NCBI GenBank assembly: GCA_000720535.1
Contig: JOAZ01000007.1
Coordinates: 124,001 to 188,000, forward strand
Length of the DNA: 64,000 nucleotides
Direction of reading: 5' to 3'
From: Streptomyces halstedii
GTDB lineage: Bacteria > Actinomycetota > Actinomycetes > Streptomycetales > Streptomycetaceae
Position 1 is the stretch's first letter. The number at the start of each line of letters is the position of its first letter. Position numbers and translations under genes: made by a program. Below the pieces are notes generated by a model that was not told where the DNA came from, did no database searches, and worked only from the letters and a program-made list of their open reading frames with translations. Below, piece after piece: positions 1 to 64,000 of this stretch.

Positions 1-1
1 C

Positions 2-934
2 CTCGGCCGCCCGCTGGAGCACGCGCTGCCCCTGGAAGACCTCAAGGGCCGCCGCTGGTGGACCCTGACCGACCCGTACGGCGGACTCGTCACCCGGGTC
101 GGACAGCCCGAGCGCGGCCTGCTCCTGCCGGGCGGCCGTGAGGTGCTGGTCTCCGCCCGGTACGTACGCGACACCCCGAAGGGCCCGGTGCGCCGGGTCG
201 TCGTCTCGCTGCGCGGCACCGAGGCCCGCCGGCGCTCCGAGCGCAGCGACGCCGAGCTGATCGCCACGGTCGCCCACGAACTGCGCTCCCCGCTGACCTC
301 CGTCAAGGGGTTCACCGCGACACTGCTGGCCAAATGGGAGCGCTTCACCGACGACCAGAAGCGGCTGATGCTGGAGACCGTCGACGCCGACGCCAACCGG
401 GTCACCCGCCTCATCGCGGAACTGCTCGACATCTCCCGTATCGACTCCGGCCGGCTGGAGCTGCGCCGTCAGCCCGTGGACCTCTCCGCCGCCGTCGAGC
501 GCCACGTCCAGGCCCTCACCGCGGCCGGGCAGGCGCCCGACCGGTTCCTCGTACGCACCCGGCAGCCGCTGCCCGATCTCTGGGCGGACCCGGACAAGGT
601 GGACCAGGTCCTGGGCAACCTCCTGGAAAACGCGGTGCGCCACGGCGAGGGAACCGTCACCATCGACATCGCACCCGCACCCGGCGGGAGCGGCGAGGGT
701 GGAACGGCGGTCACCGTGAGCGACGAGGGTCCCGGCATCCCCGAGGAATCGATGGGCCGCGTCTTCACCCGCTTCTGGCGGGGCAGCAAGCGCGGCGGGA
801 CCGGCCTCGGCCTGTACATCGTCAAGGGCATCGTCGAGGCGCACGGCGGCGGTATCACCGTCGGCCGGGGGCCCGGCGGCGGCGCCGAATTCCGATTTGT
901 CCTGCCCGTGAGCACGCCGGCCTACCTGAGCTGA
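2..934 (+). CDS. Sensor histidine kinase, 5'-truncated by the window
   Basis: The reading frame is open from base 2, so the true start lies before the window. The visible part begins with a PAS-like stretch (RPLEHALPLEDLKGRRWW). A classical HisKA/HATPase_c core follows: the H-box VAHELRSPLTSVKGF has its phospho-acceptor His at bases 275-277, then N-box LLENAVRHG, G1 box DEGPGIPEE and G2 box GTGLGLYIVKG. It should autophosphorylate and pass phosphate to a response regulator, but no regulator gene is adjacent in the window. No membrane segment is visible in this part. The kinase assignment is secure; the stimulus is unknown. It ends 112 bases before pheS on the same strand. Confidence 0.9.
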   Translation, partial: LGRPLEHALPLEDLKGRRWWTLTDPYGGLVTRVGQPERGLLLPGGREVLVSARYVRDTPKGPVRRVVVSLRGTEARRRSERSDAELIATVAHELRSPLTSVKGFTATLLAKWERFTDDQKRLMLETVDADANRVTRLIAELLDISRIDSGRLELRRQPVDLSAAVERHVQALTAAGQAPDRFLVRTRQPLPDLWADPDKVDQVLGNLLENAVRHGEGTVTIDIAPAPGGSGEGGTAVTVSDEGPGIPEESMGRVFTRFWRGSKRGGTGLGLYIVKGIVEAHGGGITVGRGPGGGAEFRFVLPVSTPAYLS

Positions 935-1046
935 GCGGCCACGGGCCTCCTCGCCCCCCGGCGGCCCGTAGACTGGATTTTTGGCACCTTTGCGTCCTCA
1001 GTCGTCCAGCCAGGTCGCCACCAGCCAATCGGAAGCACGGGAAGAG

Positions 1047-2174
1047 ATGTCGGCACCGAACAAGTCGTACGACCCGGTCGAGGTCGAGGCACTGAAACCG
1101 GAAGAGATCGAGCGCATGCGGGACGAGGCGTTCGCCGCCTTCGCCGCCGCGGGTGACCTCGACGCGCTCGCCCAGGCGAAGACCGCGCACACGGGCGGCA
1201 CCTCGCCCCTGTCGCTCGCCAACCGGGAGATCGGGGCCCTGCCGCCGCAGGCCAAGGCCGAGGCGGGCAAGCGCGTGGGCCAGGCCCGCGGCGCCGTCTC
1301 CAAGGCGCTGGCCGCCCGCCAGGCGGAGCTGGAGGCCGAGCGTGACGCCCGGGTCCTGGTCGAGGAGGCGGTGGACGTCACCCTGCCCTACGACCGCACC
1401 CCGGCGGGCGCCCGCCACCCCCTGACGACCTTCATGGAGCGCGTCGCGGACGTCTTCGTCGCCATGGGCTACGAGGTCGCCGAGGGCCCCGAGGCCGAGG
1501 CGGAGTGGTTCAACTTCGACGCCCTGAACTTCGTGCCCGACCACCCGGCGCGGCAGATGCAGGACACCTTCTTCGTCCAGGGCGCCGACGGCGCGAAGAA
1601 CGACGAGTCCGGTGTCGTCCTGCGCACGCACACCTCGCCGGTCCAGGCCCGCGCGCTGCTCGACCGCGAGCCCCCCGTCTACGTGGTCTGCCCCGGCCGG
1701 GTCTACCGCACCGACGAGCTCGACGCCACGCACACCCCGGTCTTCCACCAGATCGAGCTGCTCGCCGTCGACGAGGGCCTCACCATGGCCGACCTCAAGG
1801 GCACCCTCGACCACATGGTCCAGGCGCTCTTCGGGCCGGACATGAAGACCCGGCTGCGGCCCAACTACTTCCCGTTCACCGAGCCGTCCGCCGAGATGGA
1901 CATGGTCTGCTACGTCTGCCGCGGCGCGTCCGTCGGCAACCCGGACCGCCCCTGCCGCACCTGCGGCAGCGAGGGCTGGATCGAGCTCGGCGGCTGCGGC
2001 ATGGTCAACCCCAAGGTGCTCGTCGCCTGCGGCGTGGACCCCGAGAAGTACAGCGGATTCGCCTTCGGGTTCGGCATCGAACGGATGCTGATGTTCCGTC
2101 ACAACGTAGAAGACATGCGAGACATGGTCGAAGGTGACGTCCGTTTCACCCGGCCGTTCGGGATGGAGATCTGA
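1047..2174 (+). CDS. pheS: Phenylalanine--tRNA ligase alpha subunit
   Basis: Cytosolic class II aminoacyl-tRNA synthetase subunit of 375 residues. With PheT it forms the (alpha-beta)2 enzyme that charges tRNA-Phe. Visible family features are the N-terminal coiled-coil region (about residues 1-90), the motif 2 area with RTHTSPVQ and [18 protein letters not shown], and motif 3 near the C-terminus ([16 protein letters not shown]). The ATG at 1047 gives the usual length and N-terminus; an in-frame ATG at 981 would add 22 unlikely residues. A -10-like TAGACT lies at 969-974 without a clear -35. The stop codon overlaps the pheT ATG by one base (TGATG), so the pair is translationally coupled. Confidence 0.97.
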
Positions 2175-4726
2175 TGCGCGTCCCGCTTTCCTGGCTGCGG
2201 GAGTACGTCGACCTGCCGGCGACGGAGACCGGCCGTGACGTACAGGCCGAGCTGGTGGCCCTGGGCCTTGAGGTGGAAACCGTCGAGCGGACCGGCGACG
2301 GGCTCAAGGGCCCGCTGGTCGTCGGACAGGTGCTGACCATCGAGGAGCTGGAGGGCTTCAAGAAGCCCATCCGCTTCTGCACCGTGGACGTCGGCGACGC
2401 CAACGGCACCGGCGAGCCGCAGGAGATCGTCTGCGGCGCCCGCAACTTCTCGGTCGGCGACAAGGTCGTCGTGGTCCTGCCGGGCGCCGTCCTGCCCGGC
2501 GACTTCGCGATCTCCGCCCGCAAGACGTACGGCAAGACCTCGCACGGCATGATCTGCTCCACCGACGAGCTGGGCATGGGCGACGACGGCACGCACGGCA
2601 TCATCGTGCTGCCGCCGGAGTACGAGCCGGGCACCGACGCGATCGAGCTGCTCCAGCTCGTCGACGAGATCCTGGACATCGCCGTCACCCCGGACCGCGG
2701 CTACTGTCTGTCGATGCGCGGTGTCGCCCGCGAGACCGCCATCGCCTACGGTCTGCCGCTGCGCGACCCGGCGCTGCTGGACGTGCCCGCGCCGAACGCC
2801 TTCGGCTACCCGGTCCAGGTGTCCGACCCGATCGGATGCAGCCGGTTCACCGCCCGTACGGTCACCGGGCTGCGGCCCGAGGCCCGCTCCCCGATCTGGA
2901 TGCGGCGCCGCCTCCAGAAGGCCGGGATGCGCCCGATCTCGCTCGCCGTGGACGTCACCAACTACGTGATGCTCGAACTCGGCCAGCCGCTGCACGCCTA
3001 CGACCGCAGCCGTGTCGAGGGCCCCGTCGGGGTGCGCCGCGCCCGGCAGGGCGAGAAGCTCACCACGCTCGACGGCACCGTGCGGGTGCTGGACGCCGAG
3101 GACCTGGTCATCACCGACGAGCGCGGGCCGATCGGCCTCGCGGGCGTCATGGGCGGCGCCCACACCGAGATCGCCGACGCGGCCACCGAGGACGCCGGGA
3201 CGACCGAGGTCGTCATCGAGGCGGCGCACTTCGACGCGCTCTCGATCGCCCGGACCGCCCGCCGCCACAAGCTGTCCTCCGAGGCGTCCAAGCGCTTCGA
3301 GCGCGGCGTCGACCCGCAGGCGGCCGCCGCCGCCGCGCAGCGCACCGTGGACCTGCTGGTCCTCCTCGCGGGCGGTACGGCGGAGGCGGGCGTCACGGAG
3401 ATCAGCGCCCCGTCCGCGCCCCGCACCGTCGCCATGCCGGCCGACCACCCCGACAAGGTCGCCGGGGTGTCCTACGGCCGCGAGACCGTCGTACGCCGCC
3501 TCCAGGAGGTCGGCTGCGACGTCTACGGGCAGGACGAGCTGATCGTCACGGTGCCGTCCTGGCGCCCCGACCTCGCCGCGCCGAACGACCTCGCCGAAGA
3601 GGTCATCCGGCTGGAGGGGTACGAGAACCTGCCCTCCACCCTGCCCACCCCGCCGTCCGGGCGCGGCCTGACCGAGCGCCAGCGGCTGCACCGCCGCGTC
3701 GGCCGCGCGCTGGCCGGGGCCGGTTACGTCGAGGCGCTCAGCTACCCGTTCATCGGTGAGACCGTCCTCGACCAGCTCGGTGTGGAGAAGGACGACCCCC
3801 GCCGCCGTACGGTGCGGCTCGTCAACCCGCTCTCCGACGAGGAACCCTCGCTGCGCACCACGCTGCTGCCGGGGCTGCTCGGCGCGCTGCGGCGCAACGA
3901 CGGCCGGGGCAGTCACGACCTGGCGCTCTTCGAGACCGGCCTCGTCTTCCTCCCCCGGGCGCTCGATGCCGGCCGGGCGGCGGAGACCGTGGCGACCGGC
4001 GAGGGCGTCCGGGCCGCCCGGCTGCCCGTCGACCGCCGGCCCAGCGACACGGAGATCGCCGGGCTGGACGAGACGCTCCCGCACCAGCCGCGCCGCGCCG
4101 CCGTCGTCCTCGCGGGCGCCCGTGAGCAGGCCGGCTGGTGGGGCAAGGGCCGCCCCGCGACCTGGGCGGACGCCGTCGAGGCGGCACGCACCGTCGCCGC
4201 CGAGGCGGGCGTCGAGCTGATCGTCCGCGCCGACCGGCACGCGCCGTGGCACCCGGGCCGGTGCGCCGCCCTCCACGTCGTGGTGGACGGCCAGGAGGTC
4301 CTGTGCGGGTACGCGGGCGAACTGCACCCGCGCGTCGTCAAGGAGCTCCACCTGCCGGAGCGGACCTGCGCCATGGAGATCGAGCTCGACGTCCTGGAGC
4401 GGGCCGCCGACGGTGTGCTCCAGGCGCCGAGGATCTCCGCCTTCCCGGTGGCGACCCAGGACGTGGCGCTGGTCGTCGGCACCGAGGTGCCCGCCGACGT
4501 GGTGGAGAGGGCCCTGCGCGAGGGCGCCGGTCCGCTGCTCGAATCGCTGCGGCTGTTCGACGTCTTCACCGGCGAGCAGCTCGGCGAGGGCCGGAAGTCC
4601 CTGGCGTACGCGCTGCGCTTCCGCGCCCCGGACCGCACGCTGACCGTCGAGGAGGCCACCGCGGCCCGTGACGGCGCGGTCGCCCTGGCCGCCGAGCGCA
4701 CCGGCGCGGTGCTGCGCGGCGCCTGA
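2174..4726 (+). CDS. pheT: Phenylalanine--tRNA ligase beta subunit
   Basis: Beta subunit of 850 residues, full length for actinobacteria. In order it shows the EMAP-type tRNA-binding OB domain (about residues 40-150), the B3/B4 editing region, the B5 DNA-binding-like domain, a catalytic-like core and the C-terminal ferredoxin-fold anticodon-binding domain (about residues 755-850, starting [16 protein letters not shown]). It binds tRNA-Phe and edits Tyr-tRNA-Phe. It begins one base into the pheS stop codon and is followed by two strong hairpins, so pheST looks like a closed two-gene operon. No T-box or obvious leader peptide was recognised upstream of pheS. Confidence 0.97.
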
Positions 4727-4749
4727 CCCGGCACCGTCCACCGCTCCAC

Positions 4750-4784
4750 CACGGCCCGCCGCCGCACACGCGCGGCGGGCCGTG
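4750..4784 (+). terminator. Hairpin terminator after pheT
   Basis: A perfect 13-bp inverted repeat (CACGGCCCGCCGC at 4750-4762 and its complement at 4772-4784) with a 9-base loop lies 23 bases after the pheT stop. There is no T-tract, as is usual in Streptomyces. Confidence 0.75.
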
Positions 4785-4835
4785 GCGCACCCGGAGCGGG
4801 GGCGTGACCGCGTCACGCGCGGTCGCACAGAAGTC

Positions 4836-4872
4836 AGGAGGGGCGCATCCGGCCACCGGATGCGCCCCTCCT
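4836..4872 (+). terminator. Second, longer hairpin terminator after pheT
   Basis: A perfect 17-bp inverted repeat (arms 4836-4852 and 4856-4872) with a 3-base CCA loop. With the hairpin at 4750-4784 it makes a tandem terminator that insulates pheST from the regulator gene at 5202. The rest of the gap to 5145 holds nothing else recognised. Confidence 0.85.
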
Positions 4873-5145
4873 CCTGTCTCGCCGGACGGCCAGGGGACCG
4901 CACACGGGCCCGGGATCCCGGCCCCACAACCACCCTCCTGTCATCGGCAGTGGGCTCGTGCGATCCGGCGCCGTCCGCCCCGCCTCGGAGTGTCGGGCAG
5001 GCCGGCGGAACGAACGGCGCGGATACGGGTCGTCGGACGGTACGAGGGGGAGCCGACGACCCGGCCGCCTCTTGCGAGACGTTCATTCAAGCGGCCGGGC
5101 CCCCCGGCGCGGCAGAGCGCACAGCAGGAGGGTTCGGGCATTTGG

Positions 5146-5175
5146 TTCACACCCCGTGTGAATCACCCCTAAGCT
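5146..5175 (+). promoter_or_regulatory. Promoter with palindromic operator before the TPR regulator
   Basis: TTCACA (5146-5151) and TAAGCT (5170-5175), 18 bases apart, resemble a sigma-70-type -35/-10 pair. The -35 sits inside an inverted repeat, TTCACAC-CCC-GTGTGAA (5146-5162), which suggests repression or autoregulation of the gene starting at 5202. Confidence 0.55.
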
Positions 5176-5201
5176 CGTCCTGACGCGCACCTGGGGGGGC
5201 G

Positions 5202-6542
5202 ATGGAGCCCAATGTCCTGCTCGAATCCCTGATCGACGAGGCGGGTGTGTCCCGTGCCGGACTCGCCGGTCACATCAACCTGGCCGGCCGCGCCCGCGGG
5301 CTGACCCTGCGATACGAGCACACGGCGGTCGCCCGCTGGCTCAAGGGCCAGCGCCCCCGGGGCCAGGTCCCCGACCTGATCTGCGAGGTCCTGGCCGGAC
5401 GGCTGCACCGGCCCGTCACCCTCGACGACATCGGCATGGGCCCGGCCGGGCGCCACGCGGCGACGCCGTCCACGGGACTCCCGGGGTTCGTGGAGCACGC
5501 CACCGCCCTGTGGCGCTCCGACGAACAGCGGCGCCCCCGGCTCGCCGACGCCCCGGTCCTGACCGGCACGACGGCGGTGATGCCCGTCTGGGAGTGGGAG
5601 AACCCGCCGGAGGACACCGACGTCTCGCGCCCCGGCCCCTGCCGGGTGAGCGCCGCCGACATAGAGACCCTGCGCGCCGCCCGCACCCACTACGAGCAGA
5701 TGTACCGGAAGGCCGGGGGCATCGCGACCAGACCCCGGGTGGTCAAGTTCCTCACCACCGAGACCGCCCCCCTGCTGCGCGGCGGATACGACGACGCCCT
5801 GGGGCGCCGGCTGCACCGGGCGGTCGGCGGCCTGGTCGCGGTCGCCGGTATCTGCGCGTACGACGCGGACGCCCACGGCCTCGCGCAGCGCTACTTCCAC
5901 CAGGCCCTGCGCCTGGCGAAGGCCAGCGGTGACCGGGGGCTCGGCGGCTATGTGATCGCCCTGCTGGTCAACCAGTCGCTGTTCCTGGCCGACCACCGAG
6001 GGGCCGTCGCCTTCGCCGAGGCAGCGCTGCGGGCGGCGGGCCCGCAGCTCACCCCGGCCCTGGCCGCCGACCTCTACGCGATGCAGGCCAAGGCCTACGC
6101 GCGGCTCGGTGACACCCGCAACGCCCTGGAGCGCATCCACCGCGCCGAGTCGGAGGCCGGACGGATCAGCCCGGGGAGGGAGCCGGAGGAGACGGGATAC
6201 GTCCAGCCCGGCCTGGTCGACGTGCAGGTGGCGGAGGCGCTGCTGGGCCTCGGGGACCTCACCGGGGCCCGGGAGCACGCCTCGGCGGCCGTACGCTCCC
6301 CGGCGCACGCGCGCGGCCGGGTGCACCGGCTCGCCCTGCTCGCCCATCTCGAACTGCTCCAGGGGGAGGCCGAGCGGGCGGCCGGAACCGCCCGCGAAAT
6401 GGCCGAACACGCCCGGGGCATGGAATCCCGGCGCCTGCGGGACCGGCTGCGCGTGGTCCGGGAACTCCTGGCCACCAGCGGGTGTGCGGACGCCGACGCG
6501 GCGGCGGACGTCATCGACGGGGCGCTGCGCGTGCCTCTGTGA
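5202..6542 (+). CDS. TPR-type transcriptional regulator, NsdA-like
   Basis: A 446-residue cytosolic protein. The first 80 residues contain an atypical helix-turn-helix (LLESLIDEAGVSRAGLAGHIN ... HTAVARWLKGQRPRG), typical of Streptomyces regulators related to NsdA. The rest is helical with TPR-like repeats: GLAQRYFHQALRLAKASGD, AKAYARLGDTRNALERIHRAE and LLGLGDLTGAREHASAAV. Such proteins usually affect development or antibiotic production, but this one's targets cannot be read from the sequence. The start is the ATG after a G-rich RBS, 27 bases downstream of the -10-like hexamer. The palindrome upstream suggests autoregulation. Assignment to the NsdA family is by overall resemblance only. Confidence 0.75.
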   Translation: MEPNVLLESLIDEAGVSRAGLAGHINLAGRARGLTLRYEHTAVARWLKGQRPRGQVPDLICEVLAGRLHRPVTLDDIGMGPAGRHAATPSTGLPGFVEHATALWRSDEQRRPRLADAPVLTGTTAVMPVWEWENPPEDTDVSRPGPCRVSAADIETLRAARTHYEQMYRKAGGIATRPRVVKFLTTETAPLLRGGYDDALGRRLHRAVGGLVAVAGICAYDADAHGLAQRYFHQALRLAKASGDRGLGGYVIALLVNQSLFLADHRGAVAFAEAALRAAGPQLTPALAADLYAMQAKAYARLGDTRNALERIHRAESEAGRISPGREPEETGYVQPGLVDVQVAEALLGLGDLTGAREHASAAVRSPAHARGRVHRLALLAHLELLQGEAERAAGTAREMAEHARGMESRRLRDRLRVVRELLATSGCADADAAADVIDGALRVPL

Positions 6543-6630
6543 GCCGCCCCGGACCGGTCTGCGCGCGTTCCCCGGAGTGAACCGTTCCTGTTCGGATGTT
6601 GCCACCAATCAGCCGGAAGGTGGCAGAACT

Positions 6631-7161
6631 GTGCAGTGGGCGAATCTGAACGAACAGACCGTGTATGAGAATCGCTGGTTCCAGGTCAATCTGGCGGACG
6701 TGGCACTCCCCGACGGCCGGCACCTCGACCACTTCCTCATCAGACTGCGCCCCGTGGCCGCGGCGACGGTCGTCAACGAGGCCAACGAGGTGCTGCTGCT
6801 CTGGCGGCACCGCTTCATCACCGACAGCTGGGGCTGGGAACTGGCCGCCGGTGTGGTCGAGGACGGTGAGGACGTCGCCGTCGCGGCGGCCCGGGAGATG
6901 GAGGAGGAGACCGGCTGGCGCCCCGGCGAGCTGAGCCCGCTGATGACCGTCGAGCCGGCCAACGGACTCATCGACTCCCGCCACCACCTCTTCTGGACGC
7001 GGGAGGCCGTCTACACCGGCCCACCGGCGGACGGCTTCGAGTCCTCGCGCCGTGAGTGGGTGCCCCTGAAGCTGGTCCCCGACATGATCGCGCGCGGCGA
7101 GATACCGGCGGCCAACATGGCGGCCGCCCTGCTGATGCTCCGCCACATGCTGCTGGGCTGA
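6631..7161 (+). CDS. NUDIX hydrolase
   Basis: A 176-residue protein with a complete Nudix box (G-x5-E-x7-REMEEETGW-R, within GVVEDGEDVAVAAAREMEEETGWR broken across residues about 70-95), which binds Mg2+ and hydrolyses nucleoside diphosphate-X substrates. The N-terminus resembles ADP-ribose/ADP-sugar pyrophosphatases (YENRWFQVNLADVALPDG). The GTG start at 6631 follows GGAAGG at 6615-6620; the longer frame upstream overlaps the preceding gene in another frame and is not coding. It lies 88 bases after the TPR regulator and may be cotranscribed with it. A hairpin follows its stop. The substrate is not determinable. Confidence 0.88.
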   Translation: MQWANLNEQTVYENRWFQVNLADVALPDGRHLDHFLIRLRPVAAATVVNEANEVLLLWRHRFITDSWGWELAAGVVEDGEDVAVAAAREMEEETGWRPGELSPLMTVEPANGLIDSRHHLFWTREAVYTGPPADGFESSRREWVPLKLVPDMIARGEIPAANMAAALLMLRHMLLG

Positions 7162-7176
7162 GCGGCCCCCGCGACG

Positions 7177-7212
7177 CCGGAGGCCGACCGGATCACTCCG
7201 GCCGGCCTCCGG
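7177..7212 (+). terminator. Hairpin terminator after the NUDIX gene
   Basis: Arms 7177-7191 and 7198-7212 pair over 15 bases with one mismatch around a 6-base loop. It also lies just past the duplicated dehydrogenase 3' end, so it may have served that gene on the minus strand before the element arrived. Confidence 0.75.
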
Positions 7213-7259
7213 TACGGGTACGGGCGGGGGCGCGCGGGGAGTACGCGCCGGGGCGCGGG

Positions 7260-7360
7260 TCAGGCGTACGCGTAGAACCCCGAGCCCGTCTTGCGGCCGA
7301 GGCGGCCCGCGTCCACCATGCGCTGGAGCAGCGGGGGAGCGGTGTACAGCGGTTCCTTGT
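7260..7360 (-). pseudogene. Remnant of the 3' end of the 3-hydroxyacyl-CoA dehydrogenase gene (left att repeat)
   Basis: These 101 bases match 12845-12945, the last 33 codons and stop of the intact dehydrogenase gene, at 95 of 101 positions and in the same orientation. Five of the six differences are synonymous; the sixth changes Ala to Thr (LYTAPP against LYAAPP). The fragment has no start and is followed at once by unrelated sequence. The silent pattern means the two copies diverged as working gene ends, as expected if an element carrying a foreign 3' end integrated and displaced this original end. Confidence 0.85.
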
Positions 7361-7361
7361 G

Positions 7362-7389
7362 GATACCGCATGCCTTCGGTGATACCGCA
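7362..7389. repeat. Short direct repeat beside the left att repeat
   Basis: GATACCGCA occurs at 7362-7370 and again at 7381-7389, immediately inside the left element border. Short direct repeats beside a crossover site can be recombinase arm sites, but here the match is only nine bases and the role is a guess. Confidence 0.3.
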
Positions 7390-7470
7390 CAGGCGACGAG
7401 CCGTCAGCCCCTACGACACCACGAGTTCAACCTCAGTAGTTCCCTACGGCGGGCCTCCCACCCCGAGTTG

Positions 7471-7962
7471 TCAGAGCAGGTGCAGGTTGGGTGCCTGCGC
7501 GGCGTTCGAGTATTCGGGCAGTGCTACGACAGCCACGCCGGCGTCCTCAAGGGTCTCGGTGCCATCGGCGCCGACGACGAACGTATCCGGTTCGCTCCAA
7601 GCGGTGACGACGCGGCGGAGGCCCACGTCGCGGATGAGCTGGGCGCAGGGGCGAGGCCGGGATGCCCGTCTGGCGCAGGGCTCCAGGGAGCTGTAGATCG
7701 TGGCGGTCGCGAGCCGGACGTCCTCGGCGGGGAGCTTGGCGAGGGCCCCTTCCTCAGCATGGTCGTGAGGGTCGCTTTCACGGGAGTAGCCGCGGGCGAG
7801 TTCGGTCCCGTCGGCCGCGACGATGACCGCCCCCACGCTGAAGGCGGTCTCCGAAGGTGGGCAGAGGGCGGCCAGCTCACAGGCAAGGGCGAGCCAGTTC
7901 CGGTCTGCGGTGTTGGGCTCGCGGCCGGTGCCGGGGGCGCCGGCTGAAGGGGTGGTGCTCAT
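7471..7962 (-). CDS. RibD-like cytidine/deoxycytidylate deaminase-family protein
   Basis: A 163-residue deaminase-fold protein with the zinc signature HAEEGAL ... SSLEPCARRASRPRPCAQL. The HAE Glu is the proton shuttle, and His plus two Cys bind zinc. It matches the N-terminal deaminase half of RibD, which acts on diaminohydroxy-phosphoribosylaminopyrimidine, but it is a separate gene in an accessory element, so the substrate may differ from the riboflavin intermediate. Its ATG overlaps the stop of the upstream reductase gene (ATGA), and it ends a minus-strand operon of regulator, reductase and deaminase. Confidence 0.82.
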   Translation of the reverse strand: MSTTPSAGAPGTGREPNTADRNWLALACELAALCPPSETAFSVGAVIVAADGTELARGYSRESDPHDHAEEGALAKLPAEDVRLATATIYSSLEPCARRASRPRPCAQLIRDVGLRRVVTAWSEPDTFVVGADGTETLEDAGVAVVALPEYSNAAQAPNLHLL

Positions 7963-8657
7963 CGGGGCTCCGTCGAGGTGTCCTTGGGGGCGTACCTCAG
8001 GAGTACCACGTCACCGATCTGGCGGGTCTCCAGGAGCCGGAGGCGGGCGGCTGGACCGCCGGGGTAGCTCGCGGGGCCGAGCATTCTTACCGCGTCGAAC
8101 TGGCCGACCAGGAGCGGGGCGATGACGAGTTGGAGTTCGTCGGCGAGAGCTGCTTCGAGGAGCTGTGTGTGAACGGTGCCCCCGCCTTCGACCATGAGTC
8201 GCTTGACGGCGTACTTGTCACCGAGGATGTCGAGCGCGGCCGGTCATACGGCCTCGGCGGGGACGCTCTGCACGGTAGCCAGGTCACCGAGGTTGGCGCG
8301 AGCCTTCGCGGTGGCCTCGTGGCCCACGGCGAGGACGAGCTTGTCTCCGCCGTGGTGCCAGAACTTCCAGTCGGGATCAAGGTCGCCTGTGCCGGTGATG
8401 GTGGCCTTAAGCGGGTACTCGGGCTCGCCGGCGGCGACTCGGGACGCCCTGTGTTCCGCCGAGTTGACGAGGAGGCGGGGGTTGTCGGCGCGGAGTGTGC
8501 CGGCGCCGACAAGGATCGCGTCGACACTGGCTCGTACGGAGTCGACGCGCTCGAAGTCCTCCTTGTTGGAGAGCAGGAGCCGGTCCTCGCCCGGGCGGGT
8601 GTCGAGGTGGCCGTCGATCGATACAGCTGCGGACAGCAGGACGTACGGGCGGGGCAC
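7959..8657 (-). pseudogene. RibD C-terminal-like reductase, interrupted by an in-frame TGA
   Basis: Two blocks in the same frame make one RibD-C/dihydrofolate-reductase-like protein. Residues 1-137 (GTG start at 8657, GGAG upstream) include the family motifs SIDGHLD and VGAGTLRADNP. After the TGA at 8246-8244 the frame continues PAALDILGDKYAVKRLMVEGGGTVHTQ without a shift, and MVEGGG is the conserved NADPH-region motif. A single CGA-to-TGA change would explain it. As written, translation yields a 137-residue truncated protein, and an internal ATG at 8195 could start a 78-residue C-terminal piece. It lies 29 bases after the XRE/TPR regulator. Sequencing error or readthrough cannot be excluded. 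Confidence 0.8.
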
Positions 8658-8686
8658 GGTATCTCCAGGCGGTGTACGCGGGTGAG

Positions 8687-10114
8687 TCAGGCGGGATGCA
8701 GAACGATACGGTCGAGTGAGGCGCGGAACTCGGCGACGCCGTCCTCGCCTACTGCGGGGGTCAGTGCCTGGTCGAGCCGGTCGAGCTGTCCGAAGATGCG
8801 GGCAGATCCGGTCTCGGCGGCGATCCCGACGGCCTGCCCACCGATTCGGGCAGCGAGGGTCACGTTGCCTGTGCCCGCGTGGGCACGTGCAGCGCGAGCG
8901 AGGTAGACACCGCGGTCCCGGCGATATGCGGACGGGAGCACTGCGAGGGCGCTGTCGAAGCCTGCCGCGGCCTGCTCATACTCGCCGAGTGCGGCGAGGG
9001 AGCGGGCCCGGGCGGTGCTGATGTACGCCGTATCGAGCCAGGAACCCCAGACACCGTCGGAGCCCGCGCGAACGAGAAGAGCAAGCGCGGTGTCGTACGC
9101 CCTGTGGGCTTCGCTGCCTTCACCGAGTACGGCATGCGCGTGGGCCGTGTGCAGAACGGCGATGACTTCGAGGCGGCTCCCGGGCCGGGCGGTGCGTCGG
9201 GCGGCTGTGGCGAGGCCGAGAGCGTCGGCAGGATGACCGGTGTCGACCGCGAGCTGGGCCTTACGGCCGAGGATGTACGCGGTGAGATCGGTGTCGCCGG
9301 TGATGTGGGAAGCGTCCAGTGCTTTCGCGGTGTGGCCGTGGGCGGTGCGCTCGTCGCCGATGTCCTGGGCGAACCAGCCTGCCAGCTCTTCGTATCGCGT
9401 TTCCAAGGCGAGAAGCTCGATGGCGTCGGTGCCACGAGCGGATCGACGTCTTGTGGCAAGGGAGACGAGGTGTTGTTGCAGGGCGGGCAACACGTGCCGG
9501 GGGCCGATGAGGTTGTCGGTCTGGATCATGACCCGGCGGAGTTGTGCGAAGTGCTCGAAGGGAGACCCCATGTCGGCGAGTTCGGTGGCAGCCGTCGGCG
9601 TCGCGGCCGGCATGGCTGTCGCAGCCAGGCCGGCGATCCCTGATGCGAGAACAACGCGGCGGGGCACGGGCACGAAGAGGATCCTTCCGTGGATGCGGGC
9701 GGGGACGACGACCGTGTCCGTGTCGTCTCCAAGCGAGCCTGCCCGCACGACCGTGTTCATGGCCAGGGTCTCCGGGGCGCTGGCCCCATGACCCCGTGTA
9801 CTGGCCCCATGAGTCTCTGTCCCGGCTCTGGACACCGGGACAGAGCAATCCTGGGGGGCCTCGCGCTCCGCGCTGTCCCAGCCACGAATCAATGCACCGG
9901 CTGCATCAAGGATGTCGTCGAGAGTGATGGCCGCGTGTTTCGGGACGGGACGTTCAGCGCGCTCGAAGCGCCCGAGATGTGAACGGTCGATCAACGCCCT
10001 GCGAGCCAGAGCCTGCTGCGACAGCAGACGGGCCTCGCGGAACTGGCGTAGCTCGTAACCCCAGCGGTGCCATGGGCCGGCGTCCGGAGTCAGCTCGTTC
10101 GGCTGCTGCCCCAC
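8687..10114 (-). CDS. XRE-family regulator with C-terminal TPR-like region
   Basis: A 475-residue protein. The N-terminal XRE helix-turn-helix (about residues 15-75) reads LRQFREARLLSQQALARRALIDRSHLGRFERAERPVPKHAAI. A Ser/Thr/Gly-rich linker follows, then a hydrophobic stretch near residues 150-175 (VVLASGIAGLAATAMPAATPTAA). The helical TPR-like C-terminus contains RYEELAGWFAQDIGDERTA, a common signature of Streptomyces XRE/TPR proteins. It heads the minus-strand operon with the RibD-like genes and probably controls the element. The divergent gap of 289 bases to the resolvase-like gene holds two inverted repeats that could be operators. Confidence 0.85.
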   Translation of the reverse strand: MGQQPNELTPDAGPWHRWGYELRQFREARLLSQQALARRALIDRSHLGRFERAERPVPKHAAITLDDILDAAGALIRGWDSAEREAPQDCSVPVSRAGTETHGASTRGHGASAPETLAMNTVVRAGSLGDDTDTVVVPARIHGRILFVPVPRRVVLASGIAGLAATAMPAATPTAATELADMGSPFEHFAQLRRVMIQTDNLIGPRHVLPALQQHLVSLATRRRSARGTDAIELLALETRYEELAGWFAQDIGDERTAHGHTAKALDASHITGDTDLTAYILGRKAQLAVDTGHPADALGLATAARRTARPGSRLEVIAVLHTAHAHAVLGEGSEAHRAYDTALALLVRAGSDGVWGSWLDTAYISTARARSLAALGEYEQAAAGFDSALAVLPSAYRRDRGVYLARAARAHAGTGNVTLAARIGGQAVGIAAETGSARIFGQLDRLDQALTPAVGEDGVAEFRASLDRIVLHPA

Positions 10115-10236
10115 GCTTCCTCCTCCACCGCGGACTTTCGTTCACCCGCGGTCGATGTCAGCGACAGGGGGGCTCTCCATGGGGCCTGCGGAGCCAGCGT
10201 GTGAGGCTCCATCCAGGGCCTGCCCACCGGGGTTCC

Positions 10237-10258
10237 GTACCGCTTTCATTGTCGGTAC
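10237..10258. promoter_or_regulatory. Candidate operator in the divergent control region of the element
   Basis: GTACCG (10237-10242) and CGGTAC (10253-10258) form an inverted repeat with a 10-base spacer between the divergent XRE/TPR and resolvase-like genes. It is a plausible site for the element's own regulator; the match is short. Confidence 0.35.
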
Positions 10259-10403
10259 GAGCTGATCACACGGTATCCGAACGGCGCCTGACACGGACCT
10301 GATTCACGTCAGTGGCGAACGTGGTGGTCGGTCGGACCGAACGCATTGCGCAACCGTCGGATGAGCCCTGCGCGGGCTGAGCGCGATCCAGAGGAAGGCG
10401 ACC

Positions 10404-11012
10404 ATGAAGACACGTAGAAGCCTGGGCGACATGATCGCCGTCTCCAGTCCACGGATCAGCTTGATGGGATCCCGGGACCGAACGGACACCGACACTGCTC
10501 GAACCCAGGAGTGGCACCGCAAACCCGCCCCGCTGGAGCGTCCGGCGCGCAGCGGCGAGCTCGTCCGGCTCCGTCAGCGGTTCCGTCGCGAGGCGACCGA
10601 AAGGCGCGACCGCCGCTCCGGTGATCGCCGTCTCCGGGTGTTGGCGTACAGCTTGGTGCTGAGCAGGAGTGCCAGGCCGGATGAGGACTGGAACACCCTC
10701 CAGACCGAGGCTGAGCAGCGTGGCTACGCAATGGGAGCGAGGTTTCACGATGTAGCAGTTCCCGCGACCACGAGGTGCCTCCCCGGCTCGGGTGCCGGCT
10801 GTGGCGTCTACACGCCGCCCTGGAAGCGCCCTGGCTGGGGGGAGGTCGAGCGACTGATCCGAGGCGGCTTCGCGGACGGCGTGATCGTCCTCGACCGGCA
10901 CAACATCAGCTCCGATGACGACGAGTATCACGCTGTGATCAAGGAGCTGGGTGAGCGGTACCAGGCATTCATTCACCTCGTGATCCCCGAGGAGCTGCCC
11001 GGTCCGACTTGA
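10404..11012 (+). CDS. Resolvase-like (serine recombinase N-terminal fold) protein, probably degenerate
   Basis: A 202-residue protein. Residues 75-200 follow the serine-recombinase catalytic fold: LRVLAYSLVLSRS, then DWNTLQTEAEQRGYAMGARFHDVA, then GWGEVERLIRGGFADGVIVLDRHNISSDDDEYHAVIKEL. The DRHNIS segment corresponds to the DRLSR motif of active enzymes. The expected Y-x-R-V-S catalytic motif reads YSLVLS, so the Arg and the Ser register are lost, and there is no C-terminal DNA-binding domain. Activity is therefore doubtful. The first 70 residues are basic and of low complexity. GAGGAAGG at 10391-10398 supports the ATG at 10404. Confidence 0.6.
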   Translation: MKTRRSLGDMIAVSSPRISLMGSRDRTDTDTARTQEWHRKPAPLERPARSGELVRLRQRFRREATERRDRRSGDRRLRVLAYSLVLSRSARPDEDWNTLQTEAEQRGYAMGARFHDVAVPATTRCLPGSGAGCGVYTPPWKRPGWGEVERLIRGGFADGVIVLDRHNISSDDDEYHAVIKELGERYQAFIHLVIPEELPGPT

Positions 11013-11030
11013 AGGCGACCGTTGCGGTGG

Positions 11031-11129
11031 ATGGATGCGAAGGGCTGGGGCTGGAGACAGGCCAGTGCTCAGGTTCTCCTCGTCGTCACCGTGTTCGCAG
11101 TGCTCGTCACCGTCTACCTATCCGCCTGA
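11031..11129 (+). CDS. Small single-pass membrane peptide, 32 residues
   Basis: ATG at 11031 opens MDAKGWGWRQASAQ followed by the uninterrupted hydrophobic helix VLLVVTVFAVLVTVYLSA, then stop. It starts 18 bases after the resolvase-like gene, with GAAGG just upstream at 11011-11015. Tiny one-helix proteins of this sort are common in actinomycete mobile elements and are easily missed. No function is assigned; the helix and the position within the element are what support it. Confidence 0.5.
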   Translation: MDAKGWGWRQASAQVLLVVTVFAVLVTVYLSA

Positions 11130-11271
11130 TCGGAGGGCCGTTTTGACGTTCGAGGGATACACCAACCAGGCAACACATTTCCTGCCGCTCCGTGGGGTGG
11201 GACTCGACTTTGCATCGTGCCTGCAGGTGACCCGCAGGGCGCGGCATGACCGCGATTGAAGAGACCTGCGC

Positions 11272-11469
11272 GTGCAGTGGTCGTCTCACCCGGATCCCTG
11301 CTTCGTTGTCGAGTGGGGAGAGAGACCACTCACGCTCAAGGGCGACCGCACTGCCACCACCCTGGAACGCTTCTACGGCTACAGCGAAGCAGCCATAGAG
11401 GCCTTCATGGGTGCCGCAAGTCCCCGTCTTCGGCCGTGCCCGAACCGTGTTCGCCCACGGCACCCGTAG
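11272..11469 (+). CDS. Hypothetical protein, 65 residues
   Basis: A GTG-started frame, MQWSSHPDPCFVVEWGERPLT ..., with a plausible folded core (TATTLERFYGYSEAAIEAFMGAA) and a basic, Pro/Arg-rich end. The preceding bases GAAGAGACC give only a weak ribosome-binding site. It sits between the membrane peptide and the DUF5999 gene on the same strand. The last 20 residues look unlike protein and could follow an old frameshift. I do not recognise the family. Confidence 0.35.
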   Translation: MQWSSHPDPCFVVEWGERPLTLKGDRTATTLERFYGYSEAAIEAFMGAASPRLRPCPNRVRPRHP

Positions 11470-11513
11470 CTGGCCGAAGAGGGCCCAACTTCCCACCCGA
11501 GAGGACGAGCACC

Positions 11514-11717
11514 ATGTGTGCGCACAACCCGCCGTGCCCCACGGCCATGGCTCCCGACAGGGAGGCCGCGCGACCCGTCGCGCACCGCCCTGAGCAGGGC
11601 TGGAGCCTGCTGTGCAACGGAGTGCTTGTCTTCGAGGACACCGGAGAACTCCTCCCCGACGGCCGTATCGTCGCCCCCCACCGGCCGCTCGCGCTCACGG
11701 TCGGAGGCGCGGCATGA
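11514..11717 (+). CDS. DUF5999 family protein
   Basis: A 67-residue protein with the family's typical N-terminus MCAHNPPCPTA and core HRPEQGWSLLCNGVLVFEDTGELLPDGRIVAPHRP. Several Cys and His residues suggest possible metal binding. The family is common in Streptomyces accessory regions beside regulators; its function is unknown. The ATG at 11514 follows GAGGACGAG. Its TGA overlaps the ATG of the next gene (ATGA at 11714-11717), so the two are translationally coupled. Confidence 0.8.
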   Translation: MCAHNPPCPTAMAPDREAARPVAHRPEQGWSLLCNGVLVFEDTGELLPDGRIVAPHRPLALTVGGAA

Positions 11718-12367
11718 CGATCACCGCAGCCGACCTGGTCGTTCCGTACATCACCGCCCGTGAAGGCGAAGAGGCGGACTCCCTCCTCAACCTGGACGTA
11801 CGCATCGGTCCTGACCGGCGCCCGCGGCTCGGGTACAAGGACGAAGCGGGGCCCGACCGAGATCTCCGTGGCGTGCTGTGGGCGCGGTACTCCCTGTCGC
11901 TCGACTTCGCAGGACAGCCCACCGGGGTACCGAGGTGGCGGCTGGTGCACCCGCTCCGCCAGCGCATCACGATGGCGCTCCTGCGCTGCCAGGTGTGCAC
12001 GGTCCCGCTGAAGCGCAGCGACGGCATCCTCTTCGTGGAGACGGCCGACGACGGCGACGACTACACCGGGCCGGTGAAGACCGCGCAGCCGCCGGTGTGT
12101 CTGGAGCACGCCCGGATGGCGGCCCGGCGGTGCCCCCGGCTCAGGAGCAAGGGACACGTCGCCCTGCTGGCCACGCGGTTCCCGCTCTACGGCGTCATCG
12201 GCACCCCGTACCAGTACACCGCCGACGGCATCCAGCCCCTCGCCGCCTCGGACGCTCCCCTGCCCTACAACCACCCCCAGATCGGCTGGTTCCTCGCCTC
12301 TCAGCTCGTACGCGAACTGCGGGACTACGAGGCCGTCAGCCTGGACGATCTTGTGCCCGCCGCATAG
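11714..12367 (+). CDS. Conserved hypothetical protein of actinomycete elements, 217 residues
   Basis: A cytosolic protein with a Cys pair LRCQVCTVPL (about residues 95-105) and a later PPVCLEHARMAARRCP (about residues 130-145), which together could form a zinc-binding site. No catalytic motif was recognised. It overlaps the DUF5999 stop by four bases and ends the plus-strand run of element genes. Proteins of this type often follow DUF5999 in Streptomyces, so the two may work together. The name stays hypothetical. Confidence 0.6.
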   Translation: MTITAADLVVPYITAREGEEADSLLNLDVRIGPDRRPRLGYKDEAGPDRDLRGVLWARYSLSLDFAGQPTGVPRWRLVHPLRQRITMALLRCQVCTVPLKRSDGILFVETADDGDDYTGPVKTAQPPVCLEHARMAARRCPRLRSKGHVALLATRFPLYGVIGTPYQYTADGIQPLAASDAPLPYNHPQIGWFLASQLVRELRDYEAVSLDDLVPAA

Positions 12368-12800
12368 ACGGCTGCTCGACGCTCCTGGGCAAAGGACCGG
12401 ACCGTCGAGCGGCACCCCAGAGCTTCCCGGCCCGACCATCGGACCGGGATGGCCAGAACCTGAACCCATGGCGTAGCCCCGTCGCTACGCCACGGTCCTC
12501 AGTGCGCTGGCAAGCACCACCTGTAACACCAGGCAACACGAACCCTCACGGTCTCGTAATGCGTAGGTCCGGGGTCCGAGTCGCCAGGGACTTTTCAGGG
12601 ACTTTCAGCTCTGCCGGAGGGACATCCGAGGGAGTTTTCGCAGTACAAGCAGGCAAGGCTGCGACAGCGCTGAAAGGCCCAAGGCTTCGGACCCGTGTAT
12701 CCGCGCCGTCGCTCCACAGCGCTCCGGCACGGCGTCGGGTCGGCAGTGGCAGATGAGGCTCTTCGGGGCCGCACGCAGCCCTGACCTCGATGAACGCGTC
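12368..12800. other. Right-end non-coding segment of the element
   Basis: No convincing gene lies in these 433 bases. Apart from the tRNA-Thr-like fragment at 12553-12582 and the neighbouring near-repeat GGGACTTTTCAGGGACTTTC (12588-12607), nothing was recognised. An integrase gene would be expected beside such an att fragment but is absent. Confidence 0.6.
12553..12582 (+). other. tRNA-Thr(CGT)-like fragment, probable att core of a tRNA-integrating element
   Basis: The bases read as the 3' half of a tRNA: anticodon loop CTCGTAA (anticodon CGT), anticodon-stem strand TGCGT, then AGGTCCGGGG and a T-loop-like TCCGAGTC. The 5' anticodon strand (ACGGT) pairs only partly, and the 3' T-stem and acceptor are missing, so this is not a working tRNA. 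Such half-tRNA copies are typical attP/attL/attR cores of actinomycete integrative elements. Confidence 0.5.
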
Positions 12801-12837
12801 CCTGCGGGCCCGGTGCCGTGTGCGCCGGGCCCGCAGG
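12801..12837 (-). terminator. Terminator after the dehydrogenase gene
   Basis: A perfect 13-bp inverted repeat (12801-12813 and 12825-12837) with an 11-base loop begins 8 bases past the minus-strand stop. It was probably brought in with the element's copy of the gene end. Confidence 0.75.
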
Positions 12838-12844
12838 CGGGCGG

Positions 12845-13717
12845 TCAGGCGTACGCGTAGAAGCCCGAGCCCGTCTTGCGGCCGAGGCGCCCCGCATCCA
12901 CCATCCGCTGGAGCAGCGGGGGAGCGGCGTACAGCGGCTCCTTGTATTCGGCGTACATCGAGTCGGCGACCGAGGCCACGGTGTCCAGGCCGATCAGGTC
13001 GGCCAGCTTGAGCGGGCCCATCGGGTGGGCGCAGCCCAGCTCCATGCCGTTGTCGATGTCCTCGCTGCTGGCGATGCCCGACTCGAACATCCGGATCGCG
13101 GAGAGCAGGTACGGGATCAGCAGGGCGTTGACCACGAATCCGGAGCGGTCCTGGGCGCGGATCGCGTGCTTGCCGAGGACACCCTGCACCACGGCCTCGG
13201 CGCGCTTGACGGTCTCGTCGGACGTCGTCAGCGCGGGGATCAGCTCGACGAGCTTCTGCACCGGGGCCGGGTTGAAGAAGTGGATGCCGATGACCTGGTC
13301 GGGCCGCGAGGTGGCCACGGCCAGCTTCACCAGGGGGATGGAGGAGGTGTTCGAGGCGAGGATGGCGTCCGGGCGGGTCACCACCTGATCGAGTACCTGG
13401 AAGATCTCGGTCTTGACCTGCTCGTTCTCCACGACCGCCTCGATGACGAGGTCGCGGTCGGCGAACTCGCCGAGGTCGGTGGTGAAGCTGAGGCGGCCCA
13501 GCGTCTCGTCGCGCTCCTCCTCGGTGATCTTGCCGCGTTCGGCGGCCTTGGAGAGTGAGTTGTGCAGCCGGGTGCGGCCGATCTCCAGCGCCTCGCCGGT
13601 GGTCTCGGCCACCCTGACGTCAAGGCCGCTGCGGGCGCACACCTCCGCGATGCCTGCGCCCATTTGGCCACAGCCCACCACTCCGACGCGTGCAATGTCG
13701 GCCATAGAGTCCGTCAC
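12845..13717 (-). CDS. 3-hydroxybutyryl-CoA dehydrogenase
   Basis: A 290-residue NAD-dependent enzyme that oxidises or reduces 3-hydroxyacyl-CoA. The N-terminal Rossmann fold shows VGVVGCGQMGAGIAEVCARSG (dinucleotide-binding glycines) with NTSSIPL further on. The catalytic His lies in GIHFFNPAPVQKLVE and the C-terminal 3HCDH domain follows from DRSGFVVNALL to GRKTGSGFYAYA. The GTG at 13717 is chosen; an ATG four codons in (MADIARVG) is equally possible. The last 33 codons are duplicated at 7260-7360 and were probably supplied by an integrated element, leaving the protein full length. It is divergent from the GH10-like gene. Confidence 0.93.
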   Translation of the reverse strand: MTDSMADIARVGVVGCGQMGAGIAEVCARSGLDVRVAETTGEALEIGRTRLHNSLSKAAERGKITEEERDETLGRLSFTTDLGEFADRDLVIEAVVENEQVKTEIFQVLDQVVTRPDAILASNTSSIPLVKLAVATSRPDQVIGIHFFNPAPVQKLVELIPALTTSDETVKRAEAVVQGVLGKHAIRAQDRSGFVVNALLIPYLLSAIRMFESGIASSEDIDNGMELGCAHPMGPLKLADLIGLDTVASVADSMYAEYKEPLYAAPPLLQRMVDAGRLGRKTGSGFYAYA

Positions 13718-13905
13718 CTCGTGCCTTTCGCTGATCTCCGTGCGGCTCTTCCCGTTTGATTCCGGGTGCCCGCCTCGACCCCACGACGTTACTCCGCGGT
13801 CGCGTCACGGCGCCCCGGGGGTGGCGAGGGGAGCGGGCGGGCATGACCGCGTCAGGTGTGATGCCGCGGTGACGCACAGGGACGGAGCGACGAGAGGTGG
13901 AGCAG

Positions 13906-15168
13906 ATGCGGCGTTGGGGACGAAGGTCTTTCGTGCTGGGAGCGGCGGGGACGGTGGCCGCGCTGCTGACGGCCGGTGACGCGGTCGCCGTACCCCGGTC
14001 CGCCGCCGCGCCGGACCGCCGGTCCGGCCGCCGGGCCGGGGCGGGGGAGCTGCGCGGGGTGTGGATCGGCACGGTCGCCAATCTGGACTGGCCGTCCAGG
14101 ACGGGGCTGAGCGCCGCCGCCCAGGAGGCGGAGCTGATCGCGCACCTGGACCGCGCGGTCGAGACGCGGCTGAACGCCGTGGTCTTCCAGGTCCGGCCGA
14201 CGGCGGACGCCCTGTGGCCCTCGCCGTACGAGCCCTGGACGCAGTACCTCACCGGGGTGCAGGGCAAGGACCCCGGCTGGGACCCGCTGGGGACCGCCGT
14301 ACGCGAGGCGCACGCCCGGGGCCTGGAGCTGCACGCCTGGTTCAACCCGTACCGGGTGGCGAACCACACCGACCCCGCGCGCCTGGTCGCCTCCCATCCC
14401 GCCCGGGTGAACCCCGACTGGGTCCTGCCCTACGGCGGGAAGCTGTACTACAACCCGGGGCTGCCCGAGGTCAGGACGTTCGTCCAGGACGCGATGCTGG
14501 ACGCGGTCGGCCGCTACGACATCGACGCGGTGCACTGGGACGACTACTTCTACCCCTATCCGGTGGCGGGCCAGACGTTCGACGACGACGCCGCGTACGA
14601 GAAGTACGGCGCCGGCTTCACGGACAAGGCGGCCTGGCGCCGCGACAACATCGACCGGCTGGTACGGGAGACGGCGGAGCGCGCCAAGGGGCTCAAGAAG
14701 GACGTCCGCTTCGGGATCAGCCCCTTCGCGGTATGGCGCAACGCCTCGACCGACCCGCTGGGCTCGGACACCCGGGGCGGGGTGCAGACCTACGACGACC
14801 TGCACGCGGACACCCGGAAGTGGGTGAAGGAGGGGTGGATCGACTACATCTGCCCGCAGGTCTACTGGGAGATCGGCAACGCCGCCGCCGACTACCGCGA
14901 GCTCGTCGCCTGGTGGGACCGGACGGTACGGGGCACGGGCGTCGATCTGTACGTGGGGGAGGCCCTGTACAAGTGCGGTGATCCCGCGCAGCCCGCCGCC
15001 TGGCAGGACCCCGCCGAGCTCTCCCGCCACCTCGACCTGGCCGCCGGATACGACCAGGTGGACGGGCACGTCTTCTTCTCGGCCCGGCACGTGAAGAATG
15101 ACCCTGCCGGAGCCATGGCCCGGGTCGTCGCCGACCACTACCAGACCCGGGCACGCACCCCGCGCTGA
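13906..15168 (+). CDS. Secreted GH10-like (GHL10/DUF187) glycoside hydrolase family protein
   Basis: A 420-residue exported protein. The N-terminus has a twin-arginine signal (RRWGRRSFVLGAAGTVAALLT ending near AVA). The family domain begins ELRGVWIGTVANLDWPS and shows NAVVFQVRPTADALWPS, HAWFNPYR, DAVHWDDYFYPYP, RFGISPFAVWRN and YICPQVYWEIGN, the conserved blocks of the YddW/GHL10 family. It probably acts on cell-wall glycans or other exopolysaccharide outside the membrane; the substrate is unproven. The ATG at 13906 is preferred; a GTG at 13897 adds three residues. A long hairpin follows. Confidence 0.85.
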   Translation: MRRWGRRSFVLGAAGTVAALLTAGDAVAVPRSAAAPDRRSGRRAGAGELRGVWIGTVANLDWPSRTGLSAAAQEAELIAHLDRAVETRLNAVVFQVRPTADALWPSPYEPWTQYLTGVQGKDPGWDPLGTAVREAHARGLELHAWFNPYRVANHTDPARLVASHPARVNPDWVLPYGGKLYYNPGLPEVRTFVQDAMLDAVGRYDIDAVHWDDYFYPYPVAGQTFDDDAAYEKYGAGFTDKAAWRRDNIDRLVRETAERAKGLKKDVRFGISPFAVWRNASTDPLGSDTRGGVQTYDDLHADTRKWVKEGWIDYICPQVYWEIGNAAADYRELVAWWDRTVRGTGVDLYVGEALYKCGDPAQPAAWQDPAELSRHLDLAAGYDQVDGHVFFSARHVKNDPAGAMARVVADHYQTRARTPR

Positions 15169-15279
15169 CGGGACCGGAGCCCCGCCGGGAGGGGCCGGGA
15201 GCCCTGCCCGGCGGGATCTGAGCCCGCCGGGGGCCTGCGGGGCCAGGCCGGTCCGCAGCCGCCGGAAGCCCGCGCCACC

Positions 15280-15326
15280 GGGACGCCGGGGGCCCGCGCA
15301 CGGTGGTGCGCGGGCCCTGGCGTCCC
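15280..15326. terminator. Bidirectional terminator between convergent genes
   Basis: A 12-bp perfect stem (15290-15301 with 15306-15317, GGTG loop) is extended by an outer 8-bp arm pair (15280-15287 with 15319-15326). It separates the GH10-like gene from the convergent DUF1918 gene. Confidence 0.8.
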
Positions 15327-15345
15327 TGGGGTCAGCGGCGGTCCC

Positions 15346-15549
15346 TCACCGCTCCTTGCCCTGGCAGCCGGTGTGCTGGACCACGCTGTCGGGGCCCGGA
15401 GCCATGATCGACTCGTGCCCGTCCTGATTGCGCAGCCGGTACGGGGGACTGCCCCCCTCGCCCAGCACTTCGATGATCTCCGCGACCCGGTCCTGCTCGC
15501 CCACGGTCCTGCCGTGCGTCAGCAGCCGGTCGCCCGTGTGTGCCTCCAT
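15346..15549 (-). CDS. DUF1918 family protein
   Basis: A 67-residue soluble protein, MEAHTGDRLLTHGRTVGEQDR ... GGSPPYRLRNQDGHESIMAPGPDS, matching the small SH3-like DUF1918 domain that is abundant in actinomycetes. The pattern of a GDRL start, a GRTVG-type turn and a DGHE..M.PGPD end is characteristic. Function is unknown; members often sit alone near stress genes. The ATG at 15549 follows a purine-rich GGAGG (minus strand). It lies downstream of the DMT exporter on the same strand, 44 bases after its stop. Confidence 0.82.
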   Translation of the reverse strand: MEAHTGDRLLTHGRTVGEQDRVAEIIEVLGEGGSPPYRLRNQDGHESIMAPGPDSVVQHTGCQGKER

Positions 15550-15593
15550 CGGGAGTGACCTCCTCACGGGGGTGGCGGTCCTTGTCGACAAGT

Positions 15594-16574
15594 CTATGTC
15601 CCGACGCGATCGTCGCCTCTTGTACGGACGTCCCCGCGGCGCCCCGTACCCCGGCCCGCACGCTGGGTGGCGGCGATGCACACCAGTACGGCCACCGCGG
15701 CCACCGGCGCGGCGGCGGAGACCTCCTCGCCCAGGGCCAGGAACGACCAGATCAGCGTCAGCAGCGGCTGGGCCAGCTGGAGCTGGCTGGCCCGGGGCAC
15801 CCCGATCTCCGCCATGCCCCGGTACCAGACGTACAGGCCGAGGAAGGTGGAGCCGCCCGCCACCCAGACGAGCCCCACGAGCCCGTGCGCGGTGAGGTGG
15901 ACCGGCTCGAAGGGCAGGGCCACCGCGGCGCCCGCCACCGCGAGCGGCAGGGCGAGGAGGAGTGCCCAGCCGATGACCTGCCAGCCCGGCATCAGCCCGG
16001 CCAGCCGCCCGCCCTCGGTGTATCCGGCGGCACAGACGAGCAGCGCCCCGAAGAGGTACAGGTCGCCGCCGGAGAGCGAGCCTCCGCTCTGCTGGACCGT
16101 GAAGGCGATGACCACGGCGGCCCCGGCGAGCGCGGCGGTCCAGAAGGCGCGCGGCGGACGCGAACCGGTGCGCAGCGACGCGAACAGTGCCGTGGTCAGC
16201 GGCAGCAGACCCACCACGACCGCCGCGTGCGAGCTGGTCGAGGTCTGGAGCGCCAGCGTGGTCAGCAGCGGGAACCCCACGACCACACCGCCCGCGACGA
16301 CCGCCAGTCCGGCCAGATGCTCCCGCGCCGGCGGCGGCACCCGGCCCGCCAGCAGGGCCGCGCCCGCGATCAGGGCGGCGAGCACACTGCGCACCGCGAC
16401 CAGGGACCAGGGCCCGAAGCTCTCCAGACCCCACACCGTGGAGGGGAAGGTCAGGGAGAAGGCGACGACGCCGAGTCCGGCGAGCAGGACCCCTCGGCCG
16501 GCCCGTACCGGAGCCTTCGCACCCGGATCGAGCGCTATCGTGGTGTGCGCGGTAGCGCTATCCTCTGCTGTCAT
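15594..16574 (-). CDS. EamA/DMT-family transporter
   Basis: A 326-residue integral membrane protein with about ten predicted helices in two EamA repeats (about residues 28-150 and 165-300). Helices such as AGLGVVAFSLTFPSTVWGL and GLVWVAGGSTFLGLYVWYRG are typical of drug/metabolite exporters. Its ATG overlaps the divergent MocR regulator's ATG within a single CATG, so its expression is probably controlled by that regulator. The AGCGCTATC direct repeats of the shared control region lie inside its first codons. The C-terminal tail is basic and short. The cargo is unknown; amino-acid or vitamin-like export is common for pairs of this kind. Confidence 0.88.
   Translation of the reverse strand: MTAEDSATAHTTIALDPGAKAPVRAGRGVLLAGLGVVAFSLTFPSTVWGLESFGPWSLVAVRSVLAALIAGAALLAGRVPPPAREHLAGLAVVAGGVVVGFPLLTTLALQTSTSSHAAVVVGLLPLTTALFASLRTGSRPPRAFWTAALAGAAVVIAFTVQQSGGSLSGGDLYLFGALLVCAAGYTEGGRLAGLMPGWQVIGWALLLALPLAVAGAAVALPFEPVHLTAHGLVGLVWVAGGSTFLGLYVWYRGMAEIGVPRASQLQLAQPLLTLIWSFLALGEEVSAAAPVAAVAVLVCIAATQRAGRGTGRRGDVRTRGDDRVGT
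16531..16562. promoter_or_regulatory. Direct-repeat operator candidate for the MocR regulator
   Basis: AGCGCTATC occurs at 16531-16539 and 16554-16562, 23 bases apart in register (about two helical turns), just before the MocR start and inside the first codons of the divergent transporter. MocR/PdxR-type regulators are known to bind spaced direct repeats. Confidence 0.55.
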
Positions 16575-18018
16575 GCAAGAGCGTAGCAGTGTGGCGGAGT
16601 TGGTGAATGCGCTGAAGAGTGAGCTGGAGCGCTACTCACCTGGTGGAAAGCTGCCGTCCAGCCGGGCCCTCGTCGAACGTTTCCGGGTCAGCCCGGTCAC
16701 CGTCTCCCGGGCGGTCGCGCAGCTCGCCGCCGAAGGGCTCGTCGTCACCCGCCCCGGTTCCGGCGCCTTCCGGGCCGAGCCCCGCACCGGCGTACCCGAA
16801 CCCGGGGACACCTCCTGGCAGGAGGTCTCCCTCAGCGGCGACGGCGGCCCCGAGGCCGTGCCCCGCACCGTCGACTCCTCCGGCCTCCTCACCACCCTCG
16901 TCGCACCGCCCTCCGGGATCATCGAGCTCAACGGCGGCTATCTGCACCCCGGACTCCAGCCCGAACGGGCGCTCGCCGCCGCCCTGGCGCGGGCGGGCCG
17001 CCGGCCGGGCGCCTGGAGCCGCCCTCCCATGGACGGGCTGCGTGAACTGCGGGCCTGGTTCGCCCGCGAGATCGGACCCGCCCACTCCGGGGACGACGTC
17101 CTGATCACCGCCGGTGGGCAGAGCGCCCTGGCCGTCGCCCTGCGCGCCCTCGCCCCGCCCGGCGCCCCCGTCCTGGTGGAGTCGCCGACGTACACGGGCC
17201 TGCTGGCCGCCGCCCGCGCCACCGGACTGCGCCCGGTCCCCGTGCCGGTGGACCCCGACGGGGTCCGCCCCGACCTGCTCGAAGCCGCCTTCCGGGCCAC
17301 CGGGGCACGGGTCTTCGTCTGCCAGCCGCTGTTCCAGAACCCGACCGGCGCGACCCTCGCGGCCGGGCGCCGCGCACAGGTCGTGCGGGCCGCCCGCGCC
17401 GCGGGCGCCTTCGTCGTCGAGGACGACTTCGCCCGCCGCCTCGTCCACCACGACGCGGGCCCGCTGCCCGAACCCCTGGCCGCCCACGACCCGGACGGCG
17501 TCGTCGTCCACGTCCGCTCCCTCACCAAGATCACCTCACCCAGCCTGCGGGTCGGCGCGCTCGCCGCCCGCGGCCCGGTCCTGGAACGGCTGCGCGCCCT
17601 CCAGGCCGTGGACAGCTTCTTCGTGCCGCGCCCGCTCCAGGAGGCCGCCCTCGAACTCGTCGGCTCCCCCTCCTGGGCGCGCCACCTGCACACCGTCTCC
17701 GCCGAACTCGGCGCCCGCCGTACCGCGATGACGGCCGCCCTGCGCACCCGGCTGCCCGAACTCACCCTCAACCACGTCCCGTCGGGCGGCGGGAGCCTCT
17801 GGCTCCGGCTCCCCGGCCCGGCCGCCGACGAACCCGCCCTCGTCTCCGCCGCCCTGCGGGCCGGGGTCGCCGTGGCGCCCGGCCGTCCGTACCACTGCGC
17901 CGAACCCCCGGCCGGACACATCCGGCTGAGCTTCGCCGCCGTCTCGGGGGCCGCCGAGATCGCCGAGGGCGTACGCCGGCTGCGCACCGCCGCCGACGAG
18001 CTGCGCACCGGGGGCTGA
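16573..18018 (+). CDS. MocR-type GntR/aminotransferase-like transcriptional regulator
   Basis: A 481-residue regulator. The N-terminal GntR winged helix (about residues 1-75) reads AELVNALKSELERYSPGGKLPSSRALVERFRVSPVTVSRAVAQLAAEGLV. The remainder is a fold-type I aminotransferase-like domain with FQNPTG, VVEDDFARRL and the PLP-lysine region SLTKITSPSLRVGAL. Such proteins sense PLP or an amino-acid aldimine and usually activate a divergent gene. Here the divergent neighbour is the EamA exporter, and the two ATGs overlap in CATG. There is no room for a leader, so the mRNA is likely leaderless or begins inside the transporter gene. Confidence 0.92.
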   Translation: MQERSSVAELVNALKSELERYSPGGKLPSSRALVERFRVSPVTVSRAVAQLAAEGLVVTRPGSGAFRAEPRTGVPEPGDTSWQEVSLSGDGGPEAVPRTVDSSGLLTTLVAPPSGIIELNGGYLHPGLQPERALAAALARAGRRPGAWSRPPMDGLRELRAWFAREIGPAHSGDDVLITAGGQSALAVALRALAPPGAPVLVESPTYTGLLAAARATGLRPVPVPVDPDGVRPDLLEAAFRATGARVFVCQPLFQNPTGATLAAGRRAQVVRAARAAGAFVVEDDFARRLVHHDAGPLPEPLAAHDPDGVVVHVRSLTKITSPSLRVGALAARGPVLERLRALQAVDSFFVPRPLQEAALELVGSPSWARHLHTVSAELGARRTAMTAALRTRLPELTLNHVPSGGGSLWLRLPGPAADEPALVSAALRAGVAVAPGRPYHCAEPPAGHIRLSFAAVSGAAEIAEGVRRLRTAADELRTGG

Positions 18019-18126
18019 CCTCCCCGCGGCCGCGCCCCGCGCGCGGCGTGCCCCGGCCGGGATTCGGTACGGAGGCCTCCCGGATATGGCCGACGCGCGG
18101 CGGCCCCGGGCGATAGCCTCCCCCGC

Positions 18127-18564
18127 ATGACCGACCACGCCACGCCCCAGGGGCGTTACGAGATCTCCCCGGACCCCTCCCGGCTCGACGCCGCCCGCAT
18201 CCACCACTGGCTCTCCACGGACGCCTACTGGGCCCTCGGCCGCACCCGAGGGCAACAGGACCGGGCGATAGCCGGATCCCTCAACTTCGGTGCCTACGAC
18301 CGCGCCTCGGGCACCCAGGCCGGCTACGCCCGGGTGGTGACCGACCACGCGTCCTTCGCCTGGGTCTGCGACGTGTACGTGGACCCCGAAGCCCGGGGCC
18401 ACGGCCTGGGGACCCGCCTCGTGACCGCCGTCCGCGACCACCTGACCCCGCTGGGGGTACGCAGGTTCCTGCTCGCCACCAAGGACGCCCACGGGGTGTA
18501 CGCCAAGCTCGGATTCGAGCCCCTCGCGGAACCGGACATGTGGATGGCCCTCCAGGTGAACTGA
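18127..18564 (+). CDS. GNAT-family N-acetyltransferase
   Basis: A 145-residue single-domain acetyltransferase. The acetyl-CoA-binding motif A is clear: VCDVYVDPEARGHGLGTRLVTAVRDHLTPLGVRRFLLATKDAHGVYAKLGFEPL. The N-terminus (YEISPDPSRLDAARIHHWLSTDAYWALGRT) matches a widespread small GNAT type whose substrate is unknown. The ATG has no Shine-Dalgarno; a TAGCCT close upstream (18114-18119) suggests a leaderless transcript. It lies 68 bases before the degenerate phosphatase gene and may be cotranscribed with it. Confidence 0.87.
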   Translation: MTDHATPQGRYEISPDPSRLDAARIHHWLSTDAYWALGRTRGQQDRAIAGSLNFGAYDRASGTQAGYARVVTDHASFAWVCDVYVDPEARGHGLGTRLVTAVRDHLTPLGVRRFLLATKDAHGVYAKLGFEPLAEPDMWMALQVN

Positions 18565-18632
18565 CCCACGGCATCCGACGGCGCCGCACCGCCCTCTTGA
18601 CCGGGGCGGCGCCGCGCTCCACGATCGCGGCC

Positions 18633-19208
18633 ATGAGTGTTCGGGTCTCGCTGGTCGCCGCAGCACGTACCTCCCCACCGCTCGCCGAGCGTTTCGACGA
18701 CGACCGGCCGCTCGACCACGCCGGCTGGCGCGAGATCCAGCTCGTCGCGCACACCCTCGTCCCGCTGGGCGCCGCCGAGCTGCGCTACTGCTCGCCCGCC
18801 CCGCGCAGCCGCGCCACCGGCGACGCCCTCGGCTTCGCCCCGCTCCTGCAACCCGCCCTGCGCGACTGCGACATGGGCCGGTGGCGCGAGCTGACCCTGG
18901 GCGAGGTGGCCGCCCGTGAACCGGCCGCCATGAGCGCCTGGATCGCGGACCCGCGTTCCGCCCCGCACGGCGGAGAGCCCCTGACGGCGTTCATCTCCCG
19001 GATAGGGGGCTGGCTCGACACCCGGCCGGTCCAGGACGGCTTCGTCGTCGCGGTCGCCGAACCCGCCGTCGTCCGCGCGGCCCTGGTCTACGCCCTGGGG
19101 GCGCCGCCCTCGGCGTACTGGCACGTGGACGTCCGGCCGCTGTCCGTGACCACCATCGCGGGGCTGCCCGGCCGCTGGCACCTCAGCGTGGAAGCGCTCC
19201 CAGGCTGA
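18633..19208 (+). CDS. Histidine-phosphatase-family protein lacking both catalytic His (pseudo-enzyme)
   Basis: A 191-residue protein with the fold and order of the histidine phosphatase superfamily: LVAAARTSPP at the N-terminus, RYCSPAPRSRATGDALGF (the Arg pocket), LRDCDMGRWRELTLGEV (the usual D-x-G-x-WEG segment), and VVAVAEPAVVRAALVYALGAPP near the C-terminus. In active enzymes the first block reads L-V-R-H-G-E-T and the last contains S-H-G. Here RHG is AAA-like and the second His is Glu, so phosphohistidine chemistry should be impossible. It may be a binding or regulatory derivative. The ATG at 18633 gives the usual N-terminus. Confidence 0.75.
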   Translation: MSVRVSLVAAARTSPPLAERFDDDRPLDHAGWREIQLVAHTLVPLGAAELRYCSPAPRSRATGDALGFAPLLQPALRDCDMGRWRELTLGEVAAREPAAMSAWIADPRSAPHGGEPLTAFISRIGGWLDTRPVQDGFVVAVAEPAVVRAALVYALGAPPSAYWHVDVRPLSVTTIAGLPGRWHLSVEALPG

Positions 19209-19319
19209 CCGGCCGCGCCGAGGCCGCGTACCGGTGGCGCGCGGACCCTTCCCGGCGGTCCGACCGGTCGGTACGGTGCGTGCCCGGTAGGGTGCGCAGC
19301 CCCGAGTCGAGGAGAGCCC

Positions 19320-20483
19320 GTGTCGCGGATCCATGGCCACTGTGACCCCCGCTTCACCGCCGTGCGCGACGCGTTCGCCGGGAACTTCGCCGTCCACGAC
19401 GAACTGGGCGCGGCCGTCACCGTCCTCCTCGACGGCGAGCCGGTGGTGGACCTCTGGGGCGGCTGGGCCGACGCGGGCCGCACCCGCCCCTGGGAGCGCG
19501 ACACCGTCGTCAACGTGTGGTCCACGACGAAGGGGCCGACCGCCCTGTGCGCGCACATCCTGGCCGACCGGGGTCAGCTGGACCTGGACGCGCCCGTGTC
19601 GGCCTACTGGCCCGAATTCGCCGCCGCCAGCAAGGAGTCGGTCCGTGTACGCCACCTGCTGTCGCACCGCTCCGGCGTCGCCGGGCTGCGTGAGCCGCAC
19701 ACCCTGGCCGCGCTGTACGACTGGGAGGCGACCACGGCCGCGCTCGCGGCCACCGCACCCTGGTGGGAGCCCGGCACCCGCTCCGGGTACCACGCCCTCG
19801 CCTACGGCTTCCTGGTCGGGGAGGTCGTCCGCCGGATCACCGGCCTGCTGCCCGGTGCCTTCCTGCGCCAGGAGGTCACCGGGCCGCTGGACATCGACTT
19901 CACCATCGGCCGCCCGGAACAGGACGCGCACCGGGTCGCCGAACTCGTCCGGCCCGCCGCGGTCGTACGCGAACAGGCCGCCCTCTTCGCCCGGATGGAG
20001 CCGGTGGCCATCGCCTCCCTGCTCAACCCCGGTACGGGGACCGAGGCCGCCAACACCCCCGAGTGGCGCGCCGCCGAGATCCCCGCCGCCAACGGCCACG
20101 GCACCGCCCGCGCGGTCGCCGCCCTCTACGGGATCATCGCCGGACGCGGCAGCCTCGACGGCCGGCGGATCCTGTCCGAACAGGCCGCCGAACGGGTCCG
20201 CGAGGGCCAGGGCAGCTGCCGCGACCTGGTGCTGGGCACCGGCTTCACGCACGAGACCGAGCTGGGCCTCGGCCTCTGGCTCAGCGGCCCGAACGGCTCC
20301 TACGGCCCCAACCCGCGCGCCGTGGGCCACGACGGGGCGGGGGGCTCCTGCGGCCTCGCCGACCCCGAGGCCGGGATCGCCCTGGGCTACGTCATGAACC
20401 GGATGGGCCCGCGCATCGCCGACGACCCCCGCAAGGCGGCCCTGGTCGACGCGGTGTACGGCGCGCTGGAGAAGGCCGGGTAG
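19320..20483 (+). CDS. Serine hydrolase of the beta-lactamase/EstB family
   Basis: A 387-residue serine hydrolase resembling class C-like esterases. The nucleophile motif STTK (Ser68-x-x-Lys71) follows WERDTVVNVW. A YHALAYG segment supplies the Tyr, and the C-terminal GHDGAGGSCG corresponds to the KTG-like box. RVRHLLSHRSGVAGL is a strongly conserved family block. No signal peptide is visible, so it is probably cytosolic and hydrolyses esters or amides rather than cell-wall peptides. The GTG at 19320 follows CGAGGAGAG. It is convergent with the response regulator, only 25 bases apart. Confidence 0.87.
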   Translation: MSRIHGHCDPRFTAVRDAFAGNFAVHDELGAAVTVLLDGEPVVDLWGGWADAGRTRPWERDTVVNVWSTTKGPTALCAHILADRGQLDLDAPVSAYWPEFAAASKESVRVRHLLSHRSGVAGLREPHTLAALYDWEATTAALAATAPWWEPGTRSGYHALAYGFLVGEVVRRITGLLPGAFLRQEVTGPLDIDFTIGRPEQDAHRVAELVRPAAVVREQAALFARMEPVAIASLLNPGTGTEAANTPEWRAAEIPAANGHGTARAVAALYGIIAGRGSLDGRRILSEQAAERVREGQGSCRDLVLGTGFTHETELGLGLWLSGPNGSYGPNPRAVGHDGAGGSCGLADPEAGIALGYVMNRMGPRIADDPRKAALVDAVYGALEKAG

Positions 20484-20508
20484 CGGGGCCGCCGCCCGTG
20501 GGCGGGGC

Positions 20509-21177
20509 TCAGTAGCCCGTCGGGCGCACCAGCCCCGTCTCGTACGCGTGCACCGCGGCCTGGGTGCGGTCGCGCAGGCCGAGCTTGACCAGGATGCGGC
20601 TCACATGGGTCTTCACGGTCTGCTCCGCGACGACCAGCCGGCCGGCTATCTCCGCGTTGGACAGGCCCTGCGCGATGAGGGACAGCACCTCCGTCTCCCG
20701 CTCCGTCAGGCCTTCGGCCCGGTCCCCGCCCGGCGCGCGCGGGGCCGTGCTGACCCGGGAGAACTCCGCGATCAGCCGCTTGGTGATGTTCGGGGCGAGC
20801 AGCGCGTCCCCGGCCGCCACCACCCTTACCGCGTGGGCCAGTTCGTCGGCCGAGGCGTCCTTCAGCAGGAAGCCGGAGGCGCCCGCGCGCAGGGCCTCGT
20901 ACACGTACTCGTCGAGGTCGAAGGTGGTCAGCACCAGGACCTTGACCGGGGTTGCGGAGTCCCGGGCGATGCGGCGGGTGGCGTCGATGCCGCCGAGCCG
21001 GGGCATCCGGATGTCCATCAGGACGACGTCGGGGGCGAGTTCCGCGACCTGCTCGACCGCGTCCACCCCGTCCACGGCCTGGCCGACCACCTCGATGCCG
21101 GGCTCCGCGCCGAGCAGCACCGTGAATCCCTGACGGACCATCATCTGGTCGTCGGCGATCAGCACGCGGATGGTCAC
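20509..21177 (-). CDS. NarL/LuxR-type response regulator
   Basis: A 222-residue two-component regulator. The receiver domain (residues 1-120) has acidic pair DD at 9-10, phospho-acceptor Asp55 in VVLMDIRMP, the Thr switch in VLVLTTF and the Lys in FLLKDAS. The C-terminal LuxR helix-turn-helix reads LTERETEVLSLIAQGLSNAEIAGRLVVAEQTVKTHVSRIL. The GTG start at 21177 overlaps the kinase stop (GTGA), so regulator and kinase are translationally coupled. It is the last gene of the four-gene overlapping operon starting at 24592. Its targets are not known. Confidence 0.93.
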   Translation of the reverse strand: MTIRVLIADDQMMVRQGFTVLLGAEPGIEVVGQAVDGVDAVEQVAELAPDVVLMDIRMPRLGGIDATRRIARDSATPVKVLVLTTFDLDEYVYEALRAGASGFLLKDASADELAHAVRVVAAGDALLAPNITKRLIAEFSRVSTAPRAPGGDRAEGLTERETEVLSLIAQGLSNAEIAGRLVVAEQTVKTHVSRILVKLGLRDRTQAAVHAYETGLVRPTGY

Positions 21178-22478
21178 GAGGGGTCCTCCAGGGGGAGCGT
21201 CGCCATGACTTCGTAGCCCCCGCCGGGGGTCGGGCCGTGGGTGAGGTCGCCGCCGAGCAGGGCGGCGCGTTCGTACATGCCGAGCAGCCCGTGCCCGGCA
21301 CCGGCGGCGGGTGCGGCGGGCTCGCGGGGGGCGGAGTTGGTGACCCGCACCGTGACGGCGGCCGTGTGGTAGCAGACCTCCACCCGCGCGCGGGCGCCCG
21401 GCGCGTGCCGCATCACGTTGCTGAGCGCCTCCTGGGTGACGCGGTACGCCGACAGCCCCACGCCGGGCGGCAGTTGCCGGGGGACGCCAGTGGTGCGGGC
21501 CGTCACGTCCACCCCGGCCGCCCGCACCGTGCCGACCAGCTCGTCCACCCGGTCCAGCGTGGGCTGCGGGGCGTGCCGTACGCCGTCGGCGAGTGCGTCC
21601 TCCGCGCGCAGCACGCCGAGTACCCGGCGCAGCTCCGTCAGCGCCTCCACGGCGTTCTCCCGGATGCCCGCCAGGTTCGCCCTCAGCTCCTCGGACGGGT
21701 GGTCGACGAGGTGCGGCGCGACCTGCGCCTGGATCGAGATCACCGACATGTGGTGGGCGACCACGTCGTGCAGCTCGCGGGCGATCCGGTTGCGCTCCTC
21801 CAGGAGCGTGCGCCGGGCGCGTTCCTCCGCCGTCAGCTCCGACTGCTCCACCAGCTCTGTGCGGGCCACCCGCAGCGCGCGCAGCGCGGCGCCGATCACC
21901 ACGGCGGTGACGAGGACGAGGAACGCCCGGTCCAGCGCGTGGTCGTGGCGCTGGGTGTGGTACGCGGCCGCGAGCGCCCCGGTGACCAGGCTGACCACGA
22001 GCGCGGTGGCCGCCCGGCGCGGGGGGACCCGCAGCGCCAGCAGGAACAGGGCGCCGCTCTGGAGCGCGATGTCGGGCACGGCCGGGAAGGCGTCCGTCGG
22101 GGGCAGCACCGGCTCCGAGAGCCGCACGCTGACGACCATGAGGACCAGCGACACCCACCAGGCGTACAGCGGCCGGGACAGGCCGGCGATCAGCGTCGCG
22201 GACTGGAGGACGGCGAACAGCACCACGGACGCGGGGACGCCCGCGCCGGGCGGGATCAGGTCGTACACGTGGAACAGCGTGACGGTCGCCGCGGCGAGGA
22301 CCAGCAGCATCGCGAACACCGGCCGCCACACCGGCGACCCCGGCCGGCCCGGGGCGGGCAGCGGGTCGACGGGTGACGCCCACAGGTCCTCGTACAGCGT
22401 GCGCGGCAGCCGTCGCAGCCGGACCACCAGCCGCCGCCCCGCCCCCGCCGCCCCCGTCATGGCGCTCAGCTTAGACAT
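21174..22478 (-). CDS. NarL-family sensor histidine kinase
   Basis: A 434-residue membrane kinase. The N-terminal half has several hydrophobic segments (about residues 50-190). A HisKA_3 dimerisation domain follows with ERNRIARELHDVVAHHMSVISIQAQ, in which ELHDV carries the phospho-His, and then an HATPase domain with ALSNVMRHAPGARA, VTNSAP and GHGLLGMYERAALLGG. It pairs with the response regulator immediately downstream (four-base overlap). Its start overlaps the end of the membrane acyltransferase gene by eight bases, so envelope-modifying enzymes and sensor are made together. Confidence 0.92.
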   Translation of the reverse strand: MSKLSAMTGAAGAGRRLVVRLRRLPRTLYEDLWASPVDPLPAPGRPGSPVWRPVFAMLLVLAAATVTLFHVYDLIPPGAGVPASVVLFAVLQSATLIAGLSRPLYAWWVSLVLMVVSVRLSEPVLPPTDAFPAVPDIALQSGALFLLALRVPPRRAATALVVSLVTGALAAAYHTQRHDHALDRAFLVLVTAVVIGAALRALRVARTELVEQSELTAEERARRTLLEERNRIARELHDVVAHHMSVISIQAQVAPHLVDHPSEELRANLAGIRENAVEALTELRRVLGVLRAEDALADGVRHAPQPTLDRVDELVGTVRAAGVDVTARTTGVPRQLPPGVGLSAYRVTQEALSNVMRHAPGARARVEVCYHTAAVTVRVTNSAPREPAAPAAGAGHGLLGMYERAALLGGDLTHGPTPGGGYEVMATLPLEDPS

Positions 22479-23643
22479 GGCGTGATTCCCTGACCCGGGC
22501 CGGGGAGCCGGTGCGCACCACCGTCGAACGGCCGCCGCCCCGCGTCTCGTACGGCCCGAACACCGTCCGGAGCACCAGCAACACCGCCGCGAACACCGGC
22601 AGCCAGGCCAGCCGGGCCAGCACCCAGCCGGGGGAGTCGGGCACGGTGTGCAGGCCGGGCAGCGGGCCCCCCAGGAACAGGGCGGTGGAGGTGACGGTGA
22701 TCATCGCGGTCTGGTGCCACAGGAATATCGTCATCGCGGACAGGTTCACCAGTGCCACCGCCGCCCATACCGCGGGCCGGGCCAGCACCCGGCGCAACGG
22801 CCCGAGCAGCAGCAGCGCGCCACCGCACTGGGCCAGCCCGAAGGCCACCGCGGCGAGGGTCGGCGGGTCCAGGTTGGAGAGGGTGCTCCCGGGCACCCCG
22901 ACCATGGAGGCCGGATATCCGGCGAACAGCACCAGCCCGGCCGCGGCCGCCGCACCCCCGGCCAGCAGTACCCACGCGGTCCTGCGGTCACGCAGCCCGC
23001 CCCGGGCCCACGCGGCCCCCAGGCTGTACGGGACCAGCCAGCCCGCCGCCACATTGATCCAGCCCAGCCAGGCCGGGCCGCCCAGCCCCAGCCGGAACAG
23101 ATCCACGTGCAGCACCACGGCGAGCGGCCACAGCGGGTGCACCCGCGCCACCAGCGGGGTGGCCGCCGTCAGCACCATGAAGACCAGCAGGAACCACAGC
23201 GGCGACCAGACCAGCTTGCCCAGCGCGCGGACGGTGTCCTGATCCACGCCGGAGGCCAGCATCACCCCGGCCGCCATGGCCCACACGGACAGGACCACCA
23301 CGACCGGGCGGAACAGCCGGGCCGTCCGGGCCCGCAGCCACCGGCCGTACGACTGGCCACCGGCCCGCGCCGAGGCGTAGCCCTTGGCCCCCACCACCCC
23401 GCCCACCAGGAAGAACACCGCGAGCGTCTGGAAGACCCAGGAGACCGGGGTGAACTCGGGCATGTACCTCAGCGGGCTCGCCCCGCGCATCGTGCCGCTG
23501 TCGGAGACCAGCGCGGTCACCAGCCAGTGGCCGCACACCACCCCCAGGATGGCGAACGCGCGCAGCGCGTCCAGGGCACGGTCGCGGCCCGGAGGCGTCG
23601 CCGCGTCGATACGGCGGACGAGGTCACGCACGCGGTCACGCAC
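22471..23643 (-). CDS. Acyltransferase-3 family membrane protein
   Basis: A 390-residue integral membrane protein with about ten helices. The start RDRALDALRAFAILGVVCGHWLV carries the R-x10-H signature of the family (the catalytic His lies in CGHW), and FFLVGGVVGAKGYASAR follows. Such enzymes O-acylate extracytoplasmic sugars, lipids or antibiotics. The C-terminal tail is basic and Arg-rich. It overlaps the upstream secreted hydrolase gene and the downstream kinase gene by eight bases each. That packing suggests a coordinated cell-envelope role, though the acceptor is unknown. Confidence 0.87.
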   Translation of the reverse strand: MRDRVRDLVRRIDAATPPGRDRALDALRAFAILGVVCGHWLVTALVSDSGTMRGASPLRYMPEFTPVSWVFQTLAVFFLVGGVVGAKGYASARAGGQSYGRWLRARTARLFRPVVVVLSVWAMAAGVMLASGVDQDTVRALGKLVWSPLWFLLVFMVLTAATPLVARVHPLWPLAVVLHVDLFRLGLGGPAWLGWINVAAGWLVPYSLGAAWARGGLRDRRTAWVLLAGGAAAAAGLVLFAGYPASMVGVPGSTLSNLDPPTLAAVAFGLAQCGGALLLLGPLRRVLARPAVWAAVALVNLSAMTIFLWHQTAMITVTSTALFLGGPLPGLHTVPDSPGWVLARLAWLPVFAAVLLVLRTVFGPYETRGGGRSTVVRTGSPARVRESRHV

Positions 23644-24592
23644 GGTCGTCCTCCGTCCCGGCGACGATCCGGGCGATGCCGCGCAGCGAGACCGAACCGC
23701 GTCGGAGGTAGTCGCTGTGTCCGGCGTCGCCCGCGTCGAAGACCTCCGCGCCGAACTCCGGCGAGACCGGGTCGGTGCCGAACCCCACGGAGGTGAAGCC
23801 CAGGTCCAGCCGCAGGTGCGGGACGTGCGCGATCCAGTCGCCGCCGCCCCGGCCGGCCCACACGGTGGCGCTCGTACCCAGGTCGGCGGCGCTCCCGGCC
23901 GAGGTCCCGGGGCTGCCGTACAGCACGAGGTCGGCGACGGCGAGGCCGGACGCGCCCCGGGCGCAGACCACCGAACCGTAGGAGTGGCAGAGCAGGGAGA
24001 TCCGCGCGCCGGGCAGCGCCGCGCCCAACTCCCGTACGAAGGAGGTCAGCCGGGGCGCGGCCTGGTCGGCCACCCCGGGTGTCACCGCCTGGGGGCTCAC
24101 CGTCGCCGGGGTCCGGTAGCCGAGCCAGGCGATGACGGCCGAGCCGCCGCCCAGCTCGTCGGTGAGCGCCTCGGCGTCCCGCTCCAGCCGCCGGTAGTGG
24201 TCGAGGTCCACGCCCGCGCCCGGCACCAGGACGGCGATCCGGGTGGCCCCGGACAGGTCACCGAAGACCTCGGCGGTGCGGCCTCCGTCGCGCCCGTCGA
24301 ACGCCAGGAAGTGGCGTCCGGAAGCCGCCATGGCCCGCAGGGACTCCGCCCGCCGCCCGTCGCCGTGGTCGACGGCCGCCCGCCGCGCGGCCCGTATCTC
24401 CTCGCGGGTGGCGGCGTACCGCGTACCCAGCGCCGTGGGGGTCGCGGCCGCCAGCGGGGCGAGGGCGGCGGGGACGGGGGCCGGAACGGCGGCGGGCCGG
24501 GCCGCCCCCGACACCGGCAGCGCGACCGCCCCGGTGGCGAGCGCGGTCAGCAGCGCTCGGCGCAGACGGTGGGTGCGTGGGCGGGACGCCAT
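23636..24592 (-). CDS. Secreted alpha/beta hydrolase (DUF1023-like)
   Basis: A 318-residue exported protein with an Arg-rich signal peptide (RLRRALLTALATGAVALPVSGAA). The mature part contains RIAVLVPGAGVDLDHY, then the nucleophile elbow LLCHSYGSVV (G/H-x-S-x-G type), and a late AGHSDYLRRGS with the catalytic His. This layout fits the DUF1023 alpha/beta hydrolase family of actinomycetes. It is the first gene of the overlapping operon with the acyltransferase and two-component system. The 200 bases upstream, to the LysR-like gene, contain no clear promoter. The substrate is unknown; an ester in the envelope is a reasonable guess. Confidence 0.82.
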   Translation of the reverse strand: MASRPRTHRLRRALLTALATGAVALPVSGAARPAAVPAPVPAALAPLAAATPTALGTRYAATREEIRAARRAAVDHGDGRRAESLRAMAASGRHFLAFDGRDGGRTAEVFGDLSGATRIAVLVPGAGVDLDHYRRLERDAEALTDELGGGSAVIAWLGYRTPATVSPQAVTPGVADQAAPRLTSFVRELGAALPGARISLLCHSYGSVVCARGASGLAVADLVLYGSPGTSAGSAADLGTSATVWAGRGGGDWIAHVPHLRLDLGFTSVGFGTDPVSPEFGAEVFDAGDAGHSDYLRRGSVSLRGIARIVAGTEDDRA

Positions 24593-24793
24593 GGGGTGGT
24601 CCTTCCGTACCGGGTGGTGAATCCGGTACAGAAGCTATGGACCGAGCCGTGTCGTCGGCGTCCCGCGGAGGAGCCCACCTGCGGGGTAGCTCCTGAGTAC
24701 TACGGGTAGGGGGTGGGCTGCCGCCGTCACCGCCGACCCCGACGGTATGAGGGCACGTCAGAGATGTTGCGGCACCTGCGTGGTGAGGGCTCG

Positions 24794-25732
24794 TCAGGAG
24801 GCGCGGCCGGGTCTGCCGCGCTTGGCGGTGCCCTTGCCGGAACCCTTGGCGCCCTTGGCGCTCCGCCCGCCGCCCGCGCCCGTGCCGCCGCCGGTCCGGG
24901 CGCCACCCTTGGCCCCGCCGGACCTGGCCCCGCTCCTGGGCCCGCCGCCCTTGGTTCCACCGCTCTTGGTCCCGCCGCCCTTGGACCCACCCGCCGACGC
25001 ACCGCGTGCCGCGCCGCCGCCTCCGCGGGTGGAACGCCCGGCGGGCTCCTGCGCCACCGGGGCCTTCTTCGGTCCCCGGGTGCTGTTGACGGTCCGCCCG
25101 CGCACGATCCCGATGAACTCCTCCACCAGATCGGTGGTCCGCGCCTCGGGCCAGGACAGGGCGACGCGGGACCCGGGAACCGAGGGCCCGGAGAGGGCGG
25201 ATTCCGGCCCGGCGGCCGAAGGCTCCTCGTCCGGTGCGGTGAGGGGACGGTAGGTGAGGTCCTTGCGGTGGTACAGCCGGGCCAGCGACTGCGGTACGAC
25301 GAGCAGCCCCACCCCCGCCGCCACCAGCTCGACGGCGTCGGCCGTCGTGGCGGGCCGCTCGAACGCGGGCCGGCCGGGCGGACGCTCCCACTCCAGGGTG
25401 TCGTCGAGGGGGTGCAGCACGATCTCGTCGGCCAGATCAGCGACCGACAGCTCCTCGACGGCCGCGCCGACGTGGTCCTTGGGGATCACCACCACGGTCG
25501 TCTCGGTGTAGAGCGGGATCGCGCTGAGGTCCGCACGGTCGACGGGCAGCCGCAGCAGGGCGGCGTCGGCGTCCCCGTGCCGCAGGGCGTCGGCCGCCTC
25601 GGCGGCGGTCACGGCCACGAGGGTCAGCGGGACACCGGCCAGCCGCTCGTTCCAGATCCGCACCCACTTGGTCGGGGTCATGCCCGGGACGTAGGCGAGC
25701 CGGAACGAGGGGGGTACTTCCGAGCCTGTCAC
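24794..25732 (-). CDS. LysR-type substrate-binding domain protein with a basic, histone-like C-terminal tail
   Basis: A 312-residue protein. Residues about 8-205 form a LysR effector-binding domain (FRLAYVPGMTPTKWVRIWNERLAG, DADAALLRLPVD, VELVAAGVGLLVVPQSLARLYHRKDL), but the usual N-terminal winged helix is absent. The C-terminal 85 residues are a low-complexity tail built of Gly, Lys, Arg, Ser and Thr, with KSGGTKGG-type repeats, ending in AKRGRPGRAS. The RGRP core resembles an AT-hook. The tail could bind DNA in place of the missing domain. The GTG start at 25732 lies 65 bases from the divergent DUF5997 gene, a frequent neighbour. Confidence 0.82.
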   Translation of the reverse strand: MTGSEVPPSFRLAYVPGMTPTKWVRIWNERLAGVPLTLVAVTAAEAADALRHGDADAALLRLPVDRADLSAIPLYTETTVVVIPKDHVGAAVEELSVADLADEIVLHPLDDTLEWERPPGRPAFERPATTADAVELVAAGVGLLVVPQSLARLYHRKDLTYRPLTAPDEEPSAAGPESALSGPSVPGSRVALSWPEARTTDLVEEFIGIVRGRTVNSTRGPKKAPVAQEPAGRSTRGGGGAARGASAGGSKGGGTKSGGTKGGGPRSGARSGGAKGGARTGGGTGAGGGRSAKGAKGSGKGTAKRGRPGRAS

Positions 25733-25797
25733 CCCGCCAGGTTACCGGGGCACCCGCCGTGGTCGGAGCCGTCCCGCACGCTCGATACCCTTGACCC

Positions 25798-26211
25798 ATG
25801 ACGTCGCACCAGAGCACCCAGACCATGAAGCCCGCCACCGCGGCGAAGAAGCTGGGTGTGTACCTTGAGGCCACCCCCACGGAGTTCCAGGAAGGCGTCG
25901 TCTCGCGCACCGAGCTGAACGCGCTGCAAGCCGACCCGCCGGCCTGGCTGCGGGACCTGCGCCGCACCGGACCGCACCCCCGGCCGGTGGTCGCCTCCAA
26001 GCTCGGCGTCTCCATCGCGGGACTCGCCCGGGGCGGGGTCACGGAGCCCCTCACCACCGAGCAGATCGACGCCCTGAAGCAGGAGAACCCCGACTGGCTC
26101 CAGAAGGAGCGCGCCATCCAGGCGGAGGTCCGCAAGGAGGCGGAACGCATCAAGGCGCGCGACGCGGCCCGCGCCGCCGAGCGCGCGGGCGGCGACTCCA
26201 CCGGCTCCTGA
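25798..26211 (+). CDS. DUF5997 family protein
   Basis: A 137-residue cytosolic protein: KPATAAKKLGVYLEATPTEFQ, then LNALQADPPAWLRDLRRTGPHPRPVVASKLGVSIAGLARGGV, and a charged helical C-terminus (KERAIQAEVRKEAERIKARDAARAAER). This is the conserved actinobacterial DUF5997, commonly found divergent from a LysR-like gene as here. Function is unknown. The short divergent gap of 65 bases must hold both promoters; I see no strong operator in it. The Ala/Arg/Glu-rich end is probably a coiled coil. Confidence 0.85.
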   Translation: MTSHQSTQTMKPATAAKKLGVYLEATPTEFQEGVVSRTELNALQADPPAWLRDLRRTGPHPRPVVASKLGVSIAGLARGGVTEPLTTEQIDALKQENPDWLQKERAIQAEVRKEAERIKARDAARAAERAGGDSTGS

Positions 26212-26220
26212 CGGACGCGC

Positions 26221-26274
26221 CGGCCCGGGACACGACACACCGCCGGGCCGCTCCGCCGTCCGGCCCGGGACACG
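26221..26274. repeat. 14-bp direct repeat between convergent genes
   Basis: CGGCCCGGGACACG occurs at 26221-26234 and 26261-26274, exactly 40 bases apart, between the convergent DUF5997 and rox genes. It lies in GC-rich spacer sequence, and no function is evident. Confidence 0.5.
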
Positions 26275-26380
26275 GCCGGCCCCGCGCGACGGCCCCGGGC
26301 CCTCTCGGTCTGCCTGGCGGACCCGCGCGCGGGTCCGACCGGCCCCGGCGGGCCCCCTCGGCGACCCGCGCTCCGGCCCG

Positions 26381-28003
<1,623 letters not shown>

Positions 28004-28005
28004 TC

Positions 28006-28041
28006 ATTCTGCGGCACCACCGGGGCCTTGCCGCAAGCCCC
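28006..28041 (-). promoter_or_regulatory. Rifamycin-associated element (RAE) with candidate -10 upstream of rox
   Basis: On the minus strand 28041-28022 reads GGGGCTTGCGGCAAGGCCCC, the inverted-repeat RAE known from rifamycin-inducible actinomycete genes. Ten bases further on is CAGAAT (28011-28006), a plausible -10. On the plus strand TATACC (28051-28056) lies at a similar distance, so divergent use is possible. Confidence 0.9.
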
Positions 28042-28064
28042 CTGGTGCGCTATACCTTGAGAGT

Positions 28065-28091
28065 GGCAAGGAGCGGGTATCCCTCCTTGCC
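28065..28091 (+). terminator. Hairpin with short T-run just downstream of the RAE on the plus strand
   Basis: GGCAAGGA (28065-28072) pairs with TCCTTGCC (28084-28091), followed by TTTGT. It would stop any plus-strand transcript leaving the RAE region almost at once, either as an attenuator or as insulation of the DUF5959 gene. Confidence 0.6.
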
Positions 28092-28094
28092 TTT

Positions 28095-28150
28095 GTCATG
28101 TCGGGCCTTCGTCATGTCGGGCCTTCGTCATCTCCGGGCCTTCGGCATGT
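28095..28150. repeat. 16-bp tandem repeat before the DUF5959 gene
   Basis: GTCATGTCGGGCCTTC occurs twice in tandem (28095-28110, 28111-28126). A 17-base variant (28127-28143) and a partial fourth copy (28144-28153) follow. Confidence 0.75.
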
Positions 28151-28248
28151 CCGGCCACCCCGCGCGGTGAGTTCCGCGACGAACCCGGCCGGTCCGGTCG
28201 ACCGCACCGGTGCCGCTCGCCACACCCTCCTGCCGTAGGTTCCGGACC

Positions 28249-28725
28249 ATGGACACGAACACGCGGCCCGGGACGATCGAGCTGATCCGGCTGGCCGACC
28301 CCGGCCAGAGCGTCAGCGTCCGCCTGCGTTCGGCCGAGCCCGTCCTCGAAAGCCTGGGCGTGCGGTACTACGACGCGGAGGCTGTCGTCACGAGCGACTT
28401 CGTCAACGGAACCGTCCACCTCGGGTTCGACTCCGAGGACCTCTCGGACTGGGGTCAGCTCCTGGACGCCGTCGAGGAGGCCGAACGGGACGCGGAACAG
28501 GCGGCCGACCCCGAGGAGCCGTTCGCGGCGGACTGGCCCCGGTCAGGCCGCACCGCCTATCTGCGCGTGATCTGCGGCGACCCCTATGTGGTCGAAGTCC
28601 GGGACGGCGGAGGCACGGGGGTCGTCGTCGCCGTACCGCTCGACATGGGCGAGGAGTGGACGGCCGAATGCAGGGAGCGTCTGGCGGCGGCCCGTGCCGC
28701 TCTCGGCCGTACCCGGGCAGGGTGA
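28249..28725 (+). CDS. DUF5959 family protein
   Basis: A 158-residue soluble acidic protein: IELIRLADPGQSVSVRLRS, LGVRYYDAEAVVTSDFVNGTVHLGFDSEDLSDWGQLLDAVE, and the C-terminal MGEEWTAECRERLAAARAAL. The pattern fits DUF5959, a Streptomyces family often found in accessory regions near immunity-like genes. Function is unknown. The ATG at 28249 follows GGTTCCGGACC, a poor ribosome-binding site. It is preceded by tandem repeats and the RAE and is convergent with a small membrane-protein gene. Confidence 0.72.
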   Translation: MDTNTRPGTIELIRLADPGQSVSVRLRSAEPVLESLGVRYYDAEAVVTSDFVNGTVHLGFDSEDLSDWGQLLDAVEEAERDAEQAADPEEPFAADWPRSGRTAYLRVICGDPYVVEVRDGGGTGVVVAVPLDMGEEWTAECRERLAAARAALGRTRAG

Positions 28726-28819
28726 CCGAGGCACGCAGGCGCGGGCAGGAGCCGTGACCAAGGGTTCGGGCCCCGGACGACGGCCCGAGGCCCCGCCCCT
28801 CCGTCCCCGATCCACTCGT

Positions 28820-29137
28820 CTACGGCGACTCCCACCGCTGCCAGAGCATCTCCAGCCCCAGCACGATCGCGCACAGCACCGCCACGGACCCGGGAACGGC
28901 CACGAACACCACGTGGATCGGGCTGGTCTCGTCCGGGAGGAAGAGGTCCACCCAGCCCAGGGCCAGGGCCAGCGCGGTGGCGATCCCGCCGACGCGGGAG
29001 GACCACTCGAAGAGGCGTGCGTGCCATGGCTTCGAGTCCGCGGAATCCCTCGATCGCACGTCGATGCTGAAGAAGATCAGCAGGACGGCGAGGAACGAGA
29101 TCAGGGTGACCATGTCGGCTGACGGCATCGGGCGCAT
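28820..29137 (-). CDS. Small membrane protein, 105 residues
   Basis: Three hydrophobic segments are visible: MVTLISFLAVLLIFFSID, GGIATALALALGWVDLFL and VVFVAVPGSVAVLCAIVLGLEML. Polar loops include DVRSRDSADSKPWHARLFEWSS. I do not recognise the family. It is on the same strand as the next small membrane protein and the DUF6232 pair, about 100 bases or more apart, so these may belong to one small-protein cluster. An ATG six codons in (MVTLIS) is an alternative start. Confidence 0.7.
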   Translation of the reverse strand: MRPMPSADMVTLISFLAVLLIFFSIDVRSRDSADSKPWHARLFEWSSRVGGIATALALALGWVDLFLPDETSPIHVVFVAVPGSVAVLCAIVLGLEMLWQRWESP

Positions 29138-29240
29138 AGCGTGACCCTAGGGGCATTCCCGTCATATCCGACGGGTGCGCGACGGCGGCCACGGCACGTC
29201 GCCGCCTCGCGCCCGTACCTCAGGGATGACGGGACAGCCC

Positions 29241-29456
29241 CTACCCGTCGTCACCGGTGGACCCGTTCAGGCCCGGGCGCCGGTTTCTCCCGGAGTGCCG
29301 CACGGCCTTGCCCGCGGCGAGCGTCACGGTCGCCACGGCGCGGGCCCAGCGGGGGCCGCCGCGCTCCGCCCACACCACGCACACGCACCCGCCGACAGCG
29401 AGCGCCAGGACGCCGAGCAGTACCAGAACGACCATGCTTCCCACCTCTGCGTTCAT
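29241..29456 (-). CDS. Small single-pass membrane protein, 71 residues
   Basis: One N-terminal helix (MVVLVLLGVLALAVGGCVCVVW) is followed by a basic, Arg/Gly-rich cytoplasmic tail (RWARAVATVTLAAGKAVRHSGRNRRP). The first ATG (29456) adds MNAEVGS; the ATG at the helix is another possible start. No family was recognised. It lies between the three-helix protein and the DUF6232 pair on the same strand, and its small size and position make it a plausible accessory part of that cluster. Confidence 0.55.
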   Translation of the reverse strand: MNAEVGSMVVLVLLGVLALAVGGCVCVVWAERGGPRWARAVATVTLAAGKAVRHSGRNRRPGLNGSTGDDG

Positions 29457-29687
29457 TCGGTCTGTTCCGCTGATCCTCTCAGGTCGCGCTCGGTCTCATC
29501 CCGGTGGTGGCCGAGAACTTGGGTGCGCTGGGTGCGCCAGTGGCGGCTGTGCTGATCGTCCTTGACGCCGGCCACGACGCCCCGCGCCTGGCCCGCCTCC
29601 TCGCGGGTCCGCCCGTCGCGGTGCGGGGCCCGATGCGTTCCGACCGTGTCGTGCGACGCCCGGCACCGCCCGGCACCGGCGGGGCCG

Positions 29688-30038
29688 TCAGCCCAGCAGT
29701 GCGAGCAGCCGCCCCAGCGCCTCCACGACGGGCCTGCCCACCTCGCCCACGGTCGCCGCGATCTGCGAGACGGACGCCAGGATCATGCCGCGCTCACGCA
29801 GGGCGGCCCGGTCGGGGGTGAGCGCGGGCAGCGCGTTCCCCACGGTCTGGGCCTGGTCCGGGGTGAGCGCCGGGCGCAGGTCGTTGAGGAGGCGGACGAG
29901 GTCCGTCACGGCGGATCGGAGCTCGGTGTCCTGAGCGGTGCCGTCGTTGTGGACGACGGTGCCGTGGTTGATGCCGATGACCTTTTCGCCGCCGTTCACG
30001 TTGACGACGTCTCCGTAATAGTTCGATGTGTCGCTCAT
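29688..30038 (-). CDS. Small helical protein with N-terminal amyloid-like motif, paired with DUF6232
   Basis: A 116-residue soluble protein. Residues about 3-25 (TSNYYGDVVNVNGGEKVIGIN) closely match the last 20 residues of the upstream gene product. The rest is predicted helical (LRSAVTDLVRLLNDLRPALT, ALRERGMILASVSQIAATVGEVGRPVVEALGRLLALLG), with no enzyme motif. Its ATG overlaps the upstream stop (ATGA), so the two proteins are made together. Short Gly/Asn/Val motifs shared by neighbouring genes are a hallmark of bacterial amyloid-signalling pairs. I infer that kind of interaction here, but the motif has not been matched to a named family. Confidence 0.7.
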   Translation of the reverse strand: MSDTSNYYGDVVNVNGGEKVIGINHGTVVHNDGTAQDTELRSAVTDLVRLLNDLRPALTPDQAQTVGNALPALTPDRAALRERGMILASVSQIAATVGEVGRPVVEALGRLLALLG

Positions 30039-30634
30039 AGTTTGATCCCCGTGTTTCCCCTGCCGCCGTTCATGTTGACCACAGAACCGAAGTTGTTCGT
30101 GGTGTTGTACTGCTCAAGGACGGCGGAGAACTCGTATTCCGGGTGGTCGATCGCGTACACGATCTGCCCGGCGATCAGCCGCAGTTCATCCATGGTCGGC
30201 AGTGTCAGGACCACCCTGGAACCGCTGTTCAGCTCGACGATCAGCACCGGCTTCCTCGACGAGAGCAGGACGGCGCAGACAATGACCAGCGTGAACAGGG
30301 TCAGGACGCCCGGGGCGGGGCCGCCGCCCCCGTCCGTGGAGTCGAGCCAGGCGGAGACCAGGAAGGCGAAGACCACCAACAGCAGGAAGTAGACGCCGGC
30401 CTTGCCCCAGGCGGGCTTCAGCCTGAACACCTCGACCCAGCTGATGTTGCGCAACGGGGCCGCCGCCGACCCCACCCACAGGATCTGCCGCTGGACCCGG
30501 AGTTCCAGCGGCTTTCCCCTGCGAGGAGGCAGCGGCATCGGCGGTATCTGAGGAGGCGGCTGAGACGGGGGCCGGGGCGGAGGCTGTGGCGGAGGCCCAG
30601 GAGGTGGTGCGCCGATGCCGCCGGTGTGGTCCAT
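30035..30634 (-). CDS. DUF6232-like membrane protein with C-terminal amyloid-like motif
   Basis: A 199-residue protein. A Pro-rich N-terminus (about residues 8-38) precedes a domain starting LELRVQRQILWVGSAAAPLRNISWVEVFRLKP. Two membrane helices follow (AGVYFLLLVVFAFLVSAWL and GVLTLFTLVIVCAVLLS), then a second cytoplasmic part (VLIVELNSGSRVVLTLPTMDELRLIAGQIVYAID). This matches the DUF6232 layout. It ends NFGSVVNMNGGRGNTGIKL, the same motif that starts the next protein. The arrangement suggests a membrane-anchored scaffold that recruits the helical partner through the motif. The start is the ATG after a G-rich GGGGGGACC. Confidence 0.75.
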   Translation of the reverse strand: MDHTGGIGAPPPGPPPQPPPRPPSQPPPQIPPMPLPPRRGKPLELRVQRQILWVGSAAAPLRNISWVEVFRLKPAWGKAGVYFLLLVVFAFLVSAWLDSTDGGGGPAPGVLTLFTLVIVCAVLLSSRKPVLIVELNSGSRVVLTLPTMDELRLIAGQIVYAIDHPEYEFSAVLEQYNTTNNFGSVVNMNGGRGNTGIKL

Positions 30635-30859
30635 GGTCCCCCCGCGTCGTCACATCCACCCGCGCGGTGCATGGCGCGGGAGCATCATTAAGCCTGTGCG
30701 GGGATGGGGGACGGCAGACGAAATACGGCCAATGTCATCGGCACCGAGCCTCTTCCACGGTGCTCACCCTCCTGCCACCCGTGGCGGGCGCCCGGAACCC
30801 CGGCGGACGAGGTCGAACTACCGCGTGTGCCACCGATGCGCGGGGCCGGGTCCGGCCGG

Positions 30860-33247
30860 TCACGCCGTCTCATCCGTCCCCGCCCCCGACCGGTCACCGC
30901 CGCCCGGACGGCGGTGCGGTGGCTGTTCGGGTGTGGGCCGCCGCTTCGGCGCGGAGATGGCGAGGGTGACGGGCCCGTCCCCGTTCACGTGCGCCTCCGT
31001 CCCGTGGTGGTGGATCGTCAGGGGGGCGCCGACCAGCAGTGAGTACGTCGCCTTGGCGGGGCCGATCTCCACTTGCAGGCACCGGCCGCGGAACTGGAGC
31101 CGGAAGGCGAGGCGGCTGAGCTTCTCGGGCAGGCGCGGTGTGAAGCGCAGGGTGTCGCCGTCCTGGCGGGTGCCGCCGAATCCGGCGACCAGCGCCATCC
31201 ACGTACCGGCCAGCGAGGCGATGTGCAGTCCGTCGCGGGTGTTGTGCTCCAGGTCGGCCAGGTCCATCAGGGCGGCCTCGGTGGCGTAGTCGTAGGCGAG
31301 GCGCAGATGTCCGGTCCGGGCGGCGACGACGGCCTGGCAGCACGCGGACAGGGAGGAGTCCCGGACGGTCAGCGGCTCGTAGTAGGCGAAGTTCGCGGCC
31401 ATCTGGTCATCGTCGCAGTGGGCGTCGAACCAGTTGCCGCAGGTGTACATGGCCAGCACGAGGTCGGACTGCTTGACCACCTGCTTGCGATAGATGTCGA
31501 AGTAGGGGAAATGCAGCATGAGCGGGTACTGGTCGGCGCCCGTGGCCGCGAAATCCCAGCGCTGGTGGTGGGTGAAGCCGGCGTGCTGTTCGTGGACGCC
31601 GATCTCCTTGTTGTACGGGATGTGCATGGCCTCGGCGGCGTCCCGCCAGGCGGCGCTCTCCTCCTCGTCCACGCCGTGCCGGGTCGCCTCCTCCGGGTGG
31701 CGTTCGCACACGTCGGCCGCGGCGAGGAGGTTGGAGCGGGCCATGAGGTTGGTGTACGTGTTGTCGTCGACGACGGCGCTGTACTCGTCCGGGCCCGTGA
31801 TGCCGTCGATGTGGAACACACCGTGGGGGTCGTGGTGGCCCAGCGAGCGCCACAGCCGGGCCGTCTCCACCAGGAGTTCCAGGGCGGTCTCGCGTTCGAA
31901 ACCGGTGTCGTCGGCCGCCGCCGTGTAGCGCACCGCGGCGTGCGCGATGTCGGCGGCCACGTGGAAGGCGGCGGTGCCGGCCGGCCAGTACGCGGAGCCC
32001 TCCGAGCCGTCGATGGTCCGCCACGGGAACGCGGCGCCGCGCAGCCCGAGCTGGGTGGCGCGGTCCCGGGCGGCGGGCAAGGTGGCCTGCCGCCAGCGCA
32101 GCGCCTCCGCGACCGCCTTGGGCGCGGTGTAGGTGAGGAGGGGCAGCACGAACATCTCGGTGTCCCAGAAGGCATGGCCGTCGTATCCGGAACCGGTCAG
32201 CCCCTTGGCCGGAATCGCGCGCTGTTCGGCGCGGGCGCCGGCCTGTAGCACATGGAACAGGGCGAAGCGGACCGCCTGCTGGATCTCCTCGTCACCGTGC
32301 ACCTCGACGTCGGCGTTGGCCCAGAAGTCGTCGAGGTAGGCCCGCTGCTGGGCCACCAGGGCGTCCCAGCCGCCGTGTGCGGCGGCGGCCAGCGCGGCCT
32401 CGACCTGGTCGCTCATCGCGGGCCGGGAGCGGGCGCCCGACCAGCCGTAGGCGACGGTCTTCCGCACCCGCAGCCGCTGACCCGGGTCCAGGACGGAGGT
32501 GATGGTCAGGCGGGCGACGTCCGGGTTGCTCTCACTGCTGGTGGCGATCTCCCCGGGGGCGTCGACGACGTGGTCGGCGGCCACGGCGACCCTGAGGCCG
32601 CTGCGCCGGGTGCGGTGGACCAGGCGCAGCCGCGACCCGACGGCCAGGTCCTCCTCCGGCTCCAGCGGGGATTGCAGCGCCTTGGCCGTCCGCGGGTCGC
32701 CGTCGGAGGAGGGCAGGCTCTCGTTGGTGACCAGCTCCGACTGGATGACCACCCGGGTCCGGCTGTCGACGGGCTCGACCTCGTACTCCACGGCGGCGAT
32801 GGCGCGCTGGGTGAGGGAGACGAGACGGGTGGAACGCACCCGGACGGTCGTACCGGACGGGGAGGTCCATTCGCAGCTCCGCTCCAGCACGCCGCGCCTG
32901 AAGTCCAGGGTGCGTTCGTGCTTGCCGAGCCGCCCGTAGCGCAGGTCGAAGGGCTCGTCGTCGACCAGCAGCCGCAGCAGCTTGCCGTTGGTGACGTTGA
33001 TGACGGTCTGGCCCGACTCGGGGTAGCCGTAGCCCGCTTCGGCGTAGGGGAGCGGGTGCAGTTCGTACACGCCGTTGAGGTAGCTGCCGGGCAGGCCGTG
33101 CGGTTCGCCCTCGTCGAGGTTGCCGCGCCAGCCGACATGACCGTTGGACAGGGCGAAGACGGACTCGCTCTGCGCCAGGAGGTCGAGGTCGAGCGCCGTC
33201 TCGCGCACGCGCCAGGGCTCCACGGTGTACGTCCGGTTGGTGATCAC
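30860..33247 (-). CDS. Glycoside hydrolase family 65 phosphorylase (trehalose/maltose/kojibiose type)
   Basis: A 795-residue cytosolic enzyme with the GH65 layout: an N-terminal beta-sandwich (NRTYTVEPWRVRE ... ESVFALSNGHVGWRGNLDEG), a catalytic (alpha/alpha)6 barrel with GSGYDGHAFWDTEMFVLPLL and the general-acid region GITGPDEYSAVVDDNTYTNLMA, and a C-terminal sheet. It should cleave an alpha-glucosyl disaccharide with phosphate to give beta-glucose-1-phosphate. The GTG start overlaps the upstream beta-phosphoglucomutase stop (GTGA), giving a two-step pathway to glucose-6-phosphate. The disaccharide cannot be fixed from motifs. Confidence 0.92.
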   Translation of the reverse strand: MITNRTYTVEPWRVRETALDLDLLAQSESVFALSNGHVGWRGNLDEGEPHGLPGSYLNGVYELHPLPYAEAGYGYPESGQTVINVTNGKLLRLLVDDEPFDLRYGRLGKHERTLDFRRGVLERSCEWTSPSGTTVRVRSTRLVSLTQRAIAAVEYEVEPVDSRTRVVIQSELVTNESLPSSDGDPRTAKALQSPLEPEEDLAVGSRLRLVHRTRRSGLRVAVAADHVVDAPGEIATSSESNPDVARLTITSVLDPGQRLRVRKTVAYGWSGARSRPAMSDQVEAALAAAAHGGWDALVAQQRAYLDDFWANADVEVHGDEEIQQAVRFALFHVLQAGARAEQRAIPAKGLTGSGYDGHAFWDTEMFVLPLLTYTAPKAVAEALRWRQATLPAARDRATQLGLRGAAFPWRTIDGSEGSAYWPAGTAAFHVAADIAHAAVRYTAAADDTGFERETALELLVETARLWRSLGHHDPHGVFHIDGITGPDEYSAVVDDNTYTNLMARSNLLAAADVCERHPEEATRHGVDEEESAAWRDAAEAMHIPYNKEIGVHEQHAGFTHHQRWDFAATGADQYPLMLHFPYFDIYRKQVVKQSDLVLAMYTCGNWFDAHCDDDQMAANFAYYEPLTVRDSSLSACCQAVVAARTGHLRLAYDYATEAALMDLADLEHNTRDGLHIASLAGTWMALVAGFGGTRQDGDTLRFTPRLPEKLSRLAFRLQFRGRCLQVEIGPAKATYSLLVGAPLTIHHHGTEAHVNGDGPVTLAISAPKRRPTPEQPPHRRPGGGDRSGAGTDETA

Positions 33248-33984
33248 GCGCGGCCTCCGAGTTCGGCGAGGTCCTTGACGACACGGTCGGCGCCGTGGGC
33301 GTAGAGGGCGTCGGTCTGCCCGACGCGGTCCACCCCGACGACGAATCCGAAGTGCCCGGACCGGCCCGCGTCCATGCCGGCCAGCGCGTCCTCGAAGACG
33401 GCGGCGCGGGACGGCTCGACGCCCAGGTCGCGGGCGGCCGCCAGGAAGGTGTCGGGATGTGGTTTGCCCGGCAGTTTCCGTTCCCTGGCCACGACGCCGT
33501 CGATCCGTGCGTCGAACAGCCGCTCGGCGTCGATGGAGTGCAGCACGTCGCGGGTGTTGGCGCTGGAGGAGACGATCGCGGTGGCGAGTCCGGCGGCGCG
33601 GACCGCGTCGATGTAGCGCAGCGTGCCCTCGTACGGCTCCACGCCGTCGGTGCGGATCTTCTCCAGGAGGAGTTCGTTCTTGCGGTTGCCGACGCCGTTG
33701 ACACTCTGTGTGTCCGGCGGATCGTCGGAGGTGCCCTCGGGCAGCTCGATGCCCCGGGAGGCGAGGAAGGAGCGGACGCCGTCGGCGCGGGGGCGGCCGT
33801 CGACGTACTGGTCGTAGTCGGAGTCGGTGAAGGGGCGGAAGTCCTCTCCGTCCCGCTCGCGAAGGAAGGCGTCGAAGGTCGCCTTCCAGGCGGCGGCGTG
33901 CACCACCGCCGTCCTGGTGACCACCCCGTCGAGGTCGAAGAGGCAGGCCTGGATGCCTTCGGGAAGTCCGAGCTGCGTCGTCAT
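33244..33984 (-). CDS. pgmB: HAD-family beta-phosphoglucomutase
   Basis: A 246-residue HAD phosphatase-fold enzyme. The nucleophile motif CLFDLDGVV has Asp17 and Asp19, the Ser motif is TAIVSSSAN, the Lys lies in RKLPGKPHPDTFL, and the last acidic motif is AAVFEDALAGMDAGR. The cap domain includes FTDSDYDQYVDGRPRADGVRSFL, typical of beta-PGM. It would convert beta-glucose-1-phosphate to glucose-6-phosphate, matching the coupled GH65 phosphorylase gene downstream. The ATG at 33984 gives the family N-terminus; the longer upstream frame is Pro/Arg-rich non-coding sequence. Confidence 0.9.
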   Translation of the reverse strand: MTTQLGLPEGIQACLFDLDGVVTRTAVVHAAAWKATFDAFLRERDGEDFRPFTDSDYDQYVDGRPRADGVRSFLASRGIELPEGTSDDPPDTQSVNGVGNRKNELLLEKIRTDGVEPYEGTLRYIDAVRAAGLATAIVSSSANTRDVLHSIDAERLFDARIDGVVARERKLPGKPHPDTFLAAARDLGVEPSRAAVFEDALAGMDAGRSGHFGFVVGVDRVGQTDALYAHGADRVVKDLAELGGRA

Positions 33985-34271
33985 GCCTTTACCGTTCCCC
34001 GCCGGGGCGGATCCGATCGGATGACACGCTGTGGGGTGTGCCGCTGATCTCCGACGACCTGCTCGCCCGCACCCGCCGCCGCCCCCGGGACGCGGCGGCA
34101 CGCGCTTCCGCGCGTCGCGGGGAGTCCGGGGCGGGCGGGCTCGGACCAGCGGTCCTTCCGGCCACCGCGCTCGGTCCGGCGGTGACCGGGCGCTGCGGTC
34201 GGGCCGTCCGGCCGGCCACGCCGCTCGGTCCCATGGGGCGCGGATCTTCTCGCCTCGTGCGGACCCGCCGG

Positions 34272-35633
34272 TCAAGCCGCAGGGCCGAGGTCTCCCGAGA
34301 GGAGCGTCTGGACGATCCGAGGCCGATCCCAGAGGTCCAGGATCTCGTTGGCGATGGCCACGACAGGCAGGTGGTCCTGGTCCCGCACCTTGATGGCTGC
34401 GGCTTTCAGGCTACGTGGGACGGCCTCGGCGTCCAGGAGGAGACGCCACTCCCGCGCGCCGAGTTCCAGGAACTCCAGTCCGGACAGCCCGGCGACCTCC
34501 AGGGGGTCGGCCAGGGTGCCGGGCAGGGCGGTGAGAGTGCGCAGACGGGGCAGGTCCGTGAGGGGCGCCAGGCTGAACGGCGCGCCGTGCCCGGGGCCGA
34601 CGGTCAGGACCTCCAAGTCGGGATGGGCGGCTGCCTGGATGGTCTCAAGGCGTCCGACACCGACCCCGGCCACCACCGGAAGGTCTTCTCCGCGGGGTTC
34701 ACGGCGTTCCTCGCGCATCCGGCCAAGGACGAAATCGGTAAGGGAATCAGCCACGAGCTCGGCACCGAGGCTCTGTTCGTGATCGATCAGGATGACCTGC
34801 CCGAAGTGTCCGGCGGGACCGGGAGTCAGATCGACGGCGAACTCGTCGCCGCCGTTGCTCCCGAAGGCGATCCACCCCGGCGAGCCGGCCAGGCTCTGCA
34901 CCGCCGCGTCCGGCCCGCCGCCTACCGCACGCTTCGCGCCGAGGTCCCAGCCCGGGTGGCGTACCGTTCCGTCGACGCTGCGCAGATGTTCCAGTCCGGA
35001 AGCCTCACAGCCGATCGCCTCGCCGGCCCGGTCCGCCTCCTCGAAGTCGAAGTCTTCGCCCGCGTACACACGTGTGACCCGGTAGAGCACCTTGATCTCG
35101 TCGGACAGCGTGACCCCGAGGCGTGCTTCGGCGGCAGCGATCTCCTCCTCCGTCGCGCCGACGGAGTCCGGCAGCCGCTCACGCAGCGTCCGCTCCAGCA
35201 GCTCCGGGTCCGCCGAAGGTGCCGGTACCGCCCGGATCGTCGGATCGGGGCGGCGGCGCCAGGGCTCGGGAAGGACGCCGTCAGCGAGGACGAGCACTCC
35301 CAGGTCCGGGTAGCCAGAAGCCGGTTCCACGACGGGGGTCGGCCAGACCAGCCCGAGCGCGGCCCTTCCGTCCGGGTGGACCTCCGCCCTGAACGCGATC
35401 TCCTGGACTCCGCCGTGTGCGAGTGCCCGCTGTATGTCCTCCACCGCGGTCCGCGCTGTCGAGGACATCCGTCCTCGATGGGCAAGGCTCGTGCCGTATC
35501 GGCCGACGCGTCCCGCGAGACGCGCCGTCCGGGCGGCACGCCGCTCCGCGTCATCGGCCAGCATGAGCCGCAGGACGGGCTCCCAGGTCACAAAGTCTGA
35601 CACCGACGACAACGGGGGTCTTTGATCAACCAT
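34272..35633 (-). CDS. SMI1/KNR4 (SUKH) family protein
   Basis: A 453-residue cytosolic protein. The SUKH domain lies mid-protein: LPDSVGATEEEIAAAEARLGVTLSDEIKVLYRVTRVYAGED, then SPGWIAFGSNGGDEFAVDLTPGPAGHFGQVILIDHEQ. The N-terminal third is unassigned. The C-terminal part has leucine-rich, repeat-like segments (LAPLTDLPRLRTLTALPG, VAGLSGLEFLELGA). SUKH proteins often neutralise contact-dependent toxins, but no toxin gene is adjacent, so it could be an orphan immunity or housekeeping member. The ATG at 35633 (MVDQRPPLSS) is chosen over one 32 codons upstream. Confidence 0.8.
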   Translation of the reverse strand: MVDQRPPLSSVSDFVTWEPVLRLMLADDAERRAARTARLAGRVGRYGTSLAHRGRMSSTARTAVEDIQRALAHGGVQEIAFRAEVHPDGRAALGLVWPTPVVEPASGYPDLGVLVLADGVLPEPWRRRPDPTIRAVPAPSADPELLERTLRERLPDSVGATEEEIAAAEARLGVTLSDEIKVLYRVTRVYAGEDFDFEEADRAGEAIGCEASGLEHLRSVDGTVRHPGWDLGAKRAVGGGPDAAVQSLAGSPGWIAFGSNGGDEFAVDLTPGPAGHFGQVILIDHEQSLGAELVADSLTDFVLGRMREERREPRGEDLPVVAGVGVGRLETIQAAAHPDLEVLTVGPGHGAPFSLAPLTDLPRLRTLTALPGTLADPLEVAGLSGLEFLELGAREWRLLLDAEAVPRSLKAAAIKVRDQDHLPVVAIANEILDLWDRPRIVQTLLSGDLGPAA

Positions 35634-35705
35634 GCGCCGACCGTACGCGGAGCCACTGACATTGATACTCGTAGCGGGTTCCGGTGGTCGTGGCTCTGCC
35701 ACTGA

Positions 35706-37083
<1,378 letters not shown>

Positions 37084-37087
<4 letters not shown>

Positions 37088-38238
37088 GCGTCACGGCAGC
37101 CAAGGGATTCACGGCGGCGGGTATCGCCGCCGGGATCAAGGAGAGCGGGAACCCCGACCTGGCCCTCGTGGTCAACAACGGGCCCCGAAGGGCCGCCGCG
37201 GGCGTGTTCACCTCCAACCGCGTCAAGGCCGCGCCCGTCCTCTGGTCGGAGCAGGTGCTCAAGGGCGGCGAGGTGACCGCCGTCGTCCTCAACTCCGGTG
37301 GCGCCAACGCCTGTACGGGCCCCCTCGGCTTCCAGGACACCCACGCGACCGCCGAGAAGGCGGCCGAGGTGCTGCCCGGCCACAGCGCGGGCGAGATCGC
37401 GGTCGCCTCGACCGGACTCATCGGCCTGCGGCTCCCGATGGACAAGCTGCTGCCGGGCATCGAGCGGGCCGCGGCGGCCCTCAGCGAGCACGGGGGCGAG
37501 AAGGCCGCCCTCGCCATCAAGACCACCGACACCGTCCACAAGACGGCCGTCGCGGGCGGCGAGGGCTGGAGCGTCGGCGGGATGGCCAAGGGCGCGGGCA
37601 TGCTCGCCCCCGGCCTCGCCACCATGCTCGTCGTCCTGACCACCGACGCCGACGTGGACGCGTCCGCACTCGACGGCGCCCTGCGGGCCGCCACCCGTAC
37701 CACCTTCGACCGGGTGGACTCCGACGGCTGCATGTCCACGAACGACACCGTGCTGCTCCTCGCCTCCGGGGCCGCCGGAATCACCCCGGAGCGCGCCGAG
37801 TTCGAGCGGGCCGTGCAGAGCGTCTGCGCCGACCTCGCCCGGCAGCTGATCAAGGACGCCGAGGGCGCCTCCAAGGACATCCGCATCGAGGTGATCAACG
37901 CGGCGAGCGAGGACGACGCCGTCGAGGTGGGCCGGAGCATCGCCCGCAACAACCTCCTCAAGTGCGCCATCCACGGCGAGGACCCCAACTGGGGCCGCGT
38001 CCTCTCCGCGATCGGCACCACGCGGGCCGCCTTCGAGCCCGACCGGCTGAACGTCGCCATCAACGACGTCTGGGTCTGCAAGGACGGCAGCGTCGGAGAG
38101 GACCGCGACCTGGTCGACATGCGCTACCGGGAGGTCAGGATCACCGCCGACCTCGCCGCCGGGAGCGAGAGCGCCGTCATCTGGGCCAACGACCTCACCG
38201 CCGAGTACGTCCACGAGAACAGCGCGTACAGCTCATGA
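37084..38238 (+). CDS. argJ: Bifunctional ornithine acetyltransferase / N-acetylglutamate synthase
   Basis: A 384-residue enzyme that recycles the acetyl group from acetylornithine to glutamate. It shows [16 protein letters not shown], the oxyanion region [13 protein letters not shown], and the self-cleavage site before Thr in [18 protein letters not shown] (cleavage [13 protein letters not shown] then L). [23 protein letters not shown] and the C-terminal NSAYSS end are typical. The GTG at 37084 follows GAGGAG at 37073-37078 and overlaps the stop of the linking ORF. It overlaps argB by four bases. Confidence 0.96.
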
Positions 38239-39149
38239 GCGCCGCGAGGAAGCACACCGCACTGCCGAAGGCCGAGATCCTCATCGAAGCCCTGCCCTGG
38301 CTGACCCGGCACAACGGCAAGACCGTCGTCATCAAGTTCGGCGGCAACGCCATGATCGACGACGAGCTGAAGGCCGCCTTCGCCCAGGACGTCGTCTTCC
38401 TGCGGCACGCCGGCCTCAAGCCCGTCGTCGTGCACGGCGGCGGCCCGCAGATCAGCGCGCAGCTCGACCGGCACGGCCTGGTCAGCGAGTTCAAGGCCGG
38501 TCTGCGCGTCACCACGCCCGAGGCGATGGACGTCGTCCGCATGGTCCTCGCCGGACAGGTCCAGCGCGAACTCGTCGGGCTGCTCAACCGGCACGGGCCG
38601 CTCGCCGTCGGCATGACGGGCGAGGACGCCCACACGATGACCGCCACCCAGCACCGCCCGCTGATCGACGGCGAACCGGTGGACATCGGCCGGGTCGGCG
38701 AGATCACCGCCGTCGACACCGGGGCCGTCCAGGCGCTGCTGGACGACGGCCGCATCCCGGTCGTCTCCTCCATCGCCCGCTCCGCCGAGGACGACCACGT
38801 CTACAACGTCAACGCCGACACCGCGGCCGCCGCACTCGCCGCCGCGCTGGGCGCCGAGACCCTGATGGTCCTCACCGACGTCGAGGGCCTCTACGAGGAC
38901 TGGCCGAACAGCGACGACGTGATCAGCCGCCTCACCGCCACCGAGCTGGAGAAGCTGCTGCCCGACCTCTCCAGCGGCATGGTCCCCAAGATGCGGGGCT
39001 GCCTGCACGCCGTACGCAACGGGGTGCGGACCGCCAGGGTCATCGACGGACGCGTCCAGCACTCGATCCTGCTGGAGATCTTCACCGACGAAGGCGTCGG
39101 CACCATGGTCGTGCCGGACGCACCCGAGAACACGCAGGGGGAGTCATGA
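38235..39149 (+). CDS. argB: Acetylglutamate kinase
   Basis: A 304-residue kinase that phosphorylates N-acetylglutamate. The amino-acid-kinase fold shows [28 protein letters not shown], the feedback/binding region [34 protein letters not shown] and [15 protein letters not shown], ending [15 protein letters not shown]. Its N-terminal extension ([20 protein letters not shown]) fits the arginine-sensitive hexameric type. It overlaps argJ by ATGA and argD by ATGA, so the operon is continuously coupled here. Confidence 0.97.
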
Positions 39150-40345
39150 GCGGCAACGAGGCGTACGCAGAGCGGTGGCGGGGCGCGCTGATGGACAACT
39201 ACGGCACCCCGGGGCTGCCCCTGGTCCGGGGCTCCGGCGCCACCGTCCAGGACGCCGACGGCACCGAGTACCTCGACTTCGTCGCGGGCATCGCGGTCAA
39301 CGCGCTCGGCCACGGACACCCGGCGGTCGTCGAGGCCGTCACCGCCCAGATCGCCACGCTCGGCCACGTCTCCAACCTCTACGCCGCCGAACCGCCCGTC
39401 GCCCTCGCCGAACGGCTGCTGGCACTCTTCGGCCGCTCCGGCAAGGTCTACTTCTGCAACTCCGGGGCCGAGGCCAACGAGGCCGCCTTCAAGATCGGCC
39501 GGCTCACCGGACGGACCCACATGGTCGCCACCGAGGGCGGTTTCCACGGCCGGACCATGGGCGCCCTCGCGCTGACCGGCCAGCCCTCGAAGCGCGACGC
39601 GTTCCAGCCGCTGCCCGGCGACGTCACCCACGTCCCGTACGGCGACACCGAGGCGCTCCGGGCCGCGGTCACCACCGACACCGCGCTGCTGGTCATCGAG
39701 CCCGTACAGGGCGAGAACGGCGTCGTCGTGCCGCCCCCCGGATATCTGGAGGCGGCCCGGGAGATCACCCGGGCCACCGGCACCCTGCTCGTCCTGGACG
39801 AGGTGCAGACCGGCATCGGACGGTGCGGCCAGTGGTTCGCGCACCAGGCCCACCAGGGCGTCGAACCCGACCTCGTCACCCTCGCCAAGGGGCTCGGCGG
39901 CGGCCTGCCCCTCGGGGCGACCGTGGCCTTCGGCCCGGCGGCCGACCTCCTGAAGCCCGGTCAGCACGGCACCACGTTCGGCGGCAACCCGGTGGTCTGC
40001 GCCGCCGGACTCGCGGTCCTGGACACCCTGGCCGCCGACGGCCTCCTCGACGACGTCAAGCGGCTCGGTGAGAAGATCAGGAGCAGCGTCGAGGCGCTGG
40101 GACACCCCCTGGTCTCCCACGTCCGCGGCTCCGGACTCCTGCTGGGTATCGTGCTCACCGGACCCCTCGCACCGCAGGTGCAGCAGGCGGCCCAGCGTGC
40201 CGGACTCCTGGTGAACGCGCCCGCCCCCGACGTCGTACGGCTCATGCCGCCGCTGATCATCGGTGACGCGGAGGTGGACACGTTCCTGCGGATCCTGCCG
40301 GGAGCCCTCGACGCGGCGTACGGGGACGGACGATCCGGAGAATGA
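39146..40345 (+). CDS. argD: Acetylornithine aminotransferase
   Basis: A 399-residue PLP enzyme that makes acetylornithine from the semialdehyde. It shows [86 protein letters not shown] and the PLP lysine in [16 protein letters not shown]. The C-terminus is complete. It begins inside the argB stop (ATGA) and is followed by argR after 10 bases. Confidence 0.96.
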
Positions 40346-40355
40346 GGCGACGACG

Positions 40356-40892
40356 ATGACCGAGGCACAGGACACCGAGCACGGCGGGCCGTCGGTGCCG
40401 CAGACCCGCACCGCGCGCCACCGCAGGATCGTGGACATCCTGAACCGGCAGCCGGTGCGCTCGCAGAGCCAGCTGGCCCGGCTGCTCGCCGACGACGGGC
40501 TGAGCGTCACACAGGCGACGCTCTCCCGCGACCTGGACGAGCTGGGCGCGGTGAAGATCCGCAACACCGGCGGCGAGCTGATCTACGCGGTGCCCAGCGA
40601 GGGCGGGTTCCGCACCCCGCAGGCACCGCTCGGGGAGTCCGCGAAGGAGGAGCGGATGCGCCGCCTCTCCTCCGAACTGCTCATCTCCGCCGAGGCCTCG
40701 GCCAACCTGGTGGTGCTGCGCACGCCGCCGGGGGCCGCCCAGTTCCTCGCCTCGGCCATCGACCAGGCCGAACTGCGGGCGATCCTCGGCACGATCGCGG
40801 GGGACGACACGCTGATGCTGATCAGCCGCGACCCCCACGGCGGCCAGGCGCTCGCCGACCATCTGCTGCGCCTGGCGCAGAACGATCGCTGA
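40356..40892 (+). CDS. argR: Arginine repressor
   Basis: A 178-residue repressor. The N-terminal winged helix reads [50 protein letters not shown]. The C-terminal hexamerisation/arginine-binding domain shows [21 protein letters not shown] and [17 protein letters not shown], where GTIAGDDT is the arginine-contact motif. It should bind the ARG-box-like sites at argC (35859-35887) and argH (42426-42459) with arginine as corepressor. Lying at the operon's end, it is probably autoregulated. The ATG at 40356 is preceded by GAGGCGACG. Confidence 0.96.
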
Positions 40893-40920
40893 CCCGGCGT
40901 CAGCGGCCCTCGCCACGCGG

Positions 40921-43951
<3,031 letters not shown>

Positions 43952-44012
43952 CCCGGGGGCGTCGCGGGCTACGTTGGACGGGAAGGTCCGACCCCGACCC
44001 AAGGAGCCCGCG

Positions 44013-44984
44013 ATGCCCTTCGCCCGCCTGGACCGCGCGACCACCCCGACGGCCCACATCGGGCTCGGCCTGGCCGCCGTCGGCAGGCCCGGCTACCTCA
44101 CCCCGCACCGCGACCGGGACCTCCCCGCCGGACGCGGTGTCGACGCGCTGCGCGAGCGCACCCACGAGCTCCTGGACGCCGCCTACGCCCAGGGCGTCCG
44201 CTACATCGACGCGGCCCGCTCCTACGGCCGCGCCGAGGAGTTCCTGGCCCAGTGGCTCGCGGACCACCCGGAGGCGGCGGACGTCGTCGTCGGCAGCAAG
44301 TGGGGGCACACGTACACCGGTGACTGGAAGACCGACGCCGAGACGCACGAGGTGAAGGACCACGGCCTGGCCGCGTACGAGCGCCAGCGCGCCGAGACCG
44401 CCGAACTCCTCGGCGACCGGCTCGACCTCTACCAGATCCACTCGGTGACCGCCGACAGCCCGGCCCTGACCGACACGGCGCTGCACGAGCGGCTGGCCGA
44501 ACTCGCCGGCCAGGGGGTCACCGTCGGCTTCTCCACCAGCGGACCCGCCCAGGCCGACGCCATCCGCGCGGCCCTCGCCGTCACGGTGGACGGAGAGCCC
44601 CTCTTCGGTACCGTCCAGGCCACCTACAACGCCCTGGAGACCTCGGCCGGGCAGGCGCTCGCGGACGCCCACGCCGCCGGACTCACCGTCATCGTCAAGG
44701 AGGCCGTCGCCAACGGCCGGCTCGCGGACACCGACGCGCCCGCCGTCGTCCGGGAGATCGCCGCCGAGGCGGGCCTGGAGCCCGACGCCGTCGCGCTCGC
44801 CCAGGTGCTCCGCCAGCCGTGGGCGGGCGTCGTGCTGTCCGGAGCGGCCACCGTGGCCCAGCTCGCCGGCAACCTGCACGCCCCGCTCCTCGACCTCGAC
44901 GCCGAACGCCTCGACCGGCTGAGCGCCCTGGTGGAGGAGCCCGAGGCCTACTGGCGCTACCGCTCCTCGCTGCCCTGGTCCTGA
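44013..44984 (+). CDS. Aldo/keto reductase
   Basis: A 323-residue TIM-barrel oxidoreductase: IGLGLAAVGRPGYLT, then LLDAAYAQGVRYIDAARSYGRAEEFLAQWL (catalytic Asp/Tyr), VVVGSKWGHTYTGDW (Lys), DLYQIHSVT (His), and the C-terminal NADPH site GVVLSGAATVAQLAGNLHA. The substrate is unknown. The start ATG follows AAGGAGCCCG. It lies 61 bases after argH on the same strand and could share its transcript, but there is no functional link to arginine. Confidence 0.9.
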   Translation: MPFARLDRATTPTAHIGLGLAAVGRPGYLTPHRDRDLPAGRGVDALRERTHELLDAAYAQGVRYIDAARSYGRAEEFLAQWLADHPEAADVVVGSKWGHTYTGDWKTDAETHEVKDHGLAAYERQRAETAELLGDRLDLYQIHSVTADSPALTDTALHERLAELAGQGVTVGFSTSGPAQADAIRAALAVTVDGEPLFGTVQATYNALETSAGQALADAHAAGLTVIVKEAVANGRLADTDAPAVVREIAAEAGLEPDAVALAQVLRQPWAGVVLSGAATVAQLAGNLHAPLLDLDAERLDRLSALVEEPEAYWRYRSSLPWS

Positions 44985-45361
44985 GCGCGCCGCCCAGGGG
45001 CGTCGGGGTGCCGGGGTGCCCGAGCGCCGGACAGCGGTCACGGGGCCCCCGAGCCCGGTCGGCCACGCCGTCCGCCGTGGCCGCCGCCCCCGCCCCGTCC
45101 ACGGCGGCACGACCGGTCAGGAAACAAGAAGCGCGAGCGGTCCCCGCTCAGTAGCGTCGGCCTCACCGGCGGAGCGGGGGGCCCGGCCCCGTGGACGTGA
45201 CCCCGCGTGAGGCGGTGGGGTACGTTCTCGGCCCGCCTCCGCGGAGCGCTCCGGAGACCGGGACACACGCCCGGTACGCCCGCGCCGGCGGGACCGCGAC
45301 CGAGCCGGGCGACGCCGGCGGGGACCACGAGACACGGCCCCGCCCGACAGATGGAGAGACG
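44985..45361. other. Intergenic region before the UvrA-like gene
   Basis: These 377 GC-rich bases carry no convincing gene; frames crossing them have Pro/Arg/Ala composition. Short GC-rich inverted segments are present (for example around 45060-45105), but no clean terminator, SOS box or strong promoter was recognised. Confidence 0.5.
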
Positions 45362-47752
45362 ATGAGCAGGGCCACGACGACGGACCCCCAGGCGTCCGCG
45401 CCGCACGCCGCCGACAGCCACGACCTGATCCGCGTGCACGGGGCGCGCGAGAACAACCTCAAGGACGTCAGCATCGAGATCCCGAAGCGCCGGCTGACGG
45501 TGTTCACCGGGGTCTCCGGCTCGGGCAAGAGCTCGCTGGTCTTCGACACGATCGCCGCCGAGTCGCAGCGGATGATCAACGAGACCTACAGCGCCTTCGT
45601 CCAGGGCTTCATGCCCACCCTGGCCCGTCCCGAGGTGGACGTGCTGGAGGGGCTGACGACGGCGATCATCGTCGACCAGCAGCGCATGGGCGCCGACCCG
45701 CGCTCCACCGTCGGCACCGCCACCGACGCCAACGCGATGCTGCGCATCCTCTTCAGCCGGGTCGGTGCCCCGCACATCGGCCCGCCCAGCGCGTACTCGT
45801 TCAACACCGCCTCGGTCCGGGCGAGCGGCGCGATCACCGTCGAGCGCGGCACCAAGAAGGCGGTGAAGGCGACCTACCAGCGCACCGGCGGGATGTGTAC
45901 GCGCTGCGAGGGCCGCGGCCGGGTCTCCGACATCGACCTCACCCAGCTCTACGACGACTCCAAGTCGCTCTCCGAGGGCGCGTTCACCATTCCCGGCTGG
46001 AAGTCCGACAGCTTCTGGACCGTCCGGGTCTACGCCGAGTCCGGCCTCCTCGACCCGGACAAGCCGATCCGCGACTTCACCGAGCGGGAGATGCGCGACT
46101 TCCTGTACCGCGAGCCGGTCAAGGTGAAGGTCGAGGGGGTGAACCTCACCTACGAGGGCCTGATCCCGAAGATCCAGAAGTCGATGCTCTCCAAGGACAA
46201 GGAAGCGTTGCAGCCGCACATCCGGGCGTTCGTGGAGCGGGCGGTCACCTTCACCGCCTGTCCCGAATGCGGCGGCACCCGGCTCAGCGAGGGCGCCCGC
46301 TCCTCGAAGATCAAGGGGATCAGCATCGCCGACGCGTGCGCGACGCAGATCAGCGACCTGGCGGAATGGGTACGGGAGCTGGACGAACCGGCCCTGGCGC
46401 CGCTGCTCACCACGCTGCGGCAGACCCTCGACTCGTTCGTGGAGATCGGGCTCGGCTACCTCTCGCTGGAGCGGCCCGCGGGCACCCTCTCGGGCGGCGA
46501 GGCGCAGCGGGTGAAGATGATCCGTCACCTCGGCTCCTCGCTGACCGACGTCACCTACGTCTTCGACGAGCCCACCGCGGGCCTTCACCCGCACGACATC
46601 CAGCGGATGAACGGCTTGCTGCTGCGGCTGCGGGACAAGGGCAACACGGTGCTGGTGGTGGAGCACAAGCCCGAGGTGATCGCCATCGCGGACCATGTGG
46701 TCGATCTCGGTCCCGGCGCCGGGACCGGGGGAGGGGCCGTCTGCTTCGAGGGGACCGTCGAGGGGCTGCGCGCCGGTGACACCCTCACCGGACGCCACCT
46801 GGACGACCGTGCCACCGTGAAGAAGACGGTACGTGAGCCCACCGGCGCCCTGGAGATCCGCGGGGCGACGGCGAACAACCTGCGCGACGTCGACGTGGAC
46901 ATCCCCCTCGGGGTGCTCGCCGTCGTCACCGGTGTGGCGGGGTCCGGCAAGAGCTCGCTCGTGCACGGCTCGCTGCCCGCCGGTGACGAGGTGGTGTCGA
47001 TCGACCAGAGCCCGATCCGCGGTTCGCGGCGGAGCAACCCGGCGACGTACACGGGGCTCCTCGACCCGGTCCGCAAGGCGTTCGCCAAGGCCAACGGGGT
47101 GAAGCCGGCCCTGTTCAGCGCCAACTCCGAGGGCGCCTGCCCGACCTGCAACGGCGCCGGTGTCATCTACACCGACCTGGCCATGACGGCCGGGGTGGCC
47201 ACCCCCTGCGAGGACTGCGAGGGGCGGCGGTTCCAGGCGTCGGTGCTGGAGTACCACCTCGGCGGCCGCGACATCAGCGAGGTGCTCGCCATGCCGGTGA
47301 GCGAGGCGCGCGACTTCTTCGGCGAGGGGGAGGCCCGGACACCGGCCGCGCACCGGATCCTCGACCGCCTGGCCGACGTCGGGCTCGGATACCTGACCCT
47401 CGGTCAGCCGCTCACCACCCTGTCCGGCGGCGAACGGCAGCGGCTCAAGCTGGCCACCCACATGTCCGACAAGGGCGGGGTGTACATCCTGGACGAGCCG
47501 ACGACCGGGCTGCACCTGGCCGACGTCGAGCAGTTGCTCGGACTGCTGGACCGGCTCGTGGACTCCGGCAAGTCGGTCATCGTCGTGGAGCACCACCAGG
47601 CGGTCATGGCGCACGCCGACTGGATCGTCGACCTCGGTCCGGGGGCCGGGCACGACGGCGGCCGGATCGTGTTCGAGGGCACCCCCGCCGACCTCGTCGC
47701 GGCCCGCTCCACCCTCACCGGAGAGCACCTCGCGGCGTACGTGGGGGGCTGA
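45362..47752 (+). CDS. UvrA-like ABC ATPase (UvrA2/DrrC type)
   Basis: A 796-residue double ABC ATPase. There are two Walker A motifs (GVSGSGKSS near residue 50 and GVAGSGKSS near 525), two signatures (TLSGGEAQR and TLSGGERQR), and UvrA zinc modules ([29 protein letters not shown]). It is shorter than housekeeping UvrA and lacks the UvrB-interaction insertion. It therefore resembles UvrA2/DrrC proteins linked to resistance against DNA-binding drugs rather than general repair. The ATG at 45362 follows GGAGAGACG. No antibiotic cluster is visible nearby; the TetR/MFS pair follows. Confidence 0.92.
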
Positions 47753-47847
47753 GCGGCCGCCGCGGGGGTGCTCGGCCCGGCCAGGCGGGGCCTGGCCGGG
47801 CCCCGGCGGCACCACGCCATCGCCCCACGGACGTCCCGCAGACCTCG

Positions 47848-47867
47848 GTGAGACATTCTTGTCTCAC
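47848..47867. promoter_or_regulatory. TetR operator candidate
   Basis: A perfect palindrome, GTGAGACA-TTCT-TGTCTCAC, lies 18 bases before the TetR gene. A related half-site pair (GTGAG ... GTCTCA) continues to about 47886. This fits autorepression of the tetR-MFS operon. Confidence 0.75.
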
Positions 47868-47885
47868 GTGAGTTACTGTCGTCTC

Positions 47886-48437
47886 ATGAGTCTTGACCGT
47901 GAGCAGGTGCTGCGCAGTGCCGCCGCCCTGCTGTCCCGCAGATCCACCGCCACCATGGACGAGGTGGCCAGGGCGGCCGGCATCGGCCGGGCCACCCTGC
48001 ATCGCCACTTCGCCGGCCGGGACGCCCTGGTCAGAGCGCTGGAGGATCTCGGCATCCAGGAGTTCGAGACCGCCCTGGACGCGGCCGGGCTCGACGAGGG
48101 GAGCGCCGAGGACGGCCTGCGACGGCTGATCGTCGCCGTGGAGCCCGCCGCCGGTCTGCTCTCCTTCCTCGTCACCGAGAACCAGCTCTTCGAGGGCGAC
48201 GAGATGAACGAGGGCTGGGACCGGCTGGACGCCCGGGTCGCCGCCTTCTTCCGGCGCGGCCAGGAACGCGGCGAGTTCCGGATCGACCTCACCCCGGCCT
48301 GGCTGACCGAGGCGCTCTACGGCCTCATCGGCGCCGGCGCCTGGGCCGTGCAGGCCGGGCGGGTCGCCGGACAGGACTTCCCCCACATGATCGCCGAGTT
48401 GCTGCTCGGCGGAGCACGCCGGAGCGTGGAGCAGTGA
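47886..48437 (+). CDS. TetR-family transcriptional regulator
   Basis: A 183-residue repressor. The TetR helix-turn-helix (about residues 5-48) reads VLRSAAALLSRRSTATMDEVARAAGIGRATLHRHFAGRDALVRAL. The C-terminal ligand domain is helical and unremarkable. The 20-bp palindrome just upstream is its likely operator. The gene overlaps the MFS efflux gene by GTGA, so it probably represses its own operon until a drug-like ligand binds. The ATG at 47886 is chosen over one nine codons upstream because that one lies within the operator region. Confidence 0.93.
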   Translation: MSLDREQVLRSAAALLSRRSTATMDEVARAAGIGRATLHRHFAGRDALVRALEDLGIQEFETALDAAGLDEGSAEDGLRRLIVAVEPAAGLLSFLVTENQLFEGDEMNEGWDRLDARVAAFFRRGQERGEFRIDLTPAWLTEALYGLIGAGAWAVQAGRVAGQDFPHMIAELLLGGARRSVEQ

Positions 48438-49987
48438 GCACCCCCAGCACACCCCCTCAGCAGGCCCTCACGGCCGACGAGCTGCGTCCTCCGGGGCGGT
48501 GGGTCGCCCTCACCGTCCTCGTCCTGGCCGTGCTGCTCGTCGCCGTCGACGCCACCGTGCTCGGCCTGGCGACCCCGTTCCTCAGTGAGGACCTGAAGCC
48601 GACCGGCACCCAGCTGTTGTGGATCGGCGACGTCTACTCCTTCGTCATCGCCGGGCTCCTGGTCTCCATGGGCAGCCTCGGCGACCGCATCGGACGCAAG
48701 AAGCTGCTCCTCAGCGGCGCGCTGGCGTTCGGCGCGGTCTCCGTGCTCAACGCCTACGCGTCGGGGCCGGAGATGATGATCGTGGCGCGGGCGCTGCTCG
48801 GCGTCGCCGGTGCCACCCTGATGCCGTCCACGCTCGCCCTCATCCGCAACCTCTTCCACGACCCGCGCGAACGCAGCCTCGCCATCGGCATCTGGGGCGC
48901 CATGGCCTCCGCGGGCGCGGCCGTCGGCCCGGTCGTCGGCGGGGTGCTGCTGGAGCACTTCTGGTGGGGCTCGGTCTTCCTGATCAACCTGCCGGTCATG
49001 GCCGTCCTGGTGGTCGTCGGCGTCAAGATGATCCCCGAGTCGAAGAACCCGTCCCCCGGCCCCTGGGACCTGCTCAGCGTCGCGCTGTCCCTCATCGGCA
49101 TGGTCGGAGTCGTCTACGCGGTCAAGGAGGCGGCGGCGCACGGTGTGAGCTGGGGCGTGGCCGGGGCCGCGGTCGTCGGGGTGCTCGCCCTCGTCCAGTT
49201 CGTACGACGGCAGTTCCGGCTGCCCGCACCGCTCCTGGACATGCGGCTCTTCCACCACCGGGGCTTCTCCGGCGCGGTGCTCGCCGACCTGCTGACCATC
49301 CTCGGCCTGTCCGGCCTGGTGTTCTTCCTCTCCCAGTTCCTCCAACTGGTCCAGGGGCGCAGCCCGCTGGAGGCCGGACTCGCGGAACTGCCCGCCGCCG
49401 TCGGCGCGGTGGTCGCCGGACTGCTGGCGGGCCGGGCGGCCCGCCGCTTCTCGGTGCGTTCCGTGGTCTCCGGCGGGCTGGCCGGGATCGGCCTGGCCCT
49501 CGCCGTCGTCACCGTCATCCACCAGGAGACCGGCTACCCGCTGCTCGGCGCGGTGCTCCTGGTGGTCGGGGTCGGCGCGGGCCTCTCCTTCACCGTCACC
49601 GCCGACGTGATCCTCTCCAGCGTGCCCAAGGAGCACGCGGGGTCCGCGTCCGCCGTCTCGGAGACCGCGTACGAACTGGGGGCGGCGCTCGGCATCGCCC
49701 TGCTCGGGTCCATCGTCACCGGGGTCTACCGGGGCTTCGAGACCCCGGGCGGCATCCCGCCGCAGACCACGGCCGCCGCGCACGAGTCGCTGGGCGGCGC
49801 CGTGGAGGCCGCGCACACGCTGCCCGCCCCGCAGGCACACGCCCTCGTCTCCTCCGCGCAGGACGCGTTCGTGGACGGGCTGGGGGCCGCCGCGGGCGTC
49901 GGCGCGGCCGTACTGCTGGCGACCGCCGCCGCCGCGTGGTTCCTGCTGCGGGGACAGAAGCTGGAGGACGGCGTCGAACATCCGTGA
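48434..49987 (+). CDS. MFS drug efflux transporter, DHA2 (14-TM) type
   Basis: A 517-residue membrane transporter with about 14 helices. It has the MFS motif A GSLGDRIGRKKLLLSGA, motif B-like IVARALLGVAGATLMPSTLALIRNLF and the antiporter motif C region GIWGAMASAGAAVGPVVGGVLLEHFWW. LVAVDATVLGLATPFLSEDL places it with SmvA/QacA-type exporters of cationic compounds. It starts with GTG inside the TetR stop and is followed by a strong terminator. The substrate is not known. Confidence 0.93.
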   Translation: MSTPSTPPQQALTADELRPPGRWVALTVLVLAVLLVAVDATVLGLATPFLSEDLKPTGTQLLWIGDVYSFVIAGLLVSMGSLGDRIGRKKLLLSGALAFGAVSVLNAYASGPEMMIVARALLGVAGATLMPSTLALIRNLFHDPRERSLAIGIWGAMASAGAAVGPVVGGVLLEHFWWGSVFLINLPVMAVLVVVGVKMIPESKNPSPGPWDLLSVALSLIGMVGVVYAVKEAAAHGVSWGVAGAAVVGVLALVQFVRRQFRLPAPLLDMRLFHHRGFSGAVLADLLTILGLSGLVFFLSQFLQLVQGRSPLEAGLAELPAAVGAVVAGLLAGRAARRFSVRSVVSGGLAGIGLALAVVTVIHQETGYPLLGAVLLVVGVGAGLSFTVTADVILSSVPKEHAGSASAVSETAYELGAALGIALLGSIVTGVYRGFETPGGIPPQTTAAAHESLGGAVEAAHTLPAPQAHALVSSAQDAFVDGLGAAAGVGAAVLLATAAAAWFLLRGQKLEDGVEHP

Positions 49988-50008
49988 ACCGCCCGGACTC
50001 CGGGCACA

Positions 50009-50052
50009 CGGAAGGGCCCGCACCCCGGGCGATCGGGGTGCGGGCCCTTCCG
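50009..50052. terminator. Bidirectional terminator between MFS and plsC genes
   Basis: A perfect 18-bp inverted repeat (50009-50026 and 50035-50052) with an 8-base loop lies between the two convergent stops. Confidence 0.9.
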
Positions 50053-50066
50053 GCGGTCCGGCCGTC

Positions 50067-50738
50067 TCAGGCCGCCTTGGCCTTCGTCGCGTAGACGTCC
50101 ACGTACTCCTGGCCCGACAACCGCATGACCTCGGCCATCACCGAGTCCGTCACGGCCCGCAGCACATACCGGTCGCGGTCCATGCCCTCGTACCGGGAGA
50201 ACTCCATCGGCTCACCGAAGCGCACCGTGACCTTGCCGGGACGGGGCAGCCCCGCACCGCCGGGCTGGAGCTTGTCCGTGCCGATCATCGCGAACGGGAC
50301 CACCGGCGCGCCGGTCATCAGCGTCAGCCGCGCGATGCCCGTACGGCCCCGGTACAGGCGGCCGTCGGGGGAGCGGGTGCCCTCCGGGTAGATGGCGAAG
50401 GCGTTGCCCTCCTCCAGCACCCGACGCCCCGTCATCAGCGCGGCGACCCCGCCCCGTCCGCCGTCCCGGTCCACCGGGATCATGCCGCAGCCGGTGAAGA
50501 ACCAGGCCATCAGCCGCCCCTTGAGGCCCTTGCCGGTGACGTACTCGTCCTTGCCGATGTAGAACACCGGCCGGTCGCAGCAGATCGGCATGATCATCGA
50601 ATCGATGAACGTCAGATGGTTCCCCGCGAGGATCACCGGCCCACTGCCCGGAATGTTCTGGGCGCCCTCCACCTGGGGGCGGAACAGCAGGCGCAGGATC
50701 GGTCCGAGCACTGCCTTGATGACCGTGAGTCGGGACAA
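50067..50738 (-). CDS. plsC: 1-acyl-sn-glycerol-3-phosphate acyltransferase (PlsC type)
   Basis: A 223-residue membrane-associated acyltransferase that makes phosphatidic acid. It has the HX4D motif NHLTFIDS, the substrate motif IYPEGTRSPDG, and PVVPFAMIGTDKL. The start is a TTG at 50738 (LSRLTVIKAVLG), chosen because GGAGGA lies directly upstream at a good distance and the family N-terminus begins there; in-frame ATGs upstream run through non-coding sequence. It is convergent with the MFS gene. The C-terminal tail is basic (YATKAKAA). Confidence 0.88.
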   Translation of the reverse strand: MSRLTVIKAVLGPILRLLFRPQVEGAQNIPGSGPVILAGNHLTFIDSMIMPICCDRPVFYIGKDEYVTGKGLKGRLMAWFFTGCGMIPVDRDGGRGGVAALMTGRRVLEEGNAFAIYPEGTRSPDGRLYRGRTGIARLTLMTGAPVVPFAMIGTDKLQPGGAGLPRPGKVTVRFGEPMEFSRYEGMDRDRYVLRAVTDSVMAEVMRLSGQEYVDVYATKAKAA

Positions 50739-50991
50739 CGCGTCCTCCGGGGTCGGGCCGGCCCGGCCGGGTCGGAATCGTTCAGGGTCTGTGCAGGTGA
50801 GGACGATACTCGCGGGCCCCGCCCCCGCGCACATCGGGTTCACAGAACGGATACACGGTGGTGACCGGTGTTTCCGCCATGTTCGTCCAGGGTGCGCCCG
50901 TCGGACGGCGTAGATCCCTACGATCGCACTCGCCCGACAGGTGCCGGACATCACACACGACATCACACGACGTCACACACGAGGAGCATCC

Positions 50992-52164
50992 ATGACACAG
51001 CGCGCGCAGCGGGGCCCCGGGCGGCGGACCCTCCTGGGAGCGGCGGTCCTCGGTACGGCGGGTCTCGCCGCCGCGGGGACGGCGGCGGGCCCTGCGTACG
51101 CCGCCGAGCGCGGCCGGGGCGGACAGGGAACGGGCCACGGGGCCTACCGCGACCTGCCGGTCCCCACCGTCATCGGCCACCGCGGCGCCAGCGGCTACCG
51201 GCCCGAGCACACCCTCGGCTCCTACCAGCTCGCCCTGGACATGGGCGCGCACATCGTGGAGCAGGACCTGGTGCCGACCCGGGACGGCCACCTCGTCTGC
51301 CGCCACGAGAACGACATCACCGGTACCACCGACGTGGCCGACCACCCCGAGTTCGCGAGCCGCAGGACCACCAAGAAGATCGACGGCGTCAGCCTCACCG
51401 GCTGGTTCACCGAGGACTTCACCCTGGCCGAGCTCAAGACCCTCCGCGCCACCGAGCGCATCCCCGGCAACCGCCAGAGGAACACCGTCTACGACGGCCG
51501 CTGGGAGGTGCCCACCTTTGAGGAGGTCCTGCGCTGGGCCGACCAGGAGGGCCGCCGCCGGGGCGCACCCGTCTGGCTGTACGTCGAGACCAAGCACCCC
51601 TCCTACTTCAGGAAGCTGGGCCTCGGCCTGGAGGAACCCCTCGCCCGGCTGCTGCGCCGCCACGACCGGCACCGCGCGAACTCCCCGCTGCTCCTCCAGT
51701 CCTTCGAGCCGGGCTCCATGCGCCGGCTGGCGAAGCTGGTCGCCACCCCGCGCGTCGTCCTGCTCTCCGGGCCCACCGAGCGGCCCTGGGACTTCGTCGA
51801 GTCCGGCGACCCGCGCACGGTGGCCGACCTGGTGACCCCCGCCGGGCTGAAGTGGATCGCCTCCTTCGCCCAGGGCATCGGGCCCACCCTGGACCTGGTC
51901 ATCCCCAAGGACGCCGCCGGCCGGCTCACCGAGCCGACCACCCTGGTCGCCGACGCCCACGCGAAGGGCCTGGTGCTGCACCCGTACACCCTGCGCAACG
52001 AGAACACCTTCCTGCCCGCCGACTTCCGGCGCGGCACGGACCCGAACGCCTACGGCGACGTGTTCGGCGCCTTCCGGGCGTACTTCGCGACGGGCATCGA
52101 CGGGATCTTCTCCGACAACCCGGACACCGCCCTGCTCGCCGCGGCGGACCACCGGACGCGCTGA
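50992..52164 (+). CDS. Secreted glycerophosphodiester phosphodiesterase
   Basis: A 390-residue exported enzyme that hydrolyses glycerophosphodiesters to glycerol-3-phosphate and an alcohol. The signal peptide is Tat-like (RGPGRRTLLGAAVLGTAGLAAAG ... AYA). The TIM barrel shows IGHRGASGYRPEHT (catalytic His), EQDLVPTRDGHLVCRHEND (Glu/Asp and second His), LYVETKHP and SDNPDTA. The ATG at 50992 follows GAGGAG. Direct repeats of the CATCACAC/CGTCACAC type lie at 50944-50980, just before it. It probably serves phosphate scavenging; no Pho box was clearly identified. Confidence 0.92.
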   Translation: MTQRAQRGPGRRTLLGAAVLGTAGLAAAGTAAGPAYAAERGRGGQGTGHGAYRDLPVPTVIGHRGASGYRPEHTLGSYQLALDMGAHIVEQDLVPTRDGHLVCRHENDITGTTDVADHPEFASRRTTKKIDGVSLTGWFTEDFTLAELKTLRATERIPGNRQRNTVYDGRWEVPTFEEVLRWADQEGRRRGAPVWLYVETKHPSYFRKLGLGLEEPLARLLRRHDRHRANSPLLLQSFEPGSMRRLAKLVATPRVVLLSGPTERPWDFVESGDPRTVADLVTPAGLKWIASFAQGIGPTLDLVIPKDAAGRLTEPTTLVADAHAKGLVLHPYTLRNENTFLPADFRRGTDPNAYGDVFGAFRAYFATGIDGIFSDNPDTALLAAADHRTR

Positions 52165-52261
52165 CCGGGCCCCGCGCGTCAGCCACCCGGCCAGGATGCC
52201 CCGGTCGGGTGGAGCCGCGCCCGTACGGCAACCGCCCGCCCACGCCCCGCGTTGACGGGGC

Positions 52262-52783
52262 ATGACGCTTCTCGCTCTCGTCCGCGCGCTGCACCCGCTG
52301 GTGCGGGCCGAGGCCACCGCCGAGGCCCCGGCCGCCGGGATGGAGGCGGCCGACCTGGAGCAGTCCGTCTGGCTGCGGCTGCTGGAACACCGGTCCGGCC
52401 CCGGGCAGCCGGCCGACCCCGCCCGCTGGGTGCGCGCCGCCGTCCGCGCGGAGGCACGTGCCGCCCGGCGCCGGGCACGGCGCGAACACCCCTGCCCGGC
52501 CGAGGAGTTGCCCGGCGACGGCGCCGCCCGGCCCGAGAGGGCCGCCGAACGCGCCGACGAACGCCGGGCACTGCGCGCCGCGGTCGGCCGGCTCCCCGGG
52601 AACTGCCCCCGGCTGCTCGGCGCGATGCTGGCCGCCCACGATCCCACCTACCGCGAAATCGCAGGGGAGTTGGGTATCTCACAGGGGAGTTTGGGTCCGA
52701 CGCGTTCTCGTTGCCTTGGATGTCTGCGCAGAATGCTCGCGGCGGAGGTTGTAGCTCCTGACGCGGGGGGAATGGAGCGGTAG
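52262..52783 (+). CDS. Sigma-70-family-like protein
   Basis: A 173-residue protein. The N-terminal part (LALVRALHPLVRAEATAEAPAAGMEAADLEQSVWLRLLEHR) resembles sigma region 2, and LRAAVGRLPGNCPRLLGAMLAAHDPTYREIAGELGISQGSLGPTRSRCLGCLRRML resembles region 4 with its helix-turn-helix. It lacks an obvious anti-sigma partner. Similar short ECF-like proteins are common in Streptomyces. The ATG lies close to the end of the GDPD gene, with GACGGGGC as a weak ribosome-binding site. Whether it is an active sigma factor is uncertain. Confidence 0.75.
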   Translation: MTLLALVRALHPLVRAEATAEAPAAGMEAADLEQSVWLRLLEHRSGPGQPADPARWVRAAVRAEARAARRRARREHPCPAEELPGDGAARPERAAERADERRALRAAVGRLPGNCPRLLGAMLAAHDPTYREIAGELGISQGSLGPTRSRCLGCLRRMLAAEVVAPDAGGMER

Positions 52784-52820
52784 ACAACCGGCGGAGCAGG
52801 TGAGCGGGAGGCGTGCACAC

Positions 52821-53324
52821 ATGGGCATGAGCGTGACCATCTCGGCGGCGACAGCGCGGGACGCCGAGCAGATCTTCAGACTCCAGTACCTCTGTTTCCA
52901 GAGCGAGGCGGAGCTGTACGGCAACTACCGCATCGCCCCGCTCGTCCAGACGCTGGCGTCGGTCCGCGACGAGGTCGCCAGGGACCTCGTGTGCGTCGCC
53001 CGGCTCGGCGACGAGGTCGTCGGCTCGGTGTGCGGCTCCCTCGACGAGGAGGGCGTCGGCCGGATCGGCCGGCTCTGCGTCCACCCGCGCCTCCAGGGGC
53101 ACGGGCTGGGTACCCGGCTGCTGCGCGCCGCGGAGTCAGCCCTGGTGGACGGGGGCGCGGCGACGCGCTTCCGGCTGAGCGCGGGCGAGCGCAGCGAGGG
53201 CAATCTGCGGCTCTACCGCAAGGCGGGTTACGCCCGGGTGGGCGACACCACCGGTGAGGACGGCGTACGCCTGATCCTGCTGGAGAAGCCCGCCGTCGCA
53301 CCGGAGTTCGTCACCAGCGCCTGA
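52821..53324 (+). CDS. GNAT-family N-acetyltransferase
   Basis: A 167-residue acetyltransferase: ISAATARDAEQIFRLQYLCFQSEAELYGNYRIAPLVQ, then GRIGRLCVHPRLQGHGLGTRLLRAAESALV (acetyl-CoA motif A, Q-x-x-G-x-G) and NLRLYRKAGYARVGD. The ATG at 52821 follows GGGAGG; a second ATG two codons on is possible. It lies 37 bases after the sigma-like gene. The substrate is unknown. Confidence 0.88.
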   Translation: MGMSVTISAATARDAEQIFRLQYLCFQSEAELYGNYRIAPLVQTLASVRDEVARDLVCVARLGDEVVGSVCGSLDEEGVGRIGRLCVHPRLQGHGLGTRLLRAAESALVDGGAATRFRLSAGERSEGNLRLYRKAGYARVGDTTGEDGVRLILLEKPAVAPEFVTSA

Positions 53325-53395
53325 CCGGTCGCGCGGGACCGGTGGGTTCCGCGCGACCCCGACGTACTACCGGCCGTGGGCGTCACACGGCCCCC

Positions 53396-53475
53396 GGACA
53401 TCCGGGGGCCACGGACATCCCGAGGGGCCACGTACATGCCGAGGCCCCCGGACATCCCGAGGCCCCCCGGACGTC
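53396..53475. repeat. Imperfect 17-19-bp tandem repeat between convergent genes
   Basis: About five copies of a GGACATCCCGAGGGGCCAC-like unit start at 53396, 53413, 53432, 53450 and 53469, with variants such as GTACATGCCGAGG. The array runs into the stop codon of the minus-strand membrane-protein gene. No coding sense is seen. Confidence 0.8.
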
Positions 53476-53917
53476 AGGCCCGGCGGGCGCGGCGCAGCCA
53501 GATCATCCCGGTGACCGGCAGGATCACCGGGATGAACAGGTAGCCCATCCCGAAGTCCGACCACACCGTGGCGTCGGGGAACGCGGACGGCGACACCAGC
53601 GTCCAGGTGCCGACCACCAGCACCCCGGCGAGTTCGGCGGCACAGCACACCAGGGCCGCCCGGCGCGCCTTCTCACCGCCGCGCACCAGCGAGTAGGTGA
53701 TGAACCCGTACACCACGGCGGCCACCGCCGACAGGACGTACGCCAGCGGAGCCCTGCCGAAGTCCACGATCATCTGGACGACGGAGCGGGAGGCGGCCGC
53801 CACGGTGAACACCCCGTAGAACCAGACCAGGACGCGTCCGGGCCCGGTGCCGAGCTCGAACTGCTGCTTCTGCGCGGGCGCGGAGGACGGGGCCCCGGAG
53901 CGGTCGGTGTCGGTCAC
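53474..53917 (-). CDS. Integral membrane protein, 147 residues
   Basis: Four hydrophobic segments are visible: RVLVWFYGVFTVAAASRSVVQM, LAYVLSAVAAVVYGFITYSL, AALVCCAAELAGVLVVGTWTLV and GYLFIPVILPVTGMIWL. A short polar N-terminus (DTDRSGAPSSAPAQKQQ) precedes them. It is a conserved actinobacterial type with no known function. The GTG at 53917 lies two bases after the stop of the other membrane gene, so the two are a coupled pair. The tandem repeat array abuts its stop. Confidence 0.8.
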   Translation of the reverse strand: MTDTDRSGAPSSAPAQKQQFELGTGPGRVLVWFYGVFTVAAASRSVVQMIVDFGRAPLAYVLSAVAAVVYGFITYSLVRGGEKARRAALVCCAAELAGVLVVGTWTLVSPSAFPDATVWSDFGMGYLFIPVILPVTGMIWLRRARRA

Positions 53918-53919
53918 GG

Positions 53920-54279
53920 TCAGCTTCCCCAGATGTCGTAGAGCCGTACTTCCAGGACGGCCAGCACGACCGCGCCGGCCGCCACCGTCACCGAGCCCCA
54001 CCGGGTCCGCTCGGTCAGCGAGAGGAAGCCCGCCGCCGGTACGGCCGCGAAGGCGCCGATGAGATAGGCGATGAAGATCGTCATGCCCTGCTCGGGGCGG
54101 TCGCCGCCGGCCAGCCGCACGATGCCCACCACCAGCTGGGCCAGTGCCAGCACGGAGACGACGGCCATCCCGATGAAGTGCCAGTCCTTGGTGGGCTGGT
54201 CCCGGTAGGCGGCGAATCCGCACCAGGCGGCGAGGGCGAGGGCGGTCACGGCGACCGCGACCGTCAGGGCGACGAGCAT
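53920..54279 (-). CDS. Integral membrane protein, 119 residues
   Basis: Four hydrophobic helices: MLVALTVAVAVTALALAAWCGFAAY, GMAVVSVLALAQLVVGIVRL, MTIFIAYLIGAFAAVPAAGFLSL and WGSVTVAAGAVVLAVLEVRL. It contains no motif I recognise. It is the first gene of a two-gene unit with the 147-residue membrane protein (2-base gap). The strong pairing suggests that the two form one complex. Upstream, the 300-base gap to the met operator contains GC-rich spacer only. Confidence 0.78.
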   Translation of the reverse strand: MLVALTVAVAVTALALAAWCGFAAYRDQPTKDWHFIGMAVVSVLALAQLVVGIVRLAGGDRPEQGMTIFIAYLIGAFAAVPAAGFLSLTERTRWGSVTVAAGAVVLAVLEVRLYDIWGS

Positions 54280-54523
54280 GGACCGAGGGTATTACGGCCC
54301 GGGGGCGCCGCCGCGTGCGCCCCCGGCGCCCCGGAAGGGCCCCGGCGGCCGGGTCCGGGCGGGGCCGTGTCCAGGAATCGTGGCCTTGGCCACAGCACGC
54401 ACCCGCCGCGGATCGTCGGAGCCGACCGCCGCCGATCCGGGCCCCCTCGCATCACCGCAGGTCAGAGCGGTGCGCAGGGCGATCGATGTGGCCCGGCCGA
54501 CGCGCGGCCGCACCCGTCCAGCA

Positions 54524-54542
54524 CTGTCCGCTATACGGACAG
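54524..54542 (+). promoter_or_regulatory. Palindromic operator candidate before the metNIQ leader
   Basis: CTGTCCG-CTATA-CGGACAG is a perfect 7-bp inverted repeat with a 5-base centre, 40 bases before the leader-peptide ATG. It probably binds a sulfur or methionine regulator, whose gene is not in view. Confidence 0.6.
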
Positions 54543-54582
54543 CCGGGATCGCCGGAACGTTACGTCTGTTTTACTGGGGCCC

Positions 54583-54669
54583 ATGACCACGACGAGCTCC
54601 CGCATCCCCGCGACCGAGGCGAACACGACGCCCGGTGCTCGTTGTATGTGTCGAATGCGCGCCTTCTGA
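54583..54669 (+). CDS. Leader peptide upstream of metNIQ with Cys-Met-Cys-Arg-Met
   Basis: A 28-residue ORF, MTTTSSRIPATEANTTPGAR then CMCRMRAF. The C-terminal run of Cys, Met and Arg codons just before the stop is what a ribosome-stalling attenuator peptide looks like. Its TGA lies 222 bases before metN. Hairpins follow at 54719-54735 (GTCCGC-GTCCA-GCGGAC) and 54760-54774. It would let translation at Cys/Met codons set transcription of the methionine uptake genes. Attenuation is inferred and no antiterminator pairing has been worked out. Confidence 0.6.
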   Translation: MTTTSSRIPATEANTTPGARCMCRMRAF

Positions 54670-54891
54670 GGGCCCCCGCCTGAGCCTCGCGCCCCGAAGC
54701 GAGACCCGAGCCCGTGCCGTCCGCGTCCAGCGGACCGAGCCTGCCCGGACACCAGCCGCGCCCGGAACCCGGGCCCGGCCGTGCCGAGACTCCCACCGGT
54801 CGACCACCCAGACCCCTGAGCACAGTCTCTTCAGACGAACGCCCCGTGCCCGGCACAACCGCGCCGCGCACTCGACAGTGACGGAATCCCT

Positions 54892-55953
54892 GTGATCACC
54901 ACCTCGGGCCTCACCAAGGTCTACCAGTCACGCGGACGTGAGGTCACCGCCCTGGACGGTGTGGACCTGCACGTACGCGAGGGCGAGGTCTACGGCGTCA
55001 TCGGACAGAGCGGCGCCGGCAAGTCCTCCCTCATCCGCTGCGTCAACCTGCTCGAACGCCCCACCTCCGGCACCGTGACCGTCGACGGACAGGACCTCAC
55101 CGCCCTGGCCGGCCGCGGCCCGCGCGCCGGCAAGGGGCTCCGCGAGGCGCGCAGCCGCATCGGCATGGTCTTCCAGCACTTCAACCTGCTGTCCTCGCGT
55201 ACCGTCCAGCGCAACGTCGAACTGCCCCTGGAGATCCTCGGGATCTCCGGGCAGGCCCGCACCCGCAAGGCCCTCGAACTCCTCGACCTGGTCGGCCTGG
55301 CCGACAAGGCGAAGGCCTACCCCGGCCAGCTCTCCGGCGGCCAGAAGCAGCGCGTCGGCATCGCCCGCGCCCTGGCCGGCGACCCGAAGGTGCTCCTCTC
55401 CGACGAGGCGACCTCCGCGCTCGACCCCGAGACCACCCGCTCCATCCTCCAACTGCTGCGCGACGTCAACCAGCAACTCGGCCTCACCGTCCTGCTCATC
55501 ACACACGAGATGGACGTCGTCAAGACCGTCTGCGACTCGGCCGCCCTCATGCGCGGAGGCCGCGTCGTCGAGTCCGGCACCGTCGACGAACTGCTGGCCA
55601 CGCCCGGATCCGAGCTCGCCGACGCGCTGTTCCCGGTGGGCGGCACCGCCTCCGGACCCGACCGCACCGTGGTCGACGTCACCTTCCGCGGCGACGAGGC
55701 GGCCCAGCCCGTGATCTCGCAGCTCGCGCGGAAGTACAACATCGACATCTCGATCCTCGGCGCCGCCATGGACACCGTCGGCGGCCGGCAGATCGGCCGG
55801 ATGCGCATCGAACTGCCCGGCGGCTACGCGGACAACGTCGTACCGATCGGATTCCTGCGCGAACGGGGGCTCCAGGCCGAGACCGTGGACGAGGCCGCCG
55901 GGGCCGCGCCCGCGCGGACCCCCGCGCTGTTCACCGAGGAGGCGGCGAAGTGA
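54892..55953 (+). CDS. metN: Methionine ABC transporter ATP-binding protein
   Basis: A 353-residue ATPase. The ABC domain has Walker A GQSGAGKSS, signature QLSGGQKQR, Walker B VLLSDEATSALD and H-loop LITHEMDVV. The C-terminal NIL domain (about residues 265-345, VDVTFRGDEAAQPVISQLARKYNIDISILGAAM) binds methionine and causes trans-inhibition in known MetN proteins. The GTG start at 54892 follows GACGGAAT weakly. It overlaps metI by GTGA. Confidence 0.95.
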   Translation: MITTSGLTKVYQSRGREVTALDGVDLHVREGEVYGVIGQSGAGKSSLIRCVNLLERPTSGTVTVDGQDLTALAGRGPRAGKGLREARSRIGMVFQHFNLLSSRTVQRNVELPLEILGISGQARTRKALELLDLVGLADKAKAYPGQLSGGQKQRVGIARALAGDPKVLLSDEATSALDPETTRSILQLLRDVNQQLGLTVLLITHEMDVVKTVCDSAALMRGGRVVESGTVDELLATPGSELADALFPVGGTASGPDRTVVDVTFRGDEAAQPVISQLARKYNIDISILGAAMDTVGGRQIGRMRIELPGGYADNVVPIGFLRERGLQAETVDEAAGAAPARTPALFTEEAAK

Positions 55954-56621
55954 GCTGGAACGACATGCAGCCCCTGCTCGCCCAAGGCACCGTCGACACC
56001 CTCTACATGGTGCTGTGGGCCGCCCTCGTCACCGTCATCGGCGGACTCCCGCTGGGCATCCTGCTGGTCCTCACCGACAAGGGCGGACTGCTCCGGAACA
56101 CCGTGCTGAACAAGGTCGTCGGCGTCGTCGTGAACATCGGCCGCTCGCTGCCCTTCATCATCCTGCTGATCGCCATCATCCCCTTCACCACCTGGGTGGT
56201 CGGCACCTTCATCGGCCCGACCGCGATGATCGTGCCGCTCGCCGTCGGCGCCATCCCCTTCTTCGCCCGGCTCGTCGAGACCGCGGTGCGCGAGGTCGAC
56301 CACGGACTCGTCGAAGCCGTCCAGTCCATGGGCGGTTCGGTCCCCACCATCGTCCGCAAGGTGCTGCTGCCGCAGGCCCTGCCCTCGCTCGTCTCCGGCG
56401 TCACCACCACCGTCATCGTGCTCATCGGCTACTCCGCGATGGCCGGCGCGGTCGGCGGCGAAGGACTCGGCTCCCTGGCCATCACCAACGGATTCCAGCG
56501 CTTCGACGACCGGTTCATGCTCGTCACCGTCGCGCTGCTCATCGTGATCGTGACCGTGGTCCAGCTCATCGGCGACATCGCCGTACGCCTACTGGCCCGC
56601 CGGGGCCGCGCCACCTCCTGA
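55950..56621 (+). CDS. metI: Methionine ABC transporter permease
   Basis: A 223-residue membrane permease with five or more helices and the EAA loop LVEAVQSMGGSVPTIVRKVLLPQALPSLV that docks on MetN. The GTG start overlaps the metN stop. FTTWVVGTFIGPTAMIVPLAVGAIPFFARLVE is typical of the family. metQ follows after 70 bases with its own ribosome-binding site. Confidence 0.95.
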   Translation: MSWNDMQPLLAQGTVDTLYMVLWAALVTVIGGLPLGILLVLTDKGGLLRNTVLNKVVGVVVNIGRSLPFIILLIAIIPFTTWVVGTFIGPTAMIVPLAVGAIPFFARLVETAVREVDHGLVEAVQSMGGSVPTIVRKVLLPQALPSLVSGVTTTVIVLIGYSAMAGAVGGEGLGSLAITNGFQRFDDRFMLVTVALLIVIVTVVQLIGDIAVRLLARRGRATS

Positions 56622-56691
56622 CTTCTCCTCCCCCAAGCCCGCACTCCTTGTCCGGGCGCACCACCTTCACCACCGGAAAGAGGCACTCTTC

Positions 56692-57552
56692 GTGCGTAAG
56701 AACATCAAGCTCACCGCCGCCGCCGCTGCCACCGTCGCGCTCGCCCTCGGGCTCACCGCGTGCGGCACCGACTCCGACCCCGCCTCCGGGAAGGCGTCGG
56801 ACGCCGACGCCTCCAAGGCGCTCGTCGTCGCCGCGTCCCCGACGCCGCACGCCGACATCCTCAACTACGTCAAGAAGAACCTGGCGGACAAGGCCGGACT
56901 CAAGCTGGAGGTGAAGGAGTTCACCGACTACGTCCTGCCGAACACCGCCACCGAGAACGGCCAGGTCGACGCCAACTTCTTCCAGCACAAGCCGTACCTG
57001 GACGACTTCAACGAGAAGAACGGCACCCACATCGTCCCGGTCGTGAACGTCCACCTGGAGCCCCTCGGCCTCTACTCCAAGAAGGCCAAGGACCTCAAGG
57101 ACCTCAAGGCCGGGCAGACCGTCGCCGTGCCCAACGACACCACCAACGAGGGCCGCGCGCTCCAGCTCCTCGCCGAGAACGGGCTGATCACCCTCAAGGA
57201 CGGCGTCGGCACGAACGCCAAGCTCAGCGACATCACGGACAAGAAGGGCCTGGAGTTCAAGGAGCTGGAGGCCGCCACCGTGCCCCGCGCCCTCAACGAC
57301 GTCGACGCCGCCGTCATCAACGGCAACTACGCCATCGAGGCCGGCCTGAAGCCGGGTCAGGACTCGCTGGCGCTGGAGAAGGCCGAGGGCAACCCCTACG
57401 CCAACTTCCTCGCCGTCAAGGAGGGCAACGAGAAGGACGCCCGCGTCCAGAAGCTCGTCAAGCTCCTCAACTCCGACGAGGTCAAGAAGTACATCGAGGA
57501 CACCTACCAGGGCTCGATCGTCCCGGCGTTCGGTGCCCCCGCCGCCTCCTGA
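56692..57552 (+). CDS. metQ: Methionine-binding lipoprotein
   Basis: A 286-residue NlpA-family lipoprotein. The signal peptide ends in lipobox LTAC (Cys25-area, KLTAAAAATVALALGLTACG), anchoring it outside the membrane. The binding domain shows VVAASPTPHADILNYVKKNLADK, ENGQVDANFFQHKPYL, VAVPNDTTNEGRALQLL and AAVINGNYAIEAGL. It delivers methionine, probably including the D-isomer, to MetNI. GTG start after AAAGAGG. The operon ends in an 18-bp hairpin. Confidence 0.95.
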   Translation: MRKNIKLTAAAAATVALALGLTACGTDSDPASGKASDADASKALVVAASPTPHADILNYVKKNLADKAGLKLEVKEFTDYVLPNTATENGQVDANFFQHKPYLDDFNEKNGTHIVPVVNVHLEPLGLYSKKAKDLKDLKAGQTVAVPNDTTNEGRALQLLAENGLITLKDGVGTNAKLSDITDKKGLEFKELEAATVPRALNDVDAAVINGNYAIEAGLKPGQDSLALEKAEGNPYANFLAVKEGNEKDARVQKLVKLLNSDEVKKYIEDTYQGSIVPAFGAPAAS

Positions 57553-57571
57553 CCCCGGCACGCCCCGCACC

Positions 57572-57612
57572 GCCGGGCCCCGTACACCCGCACCGGGTGT
57601 ACGGGGCCCGGC
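57572..57612 (+). terminator. Terminator of metNIQ
   Basis: A perfect 18-bp inverted repeat (57572-57589 and 57595-57612) with a 5-base loop lies 20 bases after the metQ stop. Confidence 0.9.
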
Positions 57613-57692
57613 CCGTGGACCCGGCCATGCGCGCCACCGCCCCGATGCTGCATGCTGGTGCCTTTACACGGTCTTGAGGCATGGAGCTGCGC

Positions 57693-58340
57693 ATGACTAC
57701 CACCTTCCCGTCCATCTCCATCAGCACGGACAGGTTGGTGCTGCGCCCCTTCGACATGGCCGACGTCCCCGCGTACATCGAGATGATGAACGACGAGCAG
57801 ACCGTCGCCTGGACCGACGCCCCCCACCCCTACACCCAGGTCGACGCCGAGCGGTGGGTCCGCAGGATCGCCGCCGCCGAGCGCACCCAGGGCCACGGCA
57901 TCGTCCTCGCCGTCACGGAGTTCCTCACCCAGCGCCTGGTCGGCTCCGTCCGGCTGCTCAACACCGACTGGCGCACCCGGTCCACCGAGATCCGCTACAT
58001 CACCGCGCCCTGGGGGCGCGGCGAGGGATACGCCCCGGAATCGGTGCTCGCCGTCGCCGAATGGCTCTTCCGCGACCAGGGGTTCGAGCGCCTCGAACTG
58101 CGCACCCCCGCCGACAACACCGCCTCCCAGCAGGTCGCCCAGAAGATCGGCTGCATCAGTGAAGGCGTCCTGCGCAACGCCCGGATAGCGCGGACCCGGA
58201 CCGACAACGGCACCGACGGCGGCTGGACCGACATCAGGACCGACCTCATCGTGTGGGGACTGCTGCCCGAGGACCTGGAAGGCGTCGCCGAACAGCTGGC
58301 CGACGCGGGCGGTTACGGCACCTACGACGACTGGAAGTGA
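57693..58340 (+). CDS. GNAT-family acetyltransferase (RimJ/RimL-like)
   Basis: A 215-residue acetyltransferase: ISTDRLVLRPFDMADVPAYIEMMND, VGSVRLLNTDWRTRSTEIRYITAPWGRGEGYAPESVLAVAEWLFRDQGFERLELRTPADNTASQQVAQKIG. The Ala-Asn-Thr-x-Ser pattern and overall order fit RimJ/RimL-type protein or small-molecule acetyltransferases. The ATG at 57693 is preferred because TGGAGC precedes it; an ATG at 57681 adds four residues. It lies between the met terminator and cobL with no evident pathway link. Confidence 0.88.
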   Translation: MTTTFPSISISTDRLVLRPFDMADVPAYIEMMNDEQTVAWTDAPHPYTQVDAERWVRRIAAAERTQGHGIVLAVTEFLTQRLVGSVRLLNTDWRTRSTEIRYITAPWGRGEGYAPESVLAVAEWLFRDQGFERLELRTPADNTASQQVAQKIGCISEGVLRNARIARTRTDNGTDGGWTDIRTDLIVWGLLPEDLEGVAEQLADAGGYGTYDDWK

Positions 58341-58461
58341 ACACCGCTCCGCGCCCGGCACATTCTCCGGCCGCACCCCGGCGCGGACCCGATACGCTCA
58401 CCCTTGCTCCGCCGCCCCCGCGCGGAGGCCCCGCCCGCCACACCCCTGGAGACTGACGACG

Positions 58462-59697
58462 ATGTCCGACCGGGTCACGGTGATCGGCTGGGACGGTTCA
58501 CCCCTGACCGCAGCGGCCACGGCCGCGCTCTCCGCCGCCACACTCGTCGCCGGGGCCGCCCACCACCTCGCCCTGCCCGAGGTCCCGCAGGGGGCCGAAC
58601 GCATCCGCCTGGGCAGCGTGGACCTGGCCGCCCGACGGATCGCCGGCCACCGGGGCAGCGCCGTCGTGCTCGCCGACGGGGACCCCGGCTTCTTCGGCGT
58701 CGTACGCACCCTGCGCGCGCCCGAACACGGCCTGGAGGTCGAGGTCGTGCCCGCCGTCTCCTCCGTGGCCACCGCCTTCGCCCGCGCCGGAATGCCCTGG
58801 GACGACGCCCAGATCGTCGTCGCCCACCCCCGCACCCTGCGCCGCGCGGTCAACGTCTGCCGGGCCCATCACAAGGTCGCCGTCCTCACCTCACCGGGGG
58901 CCGGACCCGCCGAACTCGCGCTGCTCCTGGAAGGCGTCCACCGCACCTTCGTCATCTGCGAGGAACTCGGCACCGCCCGCGAGCGGGTCACCGTCCTCAC
59001 CTCCGACAAGACCGCCGACCACACCTGGCGCGACCCCAACGTCGTCATCGTCATCGGCGGCGGCCCCGAGCCCGCCGCCACCGCCGCCTGGCTGGCCGGC
59101 CGACGCCCCGACAGCCCGCAGGGCGTCCGCGGCTGGGCCCTGCCCCCGGCGTCCTACGGTCCGCGCGGCGCGGCCGGCGCCGAACCCGCCGAGGGGGAGT
59201 CGCCCGCGCTCCGCGCCGCCCAACTGGCCCGTCTCGGCCCGCGCACCGGCGACCTGCTCTGGGACATCGGCTCGGGATCCGGCGCCCTCGCGGCGGAGGC
59301 GGCCCGGTTCGGGGCGGCGGTCCTCGCCGTGGACAGCGACCCGGCCGCCTGCGCCCGTACGGCGGCCGCCGCCCGCACGCTCCAGGTGCCCCTCCAGGTC
59401 GTCCAGGGCCGCGCCCCGCACGTCCTGGAACGCCTGCCGGAACCCGACGTGGTACGGATCGGGGGCGGCGGTGTCCCCGTCGTCACCGCGGTCGCCGCCC
59501 GACGCCCGGAACGCGTCGTCACCCACGCCGCCAACCGCGACGAGGCCGAGGCGCTGGGAGCGGCGCTCGGCGGGAACGGCTACGCCGTCGAATGCGTGCT
59601 GCTCCAGTCCGTCGCGCTGGACACGTCGGCCTGGACGGAGCGCGAGCGCTCGGTCGTGTTCCTGCTCTCCGCGGTCCGCTCCGACCTCGCCCCCTGA
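58462..59697 (+). CDS. cobL: Precorrin-6Y C5,15-methyltransferase / decarboxylase (CbiE-CbiT fusion)
   Basis: A 411-residue bifunctional cobalamin enzyme. The N-terminal half (about residues 1-200) is the CbiE tetrapyrrole methyltransferase (VTVIGWDGSPLT, VLADGDPGFFGVVRTL, VEVVPAVSSVATAFARAGMPWDDAQIV). The C-terminal half (about 225-411) is CbiT, a Rossmann methyltransferase with LLWDIGSGSGALAAEAARFG and VVRIGGGGVPVV. It methylates C5 and C15 and decarboxylates the ring-C acetate. The ATG follows CTGGAGACTGACG. It is transcribed toward the bluB-cobT fusion gene about 330 bases on. Confidence 0.93.
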   Translation: MSDRVTVIGWDGSPLTAAATAALSAATLVAGAAHHLALPEVPQGAERIRLGSVDLAARRIAGHRGSAVVLADGDPGFFGVVRTLRAPEHGLEVEVVPAVSSVATAFARAGMPWDDAQIVVAHPRTLRRAVNVCRAHHKVAVLTSPGAGPAELALLLEGVHRTFVICEELGTARERVTVLTSDKTADHTWRDPNVVIVIGGGPEPAATAAWLAGRRPDSPQGVRGWALPPASYGPRGAAGAEPAEGESPALRAAQLARLGPRTGDLLWDIGSGSGALAAEAARFGAAVLAVDSDPAACARTAAAARTLQVPLQVVQGRAPHVLERLPEPDVVRIGGGGVPVVTAVAARRPERVVTHAANRDEAEALGAALGGNGYAVECVLLQSVALDTSAWTERERSVVFLLSAVRSDLAP

Positions 59698-60025
59698 CCC
59701 GCTCCGGGCACAGCGCGAGGTAGGCTGAGCGATTGTTGTACCGCACCTGGCCGTTCGACGGTTCGTTCGTCAATGTCCGGAAAAGGGGACCGTTTTGGTC
59801 CACGATGTGGTACAGCGCAACCGGGGGACGCGCAACGTGGCGCAGTCCACAGCGAGCCGTGCGGACGGTCCGTCGCGGCGGCGAACGACCGCGGGCACGG
59901 ACGGCTCCACGCGTCTCGTGCCGCGCGGCGAGCCCGCTCGTTCTTGTTGACGAGCACCGGCGTGCCGTGGTTCGGGCATCCCGGGCGAGGGCCGAAGGAG
60001 CACTGACGATGGGCGAGGGGTACGC
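59698..60025. other. Intergenic region before the BluB-CobT gene
   Basis: These 328 bases contain a short hairpin (GGACC-GTTTT-GGTCC, 59787-59801). Two overlapping plus-strand frames (59733-60029 and 59773-60006) have Arg-rich composition and no recognisable product. No cobalamin riboswitch signature was found. Confidence 0.45.
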
Positions 60026-63000
60026 ATGACCGACACCGGCCAGATCCCGGGCGAGGGACTGCCGGAGCACGCAGGCATGGTGGAGCAGCCGGGCATCCCC
60101 GCCCCGGACGCGTACACCTTCCTCGACCCCTCCGAGCAGGCCCCCGAGGACGACGACCTCCTGCTGATGCCCGCGGCCCAGGGCGCCTGGAGCGACGGCC
60201 CGACCGCACCCGGCGACCACCCGGCCCAGCCCGCGCCCCAGGTACCCGCGCAGGGCCGGACCGCGGGCGGAGCGCCCGGCACCGGCTCCGCCGACCACGC
60301 CGCGGCGCGGACCCCGGCCCCGGCGGGCGCGCCCGCCCCGGCCGCCCGGCGCCCGCTGCGCCGGGGCCCCGTCGAGGCCCCGTCGTACGGGGCGAACGCC
60401 ACCGGCGGGGTCGTCCGTTCGCTGGCCGACCGGGGCCCGGCCGGCGCCCCGCAGGCCCCGGCGCCCGCACGGCACGCCGGACCGCCGGTGAGCGGCCCCG
60501 AGTACGTCGAGGTCCCGGCGGACCTCGGCCAGCTGCCGGGCCCGCAGCTGGGGGAGATCCCGCCGCGGGGAGCGACCCCGTGGGCCGCCCAGGCCCCGGA
60601 GCCGACCATCCGCCCCGAGGCCGCGGTCCAGGCCCCCGAGCCCACCGCTCCCGCCGAGGCCGTGGCCCAGGCCCCCGAGGCCGTGGCCCAGCCCGCTGAG
60701 CCCGAGGCCCAGATCGCCGAGGCCGTGGCCCAGGCCGAAGCAGCCGCCCCTGCCGAGCCCGTGGCCCCCGCCGTCCAGGAAGCCGCCCCGGAGGCGGCGC
60801 CCCTCCCGGACGCCGTCCAGGAGCCCGCCCCGGTCCAGGAAACGGCCGCGGTTCCCGCGCCGGAGCCGCCCATGACCGCAGAAACGGTCGTCCCGGCACC
60901 GTCCGAGGCCGCCGTGGCGGAACCGGAGGCACCGCAGCCGGGCGTGGAGCCCGCCGGGATCCCGGCACAGGCCGCCGTGGCGGCGGTCGCCGAGGAGGCG
61001 GCGCCCCGGCCCGCCGCCGAACAGCCCCTTGCCGAACAGCTGGTCGCCGATCAGCCGGTCGCAGAACAGCCGGTCGCAGAACAGCCCGTGGCCGAGGAAC
61101 CGGTTGCCGAGCAGCCGGCCGTGGCCGTACAGGAGCCGACGCCCGCGCCTTCGGCCGAGGCGGTCGCGCGGGCGCCCATGCCCGAGACGGTCGGGTGGTC
61201 CGCGTCGACCGAGAGCATGGGCGGCCAGTTCGTCGCCGTGGACGGCCCCGTCTCCGAGGGCACGCACGCCGCCCCCGCTTCCGTCGCCGGGCCGGTGCCG
61301 CCGGAGGCCGGGCAGCCCGCCTCCGAGCCGGAGCCCGTGGACGCCGAGCCGCCCTTCGTGGAGGCCGCCGCGGCCCGTGCCGCCGCCGCGCCGCAGGAGG
61401 CCCCGGCCGCCGCCGTGGCACCGGAGGCCCGCCCGGAGGAAGCGGGCACCGGCCCGGAGATCATCGAGACCCCCGAAGCCGAGGCCCCTCAGGCCGAGGT
61501 CCCTGAAACCGAGGCGGCTCCCGAAGCCGGGACCGCCGAAGCCGAGGCGGTCCCCGTGGCCGAGGCGGCCCCCGAAGCGGAGACCGCCGAGCCCGAGGCC
61601 CCGGCACCGGCAGCCCCGCAGACAGAGACCCCGCACGCCGAGACCCCCGGAGCCGGTACCCCGGACGGGTCCGCTCCGGTCCCGCAGGCCGGGACCCCAG
61701 CCCCCGTCGAGGAACCGGCCGGGGACACGGCCGGACAGCCCCCCAAGGCCGGGGCCGGACAGCCCCCGCAGGCCACGGCCGCCCCCGCGGAGGCGCCCGC
61801 CGGACCCGCCCCCACCGAACACACGGCCGAGGACCAGGACGCCGAGGACCAGGCCCCCGAGGCCGCAGGGCCCGGAGCAGAGGAGGAGGAAGCCCCCCTC
61901 GCCCCGCCCGCCCCCGGCTACGACGAGGCCGAGCGCGAGGCCGTCCTGCGCGTCATGCGCGAGCGCCGCGACATCCGCAACGGTTTCCGCAGCGACCCCA
62001 TCCCGCACGAGGTCCTGCTGAGGGTGCTGGAGGCCGCGCACACCGCGCCCAGCGTCGGCCACTCGCAGCCCTGGGACTTCGTCGTCATCCGCTCCGCCGA
62101 GACCCGCCGTTCCATGCACGAACTGGCCCAGCGTCAGCGCGAGGCGTACGCCAAGTCGCTGCCCAAGGCGCGGGCCAAGCAGTTCAAGGAACTGAAGATC
62201 GAGGCCATCCTCGACACCCCGGTGAACATCGTCGTCACCGCCGACCCCACCCGTGGCGGCCGGCACACCCTCGGCCGGCACACCCAGCCGCAGATGGCCC
62301 CGTACTCCTCGGCGCTCGCCGTCGAGAACCTGTGGCTCGCCGCCCGTGCCGAAGGGCTCGGTGTCGGCTGGGTGAGCTTCTTCGACGAGCGGGAGATGGT
62401 CCGCGCCCTGGGCCTGCCCGAACACCTGGAAGTCGTGGCCTACCTCTGCGTCGGTTACGTGGACGAGTTCCCCGAGGAGCCCGAGCTGATGCAGGCGGGC
62501 TGGTCCAAGCGCCGCCCGCTGTCCTGGGTCGTGCACGAGGAGACGTACGGCCGCCGCGCCCTGCCCGGCGAGGCCCCGCACGACCTGCTCCAGGAGACCA
62601 TCGCCAACATCCGCCCCCTGGACGCCAAGGCGCTCGGCGAGGCCTGGGAACGCCAGAAGCGGATGACGAAGCCCGCGGGCGCCCTCGGCATGCTGGAGAT
62701 CATCTCCGCCCAGCTGTCCGGGCTCTCCCGGATGTGCCCGCCGCCGATCCCGGAGCCCGCGGCCGTGGCGATCTTCGCGGGGGACCACGGGGTGCACGCC
62801 CAGGGCGTCACCGCGTGGCCGCAGGAGGTCACCGCCCAGATGGTCGCCAACTTCCTGGGCGGCGGCGCCGTCTGCAACGCCTTCGCCGCCCAGGTGGGCG
62901 CCGAGGTGTGTGTGGTCGACGTGGGTGTGGCGACCGACCTCCCGGCGTCCCCCGGACTGCTGCCCCGGAAGGTCCGTCCCGGTACGGCGGACTTCACCAC

Positions 63001-63634
63001 CGGCCCGGCACTGACCCGTGAAGAGGTGCTCGCCGCGATCGAGGTCGGCATCGAGACCGCCCGGGACCTGGTAGCGGCCGGGAACAAGGCCCTCGTCACC
63101 GGTGAGATGGGCATCGCCAACACCACCGCGTCCGCCGCGCTGATCTGCGTGTACACGGGCATGGACCCGGCCGAGGTCACCGGCCGGGGCACCGGCATCA
63201 ACGACGAGATGCACGCGCGCAAGGTGGACGTGGTCCGCCGCGCCCTGGAACTGCACCAGCCCGACCCGGCGGACCCGATCGGGGTGCTGGCCGCGGTCGG
63301 CGGCCTGGAGCACGCAGCGATGGCGGGCTTCCTGCTGGGCGGCGCGTCCCTGCGTACGCCGGTGATCCTGGACGGCGTGAGCGCCGGTGCCTCGGCACTG
63401 GTGGCGCGGGCCGTCGCCCCCGAGGCGCTCGCCGCGTGCGTCGCCGGACACCGCAGCGCCGAACCCGGCCATGTGGCGGCCCTCAACAAGCTGGGCCTGC
63501 GTCCGCTGGTCGACCTGGACCTCCGCCTCGGCGAAGGCACCGGGGCCCTGCTGGCACTCCCCATCGTCCAGAGCGCGGCCCGCGCCATGCACGAGGTCGC
63601 GACGTTCGACGCGGCGGGCGTGACGGAGAAGTAG
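60026..63634 (+). CDS. cobT: BluB-CobT fusion: dimethylbenzimidazole synthase and DMB phosphoribosyltransferase, with long disordered N-terminus
   Basis: A 1202-residue protein in three parts. Residues 1 to about 630 are low complexity, rich in Ala, Pro and Glu, with short PVAEQ-type repeats near residues 335-370. Residues about 632-845 are a BluB/nitroreductase domain (RRDIRNGFRSDPIPHEVLLRVLEAAHTAPSVGHSQPWDFVVIR, GLGVGWVSFF), which makes 5,6-dimethylbenzimidazole from FMNH2. Residues about 850-1202 are CobT (GALGMLEIISAQLSG, IFAGDHGVHAQGVTAWPQEVT, EMGIANTTASAA, catalytic Glu region RGTGIND). The fusion hands DMB straight to its activation step. The long N-terminus is unusual; an internal start cannot be excluded. 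Confidence 0.9.
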   Translation: MTDTGQIPGEGLPEHAGMVEQPGIPAPDAYTFLDPSEQAPEDDDLLLMPAAQGAWSDGPTAPGDHPAQPAPQVPAQGRTAGGAPGTGSADHAAARTPAPAGAPAPAARRPLRRGPVEAPSYGANATGGVVRSLADRGPAGAPQAPAPARHAGPPVSGPEYVEVPADLGQLPGPQLGEIPPRGATPWAAQAPEPTIRPEAAVQAPEPTAPAEAVAQAPEAVAQPAEPEAQIAEAVAQAEAAAPAEPVAPAVQEAAPEAAPLPDAVQEPAPVQETAAVPAPEPPMTAETVVPAPSEAAVAEPEAPQPGVEPAGIPAQAAVAAVAEEAAPRPAAEQPLAEQLVADQPVAEQPVAEQPVAEEPVAEQPAVAVQEPTPAPSAEAVARAPMPETVGWSASTESMGGQFVAVDGPVSEGTHAAPASVAGPVPPEAGQPASEPEPVDAEPPFVEAAAARAAAAPQEAPAAAVAPEARPEEAGTGPEIIETPEAEAPQAEVPETEAAPEAGTAEAEAVPVAEAAPEAETAEPEAPAPAAPQTETPHAETPGAGTPDGSAPVPQAGTPAPVEEPAGDTAGQPPKAGAGQPPQATAAPAEAPAGPAPTEHTAEDQDAEDQAPEAAGPGAEEEEAPLAPPAPGYDEAEREAVLRVMRERRDIRNGFRSDPIPHEVLLRVLEAAHTAPSVGHSQPWDFVVIRSAETRRSMHELAQRQREAYAKSLPKARAKQFKELKIEAILDTPVNIVVTADPTRGGRHTLGRHTQPQMAPYSSALAVENLWLAARAEGLGVGWVSFFDEREMVRALGLPEHLEVVAYLCVGYVDEFPEEPELMQAGWSKRRPLSWVVHEETYGRRALPGEAPHDLLQETIANIRPLDAKALGEAWERQKRMTKPAGALGMLEIISAQLSGLSRMCPPPIPEPAAVAIFAGDHGVHAQGVTAWPQEVTAQMVANFLGGGAVCNAFAAQVGAEVCVVDVGVATDLPASPGLLPRKVRPGTADFTTGPALTREEVLAAIEVGIETARDLVAAGNKALVTGEMGIANTTASAALICVYTGMDPAEVTGRGTGINDEMHARKVDVVRRALELHQPDPADPIGVLAAVGGLEHAAMAGFLLGGASLRTPVILDGVSAGASALVARAVAPEALAACVAGHRSAEPGHVAALNKLGLRPLVDLDLRLGEGTGALLALPIVQSAARAMHEVATFDAAGVTEK

Positions 63635-63690
63635 CGAAGCGACCGGGCCCCGGCCGCGCGGACCGGCCGAACCGGCCGGGCGGGAGCCCC

Positions 63691-63733
63691 GGGTACGGGA
63701 GGGACGGCGAGGACGCCCGCCCCTCCCGTACCC
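63691..63733 (+). terminator. Hairpin after the BluB-CobT gene
   Basis: GGGTACGGGAGGG (63691-63703) pairs perfectly with 63721-63733 over 13 bases, with a 17-base loop. It precedes the next cobalamin gene, so it may be a terminator or an attenuator. Confidence 0.65.
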
Positions 63734-63910
63734 CTTCCCACCACCCCGTATCGTGGTCCCACGCCGTACGGCCGCGCCGCGCGCGTACGACACGATGACA
63801 CGACGACCTACCGAGAAGGCGCCGACGGGCGGGTCCCGGCGGCCACACCGCCGCTCCACCGCCGCAGCGGCCCGCAGCACACCGCACCCGCACGAGGAGC
63901 CGCACGAGCC

Positions 63911-64000
63911 ATGGCCGAGTACGACGATCACCCCGCCTACCCCGTCGGACTGCGTCTGACCGGTCGCCGCGTCGTCGTCGTGGGCGGCGGCCAGGTCGCT
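63911..64000 (+). CDS. CysG/CobA-type siroheme-cobalamin enzyme, 3'-truncated by the window
   Basis: Only the first 30 residues are visible: MAEYDDHPAYPVGLRLTGRR then VVVVGGGQVA. The YPVGLRLTGRRVVVVGGG pattern is the start of the precorrin-2 dehydrogenase (CysG N-terminal, NAD-binding) domain. In Streptomyces it is usually fused to a uroporphyrinogen-III methyltransferase. The ATG at 63911 follows GAGGAGCCG. Position directly after cobL and bluB-cobT supports a cobalamin role. How far the protein extends is unknown. Confidence 0.8.
   Translation, partial: MAEYDDHPAYPVGLRLTGRRVVVVGGGQVA

Follow-up and report, generated by a model that had tools for sequence, protein, structure and literature searches.

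A short motif that ends one protein and begins the next raises the question of whether the two proteins are coupled through it and, if so, whether the coupling is of the amyloid type. Such a case is found in the window, a 64,000-nt stretch of Streptomyces halstedii DNA from contig JOAZ01000007.1, where the earlier note had proposed a prion-like signalling or immunity pair. The analysis described here partly supports that proposal and points to a mobile, amyloid-type signalling switch of two proteins that does without the usual immune receptor.

The gene pair and its common motif

The upstream gene of the pair (30035..30634, minus strand) codes for a membrane protein of 199 aa and the partner gene (29688..30038, minus strand) for a protein of 116 aa; the pair takes up about 315 codons. 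The stop codon of the former and the start codon of the latter overlap by four nucleotides, ATGA (30035..30038, minus strand), and from this overlap the two genes are probably co-transcribed. That the window holds two ORFs joined in this way, the first of them a DUF6232 gene, was confirmed for both sets of coordinates and for the family match (PF19744; 57.3 bits against a gathering cut-off of 27.4 in Pfam). Pfam includes an EACC1 model, and when the pair was scanned to an E value of 5, DUF6232 was the only family returned for the 5' gene. The partner matched no Pfam family above the cut-off, its best match being a sub-threshold one to DUF5955 (16.2 bits; cut-off 27.1). No toxin–antitoxin family in Pfam or NCBIfam matched the pair, PADLOC gave no match to either window protein at E ≤ 0.1, and we found no paper naming DUF6232 or DUF5955. 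The DUF6232 gene of the window is the only match to this family in its genome at E ≤ 0.001.

The DUF6232 protein consists of a Pro-rich N-terminus, a PH-like beta domain interrupted by a transmembrane hairpin (approximately residues 76–125) and a disordered C-terminal tail with the motif, whereas the partner consists of an N-terminal motif, a linker and a helical bundle (residues 32–115). In sequence, the N-side flank of the two transmembrane helices is basic, the loop between them acidic and the C-side flank basic. The AlphaFold2 model of the partner has pLDDT values of 81–90 per 10-residue block from residue 41 on and of less than 50 for residues 1–31; in the AlphaFold model of the DUF6232 protein the values are below 50 at residues 176–199. 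Both motifs are disordered in these models of the single proteins and do not come out as ordinary beta-hairpins, the alternative named in the earlier note. Its picture of a membrane scaffold and a helical partner with no NLR agrees with the models and with a scan of the six neighbouring ORFs within ∼ 4 kb in the window, none of which encodes an NB-ARC or NACHT NLR.

The motif makes up the final 20 residues of the DUF6232 protein (NNFGSVVNMNGGRGNTGIKL; 30038..30097, minus strand; profile match with E 2.2e-11) and residues 6–24 of the partner (NYYGDVVNVNGGEKVIGIN; 29967..30023, minus strand; E 4.8e-9). An ungapped alignment of the two segments gives N-[NY]-[FY]-G-[SD]-V-V-N-[MV]-N-G-G-x4-G-I, with 10 identical residues out of 18. 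The similarity reported earlier is real, with a score of 57, above the value of 43.7 that marks the 99.9th percentile when the shuffles of all pairs are pooled, although the consensus first given for it, N-[FY]-[GY]-x-VVN-[MV]-NGG-x4-GI, was shifted by one residue. In the 7.74-Mb genome, a search at E ≤ 10 with a motif profile whose rows include the window's own two copies hit exactly two places, the two motifs of the pair. The motifs contain 13–15% Asn and 21–24% Gly, with little Glu or Pro; the bodies of the proteins contain 1.4–2.3% Asn and ∼ 7% Gly. The sequences show one and the same motif in the C-terminal tail of the membrane protein and at the N-terminus of the partner.

Recurrence and motif types among relatives

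DUF6232 was found in 61 of the 297 genomes of the window organism's family, in 59 of them above the cut-off, and its distribution across the family is sporadic. All 66 loci above the cut-off (window included) were gathered together with 13 named loci reached via the partner, giving 79 loci. One of these (L042) has no DUF6232 ORF, only an intact partner and a tail remnant with the motif in another frame. In 74 of the remaining 78 loci, a gene of 80–140 aa lies directly downstream of the DUF6232 gene, with a junction that is a 4-nt overlap in 67 pairs, a 1-nt overlap in six and a 3-nt gap in one. The other four loci have a CHAT-like ORF (L031), a fused ORF (L040), a frameshifted partner (L044) or no partner at all (L057, in which the tail motif is degenerate). 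In L031, the DUF6232 ORF (2–1189) contains an internal GSVGKA-type motif-like stretch and overlaps the CHAT-like ORF (1057–2199), whose score of 23.0 bits is slightly below the cut-off.

The expectation that the motif would recur in neighbouring genes elsewhere was borne out: with the exception of L028 (whose downstream ORF lacks the motif), L038 and L054, all of the 73 distinct pairs, that is 70, share it beyond 99.9% of shuffles. As controls, the tail motif was scored against the partner body (mean 16.0, maximum 27) and the partner motif against the DUF6232 domain (mean 20.5); a single value among the latter, 44 for L077, is slightly above the shuffle threshold and counts against us. When the motif profile was run over 81 genomes of the genus at E ≤ 0.003, 24 of the 27 matches were in groups of two or three genes lying next to each other. 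Of the other three, L133 is a partner on its own, L134 a copy of DUF6232 with a tail that continues into sequence resembling the partner, and L119 an ORF of partner-like type. In one genome (G715; loci L127 and L135), three overlapping genes in a row (L127:1124–2876, minus strand), two of the DUF6232 type and one partner, all bear the motif. A profile of the RHIM-like subtype, run over 345 genomes of the class at E ≤ 0.001, gave four matches, all in two such pairs, both of which are represented in that profile. No NLR carrying the motif was seen in the 81-genome and 345-genome searches.

Motifs resemble each other more within a locus (mean score 69.6) than between loci (46.6; the maximum of 5000 permutations was 51.9), and the same holds for 42 representatives (70.4 within and 48.0 between, reached by none of 20 000 permutations). 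The motif distances of the two genes are correlated (Mantel 0.78), also when both domain bodies are taken into account (partial 0.36, reached in 0 of 2000 permutations). Compared with the five nearest relatives, however, only 41 of the 73 pairs show a preference for their own partner, which counts against pairwise specificity; the matching is therefore by subtype rather than by individual pair. Matched examples include QYGDHNIGK with QHGDHNIGI, NGPVFHQNGAQNTGI with NGPVFHQTGAQNIGI, and QYGSGSIGKAEHSGSG with a near copy, and the motif types that we distinguish are GDxVN-GG, QxGDHNIG, GSIGKAEHSGSG, NGPVFHQ, RDTFNV, GDKFTGxGYxVNK and DNRGG.

Class-wide, a DUF6232 match was present in 26 of 394 genomes, in 15 of them above the cut-off, including eight in the window's genus. 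The seven genomes above the cut-off outside the family comprise five with a matched pair (L087–L091) and two without; the latter two belong to one distant family and their five loci, counting against a general rule, carry DUF6232 genes that have no motif and are followed by no matching gene. In the same distant actinobacterial family (L082, L083, L106), some of the motif-less DUF6232 genes lie close together in pairs. A sixth out-of-family pair, L093, was reached through a DUF6232 match that falls short of the cut-off. Scores were computed for five of the six, L089, almost a copy of L088, being omitted: own scores are 44–100, none reached by any of 2000 shuffles, and cross scores are 16–30 except between L091 and L093 (50 and 51). 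These two are related, and the L093 tail scores 51 with the L091 partner but 44 with its own, which again counts against pairwise specificity. The five scored pairs represent about four motif types, three of them unlike those of the window's family and the fourth (L090) RHIM-like, a type present inside that family too. Since the two genes of a pair match while the types differ outside the family, the motif is an add-on to the domain, retyped jointly in both genes. Judged from these comparisons, the pairs keep their match while the motif type varies between lineages.

Mobility of the cassette and indirect links to conflict systems

As seen from the window, the pair lies in a cassette of ∼ 1.07 kb (29678..30745, minus strand) made up of a leader of ∼ 110 nt and the two genes. 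Nine window-type loci (L034–L039, L041, L043 and L149) align to the window only over ∼ 29678–30745, one of them reaching 29654, and the tenth locus aligned, L153, which is more distant and lies at the end of a contig, matches 29769–30269 only; L040, L042 and L044 were left out of this comparison. L039 and L149 have ∼ 2.4 kb of flank in common, and because some relatives thus share longer flanks among themselves, the cassette edges given here are the window's edges. The right-hand flank is found in three relatives at 92–93% identity, in stretches that end before the pair. Next to the cassette, a 71-aa ORF (29241–29456, minus strand) has no Pfam match, and the stretch around it (29241–29486) matches on its own, at ∼ 76–86% identity, in at least 15 of 150 genomes of the genus. 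Further away, a stretch of ∼ 90 bp within window positions 28001–28107 occurs at 85–95% identity in several dozen genomes of the genus with surroundings that do not match; it is neither a tRNA nor a member of an Rfam family, both of which were checked.

In L149 and L039, the cassette is flanked on one side by the 3' part of a gene for a Tn3-family transposase (144.9 and 65.2 bits, respectively; cut-off 24) and on the other by a gene for a tyrosine recombinase (32.5 and 34.5 bits; cut-off 27.1). The annotation of plasmid NZ_CP108498.1 shows a Tn3 transposase whose end is ∼ 200 nt ahead of a DUF6232 protein. Close DUF6232 relatives were found on five Streptomyces plasmid records and partner relatives on 26, of which 21, mostly from S. 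clavuligerus, have less than 60% identity. Across these loci, the unit occurs in many genomic contexts, some of them plasmids or sites next to Tn3-family transposases, and is best read as mobile. No third gene recurs beside the pair across lineages, which counts against the signalling reading proposed below.

Two of the ten partners scanned contain EAD1 (L090, 46.4 bits; L091, 58.0 bits; cut-off 24.2), and so does a third, that of L093 (locus L173; 47.8 bits). Partners included, the respective genomes have seven, eight and four copies of EAD1. There is no EAD1 in the window's genome, which counts against the signalling reading, and none in G742; the window's partner has neither an EAD1 domain nor profile similarity to one. 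Seven other EAD1 ORFs from the L090, L091 and L093 genomes were scanned: two carry TIR (one each in the L090 and L093 genomes), one carries EAD2 and one has a sub-threshold STAND match (both in the L090 genome), and the only one from the L091 genome has EAD1 alone. EADs have been proposed to couple effectors via homotypic contacts (PMC7159879, in its available parts). As three partners contain EAD1, an adaptor known from conflict systems can occupy the partner's place, and the helical bundle of the window's partner may act likewise. The link to immunity is indirect, through the three distant EAD1 partners, EAD1-TIR proteins in two genomes, mobile carriage and sporadic distribution.

Competing explanations, proposed mechanism and known systems

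The motifs might resemble each other merely because the coding ends of the two adjacent genes have undergone DNA duplication or gene conversion, and some of the matching is indeed due to DNA exchange, which counts against a purely functional match. In L039, the two motif copies are identical at 46 of 48 nt, a clear case of conversion, as compared with 28–35 of 48 nt at the other eight loci, and the same codon is used at identical residues with a frequency of 0.72 against 0.60 expected from pooled usage. There are also fusions of a recombination type: one annotated protein of S. fungicidicus plasmid p1 (L191:5569–6345) is an in-frame DUF6232-partner fusion in which a single tail motif passes directly into the partner linker and bundle, and L040 is a similar but decayed fusion. 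However, copying alone does not account for the match because the L088 motifs share 18 identical residues but only nine same codons (11.2 expected). The pattern also recurs with unrelated motif types and, at nine window-type loci, the dN/dS of the DUF6232 motif is the lowest measured, 0.19, compared with 0.83 for its domain and 1.79 for the transmembrane hairpin, absolute values being rough owing to codon bias. The partner motif is no more constrained than its body (0.66 vs 0.52 for the bundle), which counts against the signalling reading; still, the explanation by copying, already weakened, is highly improbable.

Natural fusions with a single motif, such as those of p1 and L040, would fit simple docking, in which the two motifs bind each other in a small, discrete beta-arch heterodimer and so anchor the helical protein at the membrane, with neither templating nor a polymer. 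Matched motifs require pairing only, and the match within pairs and the conserved DUF6232 motif would fit any specific interface. Such docking is nevertheless rather unlikely, given that both motifs are predicted to be disordered alone, that their Asn/Gly-rich, Glu/Pro-poor composition and C-/N-terminal layout resemble published amyloid signalling pairs and that homotypic stacking is suggested by the presence of similar motifs on both proteins. A toxin–antitoxin or maintenance module of mobile elements, with DUF6232 as a membrane toxin kept inactive by the partner via the common motif, is a less probable alternative still. The pair does consist of two small, adjacent and overlapping genes on mobile DNA, as in toxin–antitoxin systems, and its sporadic presence, cassette edges, Tn3-family neighbours, plasmids and lone or decayed copies (L028, L057, L134) are in line with this idea; against it stand the absence of a toxin–antitoxin family match, EAD1 partners that are not antitoxin-like, matched homotypic motifs that are not obviously needed for a toxin–antitoxin bond and the persistence of the pair at many chromosomal loci.

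We therefore lean slightly towards a two-gene, NLR-independent signalling cassette coupled by the motif. Homotypic coupling of the two proteins through their motifs is very probable, and DUF6232 is probably the effector rather than the sensor; the chances are about even that the assembly is an amyloid-type polymer rather than a discrete complex, and equally balanced for a role in conflict or cell death. Amyloid assembly, the direction of signalling and the immune role are what we infer in the following scheme. The charges flanking the transmembrane helices would give the motif a cytosolic position next to the partner, which with its N-terminal motif would occupy the position of the receptor. 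A signal would be sensed or relayed by the helical bundle of the partner (in some relatives by EAD1); the partner motif would then nucleate a cross-beta assembly, recruiting and templating the tails of membrane-embedded DUF6232. The resulting clustering could rearrange the transmembrane hairpin and either disturb the membrane or build a membrane signalling centre, leading to growth arrest or cell killing.

More tentatively, the pair may belong to a widespread class of transposon- or plasmid-carried prion-like cassettes of multicellular actinobacteria that have no need of an NLR. In these, a PH-like membrane protein and a small adaptor would be joined by an interchangeable amyloid plug, retyped in both genes, to give insulated parallel switches, some of them plugged into EAD1/TIR immunity. 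A review (PMC7889193, in its available parts) asks whether bacterial signalling amyloids exist in NLR-independent pathways, and the DUF6232 pair is a concrete candidate: it is self-contained, occurs in Streptomyces, which is easily handled in the laboratory, and offers dozens of natural pairs, several differing in motif type, that suit tests of seeding specificity. As such, it would also point to a function for DUF6232 and connect amyloid-type motifs with the conflict network of EAD1. We found no publication describing this pair; an earlier mention is possible in the 2020 bacterial-amyloid paper, which lay outside the search.

Among known systems, those coupled by EADs (Kaur et al., 2020, PMC7159879, as far as its available parts go) likewise have small adaptors joined by homotypic contacts; the L090, L091 and L093 partners bear EAD1, and adjacent copies tend to match each other best. 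Here, in contrast, the coupling is via a motif of ∼ 20 residues and the window's partner is not an EAD1 protein. The EACC1 membrane-associated system, in the same parts of PMC7159879, is also an actinobacterial two-gene system with a 5' membrane component, but EACC1 has one transmembrane helix and its 3' gene frequently is of the caspase type, whereas the DUF6232 pair combines a transmembrane hairpin with a small helical bundle that is not of the caspase type by Pfam scan and AlphaFold2 model. The fungal HET-S/NWD2, HELLP/PNT1 and sigma pairs, in the available text of PMC7889193, resemble our pair in their motif-sharing C- and N-termini and membrane-acting component. They differ in that no HeLo domain and no NLR was found here and the window motif has no sequence match to the sigma peptide.

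The founding paper on bacterial amyloid signalling (BASS) pairs is reportedly that of Dyrka et al. from 2020. In the available parts of later accounts, these pairs consist of a Bell effector and an NLR (PMC7889193, PMC8086366, PMC12261475), with the tail motif on the upstream membrane-acting protein and the head motif on the next one (the same sources and PMC9815663). The DUF6232 pair is like them in that a short motif stands both at the C-terminus of the first gene product and at the N-terminus of the second, the genes being adjacent or overlapping, in the order of the two, in having several unrelated motif families and in its occurrence in filamentous actinobacteria. The RHIM-like subtype profile matches the published amyloid-forming BASS3 peptide with 8.1 bits, a score reached by three of 3000 shuffles; counting against a closer tie, no match to any of four published peptides was obtained with the window-type profile (BASS3 0.1 bits, sigma 1.9 bits, values that shuffles often reach). 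Unlike BASS, the pair has no NLR, the 116-aa partner being without an NLR domain; its upstream protein is modelled as a PH-like beta domain with a transmembrane hairpin where BASS effectors have a helical Bell domain, its downstream protein is a small helical bundle or an EAD1 protein, and the unit is a mobile cassette. By analogy, the DUF6232 pair may thus work like an amyloid signalling pair, yet we do not class it as a member of BASS.
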